Assembly (NCBI GenBank): GCA_001314865.1
Contig: LJZR01000002.1
Span: 186,001-250,000, forward strand
DNA from: Phormidesmis priestleyi Ana
Lineage (GTDB): Bacteria > Cyanobacteriota > Cyanobacteriia > Phormidesmidales > Phormidesmidaceae
Reading direction: 5' to 3'
DNA length: 64,000 nucleotides
Made by a program: the position numbers and the translations under genes
The notes under the pieces: generated by a model
Told to the model about the DNA's origin: nothing
Databases searched by the model: none
What the model saw: only the letters and a program-made list of their open reading frames with translations
In this document: positions 1 through 64,000 of the stretch, in pieces
Layout: each line of letters starts with the position of its first letter
How positions within the stretch are numbered: position 1 is the stretch's first letter

Positions 1-2978
1 AATCTAAGCAGAAGGCGGAAAATTGGCAGTCCCGGCTGGTTGTATTGCCCACTGAGTTTGCTGAGGATCAGCTGCTGCCGATGCTTTCGGCCAATGCGCT
101 TGCCGGTTTGGCTCAGGAGGCGTCTACTGTTGCGGCGCTATATCCCTGGCAAATTTCGGGCAGTTTGCTAGATCCGCTGGTGACGATTAGGCTTTTAAGC
201 GCTTTACCGCTTGGCCATTCGGAGGCAAATGCATTTGTCGGCGATGACTTGCGCTACTGGTCTCACTTGGTTCGGTGGTGTCTGGATTTGCTGGCTAGGG
301 GAAAGTTTGTGCCGGTGGTGAGCGCGGATAACAAGGGGGCGATCGCGTCCTGGCAGCTGTTACTTGATAGCGCCTTAGATCAATCTCGGCTAAAGGATTT
401 TTGCGATCGCATCCCCCTCATTTGCCGTAGCTACCTCGCCCCCCTCGCCAGCAAAAAATCTCAAAAAGTCTCATCTTTCCGGGTTGATCTGCCGCAGTCA
501 GCCGAACCTCTCGTTCGTAATTTTTTAGCCACCCTTGTTGACGCCCAAGTTCGCAGCCTGGCCCAAAGCAACGAACTTTCTGCCGCAACACCTCTGAGCA
601 AAGACTTGCCCCTGCGTGAGTGGCTCGATGCCCTAGGCGCACCCGACCCGCATTTTGAGTCGACCCCTACAGGCGTGGTGCGCCTGAACGATGCCATTAA
701 TACCTGGACAGCTCCCCTACAAAATCTCGCCGATACGGTTGAGGGCTATCGCACTTGCTTTGCCCTCACGCCACCGCCCGCTGGTGAGATGAACTGGGCG
801 CTCCAGTACGGCTTGCAAGCTATAGATGACGATGGCTTTAGGGTTGATGCCGAAACCCTATGGCAGCATCCAACTGACAGTTTTATTTACCAAGATCGGG
901 AAATAGAAGCGCCTCAAGAAACCTTACTTGGCGGACTAGGCCGTGCGGCCCGGCTGTACGAGCCGATTAAACCCACGCTGACTGGGCAGAGCCCGACGCA
1001 ATGTGGGCTTGACCCGATTGAGGCGTATCAGTTTTTAAAAGCCTCTGCTTGGCGACTGCAAGACAGCGGTTTTGGTGTTATCTTGCCTGATAATTTAGTT
1101 GATCCAAGTAAGGTTAGCGCCAGTCGGTTGGGCTTACAGATAAGTGCGACGGCCCCTCCGACACAGCAGCGGTTGGGTTTGCAAAGTCTGCTGAACTTTA
1201 AGTGGGATCTGGCCGTAGGCGGTCAGGTGTTAACCCAGGCCGAATTTGAGGATTTGATCACGCAGGGTACGCCGCTAGTTGAGATCAACGGTCAATGGAT
1301 AGAGCTGCGCCCGCAGGATGTGCGAGCGGCCAAGGAATTTTTTGAAAAACGCAAAGGCCAAACTAAGCTATCGGTAGAAGAAGCCTTACGCATTAGCACG
1401 GGCGATAATCAGCTAATTGATAAGCTGCCTGTGGTGAAGTTCGACGCTTCTGGCAAGCTCGACGAACTCATTACCACCATGACCACAGGCAACCAAAGCC
1501 TGACACCGATATCGGAGCCTGATGGCTTTGAAGGTCAGCTGCGCCCATATCAGGCTAAGGGCGTTTCCTGGCTCTCCTTTTTGGAGCAGTGGGGTTTGGG
1601 CGCTTGCCTTGCCGATGATATGGGTTTGGGGAAAACCATTCAGTTCATTGCCTTTTTGCTGTATCTCAAGCAAGAGAAAGCCTTGGGCGGGCCAGTGTTG
1701 CTGGTATGCCCGACTTCGGTGCTGACTAACTGGCAGCGAGAGGTGAAAAAGTTTGGGCCTGAGCTCAATACGCTGGTTTATCACGGTGACAAGCGACCCA
1801 AGGGGGCAGCGCTGCTAAAAGCCGTAGAAAAGCTGGATTTGATCATCACGAGCTACACACTCGTACAAAGAGATTTAAAGGATCTCAAAAAAGTGGCCTG
1901 GCGAGGCATGGTGCTAGACGAAGCGCAGAATATTAAAAATCCGGCAGCTAAGCAGTCACTGGCTGTTCGTGAGGTGGAAAGTGAGTTTCGCGTTGCTCTG
2001 ACAGGGACGCCCGTTGAAAATCGGCTCTCTGAGCTATGGGCGATTATGGACTTTTTGAATCCTGGCTATTTGGGGCCACTGAACTTTTTTAAGCGACGGT
2101 TTGCGACTCCTATTGAAAAATATGGCGATACTGATTCGTTGAAGACGCTGCGATCGCTCGTGCAACCCTTTATTCTTCGCCGCCTCAAAACCGATCGCTC
2201 CATCATTCAAGACCTCCCGGATAAACAGGAGATGACCGTATTTTGCGGTCTGACGGCCGAGCAGGCTCGCCTGTACCAAAAGCTGGTAGACGACACGCTA
2301 GGCGATATTGATGAGGCCACTGGCGTAAAGCGGCGCGGCATGATTTTGGCGCTATTGGTGAAGCTCAAGCAAATTTGCAATCATCCTGCGCAGTTCCTGA
2401 AGCAGGATAGCCTGGGCAAGTATCGGCGTTCGGGCAAGCTACAAAGATTAGATGAGATGCTAGAAGAAGTGATTGCAGAGGGCGATCGCGCCCTCATCTT
2501 CACCCAGTTTGCCGAATGGGGCAAACTGCTGAGCACGCACCTAGAGCACCGCCTCGGCACTTCCACCCAGTTTTTATACGGCAGCACCTCTCAAGCCAAA
2601 CGAGAAGAAATGGTAGATCGTTTCCAGCTCGACCCCAATGGCCCCAAAATTTTCATTCTCTCGCTCAAGGCAGGCGGTGTCGGCCTCAACCTTACCCGCG
2701 CCAACCATGTCTTTCACTTCGACCGTTGGTGGAACCCCGCCGTAGAAAACCAAGCCACCGACCGCGCCTTCCGCATTGGCCAAACCAAAAATGTGCAGGT
2801 ACATAAGTTTGTCACCACTGGCACCCTAGAAGAGCGCATCAACGACATGATCAACAGTAAAAAAGCACTGGCTGAACAGGTCGTCGGCGCTGGTGAACAA
2901 TGGCTTACCGAACTAGACACCGACCAACTTCGCAACCTACTCCTACTGGATCGCGATGCTGTCATTGATGAAAGCTAA
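1..2978 (+). CDS. SNF2/DEAD-box family helicase, 5' truncated
   Basis: ATP-dependent DNA translocase of the SNF2/Rad54-like superfamily 2 group. The reading frame is open to the window edge (codons from base 3), so the TTG at 45 is not the real start and the N-terminus lies upstream. Counting from that TTG, the family N-terminal region covers roughly residues 1-490. The SNF2 ATPase lobe follows, with Walker A (DDMGLGKT, about 524-531) and a DEAQ box (about 624-627). The helicase C lobe ends in the SNF2 signature AGGVGLNLT...WWNP...ATDRAFRIGQ (about 875-912). All core motifs are intact, so the enzyme should be active. Bacterial SNF2 proteins of this length are thought to remodel protein-DNA or RNA polymerase complexes; the precise role here is unknown. 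It ends with TAA at 2976-2978, followed by a tandem array. Confidence 0.93.
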   Translation, partial: SKQKAENWQSRLVVLPTEFAEDQLLPMLSANALAGLAQEASTVAALYPWQISGSLLDPLVTIRLLSALPLGHSEANAFVGDDLRYWSHLVRWCLDLLARGKFVPVVSADNKGAIASWQLLLDSALDQSRLKDFCDRIPLICRSYLAPLASKKSQKVSSFRVDLPQSAEPLVRNFLATLVDAQVRSLAQSNELSAATPLSKDLPLREWLDALGAPDPHFESTPTGVVRLNDAINTWTAPLQNLADTVEGYRTCFALTPPPAGEMNWALQYGLQAIDDDGFRVDAETLWQHPTDSFIYQDREIEAPQETLLGGLGRAARLYEPIKPTLTGQSPTQCGLDPIEAYQFLKASAWRLQDSGFGVILPDNLVDPSKVSASRLGLQISATAPPTQQRLGLQSLLNFKWDLAVGGQVLTQAEFEDLITQGTPLVEINGQWIELRPQDVRAAKEFFEKRKGQTKLSVEEALRISTGDNQLIDKLPVVKFDASGKLDELITTMTTGNQSLTPISEPDGFEGQLRPYQAKGVSWLSFLEQWGLGACLADDMGLGKTIQFIAFLLYLKQEKALGGPVLLVCPTSVLTNWQREVKKFGPELNTLVYHGDKRPKGAALLKAVEKLDLIITSYTLVQRDLKDLKKVAWRGMVLDEAQNIKNPAAKQSLAVREVESEFRVALTGTPVENRLSELWAIMDFLNPGYLGPLNFFKRRFATPIEKYGDTDSLKTLRSLVQPFILRRLKTDRSIIQDLPDKQEMTVFCGLTAEQARLYQKLVDDTLGDIDEATGVKRRGMILALLVKLKQICNHPAQFLKQDSLGKYRRSGKLQRLDEMLEEVIAEGDRALIFTQFAEWGKLLSTHLEHRLGTSTQFLYGSTSQAKREEMVDRFQLDPNGPKIFILSLKAGGVGLNLTRANHVFHFDRWWNPAVENQATDRAFRIGQTKNVQVHKFVTTGTLEERINDMINSKKALAEQVVGAGEQWLTELDTDQLRNLLLLDRDAVIDES

Positions 2979-3012
2979 TTCTCTTGAAGCTCTCGACGAC
3001 TCTTTTAGTAAA

Positions 3013-3062
3013 GTGCAATGAGTAGAGTGCAATGAGTAGAGTGCAATGAGTAGAGTGCAATT
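3013..3062. repeat. Tandem array, 14-bp unit x 3.5
   Basis: Unit GTGCAATGAGTAGA begins at 3013, 3027 and 3041, with a partial fourth copy. The array lies 34 bp past the SNF2 stop in the 2979-3386 gap. The rest of that gap shows only short imperfect repeats (CTTTTTGCTGG near 3108-3133) and no recognised gene or RNA. Confidence 0.95.
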
Positions 3063-3386
3063 GAGGATGCTTGTCTCGTTGGTTTGATCTCCGGACGCAT
3101 CTTTTTGGCTCTTTTTGCTGGTTCTTTTTGCTGGCTCCTTTACGGTACGTAACCGATCCGTATAACAACTGTTGCGAAGCAAGAAGTAATTGCAAAATTC
3201 GGTGGATATGATGAGCTTCCTGTGAATACTGACTGTACAAGACCGCTGGTGAATGTGGCCATTTGTAACTATGGCTAGCCGGTCATATCTAGGTCATGTT
3301 TATCAGTGATGATTTTCCAAGGGAGTTCCATGATTTCGCTTTTGACACCGCAATGTTCAATCAGTGTTGTGGAGGGTGCGCTAAAA

Positions 3387-4352
3387 ATGACGCCCCAGGC
3401 AGTTCAAGGGTTGAGTTGGCTAGTGGCAAGTACTTTGCTGCTAACACTGGGCGTTGCTGAAACTGCATTGGCTGAGTCTGCAAGTGATTCCATCAATTCC
3501 ATCAATTCCATAGAAGCGACACAAACCCTCAGCCAGTCAATTAGCCAGTCAATCAGCCAGTCAATTAGCCAGCCCATCAGCCAGTCAATTAGCCAGTCAG
3601 TCGTATCCGGTGTGGTCATTGCGCCACCGGCTGCGCCGACGCCCGCACCGGCACCCTTTTCGCCTCAAGTGGCAGGTATTATGGATCTCTCGCGTGGCAC
3701 CGATGGGGTGATGAGCTTGGGTCATTTGCGGCCTCGCGATGTAGATGCCCTCGGTAATGATCGTGTGGACTGGCTGAAATCGGTGATTTTGCCTTTGTAT
3801 GTTTCTCCGGGCGGCGAGCATTGGGGCTGGATTTATCAGGGCTGGCTGATTCCCAAAGGGCAACCCTATTTAGCGATTGGTCGCGATGCGGGATTTGCGA
3901 TGGTGCGCTCTTATAAAAACCTGTACACGTTTCCGGTGTTAGAAGCGCGGGAAGATGGCTGGTTTCGGGTTCAGTACACGTCGGGCGGTAGTGCTTGGGC
4001 GCATTCTTCTCAGCTGGCGCTAGGCGAAATTCCGCTGATGGTAGAAAGCTGGGAGGATCGTTTGCAGGCAAATGGCTCGGTGTATTTTTTGGAGCAAGAG
4101 AAGGCGCAGGCATTGCGATCGCAGCCCGAACTCTCCACCAGTAACATGCTCGGCTGGATACCGAACCAAAGCCTCATAGAGCCCCTGAGCTTTCAGGGCG
4201 ATTGGATGCAGGTGCGCGTCACCCGACCTGCAACTAATTGTAGGGCCATGGCCGGAGCCACCGTGACTGAAGGGTGGATGCGCTGGCGCGGGGAAGCTCG
4301 TGAAGCACTGGTCTGGTATCGGCCCGATGGTGGATGCGCTCAGGGTCGTTAA
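3387..4352 (+). CDS. Exported SH3-like domain protein
   Basis: About 321 residues from the preferred ATG at 3387, which has GGAGGG 12 bases upstream and opens a signal-peptide-like segment (LSWLVASTLLLTLGVAETALA). An in-frame ATG at 3306 would add 27 residues that do not look like a secretion signal. After the signal comes a low-complexity linker of SINSI and SQSI repeats, then a Pro/Ala stretch. The C-terminal part has two segments rich in Trp, Gly and beta-type residues (for example GWFRVQYTSGGSAWAHSSQL), resembling bacterial SH3 modules of cell-wall or surface proteins. No catalytic motif is seen. It probably acts outside the cytoplasmic membrane; the function is unknown. Its stop codon lies inside a tandem array. 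Confidence 0.7.
   Translation: MTPQAVQGLSWLVASTLLLTLGVAETALAESASDSINSINSIEATQTLSQSISQSISQSISQPISQSISQSVVSGVVIAPPAAPTPAPAPFSPQVAGIMDLSRGTDGVMSLGHLRPRDVDALGNDRVDWLKSVILPLYVSPGGEHWGWIYQGWLIPKGQPYLAIGRDAGFAMVRSYKNLYTFPVLEAREDGWFRVQYTSGGSAWAHSSQLALGEIPLMVESWEDRLQANGSVYFLEQEKAQALRSQPELSTSNMLGWIPNQSLIEPLSFQGDWMQVRVTRPATNCRAMAGATVTEGWMRWRGEAREALVWYRPDGGCAQGR
3531..3602. repeat. In-frame coding tandem array, 12-bp unit x 6
   Basis: Unit AGCCAGTCAATT, with single-base variants and one AGCCAGCCCATC copy, repeats six times and encodes the Ser-Gln-Ser-Ile linker of the exported SH3-like protein. A 9-bp repeat (TCCATCAAT) precedes it near 3489-3512. The unit length is a multiple of three, so copy number can change without a frameshift. 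Confidence 0.95.
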
Positions 4353-4407
4353 GATCGGGGTCGCTAAGATCAGGGCCGCTAAGATTCAGAACCGCTAAGA
4401 CCTGAGC
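4347..4407. repeat. Imperfect 15-bp tandem array spanning a stop codon
   Basis: Four degenerate copies of CGCTAAGATCAGGGC (15-16 bp). The first copy contains the TAA stop (4350-4352) of the SH3-like gene; the others are 3' untranslated. The rest of the 4408-4679 gap shows no convincing gene. A 66-codon frame at 4577-4777 runs into the GH57 gene in another frame and is not supported. Confidence 0.8.
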
Positions 4408-4679
4408 GCCACCAAGATAGGTTTAAGAAAATCCTACTCAATAGAATGTGTGGTAGCGCATGAATCGTCAGCCAAGCGAAAGATAAGCTTAAATTTGGAC
4501 GGACTTTTGCCGTACAATCACTTAAGCGAAAAGCGTTGGATCAAGGTTATGCGGCCTAGAGAATCGGACGACTTTTATGCTTTTGCGAAAGTTTTTTAGC
4601 AGGCTCTTTTTAGCTAAGGTAGCTGAGATCTCCGCTCACAACTTTCGTTTCAAAAAGTTTATCTTAGGCGCTCTTTCTC

Positions 4680-6269
4680 ATGTCGATTGGTTATGTTGCA
4701 CTCGTTCTCCACGCTCATCTTCCATTCGTTCGCCATCCGGAAAGCGACTTTGTTTTAGAAGAAGAATGGCTATTTGAGGCCATTACCGAAACCTACGTGC
4801 CCTTACTCACCATGTTTGAAGGGCTCAAGCGGGACGGCATCGACTTTAAGATGACCATGAGCATGACGCCGCCACTGGTGGCGATGCTGCGAGATCCGCT
4901 GCTGCAAGAGCGCTACGACGTGCATCTCACTCAGCTAGAAGAGCTGCTAGAGATGGAGATAGAACGCAATGTTCACAACGGGCATCTCAAGTATTTAGCG
5001 GAATACTATGCGGGCGAATTTGCCCATGTGCGCAAGGTATGGGAGCACTACGGCGGCGACCTTACTAAGGGCTTTCGGAAGTTTTTAGAGAGCGGCAACC
5101 TCGACATCATGACCTGTGGGGCTACCCATGGCTACCTGCCGCTAATGAAGATGTATCCCGAAGCGGTATGGGCGCAAATTGAGGTTGCTTGCCAAAGCCA
5201 CGAGGAGAACTTTGGCCGCAGGCCGACTGGCATTTGGTTGCCAGAATGCGCCTACTACGAAGGGCTAGAGCGAATGCTGGCCGATGCCGGACTGCGTTAT
5301 TTCCTCACAGACGGGCATGGCATTTTGTATGCCCGTCCGCGTCCACGCTACGGCGCCTACTCGCCAATCTATACAGAGTCTGGCGTAGCTGCCTTTGGTC
5401 GTGACCAAGAATCTTCTCAGCAGGTGTGGTCTTCTAAGGTGGGCTATCCGGGCGCTTCAGAGTATCGCGAGTTCTATCGTGACCTGGGGTGGGATGCTGA
5501 GTATGAGTATATTAAGCCCTACATTATGCCGAACGGGCAGCGCAAAAATGTAGGTATTAAGTACCACAAAATTACGGGCAAATCGGTGGGTGGCTCTGAT
5601 AAGGCTTGGTACGACCCATACTGGGCCAGAGAAAAGGCGGCTGAACATGCAGGCAATTTTATGTTCAACCGGGAGCAGCAGGTTGGGAATTTATACAGCA
5701 TGATGCAGCGCAAGCCAATTGTGGTGTCGCCTTACGATGCGGAGCTGTATGGCCACTGGTGGTATGAAGGCCCCTGGTTTTTGGACTACTTTTTCCGTAA
5801 GAGCTGGCATGACCAAGGCACTTACGAAATGACTCATTTGGCCGATTATTTGCGGTCAAACCCAACGCAGCAAGTCGCCAGACCTTCTCAGTCAAGCTGG
5901 GGCTACAAAGGCTTTCATGAGTATTGGTTAAACGAAAAGAATGCGTGGATTTATCCCCATCTCCACAAGGCGACTGAGCGCATGATTGATCTGGCTAAGC
6001 GGGAGCCGGCTGATGAGTTGCAGTGGCGAGCGTTAAACCAGGCAGCGCGTGAGTTGCTGTTAGCACAGGCTTCGGACTGGGCTTTTATTATGCGGACTGG
6101 GACGATGGTGCCTTATGCGGTGAGAAGGACCCGGTCGCATTTGATGCGATTTAACAAGCTATGGGAAGACATTCGCGCTGAGCAAATAGATGCTGGCTGG
6201 CTAGAGAAAGTCGAAAAAATCGACAATATTTTCCCCAATGTGAACTATCGCACCTATCGCCCTTTGTAG
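4680..6269 (+). CDS. GH57 1,4-alpha-glucan branching enzyme
   Basis: 529 residues, close to the roughly 520-residue GH57 glycogen branching enzymes (Thermus/Thermococcus type). These transfer alpha-1,4 chains to alpha-1,6 positions during glycogen synthesis in the cytosol. GH57 motifs appear in order: HAHLPF near the N-terminus, CGATHGY around 141-147, WLPECAYY with Glu189 as the expected nucleophile, SPYDAELYGHWW with Asp353 as the expected acid/base, and a C-terminal helical domain containing WAFIMRTGT. The start is the ATG at 4680, directly before the family-typical opening GYVALVLHAHLPF. The gene is convergent with the Ycf46-like gene, with 27 bp between stops. GH57 family and catalytic residues are clear; branching rather than amylase specificity is inferred from length and motif pattern. 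Confidence 0.88.
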   Translation: MSIGYVALVLHAHLPFVRHPESDFVLEEEWLFEAITETYVPLLTMFEGLKRDGIDFKMTMSMTPPLVAMLRDPLLQERYDVHLTQLEELLEMEIERNVHNGHLKYLAEYYAGEFAHVRKVWEHYGGDLTKGFRKFLESGNLDIMTCGATHGYLPLMKMYPEAVWAQIEVACQSHEENFGRRPTGIWLPECAYYEGLERMLADAGLRYFLTDGHGILYARPRPRYGAYSPIYTESGVAAFGRDQESSQQVWSSKVGYPGASEYREFYRDLGWDAEYEYIKPYIMPNGQRKNVGIKYHKITGKSVGGSDKAWYDPYWAREKAAEHAGNFMFNREQQVGNLYSMMQRKPIVVSPYDAELYGHWWYEGPWFLDYFFRKSWHDQGTYEMTHLADYLRSNPTQQVARPSQSSWGYKGFHEYWLNEKNAWIYPHLHKATERMIDLAKREPADELQWRALNQAARELLLAQASDWAFIMRTGTMVPYAVRRTRSHLMRFNKLWEDIRAEQIDAGWLEKVEKIDNIFPNVNYRTYRPL

Positions 6270-6288
6270 GGTGGCGAGAAGCCATTTA

Positions 6289-6310
6289 TTCGGCGGCTAT
6301 TCGGCGGCTG
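6289..6310. repeat. 11-bp direct duplication at a stop codon
   Basis: TTCGGCGGCTA at 6289-6299 is followed directly by TTCGGCGGCTG at 6300-6310. The minus-strand TAG stop (6297-6299) of the AAA ATPase lies in the first copy. Confidence 0.9.
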
Positions 6311-7832
6311 TGCTGTCGTTTTTTCGCTGCTGCTCAATGCGTTCGGCAAGCGTGCTTTGGCGAGAGGCAAGGCGGGCTTTGCCAGCAGCGGCCCAATCTT
6401 GCAGGGCTTCGATTTGCTGTTGGGCGGTGCGGGCTAATGGGATGATTTGGCTGACGGCTTCTAGGACGTCATCGTTGGTGAAGTCGCGATTTTGGCTGAA
6501 GCCGATGTGCATGGCTTCAATCAGGGCCTGTTCAATTTCTGCGCCGGAGAAGTCGGGGGTTTCGTAGGCGAGGCGTTTGAGGTCATAGGAGGCCAGGTTG
6601 TGGGGGCGCAGCCGGGCTAGATGCACGTTGAAGATGGCTTCGCGTTCTTCCTGGCTGGGTAGGCCGACGAAGAAGATTTCGTCGAAGCGACCTCGGCGCA
6701 GCATTTCGGGTGGGAGCGCCTGAATGTTGTTGGCGGTGGCCACGACGAAAACGGGAGAAGATTTTTCGGCTAGCCAGGTAATAAAGGTGCCGAATACGCG
6801 GCTAGTGGTGCCGGAGTCACTACGGCCCTCAAAGCCCGCGAAGGCTTTGTCTATTTCATCGATCCAAAGGATGCAGGGTGCGAGGGCTTCGGCCAGTTGA
6901 ATCATTTGGCGAGTGCGTGATTCGGATTCGCCAACGAGGCCGCCGAAGAGTCTGCCGACATCGAGCCGGAGAAGGGGCAGGTGCCAGTGATGGGCGATCG
7001 CCTTGGCTGTTAACGACTTGCCTGTGCCCTGAATGCCCGCTAACATCAGGCCGCGCGGATGGGGTAACCCATATTGCCGGGCTCGTTGGGAGAAGGCACT
7101 GCCGCGCTTTAGTAGCCAGTCTTTGAGGTTATCTAGGCCGCCGATGTCAGAGATTTTTTCGCTAGCTGGGTAAAACTCTAGAATTTGAGTCTGCCGGATG
7201 GTTTGCTGCTTTTCTTCTAAAATAAGGTCGATGTCGTCGGGCTCAAAGCTGCCGTGAGCCGCGATGCCTCTGGCCAGTACTCGACGGATTTGCTCTAGTG
7301 AAAGCCCCTGACAGGAGCGGATCAGTTCGTCGGTATCGGTGGGTGCAAGGCTGCTGCCGGTAGCGCCTAGCAGTTGTTCTACCTCGGTGCGAATTTCGCT
7401 GACGTTGGGGAGAGGAAAGTCCAAAACGGTGATGATGTTGCTCAGTTCGTCTGGAATGGTGAGCTGGGCGGACAGAATGATGATGTTTTTAGGCTGTGAC
7501 TTAAGCAGGCGAATCAGGTTGCGCAGCTTACGGGAGATGGCGATGTCTTCTAAAAAGCGGTGGTAGTCGCGCAGGACAAATAGCGCGGCGGCTGAGGCGG
7601 GAACTTTTTCGATTAGTTCTAGGGCTTGTAGTGGATTGCGTTTGCCAAATCCATTGTCGTTGGGGTTGCCTTGGTAACCATCGACGTAGTCCCAGGTGTA
7701 AACGGTGCGATCGCTCATCTCCTGAGCGCATTTGGCGATCGCACTATCTGCCCGTTCTTCTTCTCGGGTGGAAATGTAGATAACTGGGTAGCGCGATCGC
7801 ACCAATAAACTTAGCTCTTCGCGAAAACTCAT
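6297..7832 (-). CDS. Ycf46-like AAA ATPase
   Basis: 511 residues. The N-terminal half (about 1-220) has the opening typical of cyanobacterial and red-algal plastid Ycf46 proteins (SFREELSLLVRSRYPVIYI). The AAA module follows with Walker A GIQGTGKS (266-273), Walker B ILWIDEIDK (321-329), a sensor region (VVATAN) and an arginine-containing LRRGRFDEIFFVG segment. An AAA lid with the EIEQALIEAM helix comes next. All nucleotide-binding motifs look intact. Relatives have been linked to CO2 or stress responses in cyanobacteria, but no substrate is established, so the role remains inference. The ATG at 7832 agrees with the family N-terminus. It is convergent with the GH57 gene. Confidence 0.88.
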   Translation of the reverse strand: MSFREELSLLVRSRYPVIYISTREEERADSAIAKCAQEMSDRTVYTWDYVDGYQGNPNDNGFGKRNPLQALELIEKVPASAAALFVLRDYHRFLEDIAISRKLRNLIRLLKSQPKNIIILSAQLTIPDELSNIITVLDFPLPNVSEIRTEVEQLLGATGSSLAPTDTDELIRSCQGLSLEQIRRVLARGIAAHGSFEPDDIDLILEEKQQTIRQTQILEFYPASEKISDIGGLDNLKDWLLKRGSAFSQRARQYGLPHPRGLMLAGIQGTGKSLTAKAIAHHWHLPLLRLDVGRLFGGLVGESESRTRQMIQLAEALAPCILWIDEIDKAFAGFEGRSDSGTTSRVFGTFITWLAEKSSPVFVVATANNIQALPPEMLRRGRFDEIFFVGLPSQEEREAIFNVHLARLRPHNLASYDLKRLAYETPDFSGAEIEQALIEAMHIGFSQNRDFTNDDVLEAVSQIIPLARTAQQQIEALQDWAAAGKARLASRQSTLAERIEQQRKNDSTAAE

Positions 7833-7950
7833 TTTACCTATCCGTCGCTATCTCTACCGCTATCATTTACTCATGATAAGCCTTTCATGGATATTGAATA
7901 AATATGAGTCTGGGCCGATGTGCTCAAAAAAAAGAAAAGCGATTTATAAA

Positions 7951-7998
7951 GCGATCTATAAGGTTGCCACGTGAACGTTAAGTAACTTTATAGATCGC
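7951..7998. repeat. Inverted repeat, 11-bp arms
   Basis: GCGATCTATAA (7951-7961) and TTATAGATCGC (7988-7998) are perfectly complementary with a 26-nt spacer, followed by another partial copy (ATATAGATCGCGAT). It lies in the 7833-8169 gap, upstream of the ATPase gene and downstream of the CAP gene (both minus strand). It could be a weak terminator or a regulator site; no T-tract adjoins it. Confidence 0.6.
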
Positions 7999-8110
7999 GA
8001 TATAGATCGCGATGACTTGGGATATGTCACCTAGCGAAAATCTGGTGTTTGTTCCGTTAGGTTCGTTAGATGTTTGGTCAATGCACCGCGTTGTTGGCAA
8101 GGCCAATAGA

Positions 8111-8170
8111 GTGCGATCGCTTATGCGTGCGATCGCTTATGCGATCAATTGTGCTTATGCGATCGCTTAT
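8111..8170. repeat. HIP1-containing tandem array
   Basis: Two exact 16-bp copies of GTGCGATCGCTTATGC (8111-8126, 8127-8142) are followed by a degraded third copy ending GCGATCGCTTAT at 8170. Each copy carries the HIP1 octamer GCGATCGC. The array abuts the TGA stop (8170-8172) of the CAP gene. Confidence 0.93.
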
Positions 8171-9258
8171 CACTGAATCTGCGAGCCGGTCAGCGCATCG
8201 TTAAACATTTGCACTTCATCAACCGAACCGGCTAACCCGCTATTGCCACCGAAGCCAAAGCCGTTCTCAAATCGGGTCGTGAGGCTCACATTACCCAAAC
8301 TAACCCACGAGTCTTCCCAGTCATTTTCTTCACCACTCCAGCCACCGAAATACAACAAATCATCCTCAATGTACAGATTGAGTCCTCGCAAGAACCCACC
8401 TTCTTCAAAAATGACCAGTTCGCGTTCAGCACTGACATCATCCGCGTTGAACCCCATGGAAATAGTGCGCTGATCGACAGACTCACCCAGGTTAATCTCG
8501 GGTGAACGATTAATCGTGATGAGATCGTCCATACCATCAAGCAAAATGCCGCCATCGACTTTGCCTTCTGTCCATTCAGCGTCGCCATATAGCTTGGCAT
8601 TATTGGCAACCCCTTCTGTCGCCATGTCGTTAGCGATTCTACAAAGCGATTCCTCAAAGCTTAGCTGTACCACAGGTTGTGCCACAGGTTGCAATGCATC
8701 CGGTGCATCCGCAGTCATATCTGCTGTATTGGGTGCGGCGGCTGGTGTTTCTGGCTGCATAGGCGCTGCTGGCATTTCAGCAACGACTGTTGGCTCAGGC
8801 GCTTTAGCGGGTGTTACGGGTGGTAGGCTAGGGGCTTGCTCTGCAACAGAATCACCACTGCCGAATAGCTGTGTCCAGTAGGTGTTGTAGTTGACTGAGC
8901 CAGTGTCGTTTTCGAGGTTTACATAGCCTACGCCGAGGTCGGTATAGGTGGGGTTTAGTAGGTTTCTACGATGGCCGGGACTGTTGATCCATCCGTTCAC
9001 GACTTCTTCGGGGGTGCGCTGTCCAGCCGCGATGTTTTCAGCGATCGCACGATAGTCGTACCCGGCATCTGCGGCCCTATCCCAGGGCTCTTTGCCATCT
9101 AAACCCGTATGGGCAAAAAAATCTTTTTGCGCCATGTCTTGCGAATGGCGTTGGGCTGCGATCGCGAGTTCTGGGTTGGCAACTAGCGGGGCCAGTCCGT
9201 TTTCTGCGCGAAAAATATTGGAAAGTCGCAGGACTTCACTCAGAAAATTCTCGTTCAT
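8170..9258 (-). CDS. CAP (SCP/PR1-like) domain protein with LamG-like C-terminus
   Basis: 362 residues. The N-terminal CAP domain (about 1-133) shows the family pattern: His38 in the AAQRHSQDMA helix, HTG at 50-52, AEN at 73-75, GWINSPGHRRNLL around His96, and YWTQLFG closing the domain. A Pro/Ala-rich linker (about 140-200) leads to a concanavalin-A/LamG-like beta-sandwich (about 205-362), recognisable by its Trp/Gly strands and the closing GSVDEVQMFNDAL segment. CAP proteins are usually secreted, but no N-terminal signal peptide is visible with the ATG at 9258, so export by a leaderless route or a cytosolic role remain open. CAP assignment is firm; LamG is a fold-level inference. Confidence 0.85.
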   Translation of the reverse strand: MNENFLSEVLRLSNIFRAENGLAPLVANPELAIAAQRHSQDMAQKDFFAHTGLDGKEPWDRAADAGYDYRAIAENIAAGQRTPEEVVNGWINSPGHRRNLLNPTYTDLGVGYVNLENDTGSVNYNTYWTQLFGSGDSVAEQAPSLPPVTPAKAPEPTVVAEMPAAPMQPETPAAAPNTADMTADAPDALQPVAQPVVQLSFEESLCRIANDMATEGVANNAKLYGDAEWTEGKVDGGILLDGMDDLITINRSPEINLGESVDQRTISMGFNADDVSAERELVIFEEGGFLRGLNLYIEDDLLYFGGWSGEENDWEDSWVSLGNVSLTTRFENGFGFGGNSGLAGSVDEVQMFNDALTGSQIQ

Positions 9259-9318
9259 AGTTTTTGACTATTCCCTGAAGGTAAAAATGTAGTGCTGATA
9301 AAGGTGAATTGTTTGTTT

Positions 9319-9353
9319 TGAAATGCCAGTGTTTAAAAGACATCGGCATTTCA
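9319..9353. repeat. Hairpin upstream of the CAP gene
   Basis: TGAAATGCCAGTGT and ACATCGGCATTTCA pair over 14 positions with two mismatches around a 7-nt loop. It lies about 60 bp upstream of the CAP start and may be a leader structure or operator; function unknown. Confidence 0.6.
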
Positions 9354-9461
9354 AAAGAACCCACTTGTGGAGCGAGCGACTATCTTGCGCATGCTGATTC
9401 ACCACACTTGGGGATTAGGTGCGGTTAATACTAGGCATGGTTAAGGTCATCTTTTTACGGT

Positions 9462-9543
9462 CTGTTCTTTCAGACCTGTTCTTTCAGACCTGTTTTTTAC
9501 AGATCTGTTTTTTGTAGATCTGTTTTTTACAGATCTGTTTTTG
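9462..9543. repeat. Tandem array, 14-15-bp unit x 5.6
   Basis: Two CTGTTCTTTCAGAC copies are followed by three CTGTTTTTTACAGAT-type copies and a partial one. The later copies create ACAGATCTGT palindromes, so the strand could fold into serial small hairpins. It lies in the long 9259-10168 gap. Confidence 0.93.
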
Positions 9544-9660
9544 AATTCAAGAGAGCCGTCCAAAATTAGGCAAGTAATCGCGCAAAAGATATCCCAAACA
9601 TGCGGATAGTGGCACATCTAAGTCTACTGGCGCTATTGCGAAAGCAACGTTTGAAGGAAC

Positions 9661-9765
9661 TGTTATTTGCTCAATGGATATTTGTTCAATGGCTATTTGT
9701 TCACTGGCTATTTGTTCACTGGCTATTTGTTCACTGGCTATTTGTTCAATGGCTATTTGTTCAAT
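9661..9765. repeat. Tandem array, 15-bp unit x 7
   Basis: Unit GGCTATTTGTTCACT (variant ending CAAT) repeats seven times without a length change. Minus-strand frame 9547-9846 crosses it and would encode 99 residues with a Ser-Glu-Gln-Ile-Ala repeat; the plus strand would encode Phe-Val-His-Trp-Leu repeats. Neither has family similarity that I recognise, so I annotate the repeat rather than a gene. The rest of the 9259-10168 gap holds the other listed repeats and hairpins and no recognised gene. Confidence 0.95.
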
Positions 9766-9987
9766 GGGCCATTTTGACCAAACTTTAATTTTCTCCAAGA
9801 GACAGTCAACATTGTCTCCTTGGCACAACAACTTTGACAGATGCACTCAATCAGTGACGATGATCGAGTCGGCAAGTTTTCATGCCTTTTGTTTTAACCC
9901 AGCTTTATATAAACGGAGTTTTCTCTTGATGTCAACTTTAACATTCTCAAAACAAGTCGATCATCAACGATGCGAATCAGCCCTATG

Positions 9988-10013
9988 TTTATATCAAGTT
10001 TTTTTGATATAAA
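9988..10013. terminator. AT-rich hairpin, possible terminator
   Basis: TTTATATCAA (9988-9997) and TTGATATAAA (10004-10013) form a perfect 10-bp stem with a 6-nt T-rich loop. It lies about 155 bp downstream of the DUF177 gene end (minus strand). The stem is AT-rich and lacks a clear T-tract, so terminator function is uncertain. Confidence 0.4.
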
Positions 10014-10168
10014 TCCATATCTATTTGTCCGGATATACGTTTCTTTCCGGATGCCTTAAGTAGGGCAAGAATAATGACCAAATAGCCTGTTTTTGAACGT
10101 AGGTCATTGTTAGCAGGATGCTCTCAGTTGTTCACAGAGCCATCTTTCCTTAAATGATGAAATTTGCC

Positions 10169-10666
10169 TTATTCGGTCAGTTGATTTTTCAATGCAGACA
10201 GAGCTGCCCAGCGGTGGTCAATTTCGGGTTCTGCGCTTTCTGGATTTTCAAAGGCGATGCCCTGGCAGTCAGTACTACAGATTTGCTTTTGCGGGATAGC
10301 TAGGCACATTTGTTCGTACAGCCATTCGTCGGGTTTAAAGTGTCCGGTGGGGGAGAGTGATTCGATTAAGTCTTCTAGCTCCACTTCTTTTTCGATTACT
10401 GACTCAGCAATCGGTTCTTCTAGCCAGACTATTTCTGAGGTGTCTACCTGCACGCGGGTGTTGTAGCTTTGCAAGCAGCGATCGCACTCCAGCGTCATAA
10501 TCGCATCTGCTTTGCCTTTTACCTCCAAGTAGGTGCCTTGATGAGTGACACTCATGGCTCCTTTGACAGGTGTGAGTGTTTCTAAATTGGGTAAGTGCTC
10601 TGCGACGTCTAAATGGAGCGTTTTGTGCGGGGCGTTGAGCAGCTGCGGAATGTGGATGGGTCTCAT
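10169..10666 (-). CDS. DUF177/YceD family protein
   Basis: 165 residues with the DUF177 pattern: a beta-rich N-terminus, the paired-cysteine LECDRCLQ motif near residues 79-86, an acidic middle section and a second Cys pair (QICSTDCQG, about 132-140). In many bacteria this family (YceD) sits beside rpmF and has been tied to 23S rRNA accumulation or ribosome biogenesis. Here it closes the rpmH-rnpA-PH-yidC-jag run on the minus strand, 40 bp after jag, which suits a ribosome-related role. The ATG at 10666 matches the family N-terminus. Confidence 0.85.
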   Translation of the reverse strand: MRPIHIPQLLNAPHKTLHLDVAEHLPNLETLTPVKGAMSVTHQGTYLEVKGKADAIMTLECDRCLQSYNTRVQVDTSEIVWLEEPIAESVIEKEVELEDLIESLSPTGHFKPDEWLYEQMCLAIPQKQICSTDCQGIAFENPESAEPEIDHRWAALSALKNQLTE

Positions 10667-10706
10667 TGCTAGCAGGAGAAGTGTCGTTAAGAAAGGGGCG
10701 CGAGGG

Positions 10707-11372
10707 TCATTCGTCGTCGTCGAAAGTGTCGCTCTCTACCGCGCCATCTGGGGCGCTATCGAGGGCATTATCTGAGGCGCTATCTGGGACGTTATCTGGG
10801 ACGTTATCTGGGACGTTGTCTGGGGCGTTGTTAAGGTTATCTGTGGGTTCATATGAGTCGCTACTGTCATCGGCGCTGCCATCGGCGCTGTCATCATCAC
10901 CCACCCGTTTAACGACTAGATGCCTGTCGGGCTCGCGGCCTCGGCTGAAGGTTTCTAGCTGCTCGTAGTCGCCTAATAGACCATGTACCTGACGGCGCTC
11001 GGCAGCAGAGAGTCCTTTGATTTCATATTCTTCACCGCTAGCAGCCACTTGCTGAGCCGCTTCATCGGCAATGGTTTGCAGTTCGGCCTGACGTTTTTTG
11101 CGGTAGCCGTTAATTTCAATGGTATAGGCTCTTTGCTCATCCTCGGCTTGGCCGATGTTAAGGGTGATATTTGCCAAATACTGAATAGAGTCTAAGACTT
11201 GGCCGCGATCGCCCACCAAGCTATTGACTTCTTCAGTCGTGAGCGAATCAGTATTAATGGTGAGCCAGTAGCTATCGTCTGCTAAATCACCAGTGTTTTG
11301 GCTACCGCTCACGCTGGCTTTTAGTCCTTGCAGCGCCAACAGTTCTTCTAGCCAGCTAATGCTCTTTTCCAT
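10707..11372 (-). CDS. jag: Jag/KhpB-like R3H RNA-binding protein
   Basis: 221 residues from the ATG at 11372 (MEKSISWLEELLALQGL). The open frame extends 38 codons further upstream, but that part has no family features. It contains the KH-like domain typical of Jag (NSLVGDRGQVLDSIQYLANI) and an R3H domain (SAAERRQVHGLL...TFSRGREPDRHLVVK). The C-terminal tail of about 50 residues is acidic and built from Asp-Asn-Val-Pro-type repeats encoded by a 12-bp tandem array. The family binds RNA and is regularly co-transcribed with yidC, as here, where jag follows yidC. No Jag_N domain is seen, consistent with the short cyanobacterial form. Confidence 0.88.
   Translation of the reverse strand: MEKSISWLEELLALQGLKASVSGSQNTGDLADDSYWLTINTDSLTTEEVNSLVGDRGQVLDSIQYLANITLNIGQAEDEQRAYTIEINGYRKKRQAELQTIADEAAQQVAASGEEYEIKGLSAAERRQVHGLLGDYEQLETFSRGREPDRHLVVKRVGDDDSADGSADDSSDSYEPTDNLNNAPDNVPDNVPDNVPDSASDNALDSAPDGAVESDTFDDDE
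10743..10826. repeat. Coding tandem array in the jag tail, 12-bp unit x 7
   Basis: Seven imperfect copies of GTTATCTGGGAC (plus-strand reading) encode the acidic Pro-Asp-Asn-Val tail. The central copies are exact and the flanking ones are degraded. Confidence 0.9.
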
Positions 11373-11585
11373 GGATTTGCTTATCCGTCTGGTGTCTATT
11401 ATCGAAATTTGGTGAGATTTGGTGAAATTTTCGAGTGTGATCACCGAATCTCCCGTGAAGCCGATTCTATAACGATAATGACCCACCCGTCATGTAAGAC
11501 CGGTGGGCCATCCTTAAAGTTAGCCTTAAGCGGGCCATAAAATAATAGGCAGCTAGCAGGTTGCTAGCCGCTAAAAAGAGGTTTA

Positions 11586-12860
11586 CTAGGACTTCTTTTT
11601 AGATACTTTTTTCTGGCCGCTAGCCTTATTAGGAGCGGCTTTGCTAACGCCAGATTTAGCGCCATTTTTACTGGCAGTGCTCTTATTGCTAGTGCTTGCA
11701 GCTTCTTTTGCTTTTTTCCCAGAGCTGGGCTCAAAGGCGAGTTGTCCACGACCGGCATCGGCTTTGCTCTTGGTTTGTTCTTGCGCGTCTACCAGCTTTT
11801 GCAGGTTCTCAGGCAAGGGTTCTTTAGAAAGAATGAACGACTGCGCGGTTTGAAAGACGTTGGCGATGACCATATACATTAGGACACCGGCAGGCAAGGG
11901 GAAAAATAGGAACATGCCTGAGAAAATAATGGGCGTAAACTTGGCGATCGCCTGCTGCTGATCGTTTTGGTCGCCGCCTGAGCTGCCGCCTTGCGTGATT
12001 TGCTGACTCACATACAGGCTGAGGCCAAAAAAGATGATCATCCCGAGAATATCCCAGTGGATTTCTCCATTTTCACCCGTTACGCCAATTTGGCCGAGCT
12101 TTTCAATGAATAAAAAGCCCTTGTCAGCGGCTAGGCCGGGCACTTCGGCTTGAATGGTGATATCGCCAGGGGCCAGCGCTTTAATCGTGCCGTCGGGCTG
12201 AATTTCAGCCAGTTCTGCCCCTTTGGTAATTTCCCAGCGAGGCGTGATATCAACGCCTTCTTCGGCATATTCGGTACGCAGCTCATCTAAAGACTTGTCA
12301 TCAACCGAGCGCAGCTCAACTTTGGTGGTGTCTCCAATGGCAATTTTGCCCGCATTCGGCGCTATGGCACTCACGCGAAAATGCTCGCCATCGGCCACAA
12401 AAATATTGGCAGGCTTAGTGACTAATGGCGCAGCTTCTACCTGCTCAATCGCATTTTGCGGCACGATTTTGAGGTTGACCGGCAAATTGGTATCAGCGAA
12501 CGGCGATCCTCTTAGCGTGGCAAATAGGGCAAACAAAATGGGCATTTGCAGCACCACTGGGAAGCAGCCCGCCAAGGGATTGCCAAACTCTGAATAGATG
12601 CCTTTGATTTCTTCTTGCTGCTTAACAGGGTCGTCTTTATAGCGCTCTTTAACCTCGGCCATGCGCTTTTGCATGAGCGGATTGGCGATCTTCATTTTTC
12701 GCATGTTGCGAATAGAACCCGCGTTGAGCGGATAGAGCGCAAAGCGAATTACTAAGGTGAGGGCAACAATTGCCAACCCGTAGCTAGGCACAATCCCGTA
12801 GAAAAAATCTAGGATTGGCAGCATTACATTGTTTGAAAGGAAGCCGATTCCGAAGTCCAT
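11586..12860 (-). CDS. yidC: Membrane protein insertase YidC with an Ig-like insert
   Basis: 424 residues. YidC/Oxa1/Alb3 family insertase for thylakoid and plasma membrane proteins. The core is present: an N-terminal transmembrane segment (about 15-40) with the conserved Arg in [10 protein letters not shown], the cytosolic coiled hairpin (52-90), [16 protein letters not shown] (98-113), and C-terminal transmembrane segments (about 270-288 and 305-335) including [12 protein letters not shown]. Between the second and third core helices, residues about 165-253 read like a bacterial Ig-like (Big_2) domain ([11 protein letters not shown]...WEI...[22 protein letters not shown]). The C-terminus is a Lys/Ser/Ala-rich basic tail suited to ribosome contact. 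It lies in the rpmH-rnpA-PH-yidC-jag block. A four-copy 15-bp array lies 10 bp upstream of the start. Confidence 0.93.
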
Positions 12861-12869
12861 GCGAGCGCT

Positions 12870-12929
12870 CTGTAAAGTTTGAAGCTGTAAAGTTTGAAGC
12901 CGTAAAGTTTGAAGCTGTAAAGTTTGAAG
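12870..12929. repeat. Tandem array upstream of yidC, 15-bp unit x 4
   Basis: Four copies of CTGTAAAGTTTGAAG (one with CCG) end 10 bp from the yidC ATG, where a Shine-Dalgarno sequence would be expected; none is obvious there. The remaining 12930-13052 stretch shows nothing else. Confidence 0.95.
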
Positions 12930-13052
12930 CCGGATTAAAGCTGGTTAAAGCAATAAGTTTGACTTTAATTTATCTGAATATTGAGCTGGTTGACCATGGG
13001 TTAACCGAACATTCCCCGGAATACTTTGGGGATAGGGGGTGAAATGTTTCGC

Positions 13053-13448
13053 TTACGATACGCCAATGGCGCCGCTGGCAACCTTGGCCTGGGGTGAAAT
13101 TTTACCGGTGATGTAGTCAAACATCTCGCGGAACTTAGGGACTGCGCGCATCTCAATGCGGCTGCCATCCTTTAGCGTGACGACCATGTCGCCCCAAGCG
13201 CCAAGCCCTCGGGGAACTGTGACGACCTTGGCAATTTCTTTATAGATGATATCGGTGCGATCGCGCCCCATCCATCCGCCCGTAATCGAAATTCGCCGGT
13301 CGGTAATGCGATAGCGTAGCCACAGCGCCCTTACCACAGCGCCTACGGTGAGCGGAATACAAATAATGGTAAACGCCAGTGCAATGTTAAAAATGAGCTC
13401 ACCAACGTGAGGGCCGCCTTCGTAGTAAACCTCTTCTTTAATCGCCAT
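13053..13448 (-). CDS. PH domain (DUF304-like) membrane protein
   Basis: 131 residues. Two hydrophobic stretches (about 15-45) precede a bacterial PH-like region with the typical YRITDRRISITGGWMGRDRTDIIYKEI pattern (split here by inference from about residue 50 to 76) and a second beta section (DMVVTLKDGSRIEMRAVP). Proteins of this type sit between rnpA and yidC in cyanobacteria. Its start overlaps the end of rnpA by 11 bp, which indicates translational coupling. Biochemical role unknown; membrane location is inferred. Confidence 0.8.
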   Translation of the reverse strand: MAIKEEVYYEGGPHVGELIFNIALAFTIICIPLTVGAVVRALWLRYRITDRRISITGGWMGRDRTDIIYKEIAKVVTVPRGLGAWGDMVVTLKDGSRIEMRAVPKFREMFDYITGKISPQAKVASGAIGVS

Positions 13449-13875
13449 GGAATGCCTCAGTAATCTTTACTTTTTTTAACAGGTATTCTAATTCTCGCAA
13501 AAAGTCGTCAAATTCGCACTCCACCGCTGGCGGACGAACAACGATAACAACCTGCCAACCGGGCTCGATATGGGCCAGATTGTGCTGAATAATGGCTAAA
13601 AGCTGTCGTTTAATACGATTGCGAACGACCGCCCGCTTGCTGACCTTACGACTGATAGAAACGCCAAAACATGACGAAAGCGCAAATGAACCTCCATCTG
13701 CGCCTGTGTCTTGCTTGGTATCTTGATCTGGTTTGTCTATCTTAATTTTGTCGATAGGCGGCGGACGTTTGAGAGCCCGGACGGCCAGGTGCTGCGTAGC
13801 GGTTCTAAGACCTTTGCGATGAACCTGGGCAAAATCACGCCGCGATCGCAGCCGGTATTGCTTAGGTAGCGCCAT
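13438..13875 (-). CDS. rnpA: Ribonuclease P protein component
   Basis: 145 residues. Protein subunit of RNase P, which helps the catalytic RNA remove 5' leaders from pre-tRNA. It starts with the family opening ALPKQYRLRSRRDFAQVHRKG and has the RNR signature KVSKRAVVRNRIKRQLLAI, followed by a C-terminal helix. Between the first beta-strand (RALKRPPPID) and FALSSCFGVSISRK there is a Lys/Asp/Thr-rich insertion of about 25 residues, making it longer than the usual 110-125. It lies 11 bp downstream of rpmH, the classic gene order. Confidence 0.94.
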   Translation of the reverse strand: MALPKQYRLRSRRDFAQVHRKGLRTATQHLAVRALKRPPPIDKIKIDKPDQDTKQDTGADGGSFALSSCFGVSISRKVSKRAVVRNRIKRQLLAIIQHNLAHIEPGWQVVIVVRPPAVECEFDDFLRELEYLLKKVKITEAFHGD

Positions 13876-13886
13876 AGCGACCGGCC

Positions 13887-14030
13887 TTAGCCACTGACAG
13901 AAAGACGAGCGCGGCCCTTGCTACGACGTGCCTTAATCACATTACGACCATTTTTGGTACGCATTCTCGCCCGAAAGCCAGACACTCTTTTGCGTTTGCG
14001 GGAAGTTCCGCCTAGGGTACGCTTCGTCAT
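13887..14030 (-). CDS. rpmH: 50S ribosomal protein L34
   Basis: 47 residues, read directly from the minus strand: [19 protein letters not shown] followed by [20 protein letters not shown] and a short RARLSVSG tail. This is the complete, highly basic L34, a structural protein of the large ribosomal subunit. ATG at 14030, TAA at 13887-13889. It leads the rpmH-rnpA-PH-yidC-jag-DUF177 run. The 175-bp region upstream carries no recognised DnaA-box cluster, so no replication origin is claimed. Confidence 0.96.
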
Positions 14031-14139
14031 GAATCAATTTCTCCTACTGCTACGGTCTCTGGTGGCTATTGCTTGAAGTAAAAGCTTGGAATATAAAGCT
14101 TTTTGTGCTCACCCGCTACGATGCTTTAAAACGCTGTCA

Positions 14140-14158
14140 ACCCGCTAAATAAGCGGGT
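14140..14158 (-). terminator. Hairpin after the DUF2808 gene
   Basis: ACCCGCT (14140-14146) and AGCGGGT (14152-14158) form a perfect 7-bp stem with a 5-nt loop, 48 bp past the DUF2808 stop and before rpmH. No strong T-tract follows, so this is a possible terminator only. Confidence 0.45.
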
Positions 14159-14205
14159 CACACAATCCTAAAAATCAGCAGCAAAGCAAGCACAGATCAA
14201 GCATT

Positions 14206-14802
14206 TTAGCGGTTACCCATGTCTTCTGCAACTAGCAATTCCCAAGTACCCAAATAGCGAGGGAGCACATCGCCGTTGCTTTCAGCTTGCAAGTTAAAGC
14301 GGTGCATGCCAAAGCGGTTAGGGTTGCGGATGCCAGTCATCGCGACGACAAAGCTAGTATCAGCGGGGATATCTTCGGCTAGGTAAATGTCAATTTGGCT
14401 AGATTCAGGATCCCATACGACCTCTTGAACAGGAATTGCGGCGTCACCCGTGCCGCGACCCCGACGCACTTCGATCTGGTCGGTGTTAAAGGCGCCGCTG
14501 CGGTTGGTAAAGGCTTCTGGGTAGGTGATGCGCAAATGGGAGACGGCTCTCTCCATACGGGTGCCGGGAACACGCAGATAGTAGCTAGCGCGAGTACTGC
14601 GGGGCTGGTTATTACGCAGGGTGTAGGGCAGGCGATACTCAGAATCTACGCCGCCAAAAATATTGATGCCCGGATTGGTTTGGGCGATCCCAGGCTGGAT
14701 GGGTAGGGCCGATAGGGTCGTGGCGATCGCTGCGCCAGATAGGAACAACCCCGACAATAAACGCCCTGACATTGAAAATAGGCTAGAACGCTTCGCAGAC
14801 AT
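14206..14802 (-). CDS. DUF2808 exported protein
   Basis: About 198 residues from the ATG at 14802, which has GAGGAG about 10 bases upstream. The longer frame begins at a TTG that overlaps this Shine-Dalgarno sequence, so I reject it. A signal peptide follows (LLSGLFLSGAAIATTLSALPIQPGIAQ). The mature part matches the cyanobacterial DUF2808 layout: RASYYLRVPGTRMERAVSHL, LRITYPEAF, IPVQEVVWDPES.IDIYLAEDIPA and the closing FNLQAES..VLPRYLGTWELLV. Several relatives have been found in outer-membrane or periplasmic fractions. Function is unknown. It lies upstream of rpmH on the same strand, with a hairpin between. Confidence 0.85.
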   Translation of the reverse strand: MSAKRSSLFSMSGRLLSGLFLSGAAIATTLSALPIQPGIAQTNPGINIFGGVDSEYRLPYTLRNNQPRSTRASYYLRVPGTRMERAVSHLRITYPEAFTNRSGAFNTDQIEVRRGRGTGDAAIPVQEVVWDPESSQIDIYLAEDIPADTSFVVAMTGIRNPNRFGMHRFNLQAESNGDVLPRYLGTWELLVAEDMGNR

Positions 14803-14820
14803 TTCGCTACAACTCCTCAA

Positions 14821-15174
14821 ACAGATGTGACTTTTAGTAAATGAAGTATGAAGCGCCCTGAATTTACAAGTGGCTGGACACTTGAGCCCAGTTCATCCAG
14901 TTCATAAATGATTTATTGACGCTTTACTTATATTACGTCTAACACTGTGTGAACCGCGTCTGCTGATGCAGGTGGACGGTTTATAAACTGCATTTCTGCG
15001 TTTCATTTATTTATTCATTTATTTCAGTGAGGGGCGTTGAGTGCTCGTGTTTGTAAAGACTGCGAACATCCCTTCAAAAACTTTTGCTAACGCAGGTCAA
15101 CCTTTGTGATGGTCCCTTTCGCGGATGATTTCTCTTCTGCGACTATTTAGTCTCACATTCATAGTGGAGATGCC
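14821..15174. other. Divergent intergenic region, DUF2808 / pntA
   Basis: About 350 bp between divergent genes. It should hold both promoters, but I cannot place one confidently. ATTTATTTATTCATTTATTT (about 15005-15024) is a simple 4-bp-type repeat. AGTGGAGA just before the pntA ATG is a reasonable ribosome binding site. No gene or RNA was recognised. Confidence 0.5.
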
Positions 15175-16857
15175 ATGGTACTGTCTAGCGAAAGGACCAG
15201 CGAAAGGGCTAGCGAAAAAGGAGAAGCGATTTTGCAGGCAGCCGTTCATGCCTCAGAAGCTGCTCGCAGCATTACTCGCAAAAAAATTGGTATTCCCAAA
15301 GAGATCGCGGCCCAAGAGCGACGAGTGGCCGCAACCCCCGACACCGTGAAAAAGCTCCAAAAGTTAGGCTTTGATATCCTAATTGAGCATTCGGCTGGCG
15401 ATGCTGCGAAGTTCAGCGATGCCGCTTATAAAGCCGCTGGTTGTGAGATTGTCAGCAGCGCTTCTGAGCTGTGGTCCAATGCCGACATTATCCTCAAGGT
15501 GCAGCCCCCTCAAGCACACCCTAACGGCCAGCACGAGGCCAATATGCTTTCGTCGCACCAGTCGCTTATTAGCTTTATTTGGCCCGCTCAAAATCAAGAT
15601 TTGGTCGGTCAGCTCTCCAACTCTCAGGCTACTGTGTTGGCCATGGACGCGATTCCTCGGATCAGCCGCGCCCAAAAAATGGACGCCCTAAGCTCTATGG
15701 CCAATATTGCAGGCTATCGAGCGGTGATTGAAGCGGCAAACCAGTTTGGACGCTTCTTCACCGGACAAATCACGGCAGCAGGTAAGGTGCCGCCTTGTAA
15801 AGTCATGGTCATTGGCGCAGGCGTTGCGGGCCTTGCCGCTATTGGCGCAGCTAAGAGCCTAGGTGCTATCGTGCGAGCGTTTGACACTCGCCTAGTGGTC
15901 AAAGAGCAGGTCGAAAGTCTGGGGGCTGAATTTTTAGAGCTGAGCTTTGAGGAAGACGGCTCAGGTGAAGGTGGCTATGCCAAAACAATGAGCCCTGAAT
16001 TTATTGAGGCGGAAATGGCACTGTTTGCAGAGCAGGCCAAAGACGTCGATATCATTATCACAACGGCACTGATTCCCGGTAAGCGGGCGCCTGTGCTCAT
16101 TACGCAGGCAATGGTAGAAAGCATGAAGCCGGGCTCGGTCATTGTAGATATGGCCGCTGAGCAGGGCGGCAACTGCGAAGTCAGCCGCTCGGGTGAAATT
16201 TATAGCTATCACGATGTCACAATTGTCGGCATTACCGACTTTCCTAGCCGCATGGCCAGCCAATCGAGCCAGCTATATGGAACGAACCTGTACCATTTGC
16301 TCAGCGATATGGGCGGCTCGGACGACTTTAAAATTGACCTAGAGGACGAAGCCGTACGCGGGGCGTTGATTACCTATGCAGGTGAGGTGATGTGGCCTGC
16401 ACCCAGAGCTGAGAAGCCGCCAGCAGTGGTTAAGCCAGCAGCGGTGGAATCTCAGTCTGCGGTCGAAAAACTAGGAGAGAAGCCAGGCGAGAAAAAGGCG
16501 GCTTCGCCGGTTGTGAACTGGCTAGGCTGGGGTGCATTGCTTTCTGCTGTGGTTGCAATGGGCCTCAGTGCGCCCCCTTCATTCCTCTCTCATTTCACGG
16601 TATTTATCTTGGCCTGCTTTGTGGGCTGGCAGGTGATTTGGAATGTGAGCCCTTCGCTGCACACGCCGCTCATGAGCGTGACCAATGCAATTAGCGGCAT
16701 CATTATCATTGGCGGGCTGTTGCAGCTGCAGGGCACTGCTGGCGGTGGTTGGACGGCAACGACAGGGCTGGGCGCGATCGCTATTTTGGTCGGCACGATC
16801 AATATTTCGGGTGGCTTTTTGGTGACGCAGCGAATGCTGAAAATGTTCAGGAAGTAA
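15175..16857 (+). CDS. pntA: NAD(P) transhydrogenase, alpha subunit
   Basis: 560 residues. Proton-translocating transhydrogenase (hydride transfer between NADH and NADP+), alpha subunit. Domain I covers about residues 38-420 ([20 protein letters not shown]; Rossmann motif [26 protein letters not shown]-like near 217-242, written in two parts here; [30 protein letters not shown]). A charged linker with PGEKPGEKK-like repeats precedes the membrane domain (about 450-560, four hydrophobic helices). Many cyanobacteria split this into pntAA and pntAB; here both are fused as in E. coli. The first 35 residues ([12 protein letters not shown]) are a low-complexity extension not seen in the family core. 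pntB follows after 115 bp. Confidence 0.94.
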
Positions 16858-16950
16858 GCGCTCAAAGTGAATTGACAGGCGCAAGTTGATAGGCGTGATC
16901 GGTTCTGAGGATTGAGGGCAAGATGCATAACTGCAAAAGACTGGAATATC

Positions 16951-16972
16951 GAGGAATTAAAGGAATTAACTG
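16951..16972 (+). promoter_or_regulatory. Duplicated AGGAATTAA before pntB
   Basis: AGGAATTAA occurs twice in tandem immediately upstream of the pntB ATG at 16973. The second copy is in a normal Shine-Dalgarno position and the first is 10 bp further up. Confidence 0.6.
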
Positions 16973-18424
16973 ATGTCCAATAATTTAGTGACGGTCGCCT
17001 ATATCGCGGCCATTGTTCTGTTTATTTTGAGCCTCGGTGGGCTGTCCACGCAGGAGACGGCTAAGCGAGGCAATCTATACGGCATTGTTGGCATGGTGCT
17101 GGCGATTGGGGCGACGGCGCTGGGTACGGGGGCAACGAACTACGGGGCGTTGTTTGCCATGATTGTGCCGGGTGTGATTATCGGCGCGGTGCTGGCTTCA
17201 CGGGTAGACATGACGGAGATGCCGGAGCTAGTGGCGATGCTGCACAGTTTTGTAGGGCTCGCGGCGGTGTTGGTTGGAATTGGTAACTATCTGCAACCTG
17301 CTAGTGAGCTGGGGGCAGAGCTAGTGGGTGTAGAAGAGACGATTCACCTGATTGAGATTTATGTGGGTGTGTTTATTGGGGCGGTAACCTTTACAGGCTC
17401 GGTCATTGCCTTTGGTAAGCTAAAAGCGATTATTAGCAGTAAGCCTTTAACGTTGCCGGGACGCCATTTGCTTAATATTGGCCTGTTAGCAGGTACGGTT
17501 GCGCTTGGCTTTGTGTTTATGGGGTCTTCGGGAGGTGTGCAAGGCACCAGCGGACTGCCTGCTTTACTCGGGATGTGTGGTTTGGCCGGGTTACTCGGCG
17601 CGCATTTGGTCGCGGCTATTGGCGGAGCCGATATGCCAGTGGTGATTTCAATGCTCAATAGCTATTCGGGCTGGGCGGCGGCGGCGGCTGGCTTTATGCT
17701 TTCTAACGATTTGCTGATTGTGACAGGGGCGCTGGTGGGCAGTAGCGGTGCGATTTTGAGCATCATTATGTGTCAGGCTATGAACCGGTCGTTTATTAGC
17801 GTAATTTTGGGTGGTTTTGGTCAGGGGGCTGTGTCGGCGAGTGGGGGCAGCAGCGCGCCTGGAGGGACTGCAACTTCTACGACTGTGGAAGATACGGTTG
17901 AGCTGCTCAATGAGGCGAGTAGTGTGATTATTACGCCGGGTTATGGCATGGCGGTGGCGCAGGCTCAGCATGCGGTGGCGGATATTACGAAGATTTTGCG
18001 CGATCGCGGTACAACCGTTCGTTTTGGCATTCATCCTGTTGCGGGCCGTCTTCCTGGCCATATGAACGTGCTGCTGGCTGAAGCGAATGTCCCTTACGAT
18101 ATCGTGCTCGAAATGGACGAAATCAATGAGGACTTTGGCAAAACCGACGTGGTGCTGGTGATTGGTGCTAATGACACTGTTAACCCGAGTGCAATGGAAG
18201 ATCCTACTAGCCCGATTGCGGGTATGCCAGTGCTAGAAGTGTGGAATGCGGCCAATGTGATCGTGATGAAGCGCGGCCTGTCAGTTGGCTATGCAGGTGT
18301 GGATAATCCTTTGTTTTATAAGGACAATTCCAAGATGCTCTTTGGTGATGCCAAGGCAAATGTATCGGCAATTTTAGCGCAGATGCAAACAGTAGATGCA
18401 AAGGTTCCAGCAATGGCTGGCTAG
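16973..18424 (+). CDS. pntB: NAD(P) transhydrogenase, beta subunit
   Basis: 483 residues. The beta subunit contributes most of the proton channel (about residues 1-290, eight or nine hydrophobic helices with [13 protein letters not shown] and [21 protein letters not shown]) and domain III, which binds NADP(H) (about 300-483). Domain III contains the signature [52 protein letters not shown] and the closing [17 protein letters not shown] loop. All are intact. It pairs with pntA upstream. In cyanobacteria the complex is in the thylakoid membrane. Confidence 0.96.
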
Positions 18425-18626
18425 CTAATCATGTCTTTTGTTTTGACGTCATTCTGCTCCGACATTTGTCTTGACGTCTTCTGCTCCGATACTCTCTGTT
18501 CTAAAATTTCTGTCTGCTGAAGAAGGCAGAAGTGCTTTCTTGAACATACAATTAAGCCTCCAACTTAAGAAGGGAGATCTGGATAGCTTTTAGCATCTGA
18601 ATCTCTCTTTTTATTTTTATGTTTTT

Positions 18627-18692
18627 CTAGCCAGCTTCTAGCCAGCTTCTAGCCAGCTTCTGGCCGTTATTTGGCTGTTATTTGGCCGTCAT
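18627..18692. repeat. Two adjoining 11-bp tandem arrays
   Basis: CTAGCCAGCTT repeats three times (18627-18659) and is followed by TGGCCGTTATT, TGGCTGTTATT and a partial third copy (18661-18692). The 18425-18732 gap also has a direct repeat of TTGACGTC...TTCTGCTCCGA (about 18442-18490). No gene is seen in it. Confidence 0.9.
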
Positions 18693-18732
18693 AAGGGACT
18701 CTCATGCTGCATCTAACGTTTGTGTTCTGGAT

Positions 18733-19830
18733 ATGTTTATTTTGAACAGCTTTAAGTCTAAAGACAGTGTCAAGCGGTTCATCAAATGGGCGATTTGGGG
18801 GGCGACGCTCTTTTTTATTGCGCAAACGCTGATGGATAACTGGCCAGCAGTGAGGGCTATTGAGCTGACAGCTCAGAGCGGCTGGTGGCTGGCGATCGCC
18901 TGTTTTCTTTCTTTGGCGGCTCACGGTTGGGCTGGTTGGGTATGGCACTGGCTTTTACTCGCGTGGCGACTGCCGCTAGGAGGTCGGTGGGCCACGCGGG
19001 TGTACTTGTTTACTAATGTGGCGAAGTACTTACCGGGAAATATCTGGCATTTTTATGGGCGGGTGCGGGCGGTGCAGAGAGCTGGCGGGACGCTGGGGAA
19101 ATCGCTGGCGAGCGTTATTGCCGAGCCGCTGGTGATGGCGGTGGCGGCGGTTGGGTTGGGGGCGATCGCGAGTTTGTGCTTTTACTTAACCGACATCGAC
19201 AACTCAGTGAATCGCATTGGCAGCGGCCCTTTATGGACGCTGGGATTATTCGGCCTATGGCTAGTTGCGTTGCTGTTGTTACATCCGCGCTGGCTCAATC
19301 CTCAGCTGGCAAAAATGAGCCGGGTGAAACTCAATAAGCTCAAGCTCGGGCGGACAAAATCAGGAAAGACATCAGGAAAAACATCAGGAAAGACAATAGA
19401 TGTGAGCAGTACGGGCGAAGGCCAGCGCGAATCTACTTGCGAGTCTACTTTAGGCGCGATACCAGAGGCGCCGGAGGGGGGGCTCCAACTGAATCAATAT
19501 CCGTTGCTGCCGCTGTTGGGTGAAATGGGGTTTGTGCTGGGGCGATCGCTAGGATTTATTGCCACGGTCATGGCCATAACGCCGCTGAATGCTGCCGACT
19601 GGCCGCTGCTGATTTCTACTTTTAGCCTGGCCTGGGTGCTAGGCCTGATTGTGCCAGGGGCACCGGGTGGCATTGGCATATTTGAGGCGAGTGCGATTGT
19701 GCTACTAGGCGGCCAGTTTCCAGAAGGGGTTGTATTGGGCAGTGTGGCCTGCTACCGGCTAGTCAGTACCCTGGCAGAAGTGATAGGTGCTGCGATGGTG
19801 TGGCTAACAGGCGGGCTTCCAGAGCAGTAG
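18733..19830 (+). CDS. Lysylphosphatidylglycerol synthase/flippase-like membrane protein
   Basis: About 365 residues from the preferred ATG at 18733. The longest frame begins at a TTG inside a tandem array (18682) and is unlikely. It has seven or eight hydrophobic helices and motifs of the LPG-synthase transmembrane (UPF0104/YbhN-like) family: TNVAKYLPGNIWHFYGRV, a glycine-rich IVPGAPGGIGIFEASAIVLLGG section and a final helix with YRLVSTLAEVIGAA. The soluble aminoacyl-transfer domain is absent, so it is not a full MprF. Relatives are proposed lipid-linked substrate flippases or modifiers. The loop between helices carries a SGKT repeat from three 12-bp copies at 19360-19395. Confidence 0.75.
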   Translation: MFILNSFKSKDSVKRFIKWAIWGATLFFIAQTLMDNWPAVRAIELTAQSGWWLAIACFLSLAAHGWAGWVWHWLLLAWRLPLGGRWATRVYLFTNVAKYLPGNIWHFYGRVRAVQRAGGTLGKSLASVIAEPLVMAVAAVGLGAIASLCFYLTDIDNSVNRIGSGPLWTLGLFGLWLVALLLLHPRWLNPQLAKMSRVKLNKLKLGRTKSGKTSGKTSGKTIDVSSTGEGQRESTCESTLGAIPEAPEGGLQLNQYPLLPLLGEMGFVLGRSLGFIATVMAITPLNAADWPLLISTFSLAWVLGLIVPGAPGGIGIFEASAIVLLGGQFPEGVVLGSVACYRLVSTLAEVIGAAMVWLTGGLPEQ

Positions 19831-19899
19831 TGGTTTACTGTATTGGTCTACTATGAACGTGATTTGAGCGCGCGCGCCTTGGAGGGATTTGGGAAATAA

Positions 19900-21840
19900 A
19901 TGGCTACTTTAGGTGAGACGGGTTTGGGGCAGTCGGCTGCTTTTACTGGGAAAAGGCCTGGTCTTTTTGCGTCTAAATCGGTGGTGGGATGGCTGGTATT
20001 TTGGTTTGCGATCGCGCTTTTTATCCGCCTGATGAACCTCACGGCTAAGCCCGCCTGGATGGATGAAATTTCTACCGTCATGTTTAGCCTGGGTAACTCT
20101 TCACGGTTTATCCCAACCGATCAGGCGATTAGCCTAGATCAAATTTTGGTGGGCTTGCGTCTTAGACCCGATGCGAATTCTGCCGATGTTGTGAACTATT
20201 TGCTGAGTGAAAACAATCATCCACCCGCCTACTTTGTACTCGCCCAAGGGTGGATGAAGCTGGCTCAGGCGATAATTGGTGACCCTAAAGGCTATGCCTC
20301 TCTATGGGCAGCTAGGGCACTCCCGGCCTTGCTGGGTGCAGCGGCAGTGCCCGCTGCTTATTTTTTGAGCTGGCTGAGCTTTTACGACAGTCACCCGGCT
20401 TCTCGTGAATCTGCCTCTCGTGAATTTGATGAATCTAAATCTGCCTCTAGCGAATCGACCTCTCATCAATCGGTTCAGTCTGGCGCAGCGGCGACTGCCC
20501 AACCGCACCTCATTGGCCTGACTAGCGCCGCGCTCATGGCCGTTTCTCCCTTTAGCATTTTTCTCTCTCAAGAAGCGCGCCATTACACGTTGGCTATTTT
20601 GATGATTATGGCCTCGCTGTGTTGCTTTACGCTTGCCGTAAGGGCAGTGTGCGATCGCACCGCATTGGGCTGGTTGCTCATACTCGCCTGGGTCGTGATT
20701 AACACCCTGAGCATTGCCGTACATTACTTTTGTGGCATTGCGCTATGCGCCGAGGGCGGTGTGCTGCTGGTGATGTTAGTCCGTCAGTGCCTGAAATCGA
20801 GCAGCGCTTGGCGGCAAGCGCCCTGGCCTAAAATTTATGTTGCAGCAGTCGGCACCTTGGCGGGTGCTTGCATTTGGCTCCCTATTCTGTTGAACTTTTA
20901 CGGCAGTCCGCAAACAACCTACATCACCTCTGAGCAGGGCAGCTGGAAGTTTTGGATTGATCCGCTGGCTCAATCTGTGGTGGGCTGGCTATATGCCTTC
21001 TTTTCTCCGATCACGAATGGATTCGGCTGGCAAGGCATCACAATTATCGTCCTAACTTCTGTTTCATTACTGTTGCTATATGCACCCTGGCTATTGCGAC
21101 AGCTTAGGCTTGGCCTTCAATTTCAATGGACTCAGCCCAGCTTACGCCCAGGGCTATTAGCCATCGGCGGTTTTTTTGCGATGGCTAATCTTCTCTTCTT
21201 TCTCATTTGTTACGGCGTTGGATTTGATATTACTCGGGGGCACCGCTATAGCTTTGTTTATTTCCCGAGCATTATTATTTTGGCGGGAGCAGGCCTAGCG
21301 CCGTTTTGGCAAGGTTTCGCTCAGGTCAAGCTGCCGTTTATCAAGCAGTTTATTCGCGGACGCACTTTTGTTGCGACTGTTCTTTTCCTGGGGTTTCTAG
21401 GCACCCAAGTGATTGTGAACGACTTAAGCCATCTCAAGTTTTACAAGGCCAACCGCCTCGTTGATTTCATTCAGCAAAACTCTACTTTGCCTGTTGTGAT
21501 TGCTGTAGATTCAACCATCAGCGCGCAGCCTACTGTCATTGGCAACGAAATTGTTTCTGTTGCTTGGGAAGTAAAGCGACAGCTAGATGCAGACCCAACA
21601 AATCGTGAATGGGTGAGCGAGCCGCAGTTTGTGATCGCTGAAAGAAACTTAGTCACCAACAGCGACCCTCGAATTCAGCTCATTGAGAGTATAAAAGGAC
21701 TGCCTCGCCCGTTTGACCTATGGGTACTCAATATGGACCCGTCATTAGATAGTGAGCAGTGCTTACAGCCGTCTGATAACAGCGGTACGATGGGATCTCA
21801 TCGCTACACTCACTACATCTGCAAGCAGCTCTCTTCCTAA
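19900..21840 (+). CDS. GT39-like polytopic glycosyltransferase
   Basis: 646 residues, about eleven to thirteen hydrophobic helices. The early WMDEISTVMFSLG motif (about 47-59), with Asp-Glu in the first extracytoplasmic loop, is where ArnT/PMT-type GT-C enzymes hold the catalytic acid. A short C-terminal soluble region closes the protein. Such enzymes use polyprenyl-phosphate sugars on the outer face of the membrane. A Ser/Glu-rich loop at about 165-195 (SRESASREFDESKSASSES-like) is low-complexity. It lies 69 bp after the flippase-like gene on the same strand, suggesting a pair. The acceptor is unknown. Confidence 0.72.
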   Translation: MATLGETGLGQSAAFTGKRPGLFASKSVVGWLVFWFAIALFIRLMNLTAKPAWMDEISTVMFSLGNSSRFIPTDQAISLDQILVGLRLRPDANSADVVNYLLSENNHPPAYFVLAQGWMKLAQAIIGDPKGYASLWAARALPALLGAAAVPAAYFLSWLSFYDSHPASRESASREFDESKSASSESTSHQSVQSGAAATAQPHLIGLTSAALMAVSPFSIFLSQEARHYTLAILMIMASLCCFTLAVRAVCDRTALGWLLILAWVVINTLSIAVHYFCGIALCAEGGVLLVMLVRQCLKSSSAWRQAPWPKIYVAAVGTLAGACIWLPILLNFYGSPQTTYITSEQGSWKFWIDPLAQSVVGWLYAFFSPITNGFGWQGITIIVLTSVSLLLLYAPWLLRQLRLGLQFQWTQPSLRPGLLAIGGFFAMANLLFFLICYGVGFDITRGHRYSFVYFPSIIILAGAGLAPFWQGFAQVKLPFIKQFIRGRTFVATVLFLGFLGTQVIVNDLSHLKFYKANRLVDFIQQNSTLPVVIAVDSTISAQPTVIGNEIVSVAWEVKRQLDADPTNREWVSEPQFVIAERNLVTNSDPRIQLIESIKGLPRPFDLWVLNMDPSLDSEQCLQPSDNSGTMGSHRYTHYICKQLSS

Positions 21841-21992
21841 TGAAGGGCTACGCATAAACTTCTCAATCGTTTCAATCGTTGTGATCCAAGTCTGACAAGA
21901 TGTGTAATATAAGAAGGTGGACTGTATAGGTCGGACATCGTGTCTTAATAGACTTACAGACAGACTTAACAAAAGGGTTATGTAGAAGGGTT

Positions 21993-22430
21993 ATGAGTTT
22001 AGCGATTCTTCATAAAAGAGGCTTCACCAACGCGACGATTGGTAGCGCAGAATTTTTTAACCAGGAATCGAAAGAGGCCATAAGAAGCGTTACAAGTGGC
22101 GGTTTTCTAGGCGGTATAACGAGTGATATAAGAGCAGTATCCGCTTCGCCAACCGCCGTTAAACAACGCGCGAGTAGTGTCGTAAAAGAGAAGTACCCCA
22201 ACTATAAAATTATTGTGCTCAATGACGATCACAACACGTTTGAGCATGTGGTTAAAACGCTGACAACCTATATTCCAGGTGTTAGCAGCGATCAAGCCTG
22301 GGATCTGGCTGACAAAATTCATAACGAAGGGCAGGCGATTGTTTGGACAGGCCCGTTAGAGCAAGCTGAGCTGTATCACTCCCAGCTTATTCGAGCTGGG
22401 CTAACGATGGCTCCGCTAGAGAAGGCGTAA
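21993..22430 (+). CDS. clpS: ATP-dependent Clp protease adaptor ClpS
   Basis: 145 residues; the ClpS core occupies about 68-145. It has NYKIIVLNDDHNTFEHVVKTL (the NDD/NTFEHV substrate pocket region, in two parts), IPGVSSDQAWDLADKIHNEG and GPLEQAELYHSQLIRAGLTMAPLE. ClpS delivers N-degron substrates to the Clp AAA+ partner in the cytosol. Most ClpS proteins have only 10-30 residues before the core; here the ATG at 21993 gives about 67. No good internal ATG is available, but GTG or TTG starts could shorten it. The stop codon lies inside a 15-bp tandem array. Confidence 0.9.
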   Translation: MSLAILHKRGFTNATIGSAEFFNQESKEAIRSVTSGGFLGGITSDIRAVSASPTAVKQRASSVVKEKYPNYKIIVLNDDHNTFEHVVKTLTTYIPGVSSDQAWDLADKIHNEGQAIVWTGPLEQAELYHSQLIRAGLTMAPLEKA

Positions 22431-22475
22431 CTAGAGAAGGCGTAGCTAGAGAAGGCGTAGCTAGAGAAGGCAAAC
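22416..22475. repeat. 15-bp tandem array spanning the clpS stop, x 4
   Basis: CTAGAGAAGGCGTAA (22416-22430) contains the last four codons and TAA stop of clpS. Two further copies (22431-22460) keep an in-frame stop as TAG, and a fourth is degraded. Confidence 0.95.
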
Positions 22476-22598
22476 CAGTCCCCACTCTTTAAAATCAGTC
22501 TTCCTTTTCCAAACCAACCCATCTCGATTGCGCTACCTACGCCACAGACGATACAGTTTGTAGCAAGTTAGCCTATCGCCAGAGCCACGGGGGAAAAT

Positions 22599-22913
22599 GT
22601 GGGAAAGAGAAAGTCGAAAGGCAAGAAGGGCCCGGCGACAGGGCGAGTTGTAATTACTCACTCTACTTATGTGCCTGGGTTGATTGAGCTATTAGAGAAG
22701 CTGGTAGCCTATCCCGAAATTCAGACGATTACGCCTGCGGTGATTTCGAGAGCAAAATCTAATTCGCCCCAGATGCGGCTGAAGGTATCTGTGCCGATTA
22801 CGGGCGGACACAAGCTCATTGCGCGTAAGGGGAAGTCGGCCCAAGAGGTGTTTGTCATCACCCAGTGGACTAAAGAAGAACTAGAGAGTGCGATCGCTCA
22901 CATCCTCTCCTAA
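22599..22913 (+). CDS. DUF2103 family protein
   Basis: 104 residues starting at GTG 22599. The ATG two bases upstream is out of frame and stops quickly. A basic N-terminus (GKRKSKGKKGPATGR) is followed by the compact DUF2103 pattern: VVITHSTYVPGLIELLEKL, ITPAVISRAKS, LKVSVPITGGHKLIARKGKSAQEVFVIT (in parts) and a C-terminal helix. The family is small, soluble and mainly cyanobacterial; function unknown, although the basic character could suit nucleic-acid binding. It is convergent with the next gene, with only 3 bp between stops. Confidence 0.82.
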   Translation: MGKRKSKGKKGPATGRVVITHSTYVPGLIELLEKLVAYPEIQTITPAVISRAKSNSPQMRLKVSVPITGGHKLIARKGKSAQEVFVITQWTKEELESAIAHILS

Positions 22914-22916
22914 CCG

Positions 22917-24827
22917 CTAGGCTGCCTTAGAAAACTGAGGTGCCAAGGGCTCTATTCGCCGTCGCCGAGAAAGTGCTAATGAGGCTGCGACTATACCAAA
23001 CCCTAGCACCGCCGCAGGCTCAGGCACAGATTCAGCCTCATTGCCCTGCTGATTGGCCAGCTGAAGGTCAATTGGTAAAGCGACTGGCGGCGTAAACCGA
23101 GGCGGGGTCACCCCTTCGCTGCTAGCAGGCGGCTGAATAGTTGGTGTGGAGGCATCGGAACGAGCGATTACCTTGCTAAAGGCGGGTAGCGTGATCGTTG
23201 ACCCCCCTGCCACCAGATCTAAGACAATCTCAAGATCGTCGTCGCTCATGACTGTTGCCCAAGGATCGCCCACGAAGGTAAGTACTTCCCACAGTTTGCC
23301 AGCGGGTAAGTCTAGCAGCTCATCTATTTCAGTCGCGTTAATGGCTGAGATTGCGTCGCCATCAGTGTTTTCTACTCGCCAAGCGATAGAGGCATCGCCG
23401 CTGTGTAGCAAAGTCGCTGTACCTTCGGTAAAAACATCAGCACTTTTGCCCAGTACTAGGCCCGTCGCCGTTTTAGAAAAAGCCAGATCAGGGTCAGTCA
23501 CAAAGGGTAAGTCTTCAATGCCTCGGGTGCTCGGGTCAATGGCGATGCCTTTTTCGTTTACGATGGCTTGCCACTGAGCATTACCTGTGAGCATATGCGT
23601 GCAAGAGAGCTGCGTACGCGAGTCCTTCAAGAACTCATGCCCGTGCATATCTACCATGAGGGCACCGACCCAGGTGTTCCCTAGTACGACCACGTCCGAT
23701 TCAATAATGTTGTGCTCGGTGACCCAAATTTCTTTGTTTTGTACGCCTACTGAGTTAATCCCCGGATCAGCCAGTATGCTACGAAGTGTGCTCATGCCGC
23801 TGCGGGCAATTTCACCTGCCCTAGCCGGATCGGCGATCGCGGCATCCGCTTTGGTTAGGTTGAGGTCTGCGCCGTTGTAATAAGGATGAATCGTAAAGGC
23901 ATCGACTGCATCCATCGCGCTGCGACCGTCGGGGCCAATTGGCACCTGAAGCTCTGCCATCCAATTACTAATGCGAGGCGATGGATTATTGATATCGGCT
24001 GCGCCCGTAATGGCAATTTGAACACCTGGAATAGCCGCTCGGATGGTATCGGCCCACCGTTTGGCCTCTGCTGCATAGGCAGAAAATGTGAGCGGCCCAT
24101 TGGCAGGTTGATTGGGTGTTGGGTAGCCGCCGACCTGTGGCAACAAACTATCGTCTTTGTCCTCTCGTTCGTAGTTACCCACCTCATTGCTGGGTGTGTT
24201 GAATCCACCTCTAAAATAGAGTTCATTACCGAGCTCTACGCGTGATATCGGTATGCCTTTTGCCATAGCCTGCTGCAAATGGGCAAGCTCTTTTTCTAAA
24301 AAAGAGGTGTTCATATTCATCTCCCAAACGGCCTCTGCATTAGCTGCTGTCACAAAGGTTTTGACATTTTTTATCGTGGCGTTGGTGGTGTATTGATACC
24401 TAACGCTATCGGGCAAATTTTGAGGTAAAAAGAATGGAAAGATATTAGGCCGACGCGTATTGAAAACTGGACTGTTTGGAATAGAGAAATCGTGCCAGGA
24501 AACAATTCCACCTGCGTTGCCATAATCGGTCTCTTCAAGGTTACCAGCACTATTGACAAAGGTATGATTTCCCCATGTCCAATAGTTAGCGGTGTCGCCA
24601 CCGGGTAGCCGCAGTGACTGGCCGCCAACAGACTTTGCTGCCTGTCCAAATGCAGATAGATCAATATTGTTCCAATTTTCGACAGCAACTGCGTCAGTGT
24701 TGTAGCAGCTGTAGTTGTTGGGTATGGCACGGATTGTTTGGGCACTGGCGGCTTCTTGCAGCGTCATACTAGCCGCGAGCATACCTGCGCAAATTCTGTA
24801 AGAGTGGCGAAGGGTCGTCACAGTCAT
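22917..24827 (-). CDS. PEP-CTERM protein with a GH clan-A-like catalytic domain
   Basis: 636 residues. N-terminal signal peptide (about 1-29, ending AASAQ). The central region (about 35-470) looks like a TIM-barrel glycosidase of clan GH-A: SLRLPGGDTANYW near 71-83, RVELGNELYF with Glu202 after Asn (usual acid/base position), FTIHPYYNG (311-319) and KEIWVTEHN with Glu371 (usual nucleophile position). This resembles GH39/51/79-type enzymes, but the exact family is not assigned. A beta-rich domain follows (about 470-560). The C-terminus is a textbook PEP-CTERM tag: VPEP (601-604), a short transmembrane helix and RRRR (622-625), normally cleaved by an exosortase. It is probably an exported enzyme or binding protein acting on surface polysaccharide. 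Confidence 0.8.
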   Translation of the reverse strand: MTVTTLRHSYRICAGMLAASMTLQEAASAQTIRAIPNNYSCYNTDAVAVENWNNIDLSAFGQAAKSVGGQSLRLPGGDTANYWTWGNHTFVNSAGNLEETDYGNAGGIVSWHDFSIPNSPVFNTRRPNIFPFFLPQNLPDSVRYQYTTNATIKNVKTFVTAANAEAVWEMNMNTSFLEKELAHLQQAMAKGIPISRVELGNELYFRGGFNTPSNEVGNYEREDKDDSLLPQVGGYPTPNQPANGPLTFSAYAAEAKRWADTIRAAIPGVQIAITGAADINNPSPRISNWMAELQVPIGPDGRSAMDAVDAFTIHPYYNGADLNLTKADAAIADPARAGEIARSGMSTLRSILADPGINSVGVQNKEIWVTEHNIIESDVVVLGNTWVGALMVDMHGHEFLKDSRTQLSCTHMLTGNAQWQAIVNEKGIAIDPSTRGIEDLPFVTDPDLAFSKTATGLVLGKSADVFTEGTATLLHSGDASIAWRVENTDGDAISAINATEIDELLDLPAGKLWEVLTFVGDPWATVMSDDDLEIVLDLVAGGSTITLPAFSKVIARSDASTPTIQPPASSEGVTPPRFTPPVALPIDLQLANQQGNEAESVPEPAAVLGFGIVAASLALSRRRRIEPLAPQFSKAA

Positions 24828-25421
24828 GCCTTTAAAAATTCCTTAACAAATATGAGGGTATATAGGGACGTAATAGATATAGAAGTGAGAATAGAAATGA
24901 GAGAGGAGAATCCATCACATCTGCTAAAGGACGCGATAGTTAGCGCTATTCAAAATAGGCAAAAATAGGGTGTGTATGTATTGCCATAAGACGGCGATCG
25001 CACGGCTTTTTTCCATGAAAAAATTTGCCTGCTTTATCGCAACGCTACTCACATGAGGCTACTCATATGAGGCTGCATAAGGCTATTGGATAATAATGCG
25101 CTTGGTAGTAAGGCTGCACAAAACCGACTGCCAATCTAAAGAGTTAGCTGGCAGCAAAAGGGTTGAACGAGGGTATTTGATCCCCGGATGTTCACCCTGC
25201 TATTCAATAATTCTTAGTTAATCAGTATTCACTGGGATTGCGTATTAACTGGGAAGTGAATTTATAAGAGCTTTATCTAGCTGTATAGATGTTCCTTAAA
25301 AGCTCGGTTTTTTCCTTATTTTATAAATAGCTAAATGGGTAAAAAATGATACAAATTTTGTTAGAAAATGACTATGTTTTGAAGGCTTTGAAGGTTTTGA
25401 AAACTTTGAAGGTTTTGACGA
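24828..25421. other. Intergenic region with two small tandem arrays
   Basis: About 590 bp. GCTACTCACATGAG / GCTACTCATATGAG are two 14-bp copies at 25044-25071. A 9-bp unit TTTGAAGGY repeats four to five times at 25378-25420, ending at the stop of the next minus-strand gene. A 76-codon plus-strand frame at 24738-24968 overlaps the signal peptide of the PEP-CTERM gene and looks accidental. No RNA gene was recognised. Confidence 0.6.
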
Positions 25422-25829
25422 TTACAGCAACTGACGCATTGCCAGCCAGTCTTCAGACTTCACCAGCCATGGCGCTACGGCGACTTTTATGGTGATGCCA
25501 GCATTGTCGATATAAATTCGACGGCTGTCTGCTTTTACAACATCCCAAGATTCAAAGCTATAGCGCTTGGTCACTGTGCCGAGCAGATTGTATACCGTGA
25601 GCTGACGGGGCTCTAGTAAAAAGTAAGGGCGCTTGAGGCAGTAAATGCCAAAGGCTAGAACAGACACAAACAACAGCGCGCCTAACAAGGCTTGCGCTGC
25701 CATGCTTTGAGTGTTAAAAGCGAGCCAAAGGCTTATTAAGAAGCCGGTGCCGCCGCCCACCAGGAAAAAGAGACCCGGTGTAATTTTGTAGTAGGCCGTC
25801 AAACAAGTTTTAACGCGGTTGGATTGCAT
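25422..25829 (-). CDS. Small membrane protein with a PH-like C-terminus
   Basis: 135 residues. Two hydrophobic helices (about 17-37 and 42-62) are followed by a short beta-rich segment (YFLLEPRQLTVYNLLGTVTKRY...SRRIYIDNAGITIKV) that resembles the PH-like fold of small bacterial membrane proteins. No catalytic residues are seen. It lies between the pseudokinase-VanY gene and the PEP-CTERM gene on the same strand, but the gaps are too large to argue for an operon. Function unknown. Confidence 0.6.
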   Translation of the reverse strand: MQSNRVKTCLTAYYKITPGLFFLVGGGTGFLISLWLAFNTQSMAAQALLGALLFVSVLAFGIYCLKRPYFLLEPRQLTVYNLLGTVTKRYSFESWDVVKADSRRIYIDNAGITIKVAVAPWLVKSEDWLAMRQLL

Positions 25830-25954
25830 GAATAGTAGGGTGACGACACCCGAAGGTCTGAAGGTAGGAGCCGGTAGTCAGGAATTTTTTAATCGCTAGG
25901 GCTTAATATTTAGTCGTCCTATACAGCTACTTTGTTCTCTGCTGACCCACAATT

Positions 25955-25991
25955 ATGATTTCTAATATGATTTCTAATATAGTTTCCTAAT
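25955..25991. repeat. 12-13-bp tandem array x 3
   Basis: ATGATTTCTAAT twice, then ATAGTTTCCTAAT. It lies in the 25830-26079 gap; nothing else is visible there. Confidence 0.85.
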
Positions 25992-26079
25992 ATATTGATT
26001 TAAACGATTACAGCAGTGCTTGCATGGAGAATATCACTGAAGTATCTACTTTTTTTAATATTTTTTAAAAAGGGTAGCC

Positions 26080-27615
26080 CTATAGACCAAACACCTTTTG
26101 GCTGGCTTCGTCGCCTACGTATCGCCAGTGCCAGGGCTCGCTAAAAAAGCTGCCTAGTTGCCTGTCTTTTTCTAGGGACAGTTCAAATCCGTACTGCTGA
26201 GCATTTTGCCTGAGCCATTTAAATTCCTCGGAGTTAGCAAATTCTCGCTGCTGATCTTGCTCGGTTTTTTGGCCACCAATGTCAAGGGCGTAGCCGGTTT
26301 TATAGTCAGTGTTGGCGTTGTTTTCCTGACTGTGGCCTGCCAGTGGAAATAGCTGAATGTCTTCAGCCATGGCCGCAGCGAACATTTGCCAAAAGGCGTT
26401 TGCGGCGGCGGGCTGGAGCAAAATGCTGCCGTCTGCGAGTAAGGGGACTAAGTCTTTGGGATCAGCCGTTGTGTAGGTGCGGTTGGGTAGTCGGAATCGC
26501 TGAAAGCTAGTAGGAAACTGGCTAAGGCGATATTCGCCCCATTGATAGGTTTTAACCCCTATGCCCAAGGCGAGGACGGTCGCCAAGCTGCCGATCATTA
26601 GCTTGGGTAGGTATGGGTTGGCTAGTTGTCCAGCATTTCGGCTGGTTGGCCTGGCTTTAGCTAGGCCGGTTTTAGAGATGCCATCGGTGGTGAGCGTGGT
26701 CCCTGTTTTTTGTCTAGGTGCAGCGACGACTGTCGGTATGCGGCTGTCGTTGGCTACTCGGGTGCGATCGCTTTGTACTTTAAAGGTTTCTAGGGCTTCT
26801 TTGGCATTGGGGAAGCGATCGCGCCAGTCCTGCCGTACGAGCCGATCAATAAACTCACCCAAATGAATACTCACCTGTGCTTGGTCTCGCCACTTCAAGC
26901 CGACCTGCGCTTCGTATGCAAAGTTATGGTGGCGCTGCCCGGTGAGCGCTTCAATGGCAATGAGGCCAAGCGCATACAGATCCGTCGCGGGTGGCGCTTT
27001 AAACGAGCCGTGGGATAAAGCTTTAAGCTGTTCGGGCGCGCTATAAGCTGAAGGGCCAACGGGAATAGAACTGCCCAAACTACCATCTGTGGCGACTTTG
27101 CTCCTGGCTATTTTAGAGAGTTCTCCAAACTGGGTGACAAATATTTGGCCATCTCTCGCTTCGCGAATCAGGTGCTGGGGATGCAGGTTTTGATGCACGA
27201 GCCCTTGTTCATGTGCAAATGTCAGGGCGATGAGGACATCTTTAATCAGTTTATTGACATAGCTTTCGCTAAGCAGTTTGGGCGGTTTAATTTCTTCGCT
27301 GAGCGGATGGCCCGCAATATAGTCCTGAATAAGATAAAAAGTGCCTAGCGGTTCGGTTTCCTCTGCTGAGGTGTTTGCTTGGTGAAAAAAGGCCAAGACT
27401 CTTGGAATTTGAGGATGACGGCCTAAACGCTCTAGCAGCTGCGCTTCGCGCTCTAGGCGATGGCGAATTTCGCGCTGATGGTACGGAATGGCTGTGACAA
27501 GGCAGTGGGGCCGATGGGTGTAGCGGCGATCGCACCCCAAATACACTGTGCTGAAGTCGGTACAGCTCAGCTGCGATTCGATCTCAAAGCGGTTTTCAAG
27601 AATCTGAGTAGGCAT
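26080..27615 (-). CDS. Pseudokinase-transmembrane-VanY-like fusion, both domains degenerate
   Basis: 511 residues from the ATG at 27615 (PTQILENRFEIESQL); an upstream in-frame TTG adds 25 residues and is less likely. Residues about 5-285 have the Ser/Thr kinase fold, but the glycine loop reads SCTDFSTVY, the VAIK position reads VTAIP, HRDLKPxN reads HQNLHPQHL (141-149) and DFG reads QFG (162-164). The SAPEQ segment is kept. After a Ser/Thr-rich linker, a single transmembrane helix (about 338-355) leads to a VanY/M15-type D-Ala-D-Ala peptidase region (about 390-511). EPWHWRYVG (493-501) is kept, but the SxHxxGxAxD zinc motif reads TDYKTGYALD with no His. It may be a peptidoglycan-sensing or scaffold protein; loss of activity is inferred. 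Confidence 0.8.
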   Translation of the reverse strand: MPTQILENRFEIESQLSCTDFSTVYLGCDRRYTHRPHCLVTAIPYHQREIRHRLEREAQLLERLGRHPQIPRVLAFFHQANTSAEETEPLGTFYLIQDYIAGHPLSEEIKPPKLLSESYVNKLIKDVLIALTFAHEQGLVHQNLHPQHLIREARDGQIFVTQFGELSKIARSKVATDGSLGSSIPVGPSAYSAPEQLKALSHGSFKAPPATDLYALGLIAIEALTGQRHHNFAYEAQVGLKWRDQAQVSIHLGEFIDRLVRQDWRDRFPNAKEALETFKVQSDRTRVANDSRIPTVVAAPRQKTGTTLTTDGISKTGLAKARPTSRNAGQLANPYLPKLMIGSLATVLALGIGVKTYQWGEYRLSQFPTSFQRFRLPNRTYTTADPKDLVPLLADGSILLQPAAANAFWQMFAAAMAEDIQLFPLAGHSQENNANTDYKTGYALDIGGQKTEQDQQREFANSEEFKWLRQNAQQYGFELSLEKDRQLGSFFSEPWHWRYVGDEASQKVFGL

Positions 27616-28378
27616 TCGTAAATTGAATCTAGAAATTTTAAAGGGCGAAATTTTAGAGACGATGAAATTTACGGCGTGATCTGCTGTCAAACGTTAATCC
27701 AAACGTTAATCGTGACTGACAACTTCAGGTTGACGTTTCTTAATCCCGGCAAGCAAGTGGATAAGCATGATCAAGAAAAATACAATTTATCAGCACTTTG
27801 CCATGTTTTTGCCCCTGCTTGTGAGGCGCTAAAGCAAGATAATTCAAAGCTCACTACACCTTACCAATACCATTAGGAGCATCGGATACATTCTTGGAGA
27901 CCATTCCAGCATAAACAAGGCTGATCATTTTGTTTGTATCGAACGATGTTGTTACTGCGACGAACTTTGACAGACCTTATGAGAGCTCGATAAGCGGTCT
28001 GTTGGTTTGCAGCAGGGTATTTTAAGTATTTTGTCAATAGTCTTTACGGAAATAAACTAATCAATCCTCTTTGGTATAAGTTCTCGAAATTACCTGAACT
28101 CAAGTTGCTCACATCGCTAGACATCAAGATAGGGTAAACGCTGAACACTTGACCTTGTAGGTTCAGCTTCTAAAAGGCCTCTACCATTTGTCCTCTACCG
28201 TTTGAACGTTTAATAAAATCAGCAGTAAGTTTAAGCTTCGTTTGCTGCTTCTAAAGCCTGTACCTGACTAAACAACGACAAAAGCCTAGTAAGGGCTTTA
28301 GGTACTTGGGGAACGCTAGCTTGAGAAGAGGGTAGGCAAGCCTAGATTGCTAGAAAAATATCTCAGCGATTTTTTGAC
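27616..28378. other. Long leader/intergenic region with several hairpins
   Basis: About 760 bp between divergent genes. A 12-bp direct repeat CAAACGTTAATC x2 is at 27688-27711. Stem-loops: ACAGACC/GGTCTGT (27970-28002, 7 bp plus 3 more inside), GCTGAAC/GTTCAGC (28140-28167), and a two-part helix GTACCT...AAAGCC/GGCTTT-AGGTAC (28260-28305) about 75 bp before the STAS-transferase start. The last, with its AAAGCC and GGTAC segments, could be a riboswitch-like or attenuator leader, but I cannot match it to a known class. No coding frame is convincing; 27676-27876 is not supported. Confidence 0.45.
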
Positions 28379-29410
28379 ATGTTTAGCCCTCAACACAGTT
28401 CCGCATCTGAAACATCTAGCAAAGCTAGCTTTAGCGCCGCCGTCTTGGACTCAATGGGTACGATTCAGCTAACAAAAACATTTACGGTGGTCGAGGCAGT
28501 CGCCTTCAAGCGGAGTTGTCAGGAAGCCTTTTTAAAGCATCCAGGACTGGAAGAAGTTGTCCTAAATTTTGCAGATACGATGTTCATTGACAGCAGCGGT
28601 CTTGGTGCGCTGGTGATTTGCCATCGAATTTGTGAGTCTAAAGGGGCGAAGCTGAGACTCATTAATGTGCCGTCGCAAGTGATGATGGCGCTTTCTTTGA
28701 CGGAATTGGATAAGGTTTTTCATATTGAGCGGGCACTGGCTAGTTCGTCTGCTGAACGGCCGAATCATTTAAAGGCGGCACTGGAAAATTTGCCAGAAAC
28801 TCACCCGTCAGTGCGCTCTAAGACAAAACGGTTAATTGATATTGTCGGTGCGCTGGTGGGGTTAGGCTTGACGACGGTTGTGTATGGGGTGGTTGCGATC
28901 GCTGTCAAACTCGAAGACGGCGGCCCCATTTTCTTTAGTCAAACCCGCTGTTCTTGGTTGGGCCAACCCTTCACCATTTGGAAGTTTCGCTCTATGGTGA
29001 TTGACGCTGAAGCCCGCAAGCAGGAAGTGGCTAATAAAATAGAAGGTGCTTTCTTTAAAAACGACAACGATCCGCGCATTACTAGAGTGGGGCGGTTTTT
29101 GCGGCGTACCAGCCTAGATGAGTTTCCTCAGTTCTGGAATGTGCTCAAAGGCGACATGAGCCTGGTTGGCACGCGCCCTCCAACGCTGGATGAACTCGCC
29201 CAGTATAAGGTCTCTGAATGGCAGCGGCTTAACGTAAAGCCGGGGATGACTGGTGAGTGGCAGGTGAATGGACGCTCAAGCATTACTTCTTTTGAGCAGG
29301 TGGTTCAGTTAGATTTGCAATATCAGCGCAAGTGGAGCTTGGCGTACGATATGCAGCTGATTCTTAAGACGGTTGGGGTGCTATTTACCAAAAAATCGGG
29401 CGCTGTGTAA
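28379..29410 (+). CDS. STAS domain-sugar transferase fusion (polysaccharide priming enzyme)
   Basis: 343 residues. Residues about 26-125 form a STAS domain of the anti-sigma-antagonist (RsbV/SpoIIAA) type, with the phospho-acceptor motif FIDSSGLGAL (69-78). Residues about 148-343 are a bacterial sugar transferase (polyprenyl-phosphate hexose-1-P transferase, WbaP/WcaJ catalytic part): KRLIDIVGALVGL membrane helix, GGPIFFSQTR, FTIWKFRSM, DPRITRVGRFLRRTSLDEFPQ (in parts), NVLKGDMSLVGTRPP and VKPGMTGEWQVNGRSS. The transferase adds the first sugar phosphate to the lipid carrier on the cytosolic face. The fusion suggests control of priming by a kinase/phosphatase partner switch; this is inference. 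It opens the polysaccharide region. Confidence 0.9.
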   Translation: MFSPQHSSASETSSKASFSAAVLDSMGTIQLTKTFTVVEAVAFKRSCQEAFLKHPGLEEVVLNFADTMFIDSSGLGALVICHRICESKGAKLRLINVPSQVMMALSLTELDKVFHIERALASSSAERPNHLKAALENLPETHPSVRSKTKRLIDIVGALVGLGLTTVVYGVVAIAVKLEDGGPIFFSQTRCSWLGQPFTIWKFRSMVIDAEARKQEVANKIEGAFFKNDNDPRITRVGRFLRRTSLDEFPQFWNVLKGDMSLVGTRPPTLDELAQYKVSEWQRLNVKPGMTGEWQVNGRSSITSFEQVVQLDLQYQRKWSLAYDMQLILKTVGVLFTKKSGAV

Positions 29411-29532
29411 TCACGCGTAAAACCGTAATCAACCGAAGTTGTCACAAGGCGGCCGCTATCCTACACAATAGATAGGTCAACAAATGGAGCAGTCGGATTG
29501 GACTGCTTTATGAGGATTTAGGCGGTTGGCAA

Positions 29533-30819
29533 ATGCTTGCGAATATTTTGGCTGTACTGCTCGCCTCAGGCAGCTTTATTTTTTATGTGGCGGCCTTCTT
29601 TTATCCGGAGGTGCATCGGCGCTCAGACATTGTGTGGAGTGGCCTGGGTTTGCTATATGCTGCAACACTTTGGTTTGGCTCAGGGCAAATGACAGGCATT
29701 GTGCTGCTTGGGCAAATGATCGCGATCGCGCTAGTCCTCGCACTGGGCTGGCAAACGCTGAGCATACGCCGTGAGAAAACACCGGTATATCAGCAAACGC
29801 CTGTAGTTATTACGCCCGAAGTGGTTGGTAACTGGGCCAAAAATCAGATCAACCAGCTGCGTATTGCGCCGCCTGATCCTGTACCTGTGAAGTTGGAAAA
29901 ACGACGCCTGAGCGAGTTTTCGGCAGATCGGATTGATCCCCGTCGTCGCCCTGCCTATGAGTATGAGTTTGTAGAAGATGGCATTTTGGATCAGTTTCCG
30001 CAGTCGCCCGTGTTAGACCCTCAAGCGCTAGCCCTAGATCTCCCCAGCACCAATTCTGCTATCACCACCGACCTGGATTACACCGCTCCACCGTCTGCCG
30101 AGGCCGAGGTGCTATTGGTCGAAAGCCCTCACTCAGAAGTTGCTGAAGCCGAGCCAGCCCAGGCATTCGGAGTGACTGAATCTGAGGTGGAGCCCTCTAC
30201 ATCCCAAGCAGAAACATCTGACATGGAAGTTGCTGAGGCAGTACCCTCTGAAGTGAAAGTTGCTGAAGTAATGCCGTCTGAAGTAACGCCGTCTGAAACA
30301 GAAGTCTCTGAGAGAAGGCCGTCTGAGGTAGAAGCTTCTAGTGAAGAAGATGAGGACGATTGGGGCGATACGGCTTGGACTGACCTCACGCCGGTTGATG
30401 AGCCGATTGATAACCCCCTTAATAATTCTGCAAGCAAACAGAAGCCAAGTCTGTTGGCGATGCCTTTGATTTTGGTGGGCTGGATGAAAGATGTGGTCAC
30501 CTCATTGACTCGGCCTAAGCCGTCGAAGCCGGTTATTGTCATTCCACGCAGAGAAACGGCTACTACACTAGATAAAAGGGTGGAATATAACAGGCTGGAG
30601 CGAGAACCCAACAGATCGGATGCATCTGATCTGTCAGATATGTCAGAGGATATAGCGGAGGATGCGATCGCCAGCAGTGAAGCCCCCTGGAACCACGAAT
30701 CGCATGAATCAGCAGAAGCCCTAGCAGAAGCCTCATCAGAAGCCTCATCAGAAGCCTCACCAGAAGCACTCGAAAAAGCCCCAGTAGAAGTCTTAGAAGA
30801 AAGCAACTGGGACGATTGA
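29533..30819 (+). CDS. ycf66: Ycf66 family protein
   Basis: 428 residues. The N-terminal Ycf66 domain (about 1-90) has three hydrophobic helices with the family pattern FYVAAFFYPEVHRRSDIVWSGLGLLYAATLW (in parts) and TGIVLLGQM.AIALVLALGWQTL, then a conserved RREKTPVYQQTPV stretch. The remaining 300 residues are acidic and Ser/Glu/Ala-rich, with Pro-Ser-Glu-Val repeats (about 230-275) and an SEAS repeat near the C-terminus encoded by 12-bp units (about 30715-30770). Ycf66 occurs in cyanobacteria and some plastids; function is not settled. Upstream GAGGATTTAGGCGGTTGGCAA gives only a weak ribosome site for the ATG at 29533. Confidence 0.88.
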   Translation: MLANILAVLLASGSFIFYVAAFFYPEVHRRSDIVWSGLGLLYAATLWFGSGQMTGIVLLGQMIAIALVLALGWQTLSIRREKTPVYQQTPVVITPEVVGNWAKNQINQLRIAPPDPVPVKLEKRRLSEFSADRIDPRRRPAYEYEFVEDGILDQFPQSPVLDPQALALDLPSTNSAITTDLDYTAPPSAEAEVLLVESPHSEVAEAEPAQAFGVTESEVEPSTSQAETSDMEVAEAVPSEVKVAEVMPSEVTPSETEVSERRPSEVEASSEEDEDDWGDTAWTDLTPVDEPIDNPLNNSASKQKPSLLAMPLILVGWMKDVVTSLTRPKPSKPVIVIPRRETATTLDKRVEYNRLEREPNRSDASDLSDMSEDIAEDAIASSEAPWNHESHESAEALAEASSEASSEASPEALEKAPVEVLEESNWDD

Positions 30820-30892
30820 CTTGAAGCGATTCAAACTTCAAGGCAAAATGACCTAACTAACCCGCTAACTAACCCGCCATACACAATGGCCC

Positions 30893-33811
30893 GTGACAAC
30901 CGTGAGTGAATCCAAAAGCTACAAAGAAACCGTATTATTGCCCCAAACTGACTTCAGCATGAGGGCCAATGCAGTCAAGCGCGAGCCCGAACTGCAAGCC
31001 TACTGGCAAGAAAAAGGCATCTACGAAAAGCTAGCTAAGGAAAATCCGGGCGCGCCTTTTATCCTGCACGATGGGCCGCCCTACGCTAACGGCGACCTGC
31101 ACATGGGCCACGCGCTCAATAAAATCCTTAAAGACATTATTAATAAGTATCAGATGCTGCAAGGGCGCAAGGTGCGCTACGTGCCGGGTTGGGACTGTCA
31201 CGGTTTGCCGATTGAGCTAAAGGTGCTGCAAAAGCTGAAGTCGTCAGTCCGGCGAGAGCTAACGCCGCTAAAGCTCAGGCAACGAGCCAAAGAATTTGCC
31301 CTAGAGACCGTCGATCAGCAACGCGAGGGCTTCAAGCGCTATGGCGTGTGGGGGGATTGGGATCATCCCTACCTTACGCTTCAGCCTGAGTATGAGGCAG
31401 CGCAGCTAGGCGTATTTGGCAAGATGGTTGAGAACGGCTACATCTATCGGGGCTTGAGGTCGGTACATTGGAGCCCGTCCTCACAAACGGCCCTAGCCGA
31501 GGCGGAACTGGAATACCCAGAAAATCATGTTTCGCCAAGTATCTATATTGCCTTTCCAATGGTGGCCGCCTCAGATCAGGCACAGTCCGTCATTGCACCT
31601 TACTTAGAGAGCTTAGGCGTTGCGATTTGGACCACAACGCCCTGGACAATTCCGGCAAATGTCGCCGTCTCAGTCAATCCTGAGCTGAACTATGCCGTTG
31701 TAGAGAGCACCTCGGGCGAGCCATTTAAGCATTTAATAGTGGCAAAAGAGCTGGCCGCAAGGCTCTCTGAAACCTTTGCAGGCTCTGCCGGTGGGCTGCG
31801 CGTTGTAGCAGAGCTAAAAGGATCGGCTCTGGCCGGTTCTACCTATCGCCATCCGCTCGCGACCAAAGAAGCGACTTATGACCGGATCAGCCCAATTGTT
31901 GTCGGCGGCGACTATGTGACGACTGAATCAGGCACTGGCCTAGTTCACACCGCGCCCGGTCATGGCCAAGAAGACTTTGCAGTAGGCCAACGTGAAAATT
32001 TACCGATTTTATGTCCGGTTGATGAACGAGGTAACTTTACCGCCGAAGCGGGCTCTTTTGAGGGGCTGAATGTTTTAAAAACAGCTAACGACGCCATCAT
32101 TGAAGCGCTCACTGAAGAGAAGGTGCTGCTCAAGCACGAACCCTACGCACATAAGTATCCGTACGATTGGCGCACGAAAAAGCCGGTGATCTATCGAGCT
32201 ACTGAGCAGTGGTTTGCTTCGGTGAAGGGCTTTGTGGGCGAAGCGCTAGCGGCAATAGATAAGGTTAAATGGATTCCGGCCCAGGGTCAGAACCGGATTA
32301 CCTCCATGGTGTCGGAGCGCTCTGACTGGTGTATTTCTCGGCAGCGAAGCTGGGGGGTGCCGATTCCGGTATTTTATGACGAGGCGACCAGCGAGGCGCT
32401 AATGACGCAGGAGACAATTGCCTATGTACAGGCGATTGTGGCTGAAAAAGGATCAGATGCCTGGTGGGAAATGTCGGTGGCTGACTTGCTGCCTGAGCCC
32501 TATCGCAACGATGGCAAAACCTACGTTAAGGGCACCGACACGATGGACGTATGGTTTGACTCGGGCTCTTCTTGGGCGGCTGTGGCCCAGCAGCGCGGCG
32601 AACTGGACTATCCCGCTGAAATTTATTTAGAAGGGTCTGACCAGCATCGCGGTTGGTTTCAATCTAGCCTGCTGACGAGTGTGGCCTGCAATGGTTTGGC
32701 GCCCTATCGGCAGGTGCTCACTCACGGCTATGTGCTAGATGAAAATGGCCGCAAGATGAGTAAGTCGCTGGGTAATGGCGTAGACCCCAAGGTGATTATT
32801 GAGGGCGGTAATAACCAAAAGCAGGAACCGCCTTACGGCGCAGATGTGCTGCGACTGTGGGTATCGTCGGTAGACTACTCAGGCGATATGCGGTTGGGTA
32901 TGCGCAATGTGAAGCAAATGTCGGATGTGTATCGTAAGATTCGCAACACGGCGCGGTTTTTACTGGGCAATTTGTATGACTTTGACCCGGCAAAGGATGC
33001 GGTGCCCTATGACCAACTGCCTGAGCTAGATCAGTATATGCTGCACCGTATGACTGAGGTGTTTGCAGATGTGAAGGAGGCGTTTGAGTCGTATCAGTTC
33101 TTTCAGTTTTTTCAGACGGTCCAGAACTTTTGCGTGGTGGATCTGTCGAACTTTTATTTGGACATTGCAAAAGACCGACTGTATATCAGCGCGGCTGACT
33201 CAGTGCGGCGGCGAAGCTGTCAGACGGTGCTGGCGGTGGCGATTGAAAATTTGGCTAAGGCGATCGCGCCTGTGCTCTCTCATATGGCCGAAGACATTTG
33301 GCAGGCGCTACCCTACGCTACGCCTGCTGAATCGGTATTTGAGTCAGGCTGGGTAAACCTAGAAGGTCAATGGCAACGCCCTGAGCTAACCGACATTTGG
33401 AATCAGCTGCGGCAGCTGCGAGACGAGGCTAATGTGGTGCTAGAGCAGGCCCGCGTTGATAAGGCCATTGGCTCATCGTTAGAAGCCAAGCTCAAGCTTG
33501 CGGTTGATAACGCGGCGCTGCGCTCAAAGCTCACTGCGATGAATCCGGTACAGAGTATTGCCAAAGATTCTAATCAGGTCGATGAGCTACGCTACCTGTT
33601 TTTGGTTTCCCAGGTGGAGCTTGTAGAGAGTCGAGAGGCGTTAGAAGGGTCTAAGTATCGTGCCGACGCGGCGGGAACAACGATTGGGGTGGTCAATGCT
33701 GAGGGCGATAAGTGCGATCGCTGCTGGAACTACTCAACCTATGTGGGCGAGTCAGCTGAGCATCCGACGATATGCGATCGCTGCGTAGCGGCTCTTAATG
33801 GCCAGTTTTGA
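30893..33811 (+). CDS. ileS: Isoleucyl-tRNA synthetase
   Basis: 972 residues. Class I aminoacyl-tRNA synthetase that charges tRNA-Ile. Motifs: HIGH as HMGH in PYANGDLHMGH (about 62-72), an editing CP1 domain with TTPWTIPANVAV and GTGLVHTAPGHGQEDF, KMSKS (about 621-625), an anticodon-binding domain, and the C-terminal zinc site CDRCWNYS...TICDRC (about 943-966). It starts at GTG 30893 or the in-frame GTG at 30902; the ATG at 30886 is out of frame. The bacterial type 1 layout with a C-terminal zinc finger is complete. A 12-bp direct repeat of AACTAACCCGCT precedes it (30854-30878). It is a housekeeping gene placed inside the polysaccharide region. Confidence 0.97.
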   Translation: MTTVSESKSYKETVLLPQTDFSMRANAVKREPELQAYWQEKGIYEKLAKENPGAPFILHDGPPYANGDLHMGHALNKILKDIINKYQMLQGRKVRYVPGWDCHGLPIELKVLQKLKSSVRRELTPLKLRQRAKEFALETVDQQREGFKRYGVWGDWDHPYLTLQPEYEAAQLGVFGKMVENGYIYRGLRSVHWSPSSQTALAEAELEYPENHVSPSIYIAFPMVAASDQAQSVIAPYLESLGVAIWTTTPWTIPANVAVSVNPELNYAVVESTSGEPFKHLIVAKELAARLSETFAGSAGGLRVVAELKGSALAGSTYRHPLATKEATYDRISPIVVGGDYVTTESGTGLVHTAPGHGQEDFAVGQRENLPILCPVDERGNFTAEAGSFEGLNVLKTANDAIIEALTEEKVLLKHEPYAHKYPYDWRTKKPVIYRATEQWFASVKGFVGEALAAIDKVKWIPAQGQNRITSMVSERSDWCISRQRSWGVPIPVFYDEATSEALMTQETIAYVQAIVAEKGSDAWWEMSVADLLPEPYRNDGKTYVKGTDTMDVWFDSGSSWAAVAQQRGELDYPAEIYLEGSDQHRGWFQSSLLTSVACNGLAPYRQVLTHGYVLDENGRKMSKSLGNGVDPKVIIEGGNNQKQEPPYGADVLRLWVSSVDYSGDMRLGMRNVKQMSDVYRKIRNTARFLLGNLYDFDPAKDAVPYDQLPELDQYMLHRMTEVFADVKEAFESYQFFQFFQTVQNFCVVDLSNFYLDIAKDRLYISAADSVRRRSCQTVLAVAIENLAKAIAPVLSHMAEDIWQALPYATPAESVFESGWVNLEGQWQRPELTDIWNQLRQLRDEANVVLEQARVDKAIGSSLEAKLKLAVDNAALRSKLTAMNPVQSIAKDSNQVDELRYLFLVSQVELVESREALEGSKYRADAAGTTIGVVNAEGDKCDRCWNYSTYVGESAEHPTICDRCVAALNGQF

Positions 33812-33932
33812 AGCTATTTTTTAGCAAAATACTGGAAAATACTGAAAAACACTAAAAAACACTAAGAAGCTTAGCGAATTTTTAATAGCTTGACGGGTCG
33901 AGCTTGGTCAAAGCTACGGACTGCCAAATGTA

Positions 33933-34080
33933 GTGTCTTTCACTTGAGTGTCTTTCGCTTGGGCGTCTTTCACTTGAGCGTCTTTCACTGGAGTATCTTT
34001 CACTGGAGTGTCTTTCACTTGAGTGCAGACATTAGCGTCGTCTGAAGTGACTGAAATCGACTGAAATCGACTGAAATCAT
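33933..34080. repeat. 15-bp array x 6 and adjoining 10-bp array x 3
   Basis: Unit GTGTCTTTCACTTGA with scattered substitutions repeats six times (33933-34022). CTGAAATCGA repeats three times at 34051-34080. Minus-strand frame 33914-34198 crosses both and would give 94 residues with Val-Lys-Asp-Thr repeats; no family features, so it is not called. The rest of the 33812-34327 gap holds only short AT-rich near-repeats (AAAATACTG at 33834-33870). Confidence 0.93.
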
Positions 34081-34327
34081 TAGCTGGAATCGTTCTAGAG
34101 GCCCTTTTTGATCCTGTCTGGAAGCCCCTATAAGTTCCTGACGCTCTAGGGGTAGCTTCATCAGAACTTTCTACAAAGCTGATTGAGTCATAAGCCACCA
34201 GTAAAGCTCACAGCTTGTTTATTACTGTTCTTTACTCCTTTGTTATGCTTAAGTTGGTAATTCTACCTATTAGATAGTGTTTGTGACGGCGGCTCCCAAA
34301 AATGAGCTTTAGACCTTTTAACGTTTT

Positions 34328-35398
34328 ATGACCTTTCCTTCGTTACTCATGTCTCCAGAGCCAACGCCTGATTCAGGCGAACCTGCCATTTCGCTTGTAA
34401 TCCCGGTATACAACGGGGGAGAAGCCTTTCGGCGCTGCTTAGATTCACTGAGACGATGGATTCATCCCCAGGACTTAGCGGCTGGCCGGGTAGAAATTAT
34501 TGTGGTTGCTGATGGTGACTCTGATGGCAGCTGGCGACTCGCCGAAGAATTTGGCGCTCAGGTCATTCGTTTGGATCACGCTGGCGGGCCTGCTAGAGCG
34601 CGTAACATCGGTGCAAATGCTGCGAAAGGCAATATTTTGTTTTTTGTAGATGCTGATGTTGAAATTTTGCCTGATACGCTAAGCCAGGTTGTTGCTAGCT
34701 TCTATGAAGCCCCTGAGCTAGCGGCCCTGATTGGTTCCTACGATGATGCACCCGGCGCACCCAACTTTCTGTCGCAGTACAAAAACCTCTTTCATCACTA
34801 CACCCATCAAACGGCTTGTTTGGACGCTTCGACCTTTTGGGGCGCATGTGGGGCCATCCGCCGATCCGTATTCGAGCGCGTCGGCGGCTTTGACGAAAGT
34901 TACCGCAAGCCCTGTATTGAAGATATCGAGCTGGGCTATCGCTTGAAGCAAGCGGGGCACACCATTCATTTGCGCAAAGATATTCAGGTGAAGCATTTGA
35001 AAAAATGGACGCCGTTTTCACTACTGCGTGCCGATGTTTTTTACCGCGCCCTGCCTTGGATGGCTTTATTACTACAGGTTCGTCAGGCGCACCCTGCACA
35101 GTATGAACGCTTCACAAGTGACTTAAATCTGAAGTGGAATAGCCGCATTAGTGTAATGCTGGTTTATGTTTTGTTGCTGTGTATCGCGATTTCTCCCTGG
35201 TTCGGTGTAGCTGGGATACTGGCAATGGCATTTGGGCTTGCCCTCCTGCTGATCAACCTGCCCGTGTATCGATTCTTTCGTCGCAAGCGGGGTTGGCTGT
35301 TTGCGCTCCGGACTGTCCCTTGGCACTGGCTGTACTTTTTTTACAGCGGAATGGCCTATGCGGTCACGCTCGTGCGTCATCAGCTACGTCACGCCTGA
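34328..35398 (+). CDS. GT2 family glycosyltransferase with C-terminal membrane helices
   Basis: 356 residues. GT-A fold family 2 transferase: ISLVIPVYNGGEAFRRCLDSL opening (split), VADGDSDGS, GGPARARNIGANAA, the metal-binding FVDADVE (DxD, about 98-104), GGFDESYRKPCIEDIELGYRL with the putative catalytic Glu/Asp, then two C-terminal hydrophobic stretches (about 278-315 and 325-345) for membrane attachment. The enzyme would add a sugar from a nucleotide sugar to the growing lipid-linked chain. It is the first glycosyltransferase of the cluster after ileS. Confidence 0.88.
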   Translation: MTFPSLLMSPEPTPDSGEPAISLVIPVYNGGEAFRRCLDSLRRWIHPQDLAAGRVEIIVVADGDSDGSWRLAEEFGAQVIRLDHAGGPARARNIGANAAKGNILFFVDADVEILPDTLSQVVASFYEAPELAALIGSYDDAPGAPNFLSQYKNLFHHYTHQTACLDASTFWGACGAIRRSVFERVGGFDESYRKPCIEDIELGYRLKQAGHTIHLRKDIQVKHLKKWTPFSLLRADVFYRALPWMALLLQVRQAHPAQYERFTSDLNLKWNSRISVMLVYVLLLCIAISPWFGVAGILAMAFGLALLLINLPVYRFFRRKRGWLFALRTVPWHWLYFFYSGMAYAVTLVRHQLRHA

Positions 35399-35515
35399 GT
35401 AAATCGCATAAGCCTCTCTGTAGGAGGATGCCATAGCTCTACCTATCAAAGACTCTTCTATCTTTAATCGGTCGCATACAGTCAGCACTTGGAAAAAAGC
35501 AGCGGTTCTTTTACG

Positions 35516-35590
35516 CAGCTCTCAAGTACACAGCTCTCAAGTACCTCAAGCACACAGCTCTCAAGTACACAGTTCTCAAGATCCTCAATA
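35516..35590. repeat. 15-bp tandem array, about 4 copies
   Basis: CAGCTCTCAAGTACA at 35516-35530, an expanded copy at 35531-35554, then 35555-35569 and a degraded copy, ending a few bases from the oxidoreductase ATG. No clear Shine-Dalgarno sequence is visible between array and start. Confidence 0.88.
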
Positions 35591-35595
35591 AACTT

Positions 35596-37065
35596 ATGGT
35601 TTCTCGTACCGTTGTGATCGGCGCAGGCCCAGCTGGCTTAATAGCTGCTTATGAATTGGTTAAAAACGGTCAGCAGGCAACTGTGATAGAGCAGTCTGAC
35701 AAGGTAGGGGGTATTTCGCGGACAGAAACCTATCAGGGCTATCGCTTCGATATTGGCGGACATCGTTTTTTTACTAAAGTCGGTGAAGTTCAAGAACTGT
35801 GGAAAGAAATTTTAGGCGATGACTTTATCCAAGTTCCTCGCCTGTCCAGAATTTACTATCGCAATCGCTTTTTTGACTATCCGCTCTCTATTACGAACAC
35901 GCTTAAAAACTTGGGGCCAATTGACAGCGCTTTGATTGTGCTGAGCTATCTTAAAGCGCGAGCAAATGCGAAGCTAAACCCCGATATTGAAGCTGAAAAT
36001 TTTGAAGAATGGGTAACAGAACGCTTTGGCTCGCGGTTATACCGCACCTTTTTTAAGTCCTACACCGAGAAGGTGTGGGGCATTCCTTGCGACAAAATAC
36101 AGGCCGAGTGGGCCGCTCAGCGGATCAAGGGGCTGTCCCTTTCTAAGGCTGTAATCAATGCCATGTTTGGCAGCAATGATACTAAAACCCTCATCAAAGA
36201 ATTTGACTATCCGGTATTGGGCCCAGGCATGATGTGGGAGAAATGCCAGTCGCTAATTGAAGAGACGGGCTCTGTGGTGGCGATGAATACGAGCGCGGTG
36301 CGAATAGAGCGTACAGGCAGCCATATTGACTGTGTGATTGCGAAAAAGGGTGATGAAGAGTTTGTTATAAAGGCTGATAATTATGTGTCTAGTATGCCGG
36401 TGAGTGCTTTGGTAAGGCAGCTAGATCCGCCTGCCCCGCAGGCTGTGCTGGCGGCGGCGAATGGGCTGAAGTATCGCGACTTTTTGATTGTGCCGATTGT
36501 GGTTAATATCAAGTCGTTGTTTCCCGACAACTGGATTTATATTCACAGTCCCGACTTTAGGGTTGGTCGCATTCAAAACTTTAAGAATTGGAGTGCGGCA
36601 ATGGTGCCTGATGCCAACAAAACCTGTTTGGGGATGGAGTACTTTTGCAGTGAAGGCGATGATATTTGGGAGAGAGACGACAAAGCGCTGATTCGGCTGG
36701 CGACCGAGGAAATTGTTGGTTTGGGACTGGTGCCTGATGAGTCGATGGTTGAAGATGGTACGGTGATTCGGCAGAAGAAGGCTTATCCGGTGTATGACGG
36801 GGAGTATCGCCAGCATTTAGCGGTATTGCAGGAATTTGTAGAAGGTTTTGACAACTTGCAAACAGTAGGCCGCAACGGGATGCATCGCTATAATAACCAG
36901 GATCATTCCATGCTCACCGGGCTGCTGGCTGCCAAAAATATTTTGGGCGAACAGCATAACCTGTGGGACATTAACACGGAACGCTCTTACCATGAGGACT
37001 TTACGAAAGAGCAGTGGGCCAAGCTTAAAGAAGCTCAGTCGAGAGAAATGAGTGCAGTGACTTGA
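35596..37065 (+). CDS. FAD-dependent oxidoreductase, UDP-galactopyranose-mutase/amine-oxidase-like
   Basis: 489 residues. N-terminal FAD-binding Rossmann motif VVIGAGPAGLIAAYEL (about 5-20), E at the end of the second strand (VIEQSDKVGGISRT), the GG doublet RFDIGGHRFFT and the C-terminal FAD segment LQTVGRNGMHRYNNQDHSM (in parts), which matches the UGM/amine-oxidase group of NAD(P)/FAD enzymes common in polysaccharide clusters. It probably modifies a nucleotide sugar or lipid-linked sugar; true mutase activity is not shown. It lies between two GT2 genes on the same strand. Confidence 0.82.
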   Translation: MVSRTVVIGAGPAGLIAAYELVKNGQQATVIEQSDKVGGISRTETYQGYRFDIGGHRFFTKVGEVQELWKEILGDDFIQVPRLSRIYYRNRFFDYPLSITNTLKNLGPIDSALIVLSYLKARANAKLNPDIEAENFEEWVTERFGSRLYRTFFKSYTEKVWGIPCDKIQAEWAAQRIKGLSLSKAVINAMFGSNDTKTLIKEFDYPVLGPGMMWEKCQSLIEETGSVVAMNTSAVRIERTGSHIDCVIAKKGDEEFVIKADNYVSSMPVSALVRQLDPPAPQAVLAAANGLKYRDFLIVPIVVNIKSLFPDNWIYIHSPDFRVGRIQNFKNWSAAMVPDANKTCLGMEYFCSEGDDIWERDDKALIRLATEEIVGLGLVPDESMVEDGTVIRQKKAYPVYDGEYRQHLAVLQEFVEGFDNLQTVGRNGMHRYNNQDHSMLTGLLAAKNILGEQHNLWDINTERSYHEDFTKEQWAKLKEAQSREMSAVT

Positions 37066-37111
37066 GTGTAGTGACTTAGGAGAACTCGTTAGGAGAACCT
37101 GTTAGGAGAAC
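37049..37111 (+). promoter_or_regulatory. Iterated Shine-Dalgarno array before a GT2 gene
   Basis: 13-14-bp repeats. Three copies contain TTAGGAGAAC at 37076-37085, 37089-37098 and 37102-37111, so AGGAG occurs three times before the ATG at 37117. Two earlier degenerate copies (AGTGCAGTGACTT) overlap the oxidoreductase stop. Confidence 0.85.
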
Positions 37112-37116
37112 AACCC

Positions 37117-38310
37117 ATGGCATCTATGCAGCCGGCTGCTACTGCGGCAATAGCTTCTTTAAATTCTGTTCAAGGCCCTATCAAAAGCCCGGTTAGCTTT
37201 TCTATTATTATTGAGACCGAGAATCTGGCAAGTGCCGATTTGCCGGGACTGTTTTGCAGTTTAGATGCTCTTGAGTCGCAAACGCTTTCGCCGCTGTCTG
37301 CCGCAGAAGTGCTGATGGTGGAGACGGGAGATGTTCCTCCTGAGCTGCTCGATACCATTAGGGCGCAGTACCCATGGGTGACTATTTGCCGGATTGATGC
37401 AGGTTTGGAGTACTATCAGGCCAAAATGCGTGGCATTGGGCTGACAACGGGCGAGGTGGTGGTGTTATGCGATTCGGACTGTGTGTATAACGCTGAGTGG
37501 CTAGAGTCGATGCTGCGACCTTTTAGTCCTGATTCGGCTGATAATTTGGCCAGCTATGATTCAGTCCGCGATCGCTCAAGCAGCCATGATTCAGCCGGTA
37601 ATGACTCAGCCAGCGATCGCACCGTGATCGCCCCAAGGCCTCATGCCGTGCAAATGGTCGCGGGTGAAACCTCTTTGGCCATCACGGGGCCTTACGGCTT
37701 GGCGATGGCGCTCAGCTACATTTTTCCGCGCTATACCGGGTGCGATCGCCCCCAACCTACAGGCGGCTACTTTTGTAACAACGTGGCGTTTCGGCGATCG
37801 CTCCTTACCGAATTTCCCATTCCGGGCGAAATGCCCCTGTACCGAGGTAACTGCGTCATTCATGCCAAGCAGCTGCTAGCTAATCATCAGGTGATTTGGC
37901 AGCAGCCGCTTGCTCGGGCACTCCATGCGCCCCCCAATGGGTTGTCCCATTTTGTATCCCGCTTTTTCATGCTGGGCTACGATGCCCTATGCGTATCGCG
38001 CTTTGCCAACTTGCCGATTGCTGCCGATCCAAAAGCTGCTGTCAATGCCGAACAGGCCGCGCCGCTGCGACCGCTGCGAGACTTTGCGGTCGCTGGCATG
38101 ATTTTGGTTGGCCAGGTTAAAACCCTGGCACAGCGGCTGGTGCAGATATTGCGTGAAGATATTCGCTACGCCCGATATCTGCCTTTGGCGCTGCCGATTA
38201 GCTTGGCGGCGCTGGCTCTGTATACCGTTGGGTTGGGAGTGGCCTATGTGCGTCCGGCCTACTGGCTGAACCATCGTGAGTCTTTGGAAGCGCTTTTAGA
38301 GCATTCATGA
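37117..38310 (+). CDS. GT2 family glycosyltransferase
   Basis: 397 residues. GT2-type: FSIIIETENL opening, VVVLCDSDCVYNAEW with the DxD-like motif (about 114-122), NNVAFRRSLL acceptor-side region and two C-terminal hydrophobic helices (about 325-345, 352-380). A low-complexity insertion rich in Asp/Ser/Ala (about 135-170, DSADNLASYDSVRD-like) follows the DxD and contains HIP1 sites in its DNA. Stop and start overlap with the next gene (ATGA at 38307-38310), indicating translational coupling with the flippase. Confidence 0.84.
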   Translation: MASMQPAATAAIASLNSVQGPIKSPVSFSIIIETENLASADLPGLFCSLDALESQTLSPLSAAEVLMVETGDVPPELLDTIRAQYPWVTICRIDAGLEYYQAKMRGIGLTTGEVVVLCDSDCVYNAEWLESMLRPFSPDSADNLASYDSVRDRSSSHDSAGNDSASDRTVIAPRPHAVQMVAGETSLAITGPYGLAMALSYIFPRYTGCDRPQPTGGYFCNNVAFRRSLLTEFPIPGEMPLYRGNCVIHAKQLLANHQVIWQQPLARALHAPPNGLSHFVSRFFMLGYDALCVSRFANLPIAADPKAAVNAEQAAPLRPLRDFAVAGMILVGQVKTLAQRLVQILREDIRYARYLPLALPISLAALALYTVGLGVAYVRPAYWLNHRESLEALLEHS

Positions 38311-39767
38311 AGCACGCTGGTCGCAACTTTATGAGTGGCACCTTTTGGGTGTTTGTCGCAGAAGCCTTAATTTTTCCCACGGGGCTGATAACAGCGGGCA
38401 TTTTAACCCGGCGGCTTGGGCCTGAGGGCTATGGCTTGCTGACGCTGGTGGCGGTGTTGGTGAGCTGGGTGGAGTGGACGATTACGTCTATTTTTTCGCG
38501 GACGGCGGTTAAGTTTGTCAGTGATGCCGATGACTGGCAGCCGGTGGCGACGGTGATTTTGCAGCTGCATTTGGGACTAGGGGCGATCGCGACAGCGTTT
38601 TTCTGGGTCTTTGCGTGGCCTATTGCCGATCTGTTAGATATTCCAACATTGGTGCCCTATCTGCGGCTGTTTGCGCTCGATATTCCCATCTTTTGCCTGG
38701 CCTATGCGCATCGGCAACTGCTGATAGGGCGGGGGTTATTTCAGGTGCGGGCAGTGGCGAGTGGAGGGCGTTGGATTGCGCGGCTAGCCATTATTGCGGC
38801 GCTAGTTGAATATGCTGGCTGGTCTATTAATGGGGCGATTATTGGCAGCTTGGGGGCCTCGGTCGTAGAGCTGATAATGGCCCGTTGGTTTGTGCGGCCA
38901 CCGCTGCTGAGCCAGTCTAGCTTTCCACCGCAGCGGCTGTTTGGCTATGCGCTGCCGCTCTTTTTATTTGCGATGAGTTTGCGCCTGTTCGATAAGCTCG
39001 ATTTATTCATGCTAAAAATATTGGGCGGCACAGTGGCGCAGGCAGGGGTGTATGGCGCGGCGCAAAACTTAGCTTTTGTGCCGGGGATTTTTGCCCTTTC
39101 CTTTTCGCCGCTGCTGCTCTCTACGCTCAACAGTTCGCTGCGCGCGGGAGATCTCTTGCAAGCTAAGCAAATGGGCGCAAATTCTGTGCGGACGGTAGTG
39201 GCGCTGATTCCCTTTGCTGCGCTAGCGGCGGCGGCTTCGGTGCCGATTGTGAGTGTGGTGTATGGTCAGGCGTTTGAAAGGGCCGGGCCAGTACTGGCTG
39301 TGCTGATTTTTGCGGCGATGGCGCTGATGATGGTCTCGGTGGTCACGGCGATTTTAACGGCGGCGGGTCGGCCTAAGTTGACGGCGATATTAGTGGCGCC
39401 CATGCTGCCCTTATCGGTGTTGGGCTATGTGCTGTTTGTGCCGTCCTTTGGGGCGATGGGCGCTTGCTGGGTGAACTTGGTGGCTTCGGTGTTTGGGGCG
39501 GCGGCGGCCATGGTAGCGCTATATAAAATTTGGGCGATCGCGCCCCCGTTGATGACCTTTGTTAGAGGGGCGATCGCCAGCATACTTATCTATGCTATCG
39601 GCGTTAAGTGGATCACACCCGATCCGTCTTTTCTCTGGAAGCTGTTGGCCCTATGCCTGGTGATTCCGGTTATTTTGCTGTGTTTGGGCGAGTTGAGCAA
39701 AGCGGAGAGAGCGTTCATCAGCGGCTGGCTTTTACAGCAAAAGTGGATCAGTGCTTTGAAAAAATGA
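38307..39767 (+). CDS. Wzx-like polysaccharide flippase
   Basis: 486 residues, about 12-14 hydrophobic helices. MATE/MOP-superfamily oligosaccharide transporter: opening GRNFMSGTFWVFVAEALIFPTGLITAGILTRRLGPEGYGLLTLV (in parts) is typical for RfbX/Wzx, and the KLDLFMLKILGG segment in the second half supports this. It would flip lipid-linked repeat units to the outer face of the membrane. It overlaps the preceding GT2 gene by 4 bp, and the next GT2 gene starts 33 bp later, so the three are probably co-transcribed. Confidence 0.88.
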   Translation: MKHAGRNFMSGTFWVFVAEALIFPTGLITAGILTRRLGPEGYGLLTLVAVLVSWVEWTITSIFSRTAVKFVSDADDWQPVATVILQLHLGLGAIATAFFWVFAWPIADLLDIPTLVPYLRLFALDIPIFCLAYAHRQLLIGRGLFQVRAVASGGRWIARLAIIAALVEYAGWSINGAIIGSLGASVVELIMARWFVRPPLLSQSSFPPQRLFGYALPLFLFAMSLRLFDKLDLFMLKILGGTVAQAGVYGAAQNLAFVPGIFALSFSPLLLSTLNSSLRAGDLLQAKQMGANSVRTVVALIPFAALAAAASVPIVSVVYGQAFERAGPVLAVLIFAAMALMMVSVVTAILTAAGRPKLTAILVAPMLPLSVLGYVLFVPSFGAMGACWVNLVASVFGAAAAMVALYKIWAIAPPLMTFVRGAIASILIYAIGVKWITPDPSFLWKLLALCLVIPVILLCLGELSKAERAFISGWLLQQKWISALKK

Positions 39768-39800
39768 CGCAAACGGCGCAGAAAAAGCAATGAAAAAGCA

Positions 39801-40706
39801 ATGAAAAACCTTCCTTTGGTGTCGGTGATTATCCCCGTTTACAACGATGCTGAGCGGTTGCAAACCTGCCTCGCCAAACTTGCCCTACAAACCTACAGCG
39901 CCTACGAAGTGATGGTGGTAGACAACGGCTCGCGCGACTTGCTGACCGTTCAAAATATAGTTGCCGCTTATCCGTTTGCCCAGCTCCTTACAGAATCGAT
40001 TCCCGGATCTTACGCTGCGCGCAATTGCGGCATTGCGCAGGCGCAAGGCGATATATTGGCCTTTACCGATGCCGACTGTGTGCCGGATCTCGATTGGCTT
40101 GAGCAGGGCGTCGAGCAGATTAAAACCCACCCTGACTGCGGCTTGGTAGCGGGGGCCATTCACATGGTTATGCAGAATCCTGAGCACCCCGTTGAGCTAT
40201 ATGAAAGCCTAATGGGCCTTTCTCAGCAAACATTTGTCGGGCAGCATCACTATGGTGCCACTGCGAATATGTTTACCCGGCCTGCGGTGTTTGAGCGGGT
40301 AGGGCTATTTAACACTCAGCTGAAGAGTAGTGGCGATGTGGAGTGGGGACAGCGAGTATATGCCGCAGGCTACTCGCAAATTTATGCCGACAGCGTGCGG
40401 ATAGCTCATCCGGCGCGTCGTTCATTTGCTCAGCTATCGCGGCAGGCCAGCCGCCATGCGGGCGGATTTTACGATTTGCGCTGTCAGCAAAACCCTTCTT
40501 GGATTGGTCGAAATATTGCCTACTTTAAGCTGCTGGGCTTTCACCTGCTGCCGCCTGTGATGTTTGCCTGGCGCATTGCTCATCACCCCCAGCTAAAAAC
40601 GCCTGGGCAAATTGCCAAGGTGGTTATGACGCTAAGCTTTGTGCGACTAGTGACGGTTAAAGCACTGCTGCTGCTCAGATTTGGAGGCGTCTCTGAACGA
40701 GAATAG
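39801..40706 (+). CDS. GT2 family glycosyltransferase
   Basis: 301 residues. Canonical GT2: LVSVIIPVYNDAERLQTCLAKL (in parts), VVDNGSRD, SYAARNCGIAQAQGDILAFTDADC with DxD (about 92-94), then GLFNTQLKSSGDVEWGQRVYAAG containing the likely catalytic Asp/Glu. A C-terminal hydrophobic section follows. Start at the ATG 39801, which is preceded by a short AAAAAGCAATG duplication (39778-39803). It follows the flippase. Confidence 0.88.
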   Translation: MKNLPLVSVIIPVYNDAERLQTCLAKLALQTYSAYEVMVVDNGSRDLLTVQNIVAAYPFAQLLTESIPGSYAARNCGIAQAQGDILAFTDADCVPDLDWLEQGVEQIKTHPDCGLVAGAIHMVMQNPEHPVELYESLMGLSQQTFVGQHHYGATANMFTRPAVFERVGLFNTQLKSSGDVEWGQRVYAAGYSQIYADSVRIAHPARRSFAQLSRQASRHAGGFYDLRCQQNPSWIGRNIAYFKLLGFHLLPPVMFAWRIAHHPQLKTPGQIAKVVMTLSFVRLVTVKALLLLRFGGVSERE

Positions 40707-40845
40707 GTTATAGAGTCGTGCTTTATGGAAGCTAGCGCAATGCTGAATTCGCTATAGCGAGTTTTTGCTAAGTTTTGAGGATAACAGTTCAATTGGCCAG
40801 CTTCAGGCATGATGAGGGAGAGGCGTTATTGAGAGAGGGTTTGAG

Positions 40846-42690
40846 GTGGCCTTACGTTTATCCAGTGCTAATGATGGACAGACAGGCGGACAGGTCGGCA
40901 GTGCGAGGGTGATCGCAGCATCCGAGCGTGACCCAACTGCGGTTGATCCGCAATCAGGCGATCGCCGCAAAAGGCGCAGCAGCCGAAAAACGCGCCGTGC
41001 GCCTCAGTGGCTGGTTAGCTCAGCTGAAAACTTGCTGATTTTAACGTTTGTGCTGCTCATTTTACTGGGCGTGTTTCACCATGAGCTGTGGCGTGACGAA
41101 ACGCAGTCTTGGCTGATTGCCAGAGATAGTACGTCACTTTTAGACCTGTTTCGGAACACGCATTATGAAGGTCACCCACTGCTGTGGCACTACTGCCTGT
41201 ACGGGCTGAGCCGCATAAGTCGCAATCCACTGACGATGCAGTTTTTTAGCGCCCTGTTGGCGATTGGCTCGGTCGTATTTGTGGTGAAGTGCTCGCCGTT
41301 TTCGCTGTTGCAACGGGGGCTGATTGTCTTTGGGTATTTCACGCTGTACGAGTATGCGCTGTTGGCTCGCAGCTATGGTTTGGGTGTGTTTTTGATTTTT
41401 TTATTCTGCGTATTGTACGGTCAGCGCCGGCCAAGCTTTTGGGGCATGACCATTACGCTGATGCTGCTAGCCAACACCAGTGTGTTGGGGCTCATAATGA
41501 GTTTGTCGCTGGCGATCGCACTCTATTACCGAATCGCACTCTCTCCCGAGCAGCGCCAGCAGCAGCGGCACGCGCGGCGTTTGGATCAGCTGTTGGGCCA
41601 GCGCTCCATGCGCCCCATGCGTCGCCCGATGATAGCAGGCCATTTACTGGCCCTGTTCGTAAGCTGGGGGTTGTCTGCGTTGCAGATTGCGCGATCGCTC
41701 CTTAACCCCATGGGCTTAGCGGGTTTTGACGCAGAGGCTCGAATTGCTGCAAATTCAGACGCCGCTCAGAATATCGCCCAGGCCGCGAGCCAGTCCGATC
41801 AGTTCGACAACATTCACAAGCTGCTGCAAATTGTGCTTAAAGGCTACTTGCCGCTCCCGACTTTTAGCTTTCACTTTTGGAATGGTCATCTGCTGGCAGA
41901 TCAGGCGCTAGAGCCCAACAGGAGCCTTTATATATTACTGTTGAGTGCTGTTTTAGTTGTATTTGTGCTGCTCATCGCAATTCGGCTACTGCAAAAAACG
42001 CCCTTATTTTTGACCATTTATCTGGCGGGCAGCGGCGGCATGATGGCATTTTTTGTGCTGGTTCATCGTGGCAGCACCCGACACTATGGCTACCTATTCA
42101 TTTTGCTATTGGCCTGTTTATGGCTATCACAGGGATCACAGCGATATTTGAGTTCAACCCATTTAAAATCAACTCAGGCCAAATCGGCTGCTGTCTATTG
42201 GTTGTTGTTTACTGGCATTCTTTGGGTGCAGGCATTTGCCGGGTTTTATGCCTACAGCTCAGATGTTTTGTTTCCCTTTTCGGCTAGTTACCAAACCGCT
42301 CAGGTCATTAAAACCTATCAGCTAGCTGACGACCTACCTATTTTGGGTATCAATCAGCGGCCTGTGTCGCCTATCTCGGCCTATTTAGATCGACCCATTT
42401 ACTATCCTGAGGCCCGGCAGCTAGGCAGTTTTTGGGATATTTCCTACCCAGAGCTAACCGAAGAAGAGGCCATCGTTGAAGCGGTGGAAGCCTTTGCGGA
42501 GGAAAACCCAAACTTTATTGCGATTCTCACCCAACAGCTATCTGCTCAGACGCTAGCTGCTGACTCTAACACTGACTCCAGCACTGACTCAGCTTCCCAC
42601 TCAACTTTAAGTATCAGCTATTTGGCCCATATTGGCCCCAGCATCGTAGCGGACGAAGCGTTCTATCTCTATCAAGTGGAACAAAATTAA
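40846..42690 (+). CDS. Polytopic GT-C-like membrane protein
   Basis: 614 residues from GTG 40846. A basic N-terminal stretch (DRRKRRSSRKTRRA) precedes about ten to twelve hydrophobic helices. The first outside loop has HHELWRDETQSWLIARDS (about 83-100), the RDE-type acidic motif of ArnT/GT39-like GT-C enzymes. A C-terminal soluble part of about 130 residues contains a low-complexity NTDSSTDSASHS stretch. It would transfer a sugar from a polyprenyl-phosphate donor outside the membrane. It lies within the polysaccharide cluster, which supports the assignment; substrate unknown. Confidence 0.7.
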   Translation: MALRLSSANDGQTGGQVGSARVIAASERDPTAVDPQSGDRRKRRSSRKTRRAPQWLVSSAENLLILTFVLLILLGVFHHELWRDETQSWLIARDSTSLLDLFRNTHYEGHPLLWHYCLYGLSRISRNPLTMQFFSALLAIGSVVFVVKCSPFSLLQRGLIVFGYFTLYEYALLARSYGLGVFLIFLFCVLYGQRRPSFWGMTITLMLLANTSVLGLIMSLSLAIALYYRIALSPEQRQQQRHARRLDQLLGQRSMRPMRRPMIAGHLLALFVSWGLSALQIARSLLNPMGLAGFDAEARIAANSDAAQNIAQAASQSDQFDNIHKLLQIVLKGYLPLPTFSFHFWNGHLLADQALEPNRSLYILLLSAVLVVFVLLIAIRLLQKTPLFLTIYLAGSGGMMAFFVLVHRGSTRHYGYLFILLLACLWLSQGSQRYLSSTHLKSTQAKSAAVYWLLFTGILWVQAFAGFYAYSSDVLFPFSASYQTAQVIKTYQLADDLPILGINQRPVSPISAYLDRPIYYPEARQLGSFWDISYPELTEEEAIVEAVEAFAEENPNFIAILTQQLSAQTLAADSNTDSSTDSASHSTLSISYLAHIGPSIVADEAFYLYQVEQN

Positions 42691-42757
42691 ATAGAACAAA
42701 ATCAAATAACCTACCGAGGTAGCGCTTAGCACTGCTGCGCCCAGCGTCATCAGTCCT

Positions 42758-42822
42758 ACTTCACAGGTAACAGAAATTTGATTGCAGAAATTTCTGTTAC
42801 CTGTGAAGTAATTTGATTGCAG
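42758..42822. repeat. Perfect 22-bp-stem hairpin with trailing direct repeat
   Basis: Left arm 42758-42779 (ACTTCACAGGTAACAG... ) and right arm 42788-42809 are exact reverse complements over 22 bp around an 8-nt loop. The sequence AATTTGATTGCAG at the left-arm/loop junction (42775-42787) recurs directly after the right arm (42810-42822). It sits 44 bp before the next GT2 start. There is no T-tract, so it is not a standard terminator. Confidence 0.97.
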
Positions 42823-42865
42823 TACAATCACTGTAATCGGGTCAGCATTTATTGCAAAAGTTTGT

Positions 42866-43753
42866 ATGGCGTCAGTTCCTTTTTTCTCTATTGTCATTCC
42901 TACTTATAATCGTCCTACAAGGCTCAGCGCCTGCCTAGCGGCAATGAGCCAGCTCGACTATCCGCGCGATCGCTTTGAGGTGGTAGTGGTAGACGATGGT
43001 AGCCCAACGCCCATGGACGCGGTGGTGCAGCCCTTGCGATCGCAGCTCAACATTTCGCTTATCCGTCAGTCAAACGCTGGCCCGGCGGCTGCTCGCAATG
43101 TGGGTGCCCAAAAGGCAAGGGGTGAACTGCTAGCCTTTACCGACGATGACTGTATGCCGAGCCCCGACTGGTTACGAGGATTTGCAAATCAGCTGACGGC
43201 TATGCCGAACGCAATGATCGGCGGACGTAGCCTTAACGATTTGCCCAACAATCTTTACTCCACGGCTTCTCAGGCGCTAATCGACTACTTATATATTTAC
43301 TACAGCGATCCGCAAAGAGACATGTTTTTTGCCAGCAATAATATTGCGATGTCTCGGCAGCATTTTATGCATATAGGCGGGTTCGATACTTCTTTCCCGC
43401 TTGCTGCTGCTGAGGATAGGGAGCTGTGCGATCGCTGGCAGCAGCACGGCCTCTTGATGCGATACGACCCAACAATTACCATTCGGCATGCCCACCATCT
43501 GTCGCTACAGTCTTTTTGGCGTCAGCACTTTGGCTATGGCCGAGGCGCTTTTTGCTTTCATCAGGTTCGCGCTAAGCGCAACCACCAACCAATCAAAATT
43601 GAACCCATGAAGTTTTATACCAACCTGCTGGCCTATCCGCTCGGTCGGGAAGATGTAAAGTCTCCTTTGTTTGTTTCTGTTCTGTTCTTTTTATCTCAGG
43701 TCGCGACGACGACTGGCTTCTTTTGGGAGCGCAGTATTCATCAAAAAGCTTAG
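42866..43753 (+). CDS. GT2 family glycosyltransferase
   Basis: 295 residues. FFSIVIPTYNRPTRLSACL opening, VVVDDGSPTPMD, SNAGPAAARNVGAQKARGELLAFTDDDC with the DDD metal site (about 93-95, in parts), a GGFDTSFPLAAAEDRELCDRW catalytic-side motif (in parts) and a C-terminal extension without clear multiple helices. It would build a glycan chain in the cytosol. It is the last gene of the polysaccharide run and is convergent with the Hsp70 gene, 15 bp apart. Confidence 0.9.
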   Translation: MASVPFFSIVIPTYNRPTRLSACLAAMSQLDYPRDRFEVVVVDDGSPTPMDAVVQPLRSQLNISLIRQSNAGPAAARNVGAQKARGELLAFTDDDCMPSPDWLRGFANQLTAMPNAMIGGRSLNDLPNNLYSTASQALIDYLYIYYSDPQRDMFFASNNIAMSRQHFMHIGGFDTSFPLAAAEDRELCDRWQQHGLLMRYDPTITIRHAHHLSLQSFWRQHFGYGRGAFCFHQVRAKRNHQPIKIEPMKFYTNLLAYPLGREDVKSPLFVSVLFFLSQVATTTGFFWERSIHQKA

Positions 43754-43768
43754 TTTGGCTTGCTTGCG

Positions 43769-45334
43769 CTATTCTTCTTCGGCGGTTTCATCTTCCTCGG
43801 CAAATGCGATCGCCGGAATATCAAAAAGAGAGCCGATTGCATTTCTGGACTGTTCTACCTCGTGGCTGGAGAGCCGCCCGGTTTCGGCATTATTCACCAC
43901 AAATGAGCTTTGTTGTCCTTTGCCTTTTTCGGTGGCGGTCACAGTCAAAATGCCGTTGAGATCAAAGTCAAAATGCACTTCTATCGGGAGTGCGCCCGCT
44001 GGTTTTGGCGGCAGTCCTTCTATCTTAAAGGAACCCAGCGGCACATTTTCGCGGGCAATGGCATTCTCTCCTTGATACACTTCAATTTCAACGATGTCTT
44101 GGCGGTCGTAGGAGGTTCTATACACTTGCGATCGCGAGGTCGGAATCACACTATTGCGCGGAATAATGGTGCTAAACATATCGGGCGTGAGGCCAAAGGC
44201 CGTCTCCATGACCGCCGCAATACCTAATGAGTGAGGGATCACATCTACCAAGATAGACTCGACCGCTTCCCCAGACAAAACGCCTGCCTGTAAAGCCGCA
44301 CCTAGTCCTACACACAGGTCAGGATTAAAGCTGCTAACGGAGATCCCAGGCAGGTGATTTTCGACCATCTGTTGCACCAGCGGAATTCGCGTTGATCCGC
44401 CGACTAAAATTACCCGATCAATATCTTCAGTTTCCATCTGGGCATCGCTGAGCGCCCGATCAATCGCTTCAATCGTATCTTTAAGCAACGGTGTGATTAA
44501 GCTTTCAAAATCTGCTCGCGAAATTTCTGTTTCTAAATGGAGCGCCGTTTTACCTTGACTCGCTAAAAAGGGTTCACGCACGGTGGTAAAAGCGTTTGTA
44601 CTTAGCGCGACTTTAGCTTTTTCAGCCGCCTGCAACAGTCTCGCTTGGGTCGCGGCATCGCTAGGGGTTTCAATGTCATGCGCCTGTCGAAACTTATCGG
44701 CCAAATGCCTTTGGAGCTGTCGGTCAAAATCGTCACCGCCGAGGCGATTGTTGCCGTGGCTAGCCAATACCTCAGTGACATCGCCGGTCATTTCTACAAT
44801 AGAGACATCAAACGTGCCGCCCCCTAAATCGTAAACTAAAACGTTTTCTGTTATTTCTGAGCGATCGTCAAATACTAGCGCGGCAGCGGTGGGCTCGTTG
44901 AGAATTTGCAGCACTTCAAGCCCGGCAATTTCACCGGCTTCTTTGGTGGCCTGCCGTTGCGCATCGGTAAAGTAGGCCGGTACGGTAATCACAGCCTGGG
45001 TAATTTCTTCTTCAAGGGTTTCTTCAGCTCGCTGTTTGAGCGATCGCAACAAAATCGCTGAAATCTCCTGTGGGCTGTAGTCGCTATCTCCTAACGTGAC
45101 GCGATAATCCGTGCCCATCTGTCGTTTAATCGACTTGACCGTTCGCTCTGGGGCCGCTGCATACTGCCGCTGCGCAGACCGGCCCACCAGCAATTTACCG
45201 GCCTCATTCATCCCTACATACGAAGGCAGCAGCAACTCGCCATCTTCATCGGGAATCACCCAGGGCTGGCCTTCATCTAAGGTTGCAATCAGCGAGTTTG
45301 TGGTGCCCAAATCAATACCCACAACTTTACTCAT
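43769..45334 (-). CDS. Short Hsp70/DnaK-like chaperone
   Basis: 521 residues, against about 610-640 for DnaK. The ATPase domain is complete: VGIDLGTTNS (phosphate 1), NEPTAAAL, VYDLGGGTFDVS (phosphate 2), NNRLGGDDFD, VILVGGSTRIP (adenosine). The linker and beta-sandwich substrate domain (about 385-500) are present, including NSVIPTSRSQVY and a LGSFKIEGLPPKPAG stretch. The helical lid is missing or nearly so, and the C-terminus is EEDETAEEE rather than an EEVD-like end. It overlaps grpE by 4 bp (ATGA). It is a specialised chaperone, distinct from the housekeeping DnaK expected elsewhere. Confidence 0.88.
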   Translation of the reverse strand: MSKVVGIDLGTTNSLIATLDEGQPWVIPDEDGELLLPSYVGMNEAGKLLVGRSAQRQYAAAPERTVKSIKRQMGTDYRVTLGDSDYSPQEISAILLRSLKQRAEETLEEEITQAVITVPAYFTDAQRQATKEAGEIAGLEVLQILNEPTAAALVFDDRSEITENVLVYDLGGGTFDVSIVEMTGDVTEVLASHGNNRLGGDDFDRQLQRHLADKFRQAHDIETPSDAATQARLLQAAEKAKVALSTNAFTTVREPFLASQGKTALHLETEISRADFESLITPLLKDTIEAIDRALSDAQMETEDIDRVILVGGSTRIPLVQQMVENHLPGISVSSFNPDLCVGLGAALQAGVLSGEAVESILVDVIPHSLGIAAVMETAFGLTPDMFSTIIPRNSVIPTSRSQVYRTSYDRQDIVEIEVYQGENAIARENVPLGSFKIEGLPPKPAGALPIEVHFDFDLNGILTVTATEKGKGQQSSFVVNNAETGRLSSHEVEQSRNAIGSLFDIPAIAFAEEDETAEEE

Positions 45335-45927
45335 CGCTTATTCTCCTCTGCGTTTAAAGACGTTTGTGTAGATGTTTGCTTAGATTCTAGTACTGAACTG
45401 GCTGTGGTTGAACTGGCTGTGGTTGAACTGGCTGCAGTTGAACTGGCTGCCACAATCACCTGCGCTTCTCGCAGAATGCGATCTTTCCACTGGTAGCCTC
45501 GGACGACTTCTTGAACAACGGTATTGGGCGGAGCGATCGCATCCGCCTGCTGCCCCAGCGCATTCATGCTCTCCGGGTCAAACGGCTGTCCTTTTGCCAG
45601 CAAAGGCTCCACTTCATGCTGGCTCAGGATGTTTAGCATGGTCGCTCGAATCATTTCAATCCCTTCTTTGGCACTGGTTACGACCTCTGCCATGGGCTCC
45701 GAATCTGCCGCAGTCGCTGTCGTCATCGTCGTCGTCAACAACGCTCTCCAGCGCTGCCACCAAGACAGCGGTTTGGCGGGTGAAAACTGACTGGTTTCGG
45801 CCTGTTGCCAGTGCTCGGCAGCGCGATCTAAGGCATCAACTACGGTGAGCAAATCGCTCAGTAGTGCTTCTTGCTGTTTGCGGTGCTGGATTTTTTGGTT
45901 AGCTAATTCTCTGGGCGATCGCGTCAT
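45331..45927 (-). CDS. GrpE-like nucleotide exchange factor
   Basis: 198 residues. The N-terminal long helix (about 10-50) leads to the GrpE core: LLSDLLTVVDALDRAAEHW, GIEMIRATMLNILSQHEVEPL..GQPFDPESMNALGQ and the beta-wing TVVQEVVRGYQWKDRILREAQVIV, which binds Hsp70. The C-terminal 30 residues are a Thr/Ala/Ser repeat (TAASS) encoded by a 15-bp tandem array at 45395-45451. It acts with the adjacent Hsp70, with which it is translationally coupled. It is probably a paralogue dedicated to this short Hsp70. Confidence 0.85.
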   Translation of the reverse strand: MTRSPRELANQKIQHRKQQEALLSDLLTVVDALDRAAEHWQQAETSQFSPAKPLSWWQRWRALLTTTMTTATAADSEPMAEVVTSAKEGIEMIRATMLNILSQHEVEPLLAKGQPFDPESMNALGQQADAIAPPNTVVQEVVRGYQWKDRILREAQVIVAASSTAASSTTASSTTASSVLESKQTSTQTSLNAEENKR

Positions 45928-45989
45928 CTTTTTACAGACTTAAAATAAATTGAGATTCGGTAATGCAAGATTTAAGTGAGCCAGCTCAG

Positions 45990-46286
45990 CTAAAAAGTCA
46001 GCAAAATCAACTCTTCTAAGGTTACATTAGCGGCTGCCGTTGCTTGCTGCTTTAGTTCAGCCAATAGATCTTGGTCTAGCTCAGCTTCAATCGGTTTTAA
46101 CTCAAAAAAATCATCTGCCTGTTGGTTGGGAGCTTTGCGCAAGGCTTCGTAGGCTGAGCGGATTGCTTTAAAGTCTTGAGGATGGCTGTGAGCTGGAAAC
46201 GCTTTGAGCTGGCGATGGTAGGCGGCTTTTATTTCAGCTGGGGTTGCGCCAGCTGAAATCCCGAGACGCTCGTAGTGTTCTTTCAT
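45990..46286 (-). CDS. J-domain-like protein without the HPD motif
   Basis: 98 residues. Residues 1-52 follow the J-domain helices: HYERLGISAGATPAEIKAAYHRQLKAF then FKAIRSAYEALRK (in parts). The position of the HPD tripeptide, essential for stimulating Hsp70 ATPase, reads P-A-H within KAFPAHSHPQDF. The remaining 45 residues are an acidic Leu-rich tail (ELDQDLLAELKQQA). Order TPR - J-like - GrpE - Hsp70 on one strand places it in a chaperone operon. It may tether or recruit without activating; inferred. Confidence 0.75.
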   Translation of the reverse strand: MKEHYERLGISAGATPAEIKAAYHRQLKAFPAHSHPQDFKAIRSAYEALRKAPNQQADDFFELKPIEAELDQDLLAELKQQATAAANVTLEELILLTF

Positions 46287-46334
46287 GGTGATTGACAGAG
46301 TTATTGAGGTCGCAATAGAAGTGTGCAGGTTTTC

Positions 46335-48827
46335 TTAGAATATGCGTTTTTGGGAGGATTTCTTACGGTTTGACTTTCGTTTGGAGCGCTTGCCGAATAG
46401 GGCCTCAAAGTCAGCACCAGCGTCAAAATCGCTGTCGTCGTCGTCGTCCATAAAGCCACCGCTCATTTCTGCCGCGAGCATCTGGGCAATCACTTCGGGG
46501 GGGACTTCGCCGCCGAAGGCTTCTTTTGCCAGCCGCTGAATCATGTCGAACATATCAATTGGGCTAGGATCATTGAGCACATCTATATCGTTGCCCACTA
46601 CTTTGCGGGTGAGCACCTGGGCTTCCAACCAGTCTTCTTCACGGAAAGCTTGCAGGGCTTCGGCATCTTGCAGGCGGCGGGCAATCTCAAAGCCTTTGTC
46701 ATACAGAGTATCGTACTGGCGAGAGTTCCGGGGATGCAGGGTGGCAGCGGCAAGCAACAGCAAAGGATTTTGCGGTTCCTTTTGGAGCATGTTTTCAATT
46801 AAGTCTGCAAGGGCACGGTTAGAACCAAACTGACGGATCTCTAACTGGGCACGGGCCAGGGTAAGTCCGGGCTGAGTCGCACGGTTTAAAAGTGGGGTAA
46901 CGATAGGATCTATCTGTTTAGGAGAGGGCAAGGAGATCGCCTGAAGCACCAGATAGCCAATATCGGCACCGGGCACCTGCTGCGCTAACAGTTCAGCCAT
47001 TTTCTTGAGGTAGTCTTTCTGTAGCGCTGCCATGCCTTTTTTATTGCGCTTGGCATGTTGTTGCACGGTTAGGTAAATGGCTTTAACAATCTCAACTTGT
47101 TCTTCGAGGGAATGAGCTGCCAATAGCGTTTCCCACAGCGGCAGTGCTTGCGTCAGGTCGAGTGTGATTTTTTGACTGCTGCTCGGCTCATCGGTTGCAG
47201 CGTCTAAAAAAATCTGCAAGGCTTGGAGGGGCGGTGTGGGCCTCAAGGCATTGCCAACAAACTGAGCCATGATGTTGTAATTCTGAAAGCTCAGGGCTTC
47301 TACCCAGTCGGGCAGCTCTACTTCGGTTTCAACGCCCACATCGCCAAAGCGTTTGCCAAACTTGAGCCGTATTTCTTTTACAGCCGCCGGATCGTCCTCT
47401 AAACCATTCAAAAGGGCGGTGTAAACTGACTCAGACTGAATACCGGCTTCTAGTGACTTTCTCAGTAGCGCGATCGCCCTCTCATTATCTTTGCCCAGCA
47501 ATGTCAACCCACGACGACCCATCACCTCTGTATGATCGGGGGCTAGCTTTTCAGCCTTTTGCAGGCTTCGTTCGGCATCACGCCGCTGACCTGTATAGAG
47601 CTGACAGTCGGCTTGCCAGCAGTACAGCGTCGCCAATGTTGGGTTAAGTCGGGAGGCTGGCCAGTCTTGTGGTTTTTGTTTGGCCGTATTTTGTAGCCAG
47701 TTAATTAGCTGTTGGAGTAGCTGATTGGCCTCGCCATATTCCTCCGCTAAGTCCATCGCTTTGTATAAATTCAGCGCCAAGTTAGGGTCAAACTCAGCCC
47801 TATTATCAGTCCTATCAATGGCTTCGCTCCAAAACTCAACGCTACAGTAAAATTCATTTTGTTCACGAGCCTGCTGACCAGCCGCCAATAAAATCGGCCG
47901 AGACAGCGCTTTTAGTGAGGGATACTCGGTTGTGATTTCATCCGGTGCAGTGATCAATCGATGAGCCGCCTCATGAACATCGTCTGCCTGAATTAGGTTC
48001 ACAATTTCGATCGCGTAGGCGGCGTTGCGCTTGGCTAGGTCTGTCAGCTTGCCAGGCGAGTAGTGGAGGGGCTTATGCTGGGTATTGGCAACCTGATGCA
48101 ATGTTAATGCCTGGATGCTGAGATTCTCCTCCGGCGGGTGGAGCGAAAAGGGCCTATGGCCGAATTGGGGCCAGACCTTTACTATTTCCTTTGCCGCTTG
48201 CGGCCAACTACCGGCTTGCTGGTGCGCGTAGATTGCCCAAGTGGCCATCAGGTCACCGGGGCTGGCGGGTTTGCCCATTTTTGTGAAGTGAGAGAGGGCG
48301 TCTTTGGGTTTGTCATGGTGAAGGGCGATCGCGCCTTTTGCCCAATGCAGCTGTGGCGCATAAAACCGCTTGGCCTGTTTTTGTATCAAGGTTTCTACAA
48401 TGTCAACCTTGCCATTAATAAACAAAAGCTTGAGATAGCAGCCCCCCATTTCTTTGGGCAGCTGTTGGCTATCGAACGCCGCTTGAAACAACTCAAGCGC
48501 CTTTACCGCTTGGTCTTGAGCCAGAAAGCACTTAGCCAACCAATAGTAGGCTTCATCGGCGAGCCCCAACTCAAGCACCTGCTGAAAGGTCGCCTCTGCC
48601 TGAGCATATTGACCTTGTTTAAACTCGTGCTTACCCTGTAACAGCCGAATATCAGCCTCTGTTGTGGTTAGCGTTTGGTTAGGTTCACGCTTGAGGCTTT
48701 GCTGGAGCTTGCGAATAGCGGCGGTATACTTATGCTGCTTGAGCAAGTCTTGAATTTGTTTTTCTAGCGTTGGGCCCGAGGCCATCATGCTAGATAGCTG
48801 TTGCCGAATCCCTTTGCGTTTAGCCAA
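46335..48827 (-). CDS. TPR-repeat protein, first gene of the Hsp70 operon
   Basis: 830 residues, soluble, no signal peptide. Tetratricopeptide-type helical repeats are seen in at least two zones: about 25-230 (AAIRKLQQSLKREPN, GQYAQAEATFQQVLELG, DQAVKALELFQAAFD) and about 330-470 (TLYCWQADCQLYTGQRRDAERSLQKAEKLAPDH). The C-terminus has an acidic segment (DDDDDSDFDAGADFE) then a basic end (KRSKRKSNRKKSSQKR). TPR arrays dock Hsp70/Hsp90 partners or assemble complexes. It leads the minus-strand operon, 49 bp before the J-like gene, suggesting a client adaptor. Confidence 0.78.
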   Translation of the reverse strand: MAKRKGIRQQLSSMMASGPTLEKQIQDLLKQHKYTAAIRKLQQSLKREPNQTLTTTEADIRLLQGKHEFKQGQYAQAEATFQQVLELGLADEAYYWLAKCFLAQDQAVKALELFQAAFDSQQLPKEMGGCYLKLLFINGKVDIVETLIQKQAKRFYAPQLHWAKGAIALHHDKPKDALSHFTKMGKPASPGDLMATWAIYAHQQAGSWPQAAKEIVKVWPQFGHRPFSLHPPEENLSIQALTLHQVANTQHKPLHYSPGKLTDLAKRNAAYAIEIVNLIQADDVHEAAHRLITAPDEITTEYPSLKALSRPILLAAGQQAREQNEFYCSVEFWSEAIDRTDNRAEFDPNLALNLYKAMDLAEEYGEANQLLQQLINWLQNTAKQKPQDWPASRLNPTLATLYCWQADCQLYTGQRRDAERSLQKAEKLAPDHTEVMGRRGLTLLGKDNERAIALLRKSLEAGIQSESVYTALLNGLEDDPAAVKEIRLKFGKRFGDVGVETEVELPDWVEALSFQNYNIMAQFVGNALRPTPPLQALQIFLDAATDEPSSSQKITLDLTQALPLWETLLAAHSLEEQVEIVKAIYLTVQQHAKRNKKGMAALQKDYLKKMAELLAQQVPGADIGYLVLQAISLPSPKQIDPIVTPLLNRATQPGLTLARAQLEIRQFGSNRALADLIENMLQKEPQNPLLLLAAATLHPRNSRQYDTLYDKGFEIARRLQDAEALQAFREEDWLEAQVLTRKVVGNDIDVLNDPSPIDMFDMIQRLAKEAFGGEVPPEVIAQMLAAEMSGGFMDDDDDSDFDAGADFEALFGKRSKRKSNRKKSSQKRIF

Positions 48828-49003
48828 ACGATAGTCTCCCTTAGCGCATACTTATGATTCTATCTCTAGCCTTAGCGTAGTAGATTTTACTGAGAACTTC
48901 GACTGCCTGTTTACGACTTTTTAAAAGTAAGCCCTTCTAAAGTACCAACTTTTTAAGCACTTATTAAGCTCGAACGAGCAATCTACATACAGTTTGCGTA
49001 AAG

Positions 49004-49045
49004 CCCTTTCCCGCTGCCAGCTTTTGAAGCCGAAGGGGGAAAGGG
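49004..49045. terminator. Hairpin downstream of thiC
   Basis: CCCTTTCCC (49004-49012) and GGGAAAGGG (49037-49045) pair over 9 bp, with a smaller helix inside the 24-nt loop. It lies about 70 bp past the thiC stop (minus strand). No T-tract follows, so it could be a terminator or an mRNA-end stabiliser. Confidence 0.5.
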
Positions 49046-49117
49046 TATCCTTTAAGTTTACAACTGTTTACAACAGAGCTTGAACAGGGGGATCTGTAGG
49101 CGGATCACAGGCTAGGC

Positions 49118-50650
<1,533 letters not shown>

Positions 50651-50687
50651 CTAGTATTAAGTAGTTTGGCATCATTAAATCGTAGAT

Positions 50688-50771
50688 ACTGCATTGCCCC
50701 CCTGCCCCCAATTCTGGGGGGTTCTGAGTCCGGCTTCCCCCAAACTTGGGGGACCGAGGGGGCAATGTAGT
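50688..50771. repeat. 84-bp cloverleaf-like palindromic element
   Basis: Terminal inverted repeats ACTGCATTGCCCCC (50688-50701) and GGGGGCAATGTAGT (50758-50771) match at 13 of 14 positions. Two inner hairpins are CCCCC/GGGGG (50705-50720) and CCCCCAA/TTGGGGG (50737-50752). The whole can fold as a three-way junction. It resembles dispersed CCCCCAA...TTGGGGG palindromes of filamentous cyanobacteria. GAT flanks both ends, a possible 3-bp target duplication. It lies 50 bp before thiC. Confidence 0.85.
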
Positions 50772-50963
50772 GATTCTGTTTCATCTTTAATTTGATTACA
50801 TTGGGTTACTTACGAGTACAGCATGTTATAAGCACAGCTCAAAAATCAGCTTGTTAAAACCTGAGCTAAAAGAGAATTGATAAGGAGAATTTAAAGAAAA
50901 CTTGGGATTGCATGGGACAATTCAAGCGTCAACAGAGCTGCGTAAAGAAGCGCTCGGACTGAT

Positions 50964-51005
50964 ATCTTGCCGCTTGTATCTTGCCGCTTGTATCTTGCCA
51001 CTTGT
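50964..51005. repeat. 14-bp tandem array x 3
   Basis: ATCTTGCCGCTTGT twice, then ATCTTGCCACTTGT, 44 bp beyond the symporter stop, in the 50639-51048 gap. Apart from this and the palindromic element, nothing else is seen in that gap. Confidence 0.94.
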
Positions 51006-51048
51006 CATCCGCTTGTTAGAGCACTTAAAGCGGATCTGAAAGATTCTT

Positions 51049-52503
51049 TTAAGGACGCTCTGCCTGGCTGGGTAATACCGTTACTTCGTAGCGCTTTACC
51101 TGTTGGAGGTCGCGGTAGTTAAACGGTATAACGCTGCTGCTTTTGCTAATGGCGCTCCATCCTAATGTCACTAGCGTAGAGGTGACCAAAGCCGTTGCAA
51201 AGCTGTTGAGCAAATCGCCCCCGCCTGGAATATTAACCAATGGTGCGAAGTCTGGCGTGGGAAAGAAGATGGCTCCGGTCGCAAGGCCAATGACAGAACT
51301 CCAAAAAGCGCTGCTGGCCGTTTGGTAGCGGTTGTAAAGGCTAAAAACAATTGGGAAGATGAGGGCCGCGCAGAGTAGATCAGCGATAAAAAAGAGATAC
51401 AGAACGCTGTAGCCTTGGGATGCGATCGCAATCGCCGGAATGCCAACAGCGACCGTTAGCCAGCGAGAAATTTGCAGCACCTTGTCGGGCTGATTGGTCA
51501 GCTTGAGCAGGTCAGCTGTAAACACAGAGCTTATCCCGTTGAGCATGGTATCTAAGCTACTCATTACCAGCGCCAGCGCCAACCCAATCACTGCCCATAG
51601 CAGCCAGCCCGGAATCGCTAGGCTTTGCAACAATTCAAAAAAGGCAGTTGGCCCACTGATGTCTCTGCCTACTGCCATCAGACCCAGGAGCCCGGCGATG
51701 GTAATCATGGGCAAAATCACCAGCGCTGAACCCAAAAAAGAGCGCCGAACGGTTTGGTCGTTTCGGCAGGCATAGACCCGTTGCCAATTACCCTGATTGA
51801 ACAGTTCAGCCGATACGATCGCAATGACCAAAGTCGCGCCAAACCTAAGACCCCCAACATTGGCGAATGACAGCAGCTCAGGCATGTTGTTAGCAACCGG
51901 AGCAAACGCTGCGCTGAAGCCACCCATCAGGCCGACGGTGGCCCCAAAGCAAATAAGCAACAGCGGCACAATCAGTGCGAACTGAAGGGCATCGGTCAAA
52001 ATGGTGGCCTTAAGCCCGCCGTAGGCCGTGTAGATGAACACAACGGTGATAACGGCGATAGAGGGGACATATAGCGGAACGGTAGGAACGATCAGCTGAA
52101 TGGCTTGGGCGATCGCAGTGAGCTCAGCGGCCAAATACACAAACATGTACAGCAGCATGACCCCTACCGTTAGCCAATAAATAGGTACAGCAAAGGCACC
52201 CTGGCTAAAGCGATGGCGAACATACTCATTGAGCGAATGGCCCCAGGGCATAATTTGCCTCAGCCTTGGCCCCACAAAGACAAACAAAAACACTGCTGTT
52301 GCCGAGCCTAAGCAGTAGCCCAAAATAGCGGTAAGCCCACCAAACGTTGAGCCAGCCTCAGCTGGACTAAACAAAATCCAAGCGCCCAACGCCGACGCCG
52401 TAATGGTAGCAAGTGCCACACTGCCGCCAATTTGGTTGCGGCTCACCATATAATCTTCTAACCGCTCAGCATCGCGGTCAGAAACAGACCTTAAAGAACT
52501 CAT
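51049..52503 (-). CDS. Sodium:solute symporter under TPP riboswitch control
   Basis: 484 residues from the ATG at 52503 (SSLRSVSDRDAERLEDYMV). A longer frame from 52521 runs into the riboswitch and is rejected. SSS family (PanF/PutP-like), about 12-13 helices: ASALGAWILFSPAEAGSTFGG, RLRQIMPWGHSLNEYVRHRF, FIYTAYGGLKATILTDALQ (the SSS core motif region) and NQGNWQRVYACRNDQ. The TPP riboswitch upstream and thiC downstream on the same strand point to uptake of thiamine or a pyrimidine precursor. The riboswitch-linked SSS transporter ThiV, predicted from comparative genomics, is the closest analogue I know. Substrate is inferred. Confidence 0.86.
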   Translation of the reverse strand: MSSLRSVSDRDAERLEDYMVSRNQIGGSVALATITASALGAWILFSPAEAGSTFGGLTAILGYCLGSATAVFLFVFVGPRLRQIMPWGHSLNEYVRHRFSQGAFAVPIYWLTVGVMLLYMFVYLAAELTAIAQAIQLIVPTVPLYVPSIAVITVVFIYTAYGGLKATILTDALQFALIVPLLLICFGATVGLMGGFSAAFAPVANNMPELLSFANVGGLRFGATLVIAIVSAELFNQGNWQRVYACRNDQTVRRSFLGSALVILPMITIAGLLGLMAVGRDISGPTAFFELLQSLAIPGWLLWAVIGLALALVMSSLDTMLNGISSVFTADLLKLTNQPDKVLQISRWLTVAVGIPAIAIASQGYSVLYLFFIADLLCAALIFPIVFSLYNRYQTASSAFWSSVIGLATGAIFFPTPDFAPLVNIPGGGDLLNSFATALVTSTLVTLGWSAISKSSSVIPFNYRDLQQVKRYEVTVLPSQAERP

Positions 52504-52504
52504 G

Positions 52505-52622
52505 CTTTCCTCCGCTGGCATTATCCAGACTCAGGTTCGAGGGTGTGTTCTCAGCCTCACGTTTTTGGGTCTCTTGAGCTTTTTGCCTTAAAAAACCAAA
52601 AATCGTTAGGCACCCCTAGCGA
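52505..52622 (-). promoter_or_regulatory. TPP (THI-box) riboswitch
   Basis: Minus-strand reading: GCTAGGGGTGCC at the 5' side (52620-52609), a long P3 arm, GAGGCTGAGA (about 52558-52549), then ACCCTCGAACCTGAGTCTGG and ATAATGCCAGCGGAGGAAAG ending at 52505. These are the invariant TPP-aptamer blocks (CUGAGA, ACCUGA, GGAUAAUGCCAGCG). TCGCT (52622-52618) can pair with AGCGG to close P1. The Shine-Dalgarno GGAGGA overlaps the 3' edge of P1, and the ATG follows four bases later, so TPP binding probably blocks translation start. Confidence 0.95.
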
Positions 52623-52656
52623 TGTACAGAAGGTAATACTACCACTCTCTTCCTAT

Positions 52657-52700
52657 AAAAAAATCTCGGCAAAAAAATCTCGGCAAAAAAATCTCGGCAA
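52657..52700. repeat. 14-bp tandem array x 3
   Basis: AAAAAAATCTCGGC repeats three times upstream of the riboswitch, in the divergent region between the symporter and the GH9 gene. Imperfect TTTAATGTTATT repeats follow at about 52757-52786. The promoter for either gene could not be placed. Confidence 0.94.
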
Positions 52701-52850
52701 TTAATCTTTCGTAAACGGCCTCATGCTTGTGCTGTCTTTTCGAGGGCACGGTAATATTATTTTTAATGTTATTTAATGTTATTTTTTGATTTCAGAGCCT
52801 TTTATGCTGATTTGCCTCAATGATTCACGCGATCGCTGAGGGAACCTGCC

Positions 52851-55391
52851 TTGCCTTTCTCAATGGGTGATATGAAGATTCGGACAGAAATTACCCGACT
52901 GATTGCTGGTTCCCTCATGGTTGGAACAATGGGCGGGCTGTTTGCCGTAACCGGTAAGTTTTTAGCTTTTGGCCATAGAGTCAATACCCAAACCATACTG
53001 ACGATTAGCAACCAATCTGATCCGGCTGATCAGGCGGCCTCACGCATGCCCCGCATCTACTCAGTGAGCGAAACGATAATTGCTATAGAAGTCCCGGCGC
53101 CTAAGGTCACCCTGGGTAGCCAGCGACACTATGTTGCTCAGCCCGACGATATTGTCACGGTAACGACCCGTGAGGCTGGCGAGTCCCAATCTACTGCCCA
53201 GACTACTGCCCAAGCCACTGTAGAACGAGACGGCAGGCTGATCGGAGAGCTGGTCGGCGCGAATAATCAAATCCTTTATACCTATGATCAAGTTGAGCCA
53301 GAGCGCTTGCATCTGGCCGCTGCTGACTCGCCCGCTAGCTACGTGATTTCTTCCGACGAAGACAGCCGCTATGCTAATCCAGTGCTGCCCATTTCTGTTT
53401 TTAGAAAAACAAAGCCAACCGCTTTTGCGGCGACAAGACCCGGCGAGCGCTATGTCTGGCCAGTTCAACACACCTTGTTTTTAACCCTGCCAACAGCGCT
53501 AACCGCAGGACAAACCTACCGCCTCAAGTTTCCAGACCTGGGCTTGCTGGAGACCCGCTTTACTTACGAGCCTACAGTTAGCCAAAGTGAGGCTGTACAT
53601 GTTTCGCAGCTAGGCTTTCGCCCCGATGATCCGCTAAAGCTAGGCTACTTATCTACCTGGATGGGCAACGGTAACGGCTTAGATTACCCGGATGGTTTGG
53701 GTTTTCAGTTAATTGACGAGCAAACCAATGCACCGGCATACAGCGGTACAGCGCGCCTAATTCGGCCTCAAAATCAGATTGAAGATCCTCGGGGAAATGA
53801 CTACACCCTAACCGAAGTTCACCGGTTAGATTTTAGCGACTTTGATCGGGTCGGTCGGTATCGCCTATGTGTAGATACCGTAGGCTGCTCATTTCCTTTT
53901 GAAATTTCGCCAGAGGTTTGGCAGCGCGCTTTTGTAACGGCCGCGCGAGGCTTTTATCACCAGCGTAGCGGCATTGAGATTGGTCGGCCCTATACGGAGT
54001 TTAGCCGTCCTAGGGCGTTTCATCCTGACGATGGGGTCAAGGTGTACCAATCTGAGGCGAGCTTGATCGAGGTTGGGATGGGGCTGGGCACCAAGCCAAC
54101 ATTTGCCGCTTTAACAGCCGCTAAAACCGACCAGGTTGTTGCCAATGCCTGGGGCGGCTACTTTGATGCAGGTGACTGGGATAGGCGCATTCAGCATTTG
54201 GCCATTCCCCGAGGCTTGCTAGAGCTAAATAATTTGTTCCCTGACTATTTCAAAGCAATTGATCTCAATATTCCAGAGTCGGGCAACTCGCTGCCCGACA
54301 TTCTAGATGAGGCGCTGTGGTCTCTCGATTTTTTTCGTCGGCTGCAAACCAAAGAGGGCGGTATCCGTGGCGGGATTGAGACCGCAGGCTATCCGAAGTT
54401 TGGCGAGACTAGCTGGCAGTCGGTACTGCCGGTGATGGCTTACGCGCCTGATGTGTGGTCTAGCTATATGTATGCTGGGGTGGCAGCGCGGGCCGCCTAC
54501 ACGCTTGCTCGCTACGACTCTAAGCTGGCCAATATCTATCAACAGAGTGCGCTCAAGGCGATGGCCTATGCTGAAGCACACTATCCGGAATACCAGGCAG
54601 CGGGCCACACAGGCGAGTTGCAGCACCATGTTAAGGATCAGCGTAACCTGGCTGCGTTAGAACTGTATCGGCTGACGGGTGAGGCCCGATGGCACGATAT
54701 GTTTTTGGCGACGACTGTGTTTCAAGATGCTCAGGCAGAGCCTTACATTTATGGCCAGCATGAGCAGCGGGATGCGGCTTTTTTATATGCTCGGCTCGGG
54801 AGCCTGGAGGACGGTTTAGAAGGCGATCGCGCGGTCAATCTGCGGGTTCAGGCGAATGCTCGTGTTTCGCTGTTGCGCTATGCCGACAGGCTAGTGACTT
54901 TGACTCAAACGACTGCTTTTGGCTGGAGTAAGGATCATCCAGAATCGCCTTTGGGTTGGGCGAATGGACTGGGCGCGCCTAAGAGCATGAACTTGTTGCA
55001 GGCGCATGTGTTGACGCAAGATCCTAAGTACTTGCTGGCGGCAGTGGGCAGTACTCAGTTTGCGGGCGGGGCAAATCCAGATAATTTGGTGTTTACGACG
55101 GGACTGGGCGATCGCAGCCCTCAACATCCGCTCATTATCGATCAGCGCTTTACGGGGCAGTCTCCTCCGCCAGGCATTACGGTTTACGGGCCTGCCGACC
55201 TTAGCTTTTACAGTGACTTTTGGACGATTAAAGAACTCACCAAAAGTATGTTTCCTAACCCACGCCAGTGGCCCGCTGTAGAAAGCTACTTTGATATATA
55301 TCTGTATCCTTTAGGTGCAGAGTTCACCGTGGACTACATGATTCACCCTGCCTATACTTGGGGCTACTTAGCAGCCCGTTCAAAACAGTAA
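52851..55391 (+). CDS. GH9 family glycoside hydrolase with Ig-like N-terminal domain
   Basis: 846 residues. TTG at 52851 has GAGGGAA six bases upstream; ATGs at 52863 and 52872 are alternatives. A hydrophobic helix (about 20-43) acts as signal or anchor. An Ig-like N-terminal domain of the CelD type follows (about 180-355, VSQLGFRPDDPLKLGYLST and a closing YRLCVDTVGCSFPFEI). The (alpha/alpha)6 GH9 domain covers about 360-846: YFDAGDWDRR (Asp439 and Asp442, catalytic base region), AGHTGELQHHVKDQRN, GGANPDNLVFTTGLG and a final EFTVDYMIHPAYTWGY with the likely acid Glu. GH9 enzymes cleave beta-1,4-glucans. It may act on cellulose-like or other exported glycan; substrate unknown. Confidence 0.86.
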   Translation: MPFSMGDMKIRTEITRLIAGSLMVGTMGGLFAVTGKFLAFGHRVNTQTILTISNQSDPADQAASRMPRIYSVSETIIAIEVPAPKVTLGSQRHYVAQPDDIVTVTTREAGESQSTAQTTAQATVERDGRLIGELVGANNQILYTYDQVEPERLHLAAADSPASYVISSDEDSRYANPVLPISVFRKTKPTAFAATRPGERYVWPVQHTLFLTLPTALTAGQTYRLKFPDLGLLETRFTYEPTVSQSEAVHVSQLGFRPDDPLKLGYLSTWMGNGNGLDYPDGLGFQLIDEQTNAPAYSGTARLIRPQNQIEDPRGNDYTLTEVHRLDFSDFDRVGRYRLCVDTVGCSFPFEISPEVWQRAFVTAARGFYHQRSGIEIGRPYTEFSRPRAFHPDDGVKVYQSEASLIEVGMGLGTKPTFAALTAAKTDQVVANAWGGYFDAGDWDRRIQHLAIPRGLLELNNLFPDYFKAIDLNIPESGNSLPDILDEALWSLDFFRRLQTKEGGIRGGIETAGYPKFGETSWQSVLPVMAYAPDVWSSYMYAGVAARAAYTLARYDSKLANIYQQSALKAMAYAEAHYPEYQAAGHTGELQHHVKDQRNLAALELYRLTGEARWHDMFLATTVFQDAQAEPYIYGQHEQRDAAFLYARLGSLEDGLEGDRAVNLRVQANARVSLLRYADRLVTLTQTTAFGWSKDHPESPLGWANGLGAPKSMNLLQAHVLTQDPKYLLAAVGSTQFAGGANPDNLVFTTGLGDRSPQHPLIIDQRFTGQSPPPGITVYGPADLSFYSDFWTIKELTKSMFPNPRQWPAVESYFDIYLYPLGAEFTVDYMIHPAYTWGYLAARSKQ

Positions 55392-55428
55392 GTCATTAAC
55401 GGTAAGTCATTAACGGTAAGTCATAACG
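55388..55428. repeat. 14-bp array spanning the GH9 stop
   Basis: GTAAGTCATTAACG at 55388-55401 contains the TAA stop (55389-55391). It is followed by one exact copy and one 13-bp copy. Confidence 0.94.
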
Positions 55429-55461
55429 CCAAGTCGTATTGTTCATTTGCGCATTTGCTCA

Positions 55462-55499
55462 AAGCAACAGAACAAAGAATTTCTGTTGCTTAGTTTTTT
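55462..55499 (+). terminator. Rho-independent terminator of the GH9 gene
   Basis: AAGCAACAGAA (55462-55472) pairs perfectly with TTCTGTTGCTT (55481-55491) around an 8-nt loop. AGTTTTTTC follows and more T-rich sequence continues. It lies 70 bp beyond the GH9 stop. Confidence 0.88.
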
Positions 55500-55530
55500 C
55501 TTTCTTTTTTGATCAGCTGATCTCTCCAAA

Positions 55531-55561
55531 AGATTATTTATCCGAAGGATTATTTATCCAA
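55531..55561. repeat. 15-16-bp duplication at the DUF2993 stop
   Basis: AGATTATTTATCCGA and AGGATTATTTATCCAA lie side by side. The minus-strand TAA stop (55554-55556) of the DUF2993 gene is in the second copy. Confidence 0.85.
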
Positions 55562-56285
55562 AGGAGGTGATTCTGGCATTAGCAGCAAAGACCAATCGGT
55601 CGGGCTGTACGTCTAGCTGGGTGACCTGAAGGGTGATATCGCCAATGTCGAAAGTACGAAAGTCTAGCAAGTCTTGGGTGCTAGCGATGAGCGATCGCGT
55701 CAATGCTGGCATATCGTTATCGGCCTGGTCATACTGCACGTCTGTTAAAGCAACGCCCTGTCCTTGTTCTACAAGCACAGGCTTGGCTGAAAAGGCAACG
55801 TGATGAGTTTCTACCTTTTCAATCAGCATGACATCGGCTGATACGGCGATGCGGCCTGCTTCTGGAATGGTGAAGGTGATGTTACTAGCATCTGTGGTGA
55901 CGCGATCGCCTGAGCCGAGGTCAATCTTTTGACCGCGCATTTTTTGTTTAACATAGTCTGCATTAAAGGCTGTTTGCACATCGTCTGGCTTTAGCACAAT
56001 TTTGGCCGATGCATCAGCGGGTGCATCTAGCTCAAAGGTGCCGGTGGCCATTTTGAGCATGCTGATATCAACTGCACTCGCCTCTAAAACCAAATCTTCA
56101 GTGCGTAAGTCATTTTGTATTACCAGCCCTTTACCCCTTACGAATAGGCTATCGATTTGTCCTTGAGTGAGTTTTACCGGGTCGGTATGAACTTCTATTT
56201 CTAGCGAGTCTACCTTATCCAACTGGGACTTAATAATTGCCTCAGCGGCTGAGCTGATTGTTTGCTCACCAATGTCCATGCCCAT
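55554..56285 (-). CDS. DUF2993 (LmeA-like) protein
   Basis: 243 residues. Matches cyanobacterial DUF2993: GEQTISSAAEAIIKSQLDKVDSLEIEVHTDP (in parts), QGQIDSLFVRGKGLVIQNDLRTEDLVL, repeated beta-strand blocks and a C-terminal LQVTQLDVQPDRLVFAANARI. DUF2993 is related to LmeA, a lipid-binding tubular-type fold involved in envelope lipid or glycan work in actinobacteria. No signal peptide is seen, so it may be cytosolic or thylakoid-associated. ATGs at 56285 and 56279 are both possible starts. It is convergent with the GH9 gene. Confidence 0.82.
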   Translation of the reverse strand: MGMDIGEQTISSAAEAIIKSQLDKVDSLEIEVHTDPVKLTQGQIDSLFVRGKGLVIQNDLRTEDLVLEASAVDISMLKMATGTFELDAPADASAKIVLKPDDVQTAFNADYVKQKMRGQKIDLGSGDRVTTDASNITFTIPEAGRIAVSADVMLIEKVETHHVAFSAKPVLVEQGQGVALTDVQYDQADNDMPALTRSLIASTQDLLDFRTFDIGDITLQVTQLDVQPDRLVFAANARITSFG

Positions 56286-56397
56286 ATTGTCATCCTATCT
56301 ATACGCGTCTTAATGTTTATGCGCTGCCCATCAGCCTACGGATGTGATGGGCTCATTCCTTCTTTCAAAAGAGCGAAGCTAGGGGTTTATTTAGACA

Positions 56398-56582
56398 GAT
56401 CATCAGGCGCCGATCATCAGGCGCCGATCATCAGGCGAAAATTCATGAAGTCATCGTTTAATGAAGTCCACCAACAATCGCTGCGTCAGCAGAAAAGCTA
56501 GCCCTCCGAACTCAGAGCCCCAGAACCATTTCAAAATGAACATTTCAAAATGAACATTTCAAAATGAACATTTCAAAATGAA
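56398..56582. repeat. Two 14-bp tandem arrays (x 3 and x 4)
   Basis: GATCATCAGGCGCC repeats at 56398-56439 (third copy ends AA). CATTTCAAAATGAA repeats four times at 56527-56582. Both lie in the 56286-56715 gap between the divergent DUF2993 and aspS genes. The remaining sequence up to aspS is AT-rich and probably promoter-bearing; nothing specific could be identified. Confidence 0.95.
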
Positions 56583-56715
56583 GACGTTATGTGATATTTG
56601 AGTTTTTTGATGGCGTAAAAACTACTCACTCCGATCAATATAATGTTTCGTAACTGGCCTCTATCACTCATAATGTAAAGGTTTTATTTCTAATATTGTT
56701 TACCTGTCTGTTGCC

Positions 56716-58524
56716 ATGCGTAGCCTTTATTGCGGTCACCTTCGAGCCGAGCACATTAACAAAACAGTGACGCTCTATGGCTGGGTGGATCGTAGACGCG
56801 ATCATGGCGGGGTGGTGTTTTTAGATTTGCGCGATCGCACCGGCACCGTCCAAATTGTCAGCGATCCCGAACGGACGCCTGCGTCTTACCCGCTGGCTGA
56901 AGAAGTCCGCAATGAATATGTGGTCAAGGTTGTAGGCCGCGTGACCCCGCGCCCAGAAGACTCGCTAAACCCCAAGCTGCCCACGGGTGAGGTGGAAGTG
57001 TATGCCGATGAGCTTACTATTCTTAACGCGGTGCGCAAGCAAATGCCGTTTCAGGTATCTACCGCTGAAGAAGAGAACGTTCGTGAAGATTTGCGGCTGA
57101 AGTACCGGTATTTGGATTTAAGACGCGATCGCATGGCCCGCAATATTCGCCTGCGCCACGAGGTGATCAAATCCATCCGCCGCTTCTTGGAAGACACTGA
57201 AGACTTCCTAGAAATTGAAACCCCGATCCTCACCCGTTCCACACCAGAAGGTGCAAGAGACTTCATCCTCCCCTCACGGGTAAATGAGGGCGACTGGTTC
57301 GCGCTGCCTCAGTCTCCTCAGCTGTTTAAGCAAATTTTGATGGTAGCCGGGATGGATCGCTACTATCAGGTCGCTCGCTGTTTTCGGGACGAGGATTTGC
57401 GCGCCGACCGTCAGCCTGAGTTCACCCAGCTCGACATGGAAATGAGCTTTATGGACGAAGAAGAGATTCTCGCCTTGAACGAGCGGCTGTTGGCCTATGT
57501 TTTCAAAGCGGTTAAGGGCATTGATATTCCGACCCCCTTGCCTCGACTCACCTATGCTGAGGCCCTAGAGCGCTACGGCAGCGACAAACCTGATACTCGC
57601 TACGGGCTTGAGTTAGTCAATGTTTCAGATATTGTTCAAGACTCTGGCTTTAAAGTGTTCTCAGGAGCCGTTAAAAACGGCGGTCAGGTTAAGGTTTTGC
57701 CCATTCCTGGTGGTAATGACGCAATTTCTAACGTACGAATTAAGCCCGGTGGCGACCTGTTTAAAGTAGCTACTGACGCTGGCGCTAGAGGAGTTGCCTA
57801 TGTTCGCGTCCGGGAAGATGGCGAAATTGACACCATTGGTGCAATCAAAGACAACCTCAGTGCCGACCAAAAGCAGGAACTACTGGCCCGCACTGGGGCT
57901 CAGCCTGGGCACTTACTGCTGTTTGGGGCAGGCGATGTTGCTACGGTAAATGCCACCTTAGACAAGCTACGGCAGGCCGTTGCTCAGGAGCTAAAGCTGA
58001 TTGATGAGGGCAAAACAAATTTGCTGTGGGTGACTGAGTTTCCAATGTTTGAGTGGAACGCCGATGAAAACCGCTATGAAGCGCTTCACCATCCCTTCAC
58101 GGCGCCTCATCCGGATGACGTCGCAGATCTTACAACCGCGCGTGCGGTTGCCTACGATATTGTGTACAACGGCTATGAAATTGGTGGCGGATCGCTGCGC
58201 ATTTATCAGCCTGAGGTGCAGGCTAAGGTGTTTGAAACCATTGGCCTTTCTAAGGAAGAAGCCGATGATAAGTTTGGCTTTTTGCTAGAGGCGTTTGAAT
58301 ATGGGACGCCGCCGCATGGGGGCATTGCTTACGGGCTCGATCGGCTGGTCATGCTGCTAGCGGGTGAGCAGTCTATTCGCGATGCGATCGCATTTCCTAA
58401 AACGCAGCAGGCTCGCGACCTGCTCACCAACGCGCCTGCTAGCGTAGAGGATAGTCAGCTCAGAGACCTCCATGTGAAATCTACCTTTAAGCCTAAAGAA
58501 AAAGCGCCTGCCACGGAAGGATAG
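56716..58524 (+). CDS. aspS: Aspartyl-tRNA synthetase
   Basis: 602 residues, bacterial-type class II synthetase. OB-fold anticodon domain (about 1-105, [31 protein letters not shown] in parts), motif 1 region ([20 protein letters not shown], in parts), motif 2 ([23 protein letters not shown], in parts), a GAD insertion domain (about 290-420) and motif 3 ([15 protein letters not shown]). All are intact. It charges tRNA-Asp in the cytosol; many cyanobacterial enzymes of this type also charge tRNA-Asn. ATG at 56716; a strong terminator follows. Confidence 0.97.
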
Positions 58525-58586
58525 CCTAAGCATCTTTGCTTGCTTTGCGATCGCTTTAGCCACTGATGCTGACGCAAAAAAGATGC

Positions 58587-58622
58587 AAAAAGACCTCACG
58601 GATTCTTCGGTGAGGTCTTTTT
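58587..58622. terminator. Strong bidirectional terminator after aspS
   Basis: AAAAAGACCTCAC (58587-58599) pairs perfectly with GTGAGGTCTTTTT (58610-58622) around a 10-nt loop, giving a 13-bp stem with a T-run on one side and an A-run on the other. Confidence 0.95.
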
Positions 58623-58631
58623 GTTGTTGGA

Positions 58632-58670
58632 TTTCTGGTCGCTGTTTCTGGTCGCTGTTTCTGGTCGCTG
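58632..58670. repeat. 13-bp tandem array x 3
   Basis: TTTCTGGTCGCTG repeats three times, directly after the aspS terminator and before the membrane-protein start. The longest frame of that gene runs through this array, which is one reason to prefer a later start. Confidence 0.95.
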
Positions 58671-58686
58671 GTGGATTGATAGGCAA

Positions 58687-59625
58687 ATGAGTTTTGTCAG
58701 CAATGCTTGGCAAATCTTGAAAAGTCTATCGCAGGTTAGACGATATATATTTCTATGTATTATGGAATACATGGCAAATGTCGTTTACAACACATTCGTT
58801 ATGCTTCATACTCCCTCCCATTTGGCCTACTCCCATTTTGTGATCTGGCTTAATTTATTAGTAATCATTTCAACTGTAGTCATTAGCAGTCCCCAGGGTG
58901 CATTAGAGCAACAATTTGATGAGGGTGGATTTATCACCTATTTTTCAGTGATTCAGCTGTTTGTTATTGCTTACCTGGCTTACAGAGTGTTTAAGCAGCG
59001 TAGTAAGGACTACGCGGTAGAGTATGCCACAGCGTCTGAGACGGCGCGATCGCGCACGCGCAATATGCAGAGCATTCCGACAAAAACAAATATCAAGCCA
59101 AACATTAATCCTTGGAAATCCCAGATCGCAATCTGGGCAATCATTAGCTTTGGGTTTGCTTTTTTGGCATTAGACGATCTGTGGATGATTCATGAGCGGT
59201 TGGATATGGCCATTCATCGGGTTTTGCAGTGGGAAGAAACCGGTGTTAGCGATCGCCTTGACGATCTCATTGTTGGCCTATACGGCATCGTTGCTATTGC
59301 TTTGTTAGCGATCTACCGCCACGAGCTTAAAAGATACAAAGCGGTGCTGCCACAGGTCATTGCTGGATTTGCCATACTTTTTGTAATGGTCGGTATTGAC
59401 GTGTTAGCAAACCGCGACGATATCTTTCTCATGCTGTTGTCTGCTGAGGCCACTGAAGGCATTATGAGCTGGATTTTTGTACTAGAAGAAGGCTGTAAGC
59501 TACTTTCTGAAGGCTTTTTTATGATTGCCATTTACTGCTGTTGGCAAATGGCAAAACGCGCTCATGTTGAGCGGCTGTATGCTTTGCAAACTTCTGATAG
59601 GGAAAGCGCTGCGACCGTTAGATAG
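58687..59625 (+). CDS. Polytopic membrane protein of unknown function
   Basis: About 312 residues from the ATG at 58687; ATGs at 58762 and 58771 are also possible. The longest frame starts inside the terminator at 58621 and is rejected. About six hydrophobic helices. Acidic and His residues fall in or next to helices: LALDDLWMIHERLD, FVMVGIDVLANRDD and SWIFVLEEGCKLLSEGFFMIA. This could form a metal site or channel, as in polytopic hydrolases, but I cannot match a family. A low-complexity polar loop lies at about residues 115-155. It lies between aspS and the DUF6464-type gene. Confidence 0.65.
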   Translation: MSFVSNAWQILKSLSQVRRYIFLCIMEYMANVVYNTFVMLHTPSHLAYSHFVIWLNLLVIISTVVISSPQGALEQQFDEGGFITYFSVIQLFVIAYLAYRVFKQRSKDYAVEYATASETARSRTRNMQSIPTKTNIKPNINPWKSQIAIWAIISFGFAFLALDDLWMIHERLDMAIHRVLQWEETGVSDRLDDLIVGLYGIVAIALLAIYRHELKRYKAVLPQVIAGFAILFVMVGIDVLANRDDIFLMLLSAEATEGIMSWIFVLEEGCKLLSEGFFMIAIYCCWQMAKRAHVERLYALQTSDRESAATVR

Positions 59626-59723
59626 GCTGTTGCTGATCATGCGTTAGGATTGTCGGTAGCTTTTTTGGATAAGCTGCGTATCATGCTTTCGTTGTATACA
59701 GCCTTTCTATCTACAGTTTTTTC

Positions 59724-60044
59724 ATGCTAATCGTGCTTACGATTGCTATTGGCCTAACGCCAGCAGCGCTTTCTCTTTTTGTGTGCCTGTATTCTCGCCA
59801 ACGGTTTCAGCAAAATCTTCACCTCGCGACTGACTACGCCGCACAGGAACGATTCCGGCAACGCTATGTGCGCCCGCGCGATCCAGATGAACACTATGTC
59901 GATGGAATTGGGCTCGTGATTGGGGATATTACCTGCCGGTTAAACGCCCGGTCGCCCTTTTTACGCTGTGCGACCAATCCCACTGGCCCTTGTGAAGACT
60001 GCCGCGAATATGATCCCAAAGAGTATGAATCTATTGATCATTAG
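59724..60044 (+). CDS. DUF6464-type small cyanobacterial protein
   Basis: 106 residues. An N-terminal hydrophobic helix (about 2-24) serves as anchor or signal. The C-terminal half carries a conserved-looking core IGDITCRLNARSPFLRCATNPTGPCEDCREYD (in parts) with four cysteines (two plus CxxC). The pattern matches what I recall of the cyanobacterial DUF6464 family. The Cys arrangement may bind a metal or form disulphides. Function unknown. ATG at 59724; a 15-bp array follows the stop. Confidence 0.7.
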   Translation: MLIVLTIAIGLTPAALSLFVCLYSRQRFQQNLHLATDYAAQERFRQRYVRPRDPDEHYVDGIGLVIGDITCRLNARSPFLRCATNPTGPCEDCREYDPKEYESIDH

Positions 60045-60060
60045 ATTAATCACTATTAGT

Positions 60061-60147
60061 CACTAGAATTGTAGTCACTAGAATTGTAGTCACTAGAATT
60101 GTAGTCACTAGAATTGTAAGCACTAAGATTGTAAGCACTAGGATTAA
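60061..60147. repeat. 15-bp tandem array, about 6 copies
   Basis: CACTAGAATTGTAGT at 60061-60105 (three copies), then variants ending TAAG at 60106-60135 and a partial copy. A degenerate copy at 60051 begins 6 bp after the DUF6464-type stop. It lies between convergent genes. Confidence 0.95.
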
Positions 60148-60212
60148 GGGGCTAGAACTGCCGTTTTTGCCTTTTTTTAAGAAAAACGCCGGTAAAGCCC
60201 CGTCGAGGCTAA

Positions 60213-61454
60213 TCAGGAGCCAGCTTCTGAGGATTTGTCTAAAAACAGTTGAACCTTTTCTATCAAATCATCTACTTCACTTTCTAGCGTGAGATAGTGA
60301 ACGCAGGCCCTGATGCAATGGGGCGATAGCAACGTCCGCACATATATTTTTTGGGTTTCTAAGTGCTCTACTAGCGCGTTATGCAAATCAGGGCTAGGCG
60401 TGCCGTTGCCATCTAGCAGCTGAAAAGACACCAAACCTGTGGGCGGTGGTGCTTGCCTCAGCAAACAGTCCACTTGAGCGATGGCTCGCAATCCTGCCCA
60501 CAACCGCTGACTTAATGCGCAAATGCGGGCGTAGCGTTCAGCGCTCGTTCCCCACTGTGCCTGCACTGCGATCGCCTCAGACAGCGCACTCCACAGAGGA
60601 TAGTCAGAAGTCGCCACCTCAAACCGCTGCCCGTCTGGCTTCCAGCCAGTCGGATTGGCCGCACCATCGGTTTCTATGCCACGCCAGCCAATGAAGGTGG
60701 GCGCGGTTTCTGCCAAAACTTCGGGGCGTACGTAGAGTGCGCCAATGCCCGCTGGACCGCACCACCACTTATGCCCGGTAAAAGCGTAATAATCTACCTG
60801 GGTTTCGGGTAATTGCCAGCCGGGTTGGTCTAGCGGCAGCGACCCGGCTGACTGCGCCGCATCAACGAGCACTCGGGTGTGCGGGGCGTTGCGATGGCAC
60901 CGCTCAACAATGTCTGTCAGTGGTAACAGCTGTCCGGTGTTCCACAGGATATGGCTGATGATCACCAGTCGGGTATTGGGTCGCAGTCCCTTGGCAATAA
61001 TTTCCACCGGCCCGTCATCGGCTTGGGTTGCATTGCGCGCCGCAGCTAGGGCGCAGGTCGTCACCTCTAATCCATATCGGCGGCTCAGCTCAGCGACTGC
61101 CGCAACGACGCCTGGATGCTCGCTCTCTCCCATCAAAATGTGATCGCCGCTTTGCCAAGGCAGTCCCCACAGTGGAATGTTGCAGCCAACGGTGACATTT
61201 TCGGTGAGGGTGATGGTTTCAGGCTGGGTGCCTAGCGCGTGGGCGATCGCTCCTCGAACTTGCTGGCCTTGCTGGCTAATCCACGCATAGGCAGCATGAG
61301 AAAACGGCCCCTCGGTTTGAATGGTGTGTTGAGCTTGACTGAGGGCTGCGATCGCCCTATCGGCCATAGGCCCCTGCCCGCCATAGTTAAAATATTGTTT
61401 GCCGCTGAGCACCGCAAACTGCTCCCGGTGCTGCATCACTTTTGCTAAGTCCAT
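60213..61454 (-). CDS. Class V aminotransferase fold enzyme, cystine C-S lyase (C-DES)-like
   Basis: About 413 residues from the ATG at 61454 (DLAKVMQHREQF). The longer frame to 61553 reads through a 15-bp array and gives a repetitive Asp-Leu-Gly-Ser-Thr N-terminus. PLP-dependent fold-type I: FNYGGQGPM opening as in the Synechocystis L-cysteine/cystine lyase C-DES, LVIISHILWNTGQLLPL, VDAAQSAGSLPLD and the PLP-lysine TGHKWWCGPAGIGALY. Unlike typical NifS cysteine desulfurases, no active-site Cys loop is apparent, in line with a C-S lyase. It would release persulfide or sulfide sulfur for Fe-S clusters. C-DES identity is by similarity of motifs. Confidence 0.82.
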   Translation of the reverse strand: MDLAKVMQHREQFAVLSGKQYFNYGGQGPMADRAIAALSQAQHTIQTEGPFSHAAYAWISQQGQQVRGAIAHALGTQPETITLTENVTVGCNIPLWGLPWQSGDHILMGESEHPGVVAAVAELSRRYGLEVTTCALAAARNATQADDGPVEIIAKGLRPNTRLVIISHILWNTGQLLPLTDIVERCHRNAPHTRVLVDAAQSAGSLPLDQPGWQLPETQVDYYAFTGHKWWCGPAGIGALYVRPEVLAETAPTFIGWRGIETDGAANPTGWKPDGQRFEVATSDYPLWSALSEAIAVQAQWGTSAERYARICALSQRLWAGLRAIAQVDCLLRQAPPPTGLVSFQLLDGNGTPSPDLHNALVEHLETQKIYVRTLLSPHCIRACVHYLTLESEVDDLIEKVQLFLDKSSEAGS

Positions 61455-61510
61455 CGAGTCTAAATCCGTTGAGCCTAAATCCGTTGAGCCTAAATCCATC
61501 GAGTCTAAAT
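61451..61510. repeat. 15-bp tandem array x 4 at the lyase start
   Basis: CCATCGAGTCTAAAT / CCGTTGAGCCTAAAT alternate over four copies. The likely ATG (61452-61454, minus strand) lies in the first copy, and the next in-frame ATG (61499 area) is in the last copy, so copies could supply alternative starts. Confidence 0.92.
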
Positions 61511-61569
61511 CAAGCGGTTGGGAAACCAAAGACAAAATCCTCAAAACAATCACTAGAAACTACTATAGG

Positions 61570-61668
61570 TAACTGGCCCCTAACTGGCCTCTAACTGGCT
61601 CCTAACTGGCCTCTAACTGGCTCCTAACTGGCTCCTAACTGGCCTCTAACTGGCTCCTAACTGGCTCC
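61570..61668. repeat. 11-bp tandem array x 9
   Basis: TAACTGGCTCC and TAACTGGCCTC alternate in nine contiguous copies without length change, 38 bp upstream of the lipoprotein ATG, in the divergent gap between the lyase and lipoprotein genes. Confidence 0.97.
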
Positions 61669-61706
61669 TGAACTCAACCTATTCACTCCGCGTTAATCCA
61701 AACAAG

Positions 61707-62240
61707 ATGAAAAAGAAACCGCTCATTCTTTCGAGTATTTTGTTAATCACTGGCCTGTTTAGCTGTAGCAGCCCAGCTTCTCAGTGCAAGCAGTTAGCGA
61801 GTGTAACCCAGTCGTACCAAACGCTGCGCGATGGTTTTAAAGCCGATATTGAAAGCGCGCAGGTCGCTGCATCAGGGGCTGAAAACTTGGCTGAGGTGCA
61901 GGATGCCGCTGCCCAGTACACAGCAGCGGTCGATACCGTTACCAGCCAGCTAGATGAGATGATCCAAGATCTGAGCGGGCTCAATATTTCTGACTCGCAG
62001 CTCGACGAATACCGTGAAAGCTACGTCATTAACCTCACCGACTCGCAAAACGCGCTTAGTAGAGCAGGCGAGGCGATGGTAAGCGTGCGAGATGCTGAAT
62101 CAGAAGAAGCGCTGCGAAAGGTTTTTAACCAATACCAAACCGAGGGCAATCAGGCTTATGACGATATTTTGACGCTCGGTGCTAGCGAGGCGGCCCTGGT
62201 GGAGCAGGTTAATGAATACTGTGGTCAGGCAGTCGAGTAG
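61707..62240 (+). CDS. Putative lipoprotein
   Basis: 177 residues. KKK basic start, hydrophobic stretch (about 6-18) and a lipobox-like LFSC with Cys20, suggesting lipid attachment after signal peptidase II cleavage. The mature part is almost entirely alpha-helical, with amphipathic heptad-like segments (QLASVTQSYQTLRDGFKADIES; AAVDTVTSQLDEMIQDLSGL), two further Cys (one near the C-terminus in EYCGQ). Family unknown. It is probably an envelope-associated helical bundle. ATG at 61707, start region rich in A. Confidence 0.72.
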   Translation: MKKKPLILSSILLITGLFSCSSPASQCKQLASVTQSYQTLRDGFKADIESAQVAASGAENLAEVQDAAAQYTAAVDTVTSQLDEMIQDLSGLNISDSQLDEYRESYVINLTDSQNALSRAGEAMVSVRDAESEEALRKVFNQYQTEGNQAYDDILTLGASEAALVEQVNEYCGQAVE

Positions 62241-62303
62241 AATTTACCGTGGGGCAGATCAACAGCAGATCAACAATTTTTGGAACAACTTTGGGGTGGG
62301 GTT

Positions 62304-63650
62304 ATGACCTTTTTGCAGCTAATCGATCAGGGCGCTCATCAAACCTTACAGATCGATGGTCGCCAGGGTGGGCCACTCACCGGAGAAATGACCGTTCCAG
62401 GAGATAAGTCAATTTCTCATCGGTCGCTCATGCTCGGCGCGATCGCCCAAGGCACCACCCGCATCAAAGGCCTACTGCTGGGTGAAGATCCGCGCAGCAC
62501 CGCAGCTTGCTTTAGCGCTATGGGCGCAAAAATATCCAACTTAGAAGACGAATGGATCACCGTCGAAGGCACTAGCGGGCAGCTGCAAGAACCGGACAAT
62601 GTTTTAGATACTGGCAACTCAGGCACCACCTTTCGGCTCATGCTGGGGCTACTAGCCTCACAGCCCAATAAATTTTTTGCAGTTACAGGCGACGATTCTA
62701 TCCGCGCTAGGCCGATGAAGCGCGTAATCGCCCCGCTGACGCAAATGGGCGCGGTGATCGCTGGCAAAGCTCACAACACCCTTGCCCCGCTCGGCGTGCA
62801 GGGCCAGCAGCTCAAGCCTTTTCACTATCACTCGCCGATAGCCTCAGCACAGGTGAAGTCTTGCCTATTGCTGGCGGGCCTCTCCGTAACTGGCGATACC
62901 ACCATCACCGAGCCCAGCCTGTCACGCGATCATAGCGAGCGCATGCTCAAGGCATTTGGCGCAAAGCTATCGATTGATCCGACAACCCACAGCGTTACCC
63001 TTCACGGCCCTGCTCAGCTCACGGGGCAAACAGTCATTGTCCCCGGAGATATCAGCTCTGCTGCTTTTTGGCTGGTCGCTGCGGCGATTACTCCCGGATC
63101 TAATCTGCTGATTAAAAACGTAGGCGTAAACCCCACCCGAACCGGTGTGCTCGATGCGTTGGCAGAGATGAATGCAGATGTGACCCTAGAAAACGAACGA
63201 GAGGTCACCGGTGAGCCCGTGGCCGACCTACGGGTTCGACATAGCCAGCTGAAGGGCTGCACGATTGGCGGTGCCCTCATTCCTCGGCTAATTGATGAAG
63301 TGCCTATTTTGGCAGTGGCAGCGCTGTTTGCAGAAGGCACTACAACAATTACAGATGCTGCCGAGTTACGGGTAAAAGAGAGCGATCGCCTAGCTGTAAT
63401 GGCCGCTGCGCTCACCCAACTCGGCGGCAGCATCACCGAGCAGCCAGAAGGAATGAGCATTGTTGGGATGGGCGCAGATGCCCGGCTCACCCCGACGGAT
63501 CTCGATAGCTATACCGACCACCGCATTGCCATGAGTTTGGCCGTGGCTGCAACTTGCGCTCCAGGTATCTCTCACATTCACCGGGCCGAAGCGGCTGCTG
63601 TTTCTTATCCCCGTTTTTTTGACAGGCTAAGGACACTTTCAGCTAATTAA
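62304..63650 (+). CDS. aroA: 3-phosphoshikimate 1-carboxyvinyltransferase (EPSP synthase)
   Basis: 448 residues from the ATG at 62304; the upstream TTG at 62280 overlaps a GGGGTGGGG purine-rich stretch that suits a ribosome site for the ATG. It catalyses the sixth shikimate-pathway step. Motifs: [102 protein letters not shown] and [21 protein letters not shown] is the class II-type opening rather than PGSKSxSNR. All substrate-binding segments are present. It follows the lipoprotein gene by 63 bp. Confidence 0.96.
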
Positions 63651-63821
63651 TCAAATTGTCCATGAGTCTGCATTCGCATAGCCGGGAATTCTAAAATTGT
63701 TCAACAATCCCGGTTCCAAGCGGCTCGTAATTGTCATTCCTTTTTATACTTACTCATCACCTAACCGACTTCTGTTGCCTGCTAAAGCAGCCGAATAGAC
63801 GAGAGGGCTCAACAACCGTTC
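63651..63821. other. aroA / receiver intergenic gap
   Basis: 171 bp. CCGGGA (63682-63687) and TCCCGG (63708-63713) enclose ATTGTT/AACAAT, forming an imperfect hairpin without a T-run, possibly the aroA transcript end. GAGAGG lies about 20 bp before the next ATG. Nothing else was recognised. Confidence 0.45.
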
Positions 63822-64000
63822 ATGCAAAAAATTTTAGTCATTGAAAGCCCAGGTGCTAGGCGTACTGACTTAGTCGGCTATCTAGAATCTGAGAAGTTTC
63901 TCGTCAATACCGCAGATGACGGCTCAACAGGGGTGAAGGCCGGTCGGCAGCATCGGCCTGATGTGGTTCTATGTAGTGCTGAGTTTTTTACGCCGGGGTT
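63822..64000 (+). CDS. Atypical response-regulator receiver domain, 3' truncated
   Basis: 59 codons are visible before the window ends. The translation opens QKILVIESPGARRTDLVGYL and continues ESEKFLVNTADDGSTGVKAG, a receiver-domain beta1-alpha1-beta2 pattern. The usual acidic pair after beta1 (VxDD) reads I-E-S. The beta3 end, normally PDLILLD with the phospho-acceptor Asp, reads PDVVLCS, so Asp is replaced by Ser. If this alignment is right it is a pseudo-receiver that cannot be phosphorylated normally. The output domain lies outside the window. Confidence 0.7.
   Translation, partial: MQKILVIESPGARRTDLVGYLESEKFLVNTADDGSTGVKAGRQHRPDVVLCSAEFFTPG

Follow-up and report, generated by a model that had tools for sequence, protein, structure and literature searches.

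A membrane fusion of a pseudokinase and a pseudo-VanY domain in Phormidesmis-like cyanobacteria with putative loss of catalysis in both halves

Bacterial pseudokinases have been little studied, and certain kinases without canonical catalytic residues are able to retain activity. MviN of Mycobacterium tuberculosis is a pseudokinase scaffold in cell-wall control whose phosphorylated tail recruits the FHA protein FhaA (PMC12599244, PMC3601408), and EssB/YukC provides a further precedent for a membrane pseudokinase (PMC12599244). PASTA kinases (PknB, PrkC, Stk1) consist of an N-terminal Hanks-type kinase, one membrane helix and an outside sensor domain, and represent a precedent for Ser/Thr kinases that sense muropeptides (PMC3601408). 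In the M15B carboxypeptidase LdcB, zinc is bound by His153, Asp160 and His207, and the peptide carboxylate is held by Arg120 (PMC4087270). A literature search for kinase-VanY fusions in cyanobacteria found none. A review of bacterial pseudokinases mentions neither VanY nor peptidases and contains no peptidase-joined family (PMC12599244), and a 2007 survey of cyanobacterial kinases, which set aside proteins without catalytic domains, does not mention VanY (PMC2176072).

The gene described here lies in a window of 64,000 nucleotides from Phormidesmis priestleyi Ana (contig LJZR01000002.1, positions 186,001 to 250,000). It encodes a pseudokinase - transmembrane - pseudo-VanY fusion of 511 amino acids at 26080..27615 on the minus strand, to which all coordinates of protein features below also refer, and its frame runs uninterrupted from the ATG at 27615 to a stop codon at 26080-26082. 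Orthologues share the start position of the window ORF. The pseudokinase domain spans residues 6-280 (26776..27600) and matches Pfam Pkinase (PF00069) at 1.8e-19 over residues 20-275, while the pseudo-VanY/LdcB (M15) domain spans residues 385-511 (26083..26463) and matches VanY (PF02557) at 3.5e-17 over residues 438-502, with 62.9 bits against a cut-off of 25; a Pfam search found no other domain in the protein. A single transmembrane helix is predicted at about residues 336-354 (26554..26610), so that the membrane helix and open frame proposed in an earlier sequence-only reading both hold. From the N-terminal position of the kinase and the single hydrophobic segment found, a cytoplasmic kinase and a periplasmic VanY half are expected, although the flanking charge pattern is not decisive.

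Structure prediction recovered the kinase fold and gave an LdcB-like outside half. In the full-length AlphaFold2 model (mean pLDDT 75), the kinase mostly reaches about 90 and the linker between the two halves is of low confidence (pLDDT < 50). The kinase model matches the kinase domains of PknB, PknA and Stk1, PknB and Stk1 being the best structural matches in Foldseek (E 9e-16). A separate model of the C-terminal half (pLDDT 71) matches LdcB (4mph, 1.9e-8) with weaker matches to VanY, VanXY and Hedgehog; TM-scores near 0.5 and an rmsd of 7.6 mean that this half is modelled only roughly. A family profile compared with the LdcB structures 4ox3/4mph gave 2e-17, and by both profile and fold the outside half belongs to the M15B VanY/LdcB group, with LdcB/YodJ/VanY as its closest relatives in sequence and fold. 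The Hedgehog N-terminal domain (weak Foldseek matches, E 0.06-0.6) likewise reuses an M15-like peptidase fold for binding, however, its biology is unrelated and the likeness is a structural analogy only.

The kinase half combines a recognizable kinase fold with degraded catalytic motifs, the combination that characterizes bacterial Ser/Thr pseudokinases. Alignment of the fusions shows that the glycine loop has degenerated to LSCTDFSTVY, which contains no glycine (residues 16-25, 27541..27570). Residue-by-residue alignment places Thr41 at the VAIK lysine (27493..27495), HQN at HRD (residues 141-143, 27187..27195; Asp to Asn143) and QFG at DFG (residues 162-164, 27124..27132; Asp to Gln162). All four absences had been claimed beforehand and each was confirmed, and the three residues expected of an active Hanks-type Ser/Thr kinase are missing, which suggests loss of activity in the window protein. 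Within the genus all three catalytic residues are gone from the fusions, the sole exception being a Lys in L006, and positions 41, 143 and 162 vary freely (TTITKM, NNYNNQ and QEHQEY) without any single replacement. The structural kinase residues APE Glu, Asp212 and Arg267 are invariant across the genus.

The protein falls into none of the three narrower kinase classes with which it was compared. Like MviN/MurJ (ActPs3), its nearest precedent in function, it is a membrane-bound bacterial Ser/Thr pseudokinase with a possible cell-wall link and a possible role as a docking scaffold. However, MviN is part of an actinobacterial peptidoglycan-synthesis membrane protein that carries a carbohydrate-binding domain and activation-loop deletions, whereas the present pseudokinase is cyanobacterial and has an M15 domain as its partner. 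Where ActPs3 has Lsidhpsr at the HRD position, the window protein reads VHQNLHPQHL; its activation segment contains APE and its relatives are exclusively cyanobacterial. The CP1 pseudokinases have no transmembrane helix and are linked to COG3899 (PMC12599244), whereas the fusion has one helix and a VanY domain. The overall layout resembles that of PASTA kinases, but the outside domain is an M15 pseudopeptidase instead of PASTA repeats, which are absent from the window protein, and the kinase appears inactive; the NCBIfam PASTA-kinase model reaches 74.6 bits against a cut-off of 450.

Degeneration of the VanY half affects the zinc site and the substrate side. In place of the zinc motif with its histidine the protein has TDYKTGYALD (residues 436-445, 26281..26310), in which the first ligand has become Tyr438 and Asp445 is kept, with ligands assigned from LdcB (PMC4087270). 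The EPWHW motif (residues 493-497, 26125..26139) retains Glu493 and the third zinc ligand His496. Both motifs had been described correctly from the sequence, and the His-Asp-His triad is thus replaced by Tyr438/Asp445/His496. The first ligand is Tyr in all 15 aligned fusions, whereas 29/29 stand-alone cyanobacterial VanY proteins keep His (SEHHTG). An active-site His-to-Tyr exchange also occurs in the cyanobacterial pseudo-orthocaspases, which are likewise conserved pseudopeptidase families but differ in fold and architecture (PMC6426788). The segment between the conserved Gly-aromatic turn and the zinc motif comprises 11 residues in the window protein compared with 36-37 in 29/29 stand-alone cyanobacterial VanY and 28-30 in the Leptothoe-type fusions. 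With this shortening by about 26 residues (at residues 427-437, 26305..26337), both the substrate-side segment and the Arg120 equivalent are lost; the segment is low-complexity or shortened across most of the genus, and the arginine is gone from most fusions. Thus, compared with LdcB/YodJ/VanY carboxypeptidases, the window protein has Tyr for the zinc His, has lost the Arg and the substrate-side segment, and is joined to a kinase. The earlier statement that both folds are otherwise well preserved stands in part: both are recognized, but the VanY half lacks the segment with the residue that would hold the substrate carboxylate. The same genome encodes two stand-alone VanY proteins with intact zinc sites elsewhere.

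The fusion is carried by 7/7 genomes of the Phormidesmis-like genus, the seventh being read from two contigs, and, within the same family, by a further nine genomes. Named carriers are Phormidesmis priestleyi ULC027, cf. Phormidesmis LEGE 11477, Leptolyngbya SIO4C1, PCC 7375 and Heron Island J, Adonisia turfae, Leptothoe kymatousa, Leptolyngbya cf. ectocarpi and Phormidium FACHB-1136. A class-wide search of 390 genomes returned no fusion outside this family among the matches listed. The scan that yielded the named carriers covered 84,980 prokaryote genomes but used patterns from this fusion family, and intact-zinc kinase-M15 fusions may thus exist elsewhere. No match in a plasmid record reaches 80% coverage of the protein, which speaks against a plasmid origin. 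On the Phormidium FACHB-1136 contig (L101:2191-3765 and 4654-6228), the fusion stands in tandem with another Ser/Thr kinase gene, whose motifs are intact and whose C-terminus differs.

The two halves differ in history, as judged from an alignment of 15 full-length fusions of this one cyanobacterial family. Lys, HRD and DFG of the kinase are intact in L011, L012, L014 and L016, and L010 keeps Lys and both aspartates; these five intact or nearly intact relatives make up most of the Leptothoe/PCC 7375 group plus Phormidium FACHB-1136. Both kinase aspartates have been lost in 7/7 genomes of the genus and in G009 and G011, while the DFG Asp was lost separately in L015 (GFG, with Lys to Gln) and L013 (NFG). 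After masking of HRD and DFG, a kinase tree groups the fusion kinases in a single clade (support 100/99); on this tree the DFG Asp requires four changes and the HRD Asp two, compared with three and one on an alternative topology. The DFG Asp thus appears to have been lost at least 3-4 times. Fusion VanY domains are split from stand-alone VanY with support of 100/99 in a tree used only for this split, which includes one badly extracted row (L075). Because the zinc His is gone in every fusion and the kinase is intact in several, the outside half appears to have been a pseudopeptidase by the time of the common ancestor of today's fusions at the latest, with kinase catalysis going later and repeatedly. 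Accordingly, the proposal that both active sites are degraded is right for the whole genus but needs amendment in that the zinc His was lost family-wide and kinase function several times afterwards. The fusion is a membrane pseudokinase notable for an apparent double loss of catalysis with a readable order of events. One small family holds apparently living and dead kinases on a single receptor architecture, and the order of losses can be read from living species. This makes it possible to ask a general and testable question, namely what role a receptor kinase retains once catalysis is lost and what permits that loss.

Purifying selection acts on both halves. For the pair G001 and G002, two species with degeneration in the kinase as well as the VanY half, dN/dS is 0.151/1.35 (~0.11) for the kinase half and 0.137/1.30 (~0.11) for the VanY half; dS is near saturation and the ratios are therefore approximate, yet far below 1. 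The fusion frames are open in 7/7 genus genomes at a protein identity of 50-60%. Low dN/dS together with invariant structural residues and freely varying catalytic positions suggests that selection keeps the fold without catalysis and argues against decay, which the sequence-only reading had likewise thought less likely than selection. In 7/7 genus genomes the fusion lacks both kinase aspartates (HRD, DFG) as well as the first zinc His, and a search for close orthologues with these residues intact found none. Together with dN/dS of about 0.1, these shared losses rule out a strain-specific degenerate copy.

We consider it probable, though well short of certain, that a receptor kinase whose sensor was non-catalytic has turned into a purely non-catalytic membrane scaffold or binding protein. 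The ancestor would have been a Ser/Thr receptor kinase that had recruited an M15 peptidase as its outside domain, the first zinc ligand of which was by then missing. Phormidium FACHB-1136 and most Leptothoe/PCC 7375-type relatives probably still have it as a working receptor kinase, and the intact members probably function like PASTA kinases. In the Phormidesmis-like lineage kinase output would have been discarded, leaving function by binding alone; the scaffold role is what we infer from this. Ligand and partners are a matter of guesswork: the outside domain may bind a periplasmic ligand or partner, and the pseudokinase and a juxtamembrane motif may dock signalling partners, among them perhaps the membrane protein whose gene lies downstream. 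This motif, DSRIPTVVAA in the window protein (residues 290-299, 26719..26748), is recognizable in 14/15 fusions as DS[RKQ]LPTxVAA (mostly DSRLPTxVAA), whether the kinase is intact or dead. Its conservation is 0.67 compared with 0.26 in the remaining, otherwise variable linker, making it a candidate docking or phosphorylation site. A more specific form of this reading can be offered tentatively: the fusion would be a receptor that signals without catalysis on either side of the membrane, in which loss of the zinc site was followed by several independent losses of kinase output and the signal is read by docking partners through the DSRLPT motif and the downstream protein.

The sequence-only reading had proposed a peptidoglycan sensor, in which stem peptides (muropeptides) would be bound but not cleaved by the outside domain, with the pseudokinase passing on the signal. 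Descent of the outside domain from LdcB/VanY stem-peptide peptidases, the precedent of the PASTA kinases, the conserved EPWHW and the second zinc-ligand Asp kept in the genus are all consistent with such a role. However, the residues by which LdcB holds stem peptides are largely gone, with the zinc His missing from all members, the Arg120 equivalent from most, including the window protein, and the substrate-side segment cut down here and degraded in most of the genus, so that muropeptide binding in the manner of LdcB is unlikely, though another ligand or mode is possible. Further, no wall-synthesis gene was recognized among the conserved neighbours of the fusion. A peptidoglycan sensor is thus possible but not specifically supported, and we regard it as unlikely, if worth keeping in mind.

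Anchoring alone, with the outside domain as a localization tag that binds the sacculus or a periplasmic protein, and the pseudokinase as a passive adaptor that senses nothing, is rather unlikely as well. It would fit the repeated loss of kinase output from a retained architecture and the conserved segment YQWxxYRLS after the helix, but the intact kinase of several relatives indicates that the ancestor signalled. It is improbable that the protein is altered instead of inactive, whether through a new way of binding metal or a non-canonical pseudokinase reaction. The invariance of Tyr438, together with retention of Asp445 and His496 in nearly all of the genus, raises the possibility that selection, not decay, put Tyr at this position, and Tyr438/Asp445/His496 could hold a metal in the Phormidesmis lineage. 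On the other hand, Asp445 is Ala or Val in 8 fusion members, His496 is Gln in L003 and Arg in L016, and the absence of both a glycine loop and any consistent replacement at positions 41, 143 and 162 is hard to reconcile with a new kinase reaction. That a once-functional receptor kinase is simply decaying in this lineage is very improbable and already largely refuted, since free variation of catalytic residues, a fast-evolving linker and deletions in the VanY half stand against the low dN/dS in both halves, the open frames and the invariant structural residues.

If the preferred reading of a non-catalytic membrane scaffold is correct, a candidate partner is encoded directly downstream. The co-directional gene at 25422..25829 (minus strand) encodes a 135-aa membrane protein with a hydrophobic N-terminal half and a highly conserved C-terminal region of about 70 aa, for which no Pfam or NCBIfam family was found. 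It adjoins the fusion in 6/7 genus genomes, with the remaining neighbourhood differing. The homologue in G005 is not adjacent, and the downstream gene there reads, by eye, as glycerol-3-phosphate dehydrogenase. Outside the genus the gene is absent, two weak matches apart, and it may thus be a partner that the pseudokinase-bearing lineage gained; for the same reason, and given its position in G005, it cannot explain the whole fusion family. A paralogue adjoins a sensor histidine kinase in 7/7 genus genomes. By eye the protein had been considered a bacterial PH-domain protein, an assignment that was dropped because hhalign against bPH_2 proteins gave it no support (probability 0.2%). The window does encode a conserved cyanobacterial bPH_2 (PF03703) membrane protein at 13053-13448 (minus strand), which profile comparison shows to be unrelated to the downstream protein. 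Two further genes near the fusion were read by eye: one at 28379-29410 (plus strand) encodes a fusion of an N-terminal STAS (anti-sigma antagonist-like) domain with an exopolysaccharide-type sugar transferase, and one at 22917-24827 (minus strand) a secreted protein that resembles glycosyl hydrolases and carries a PEP-CTERM-type sorting signal at its C-terminus.
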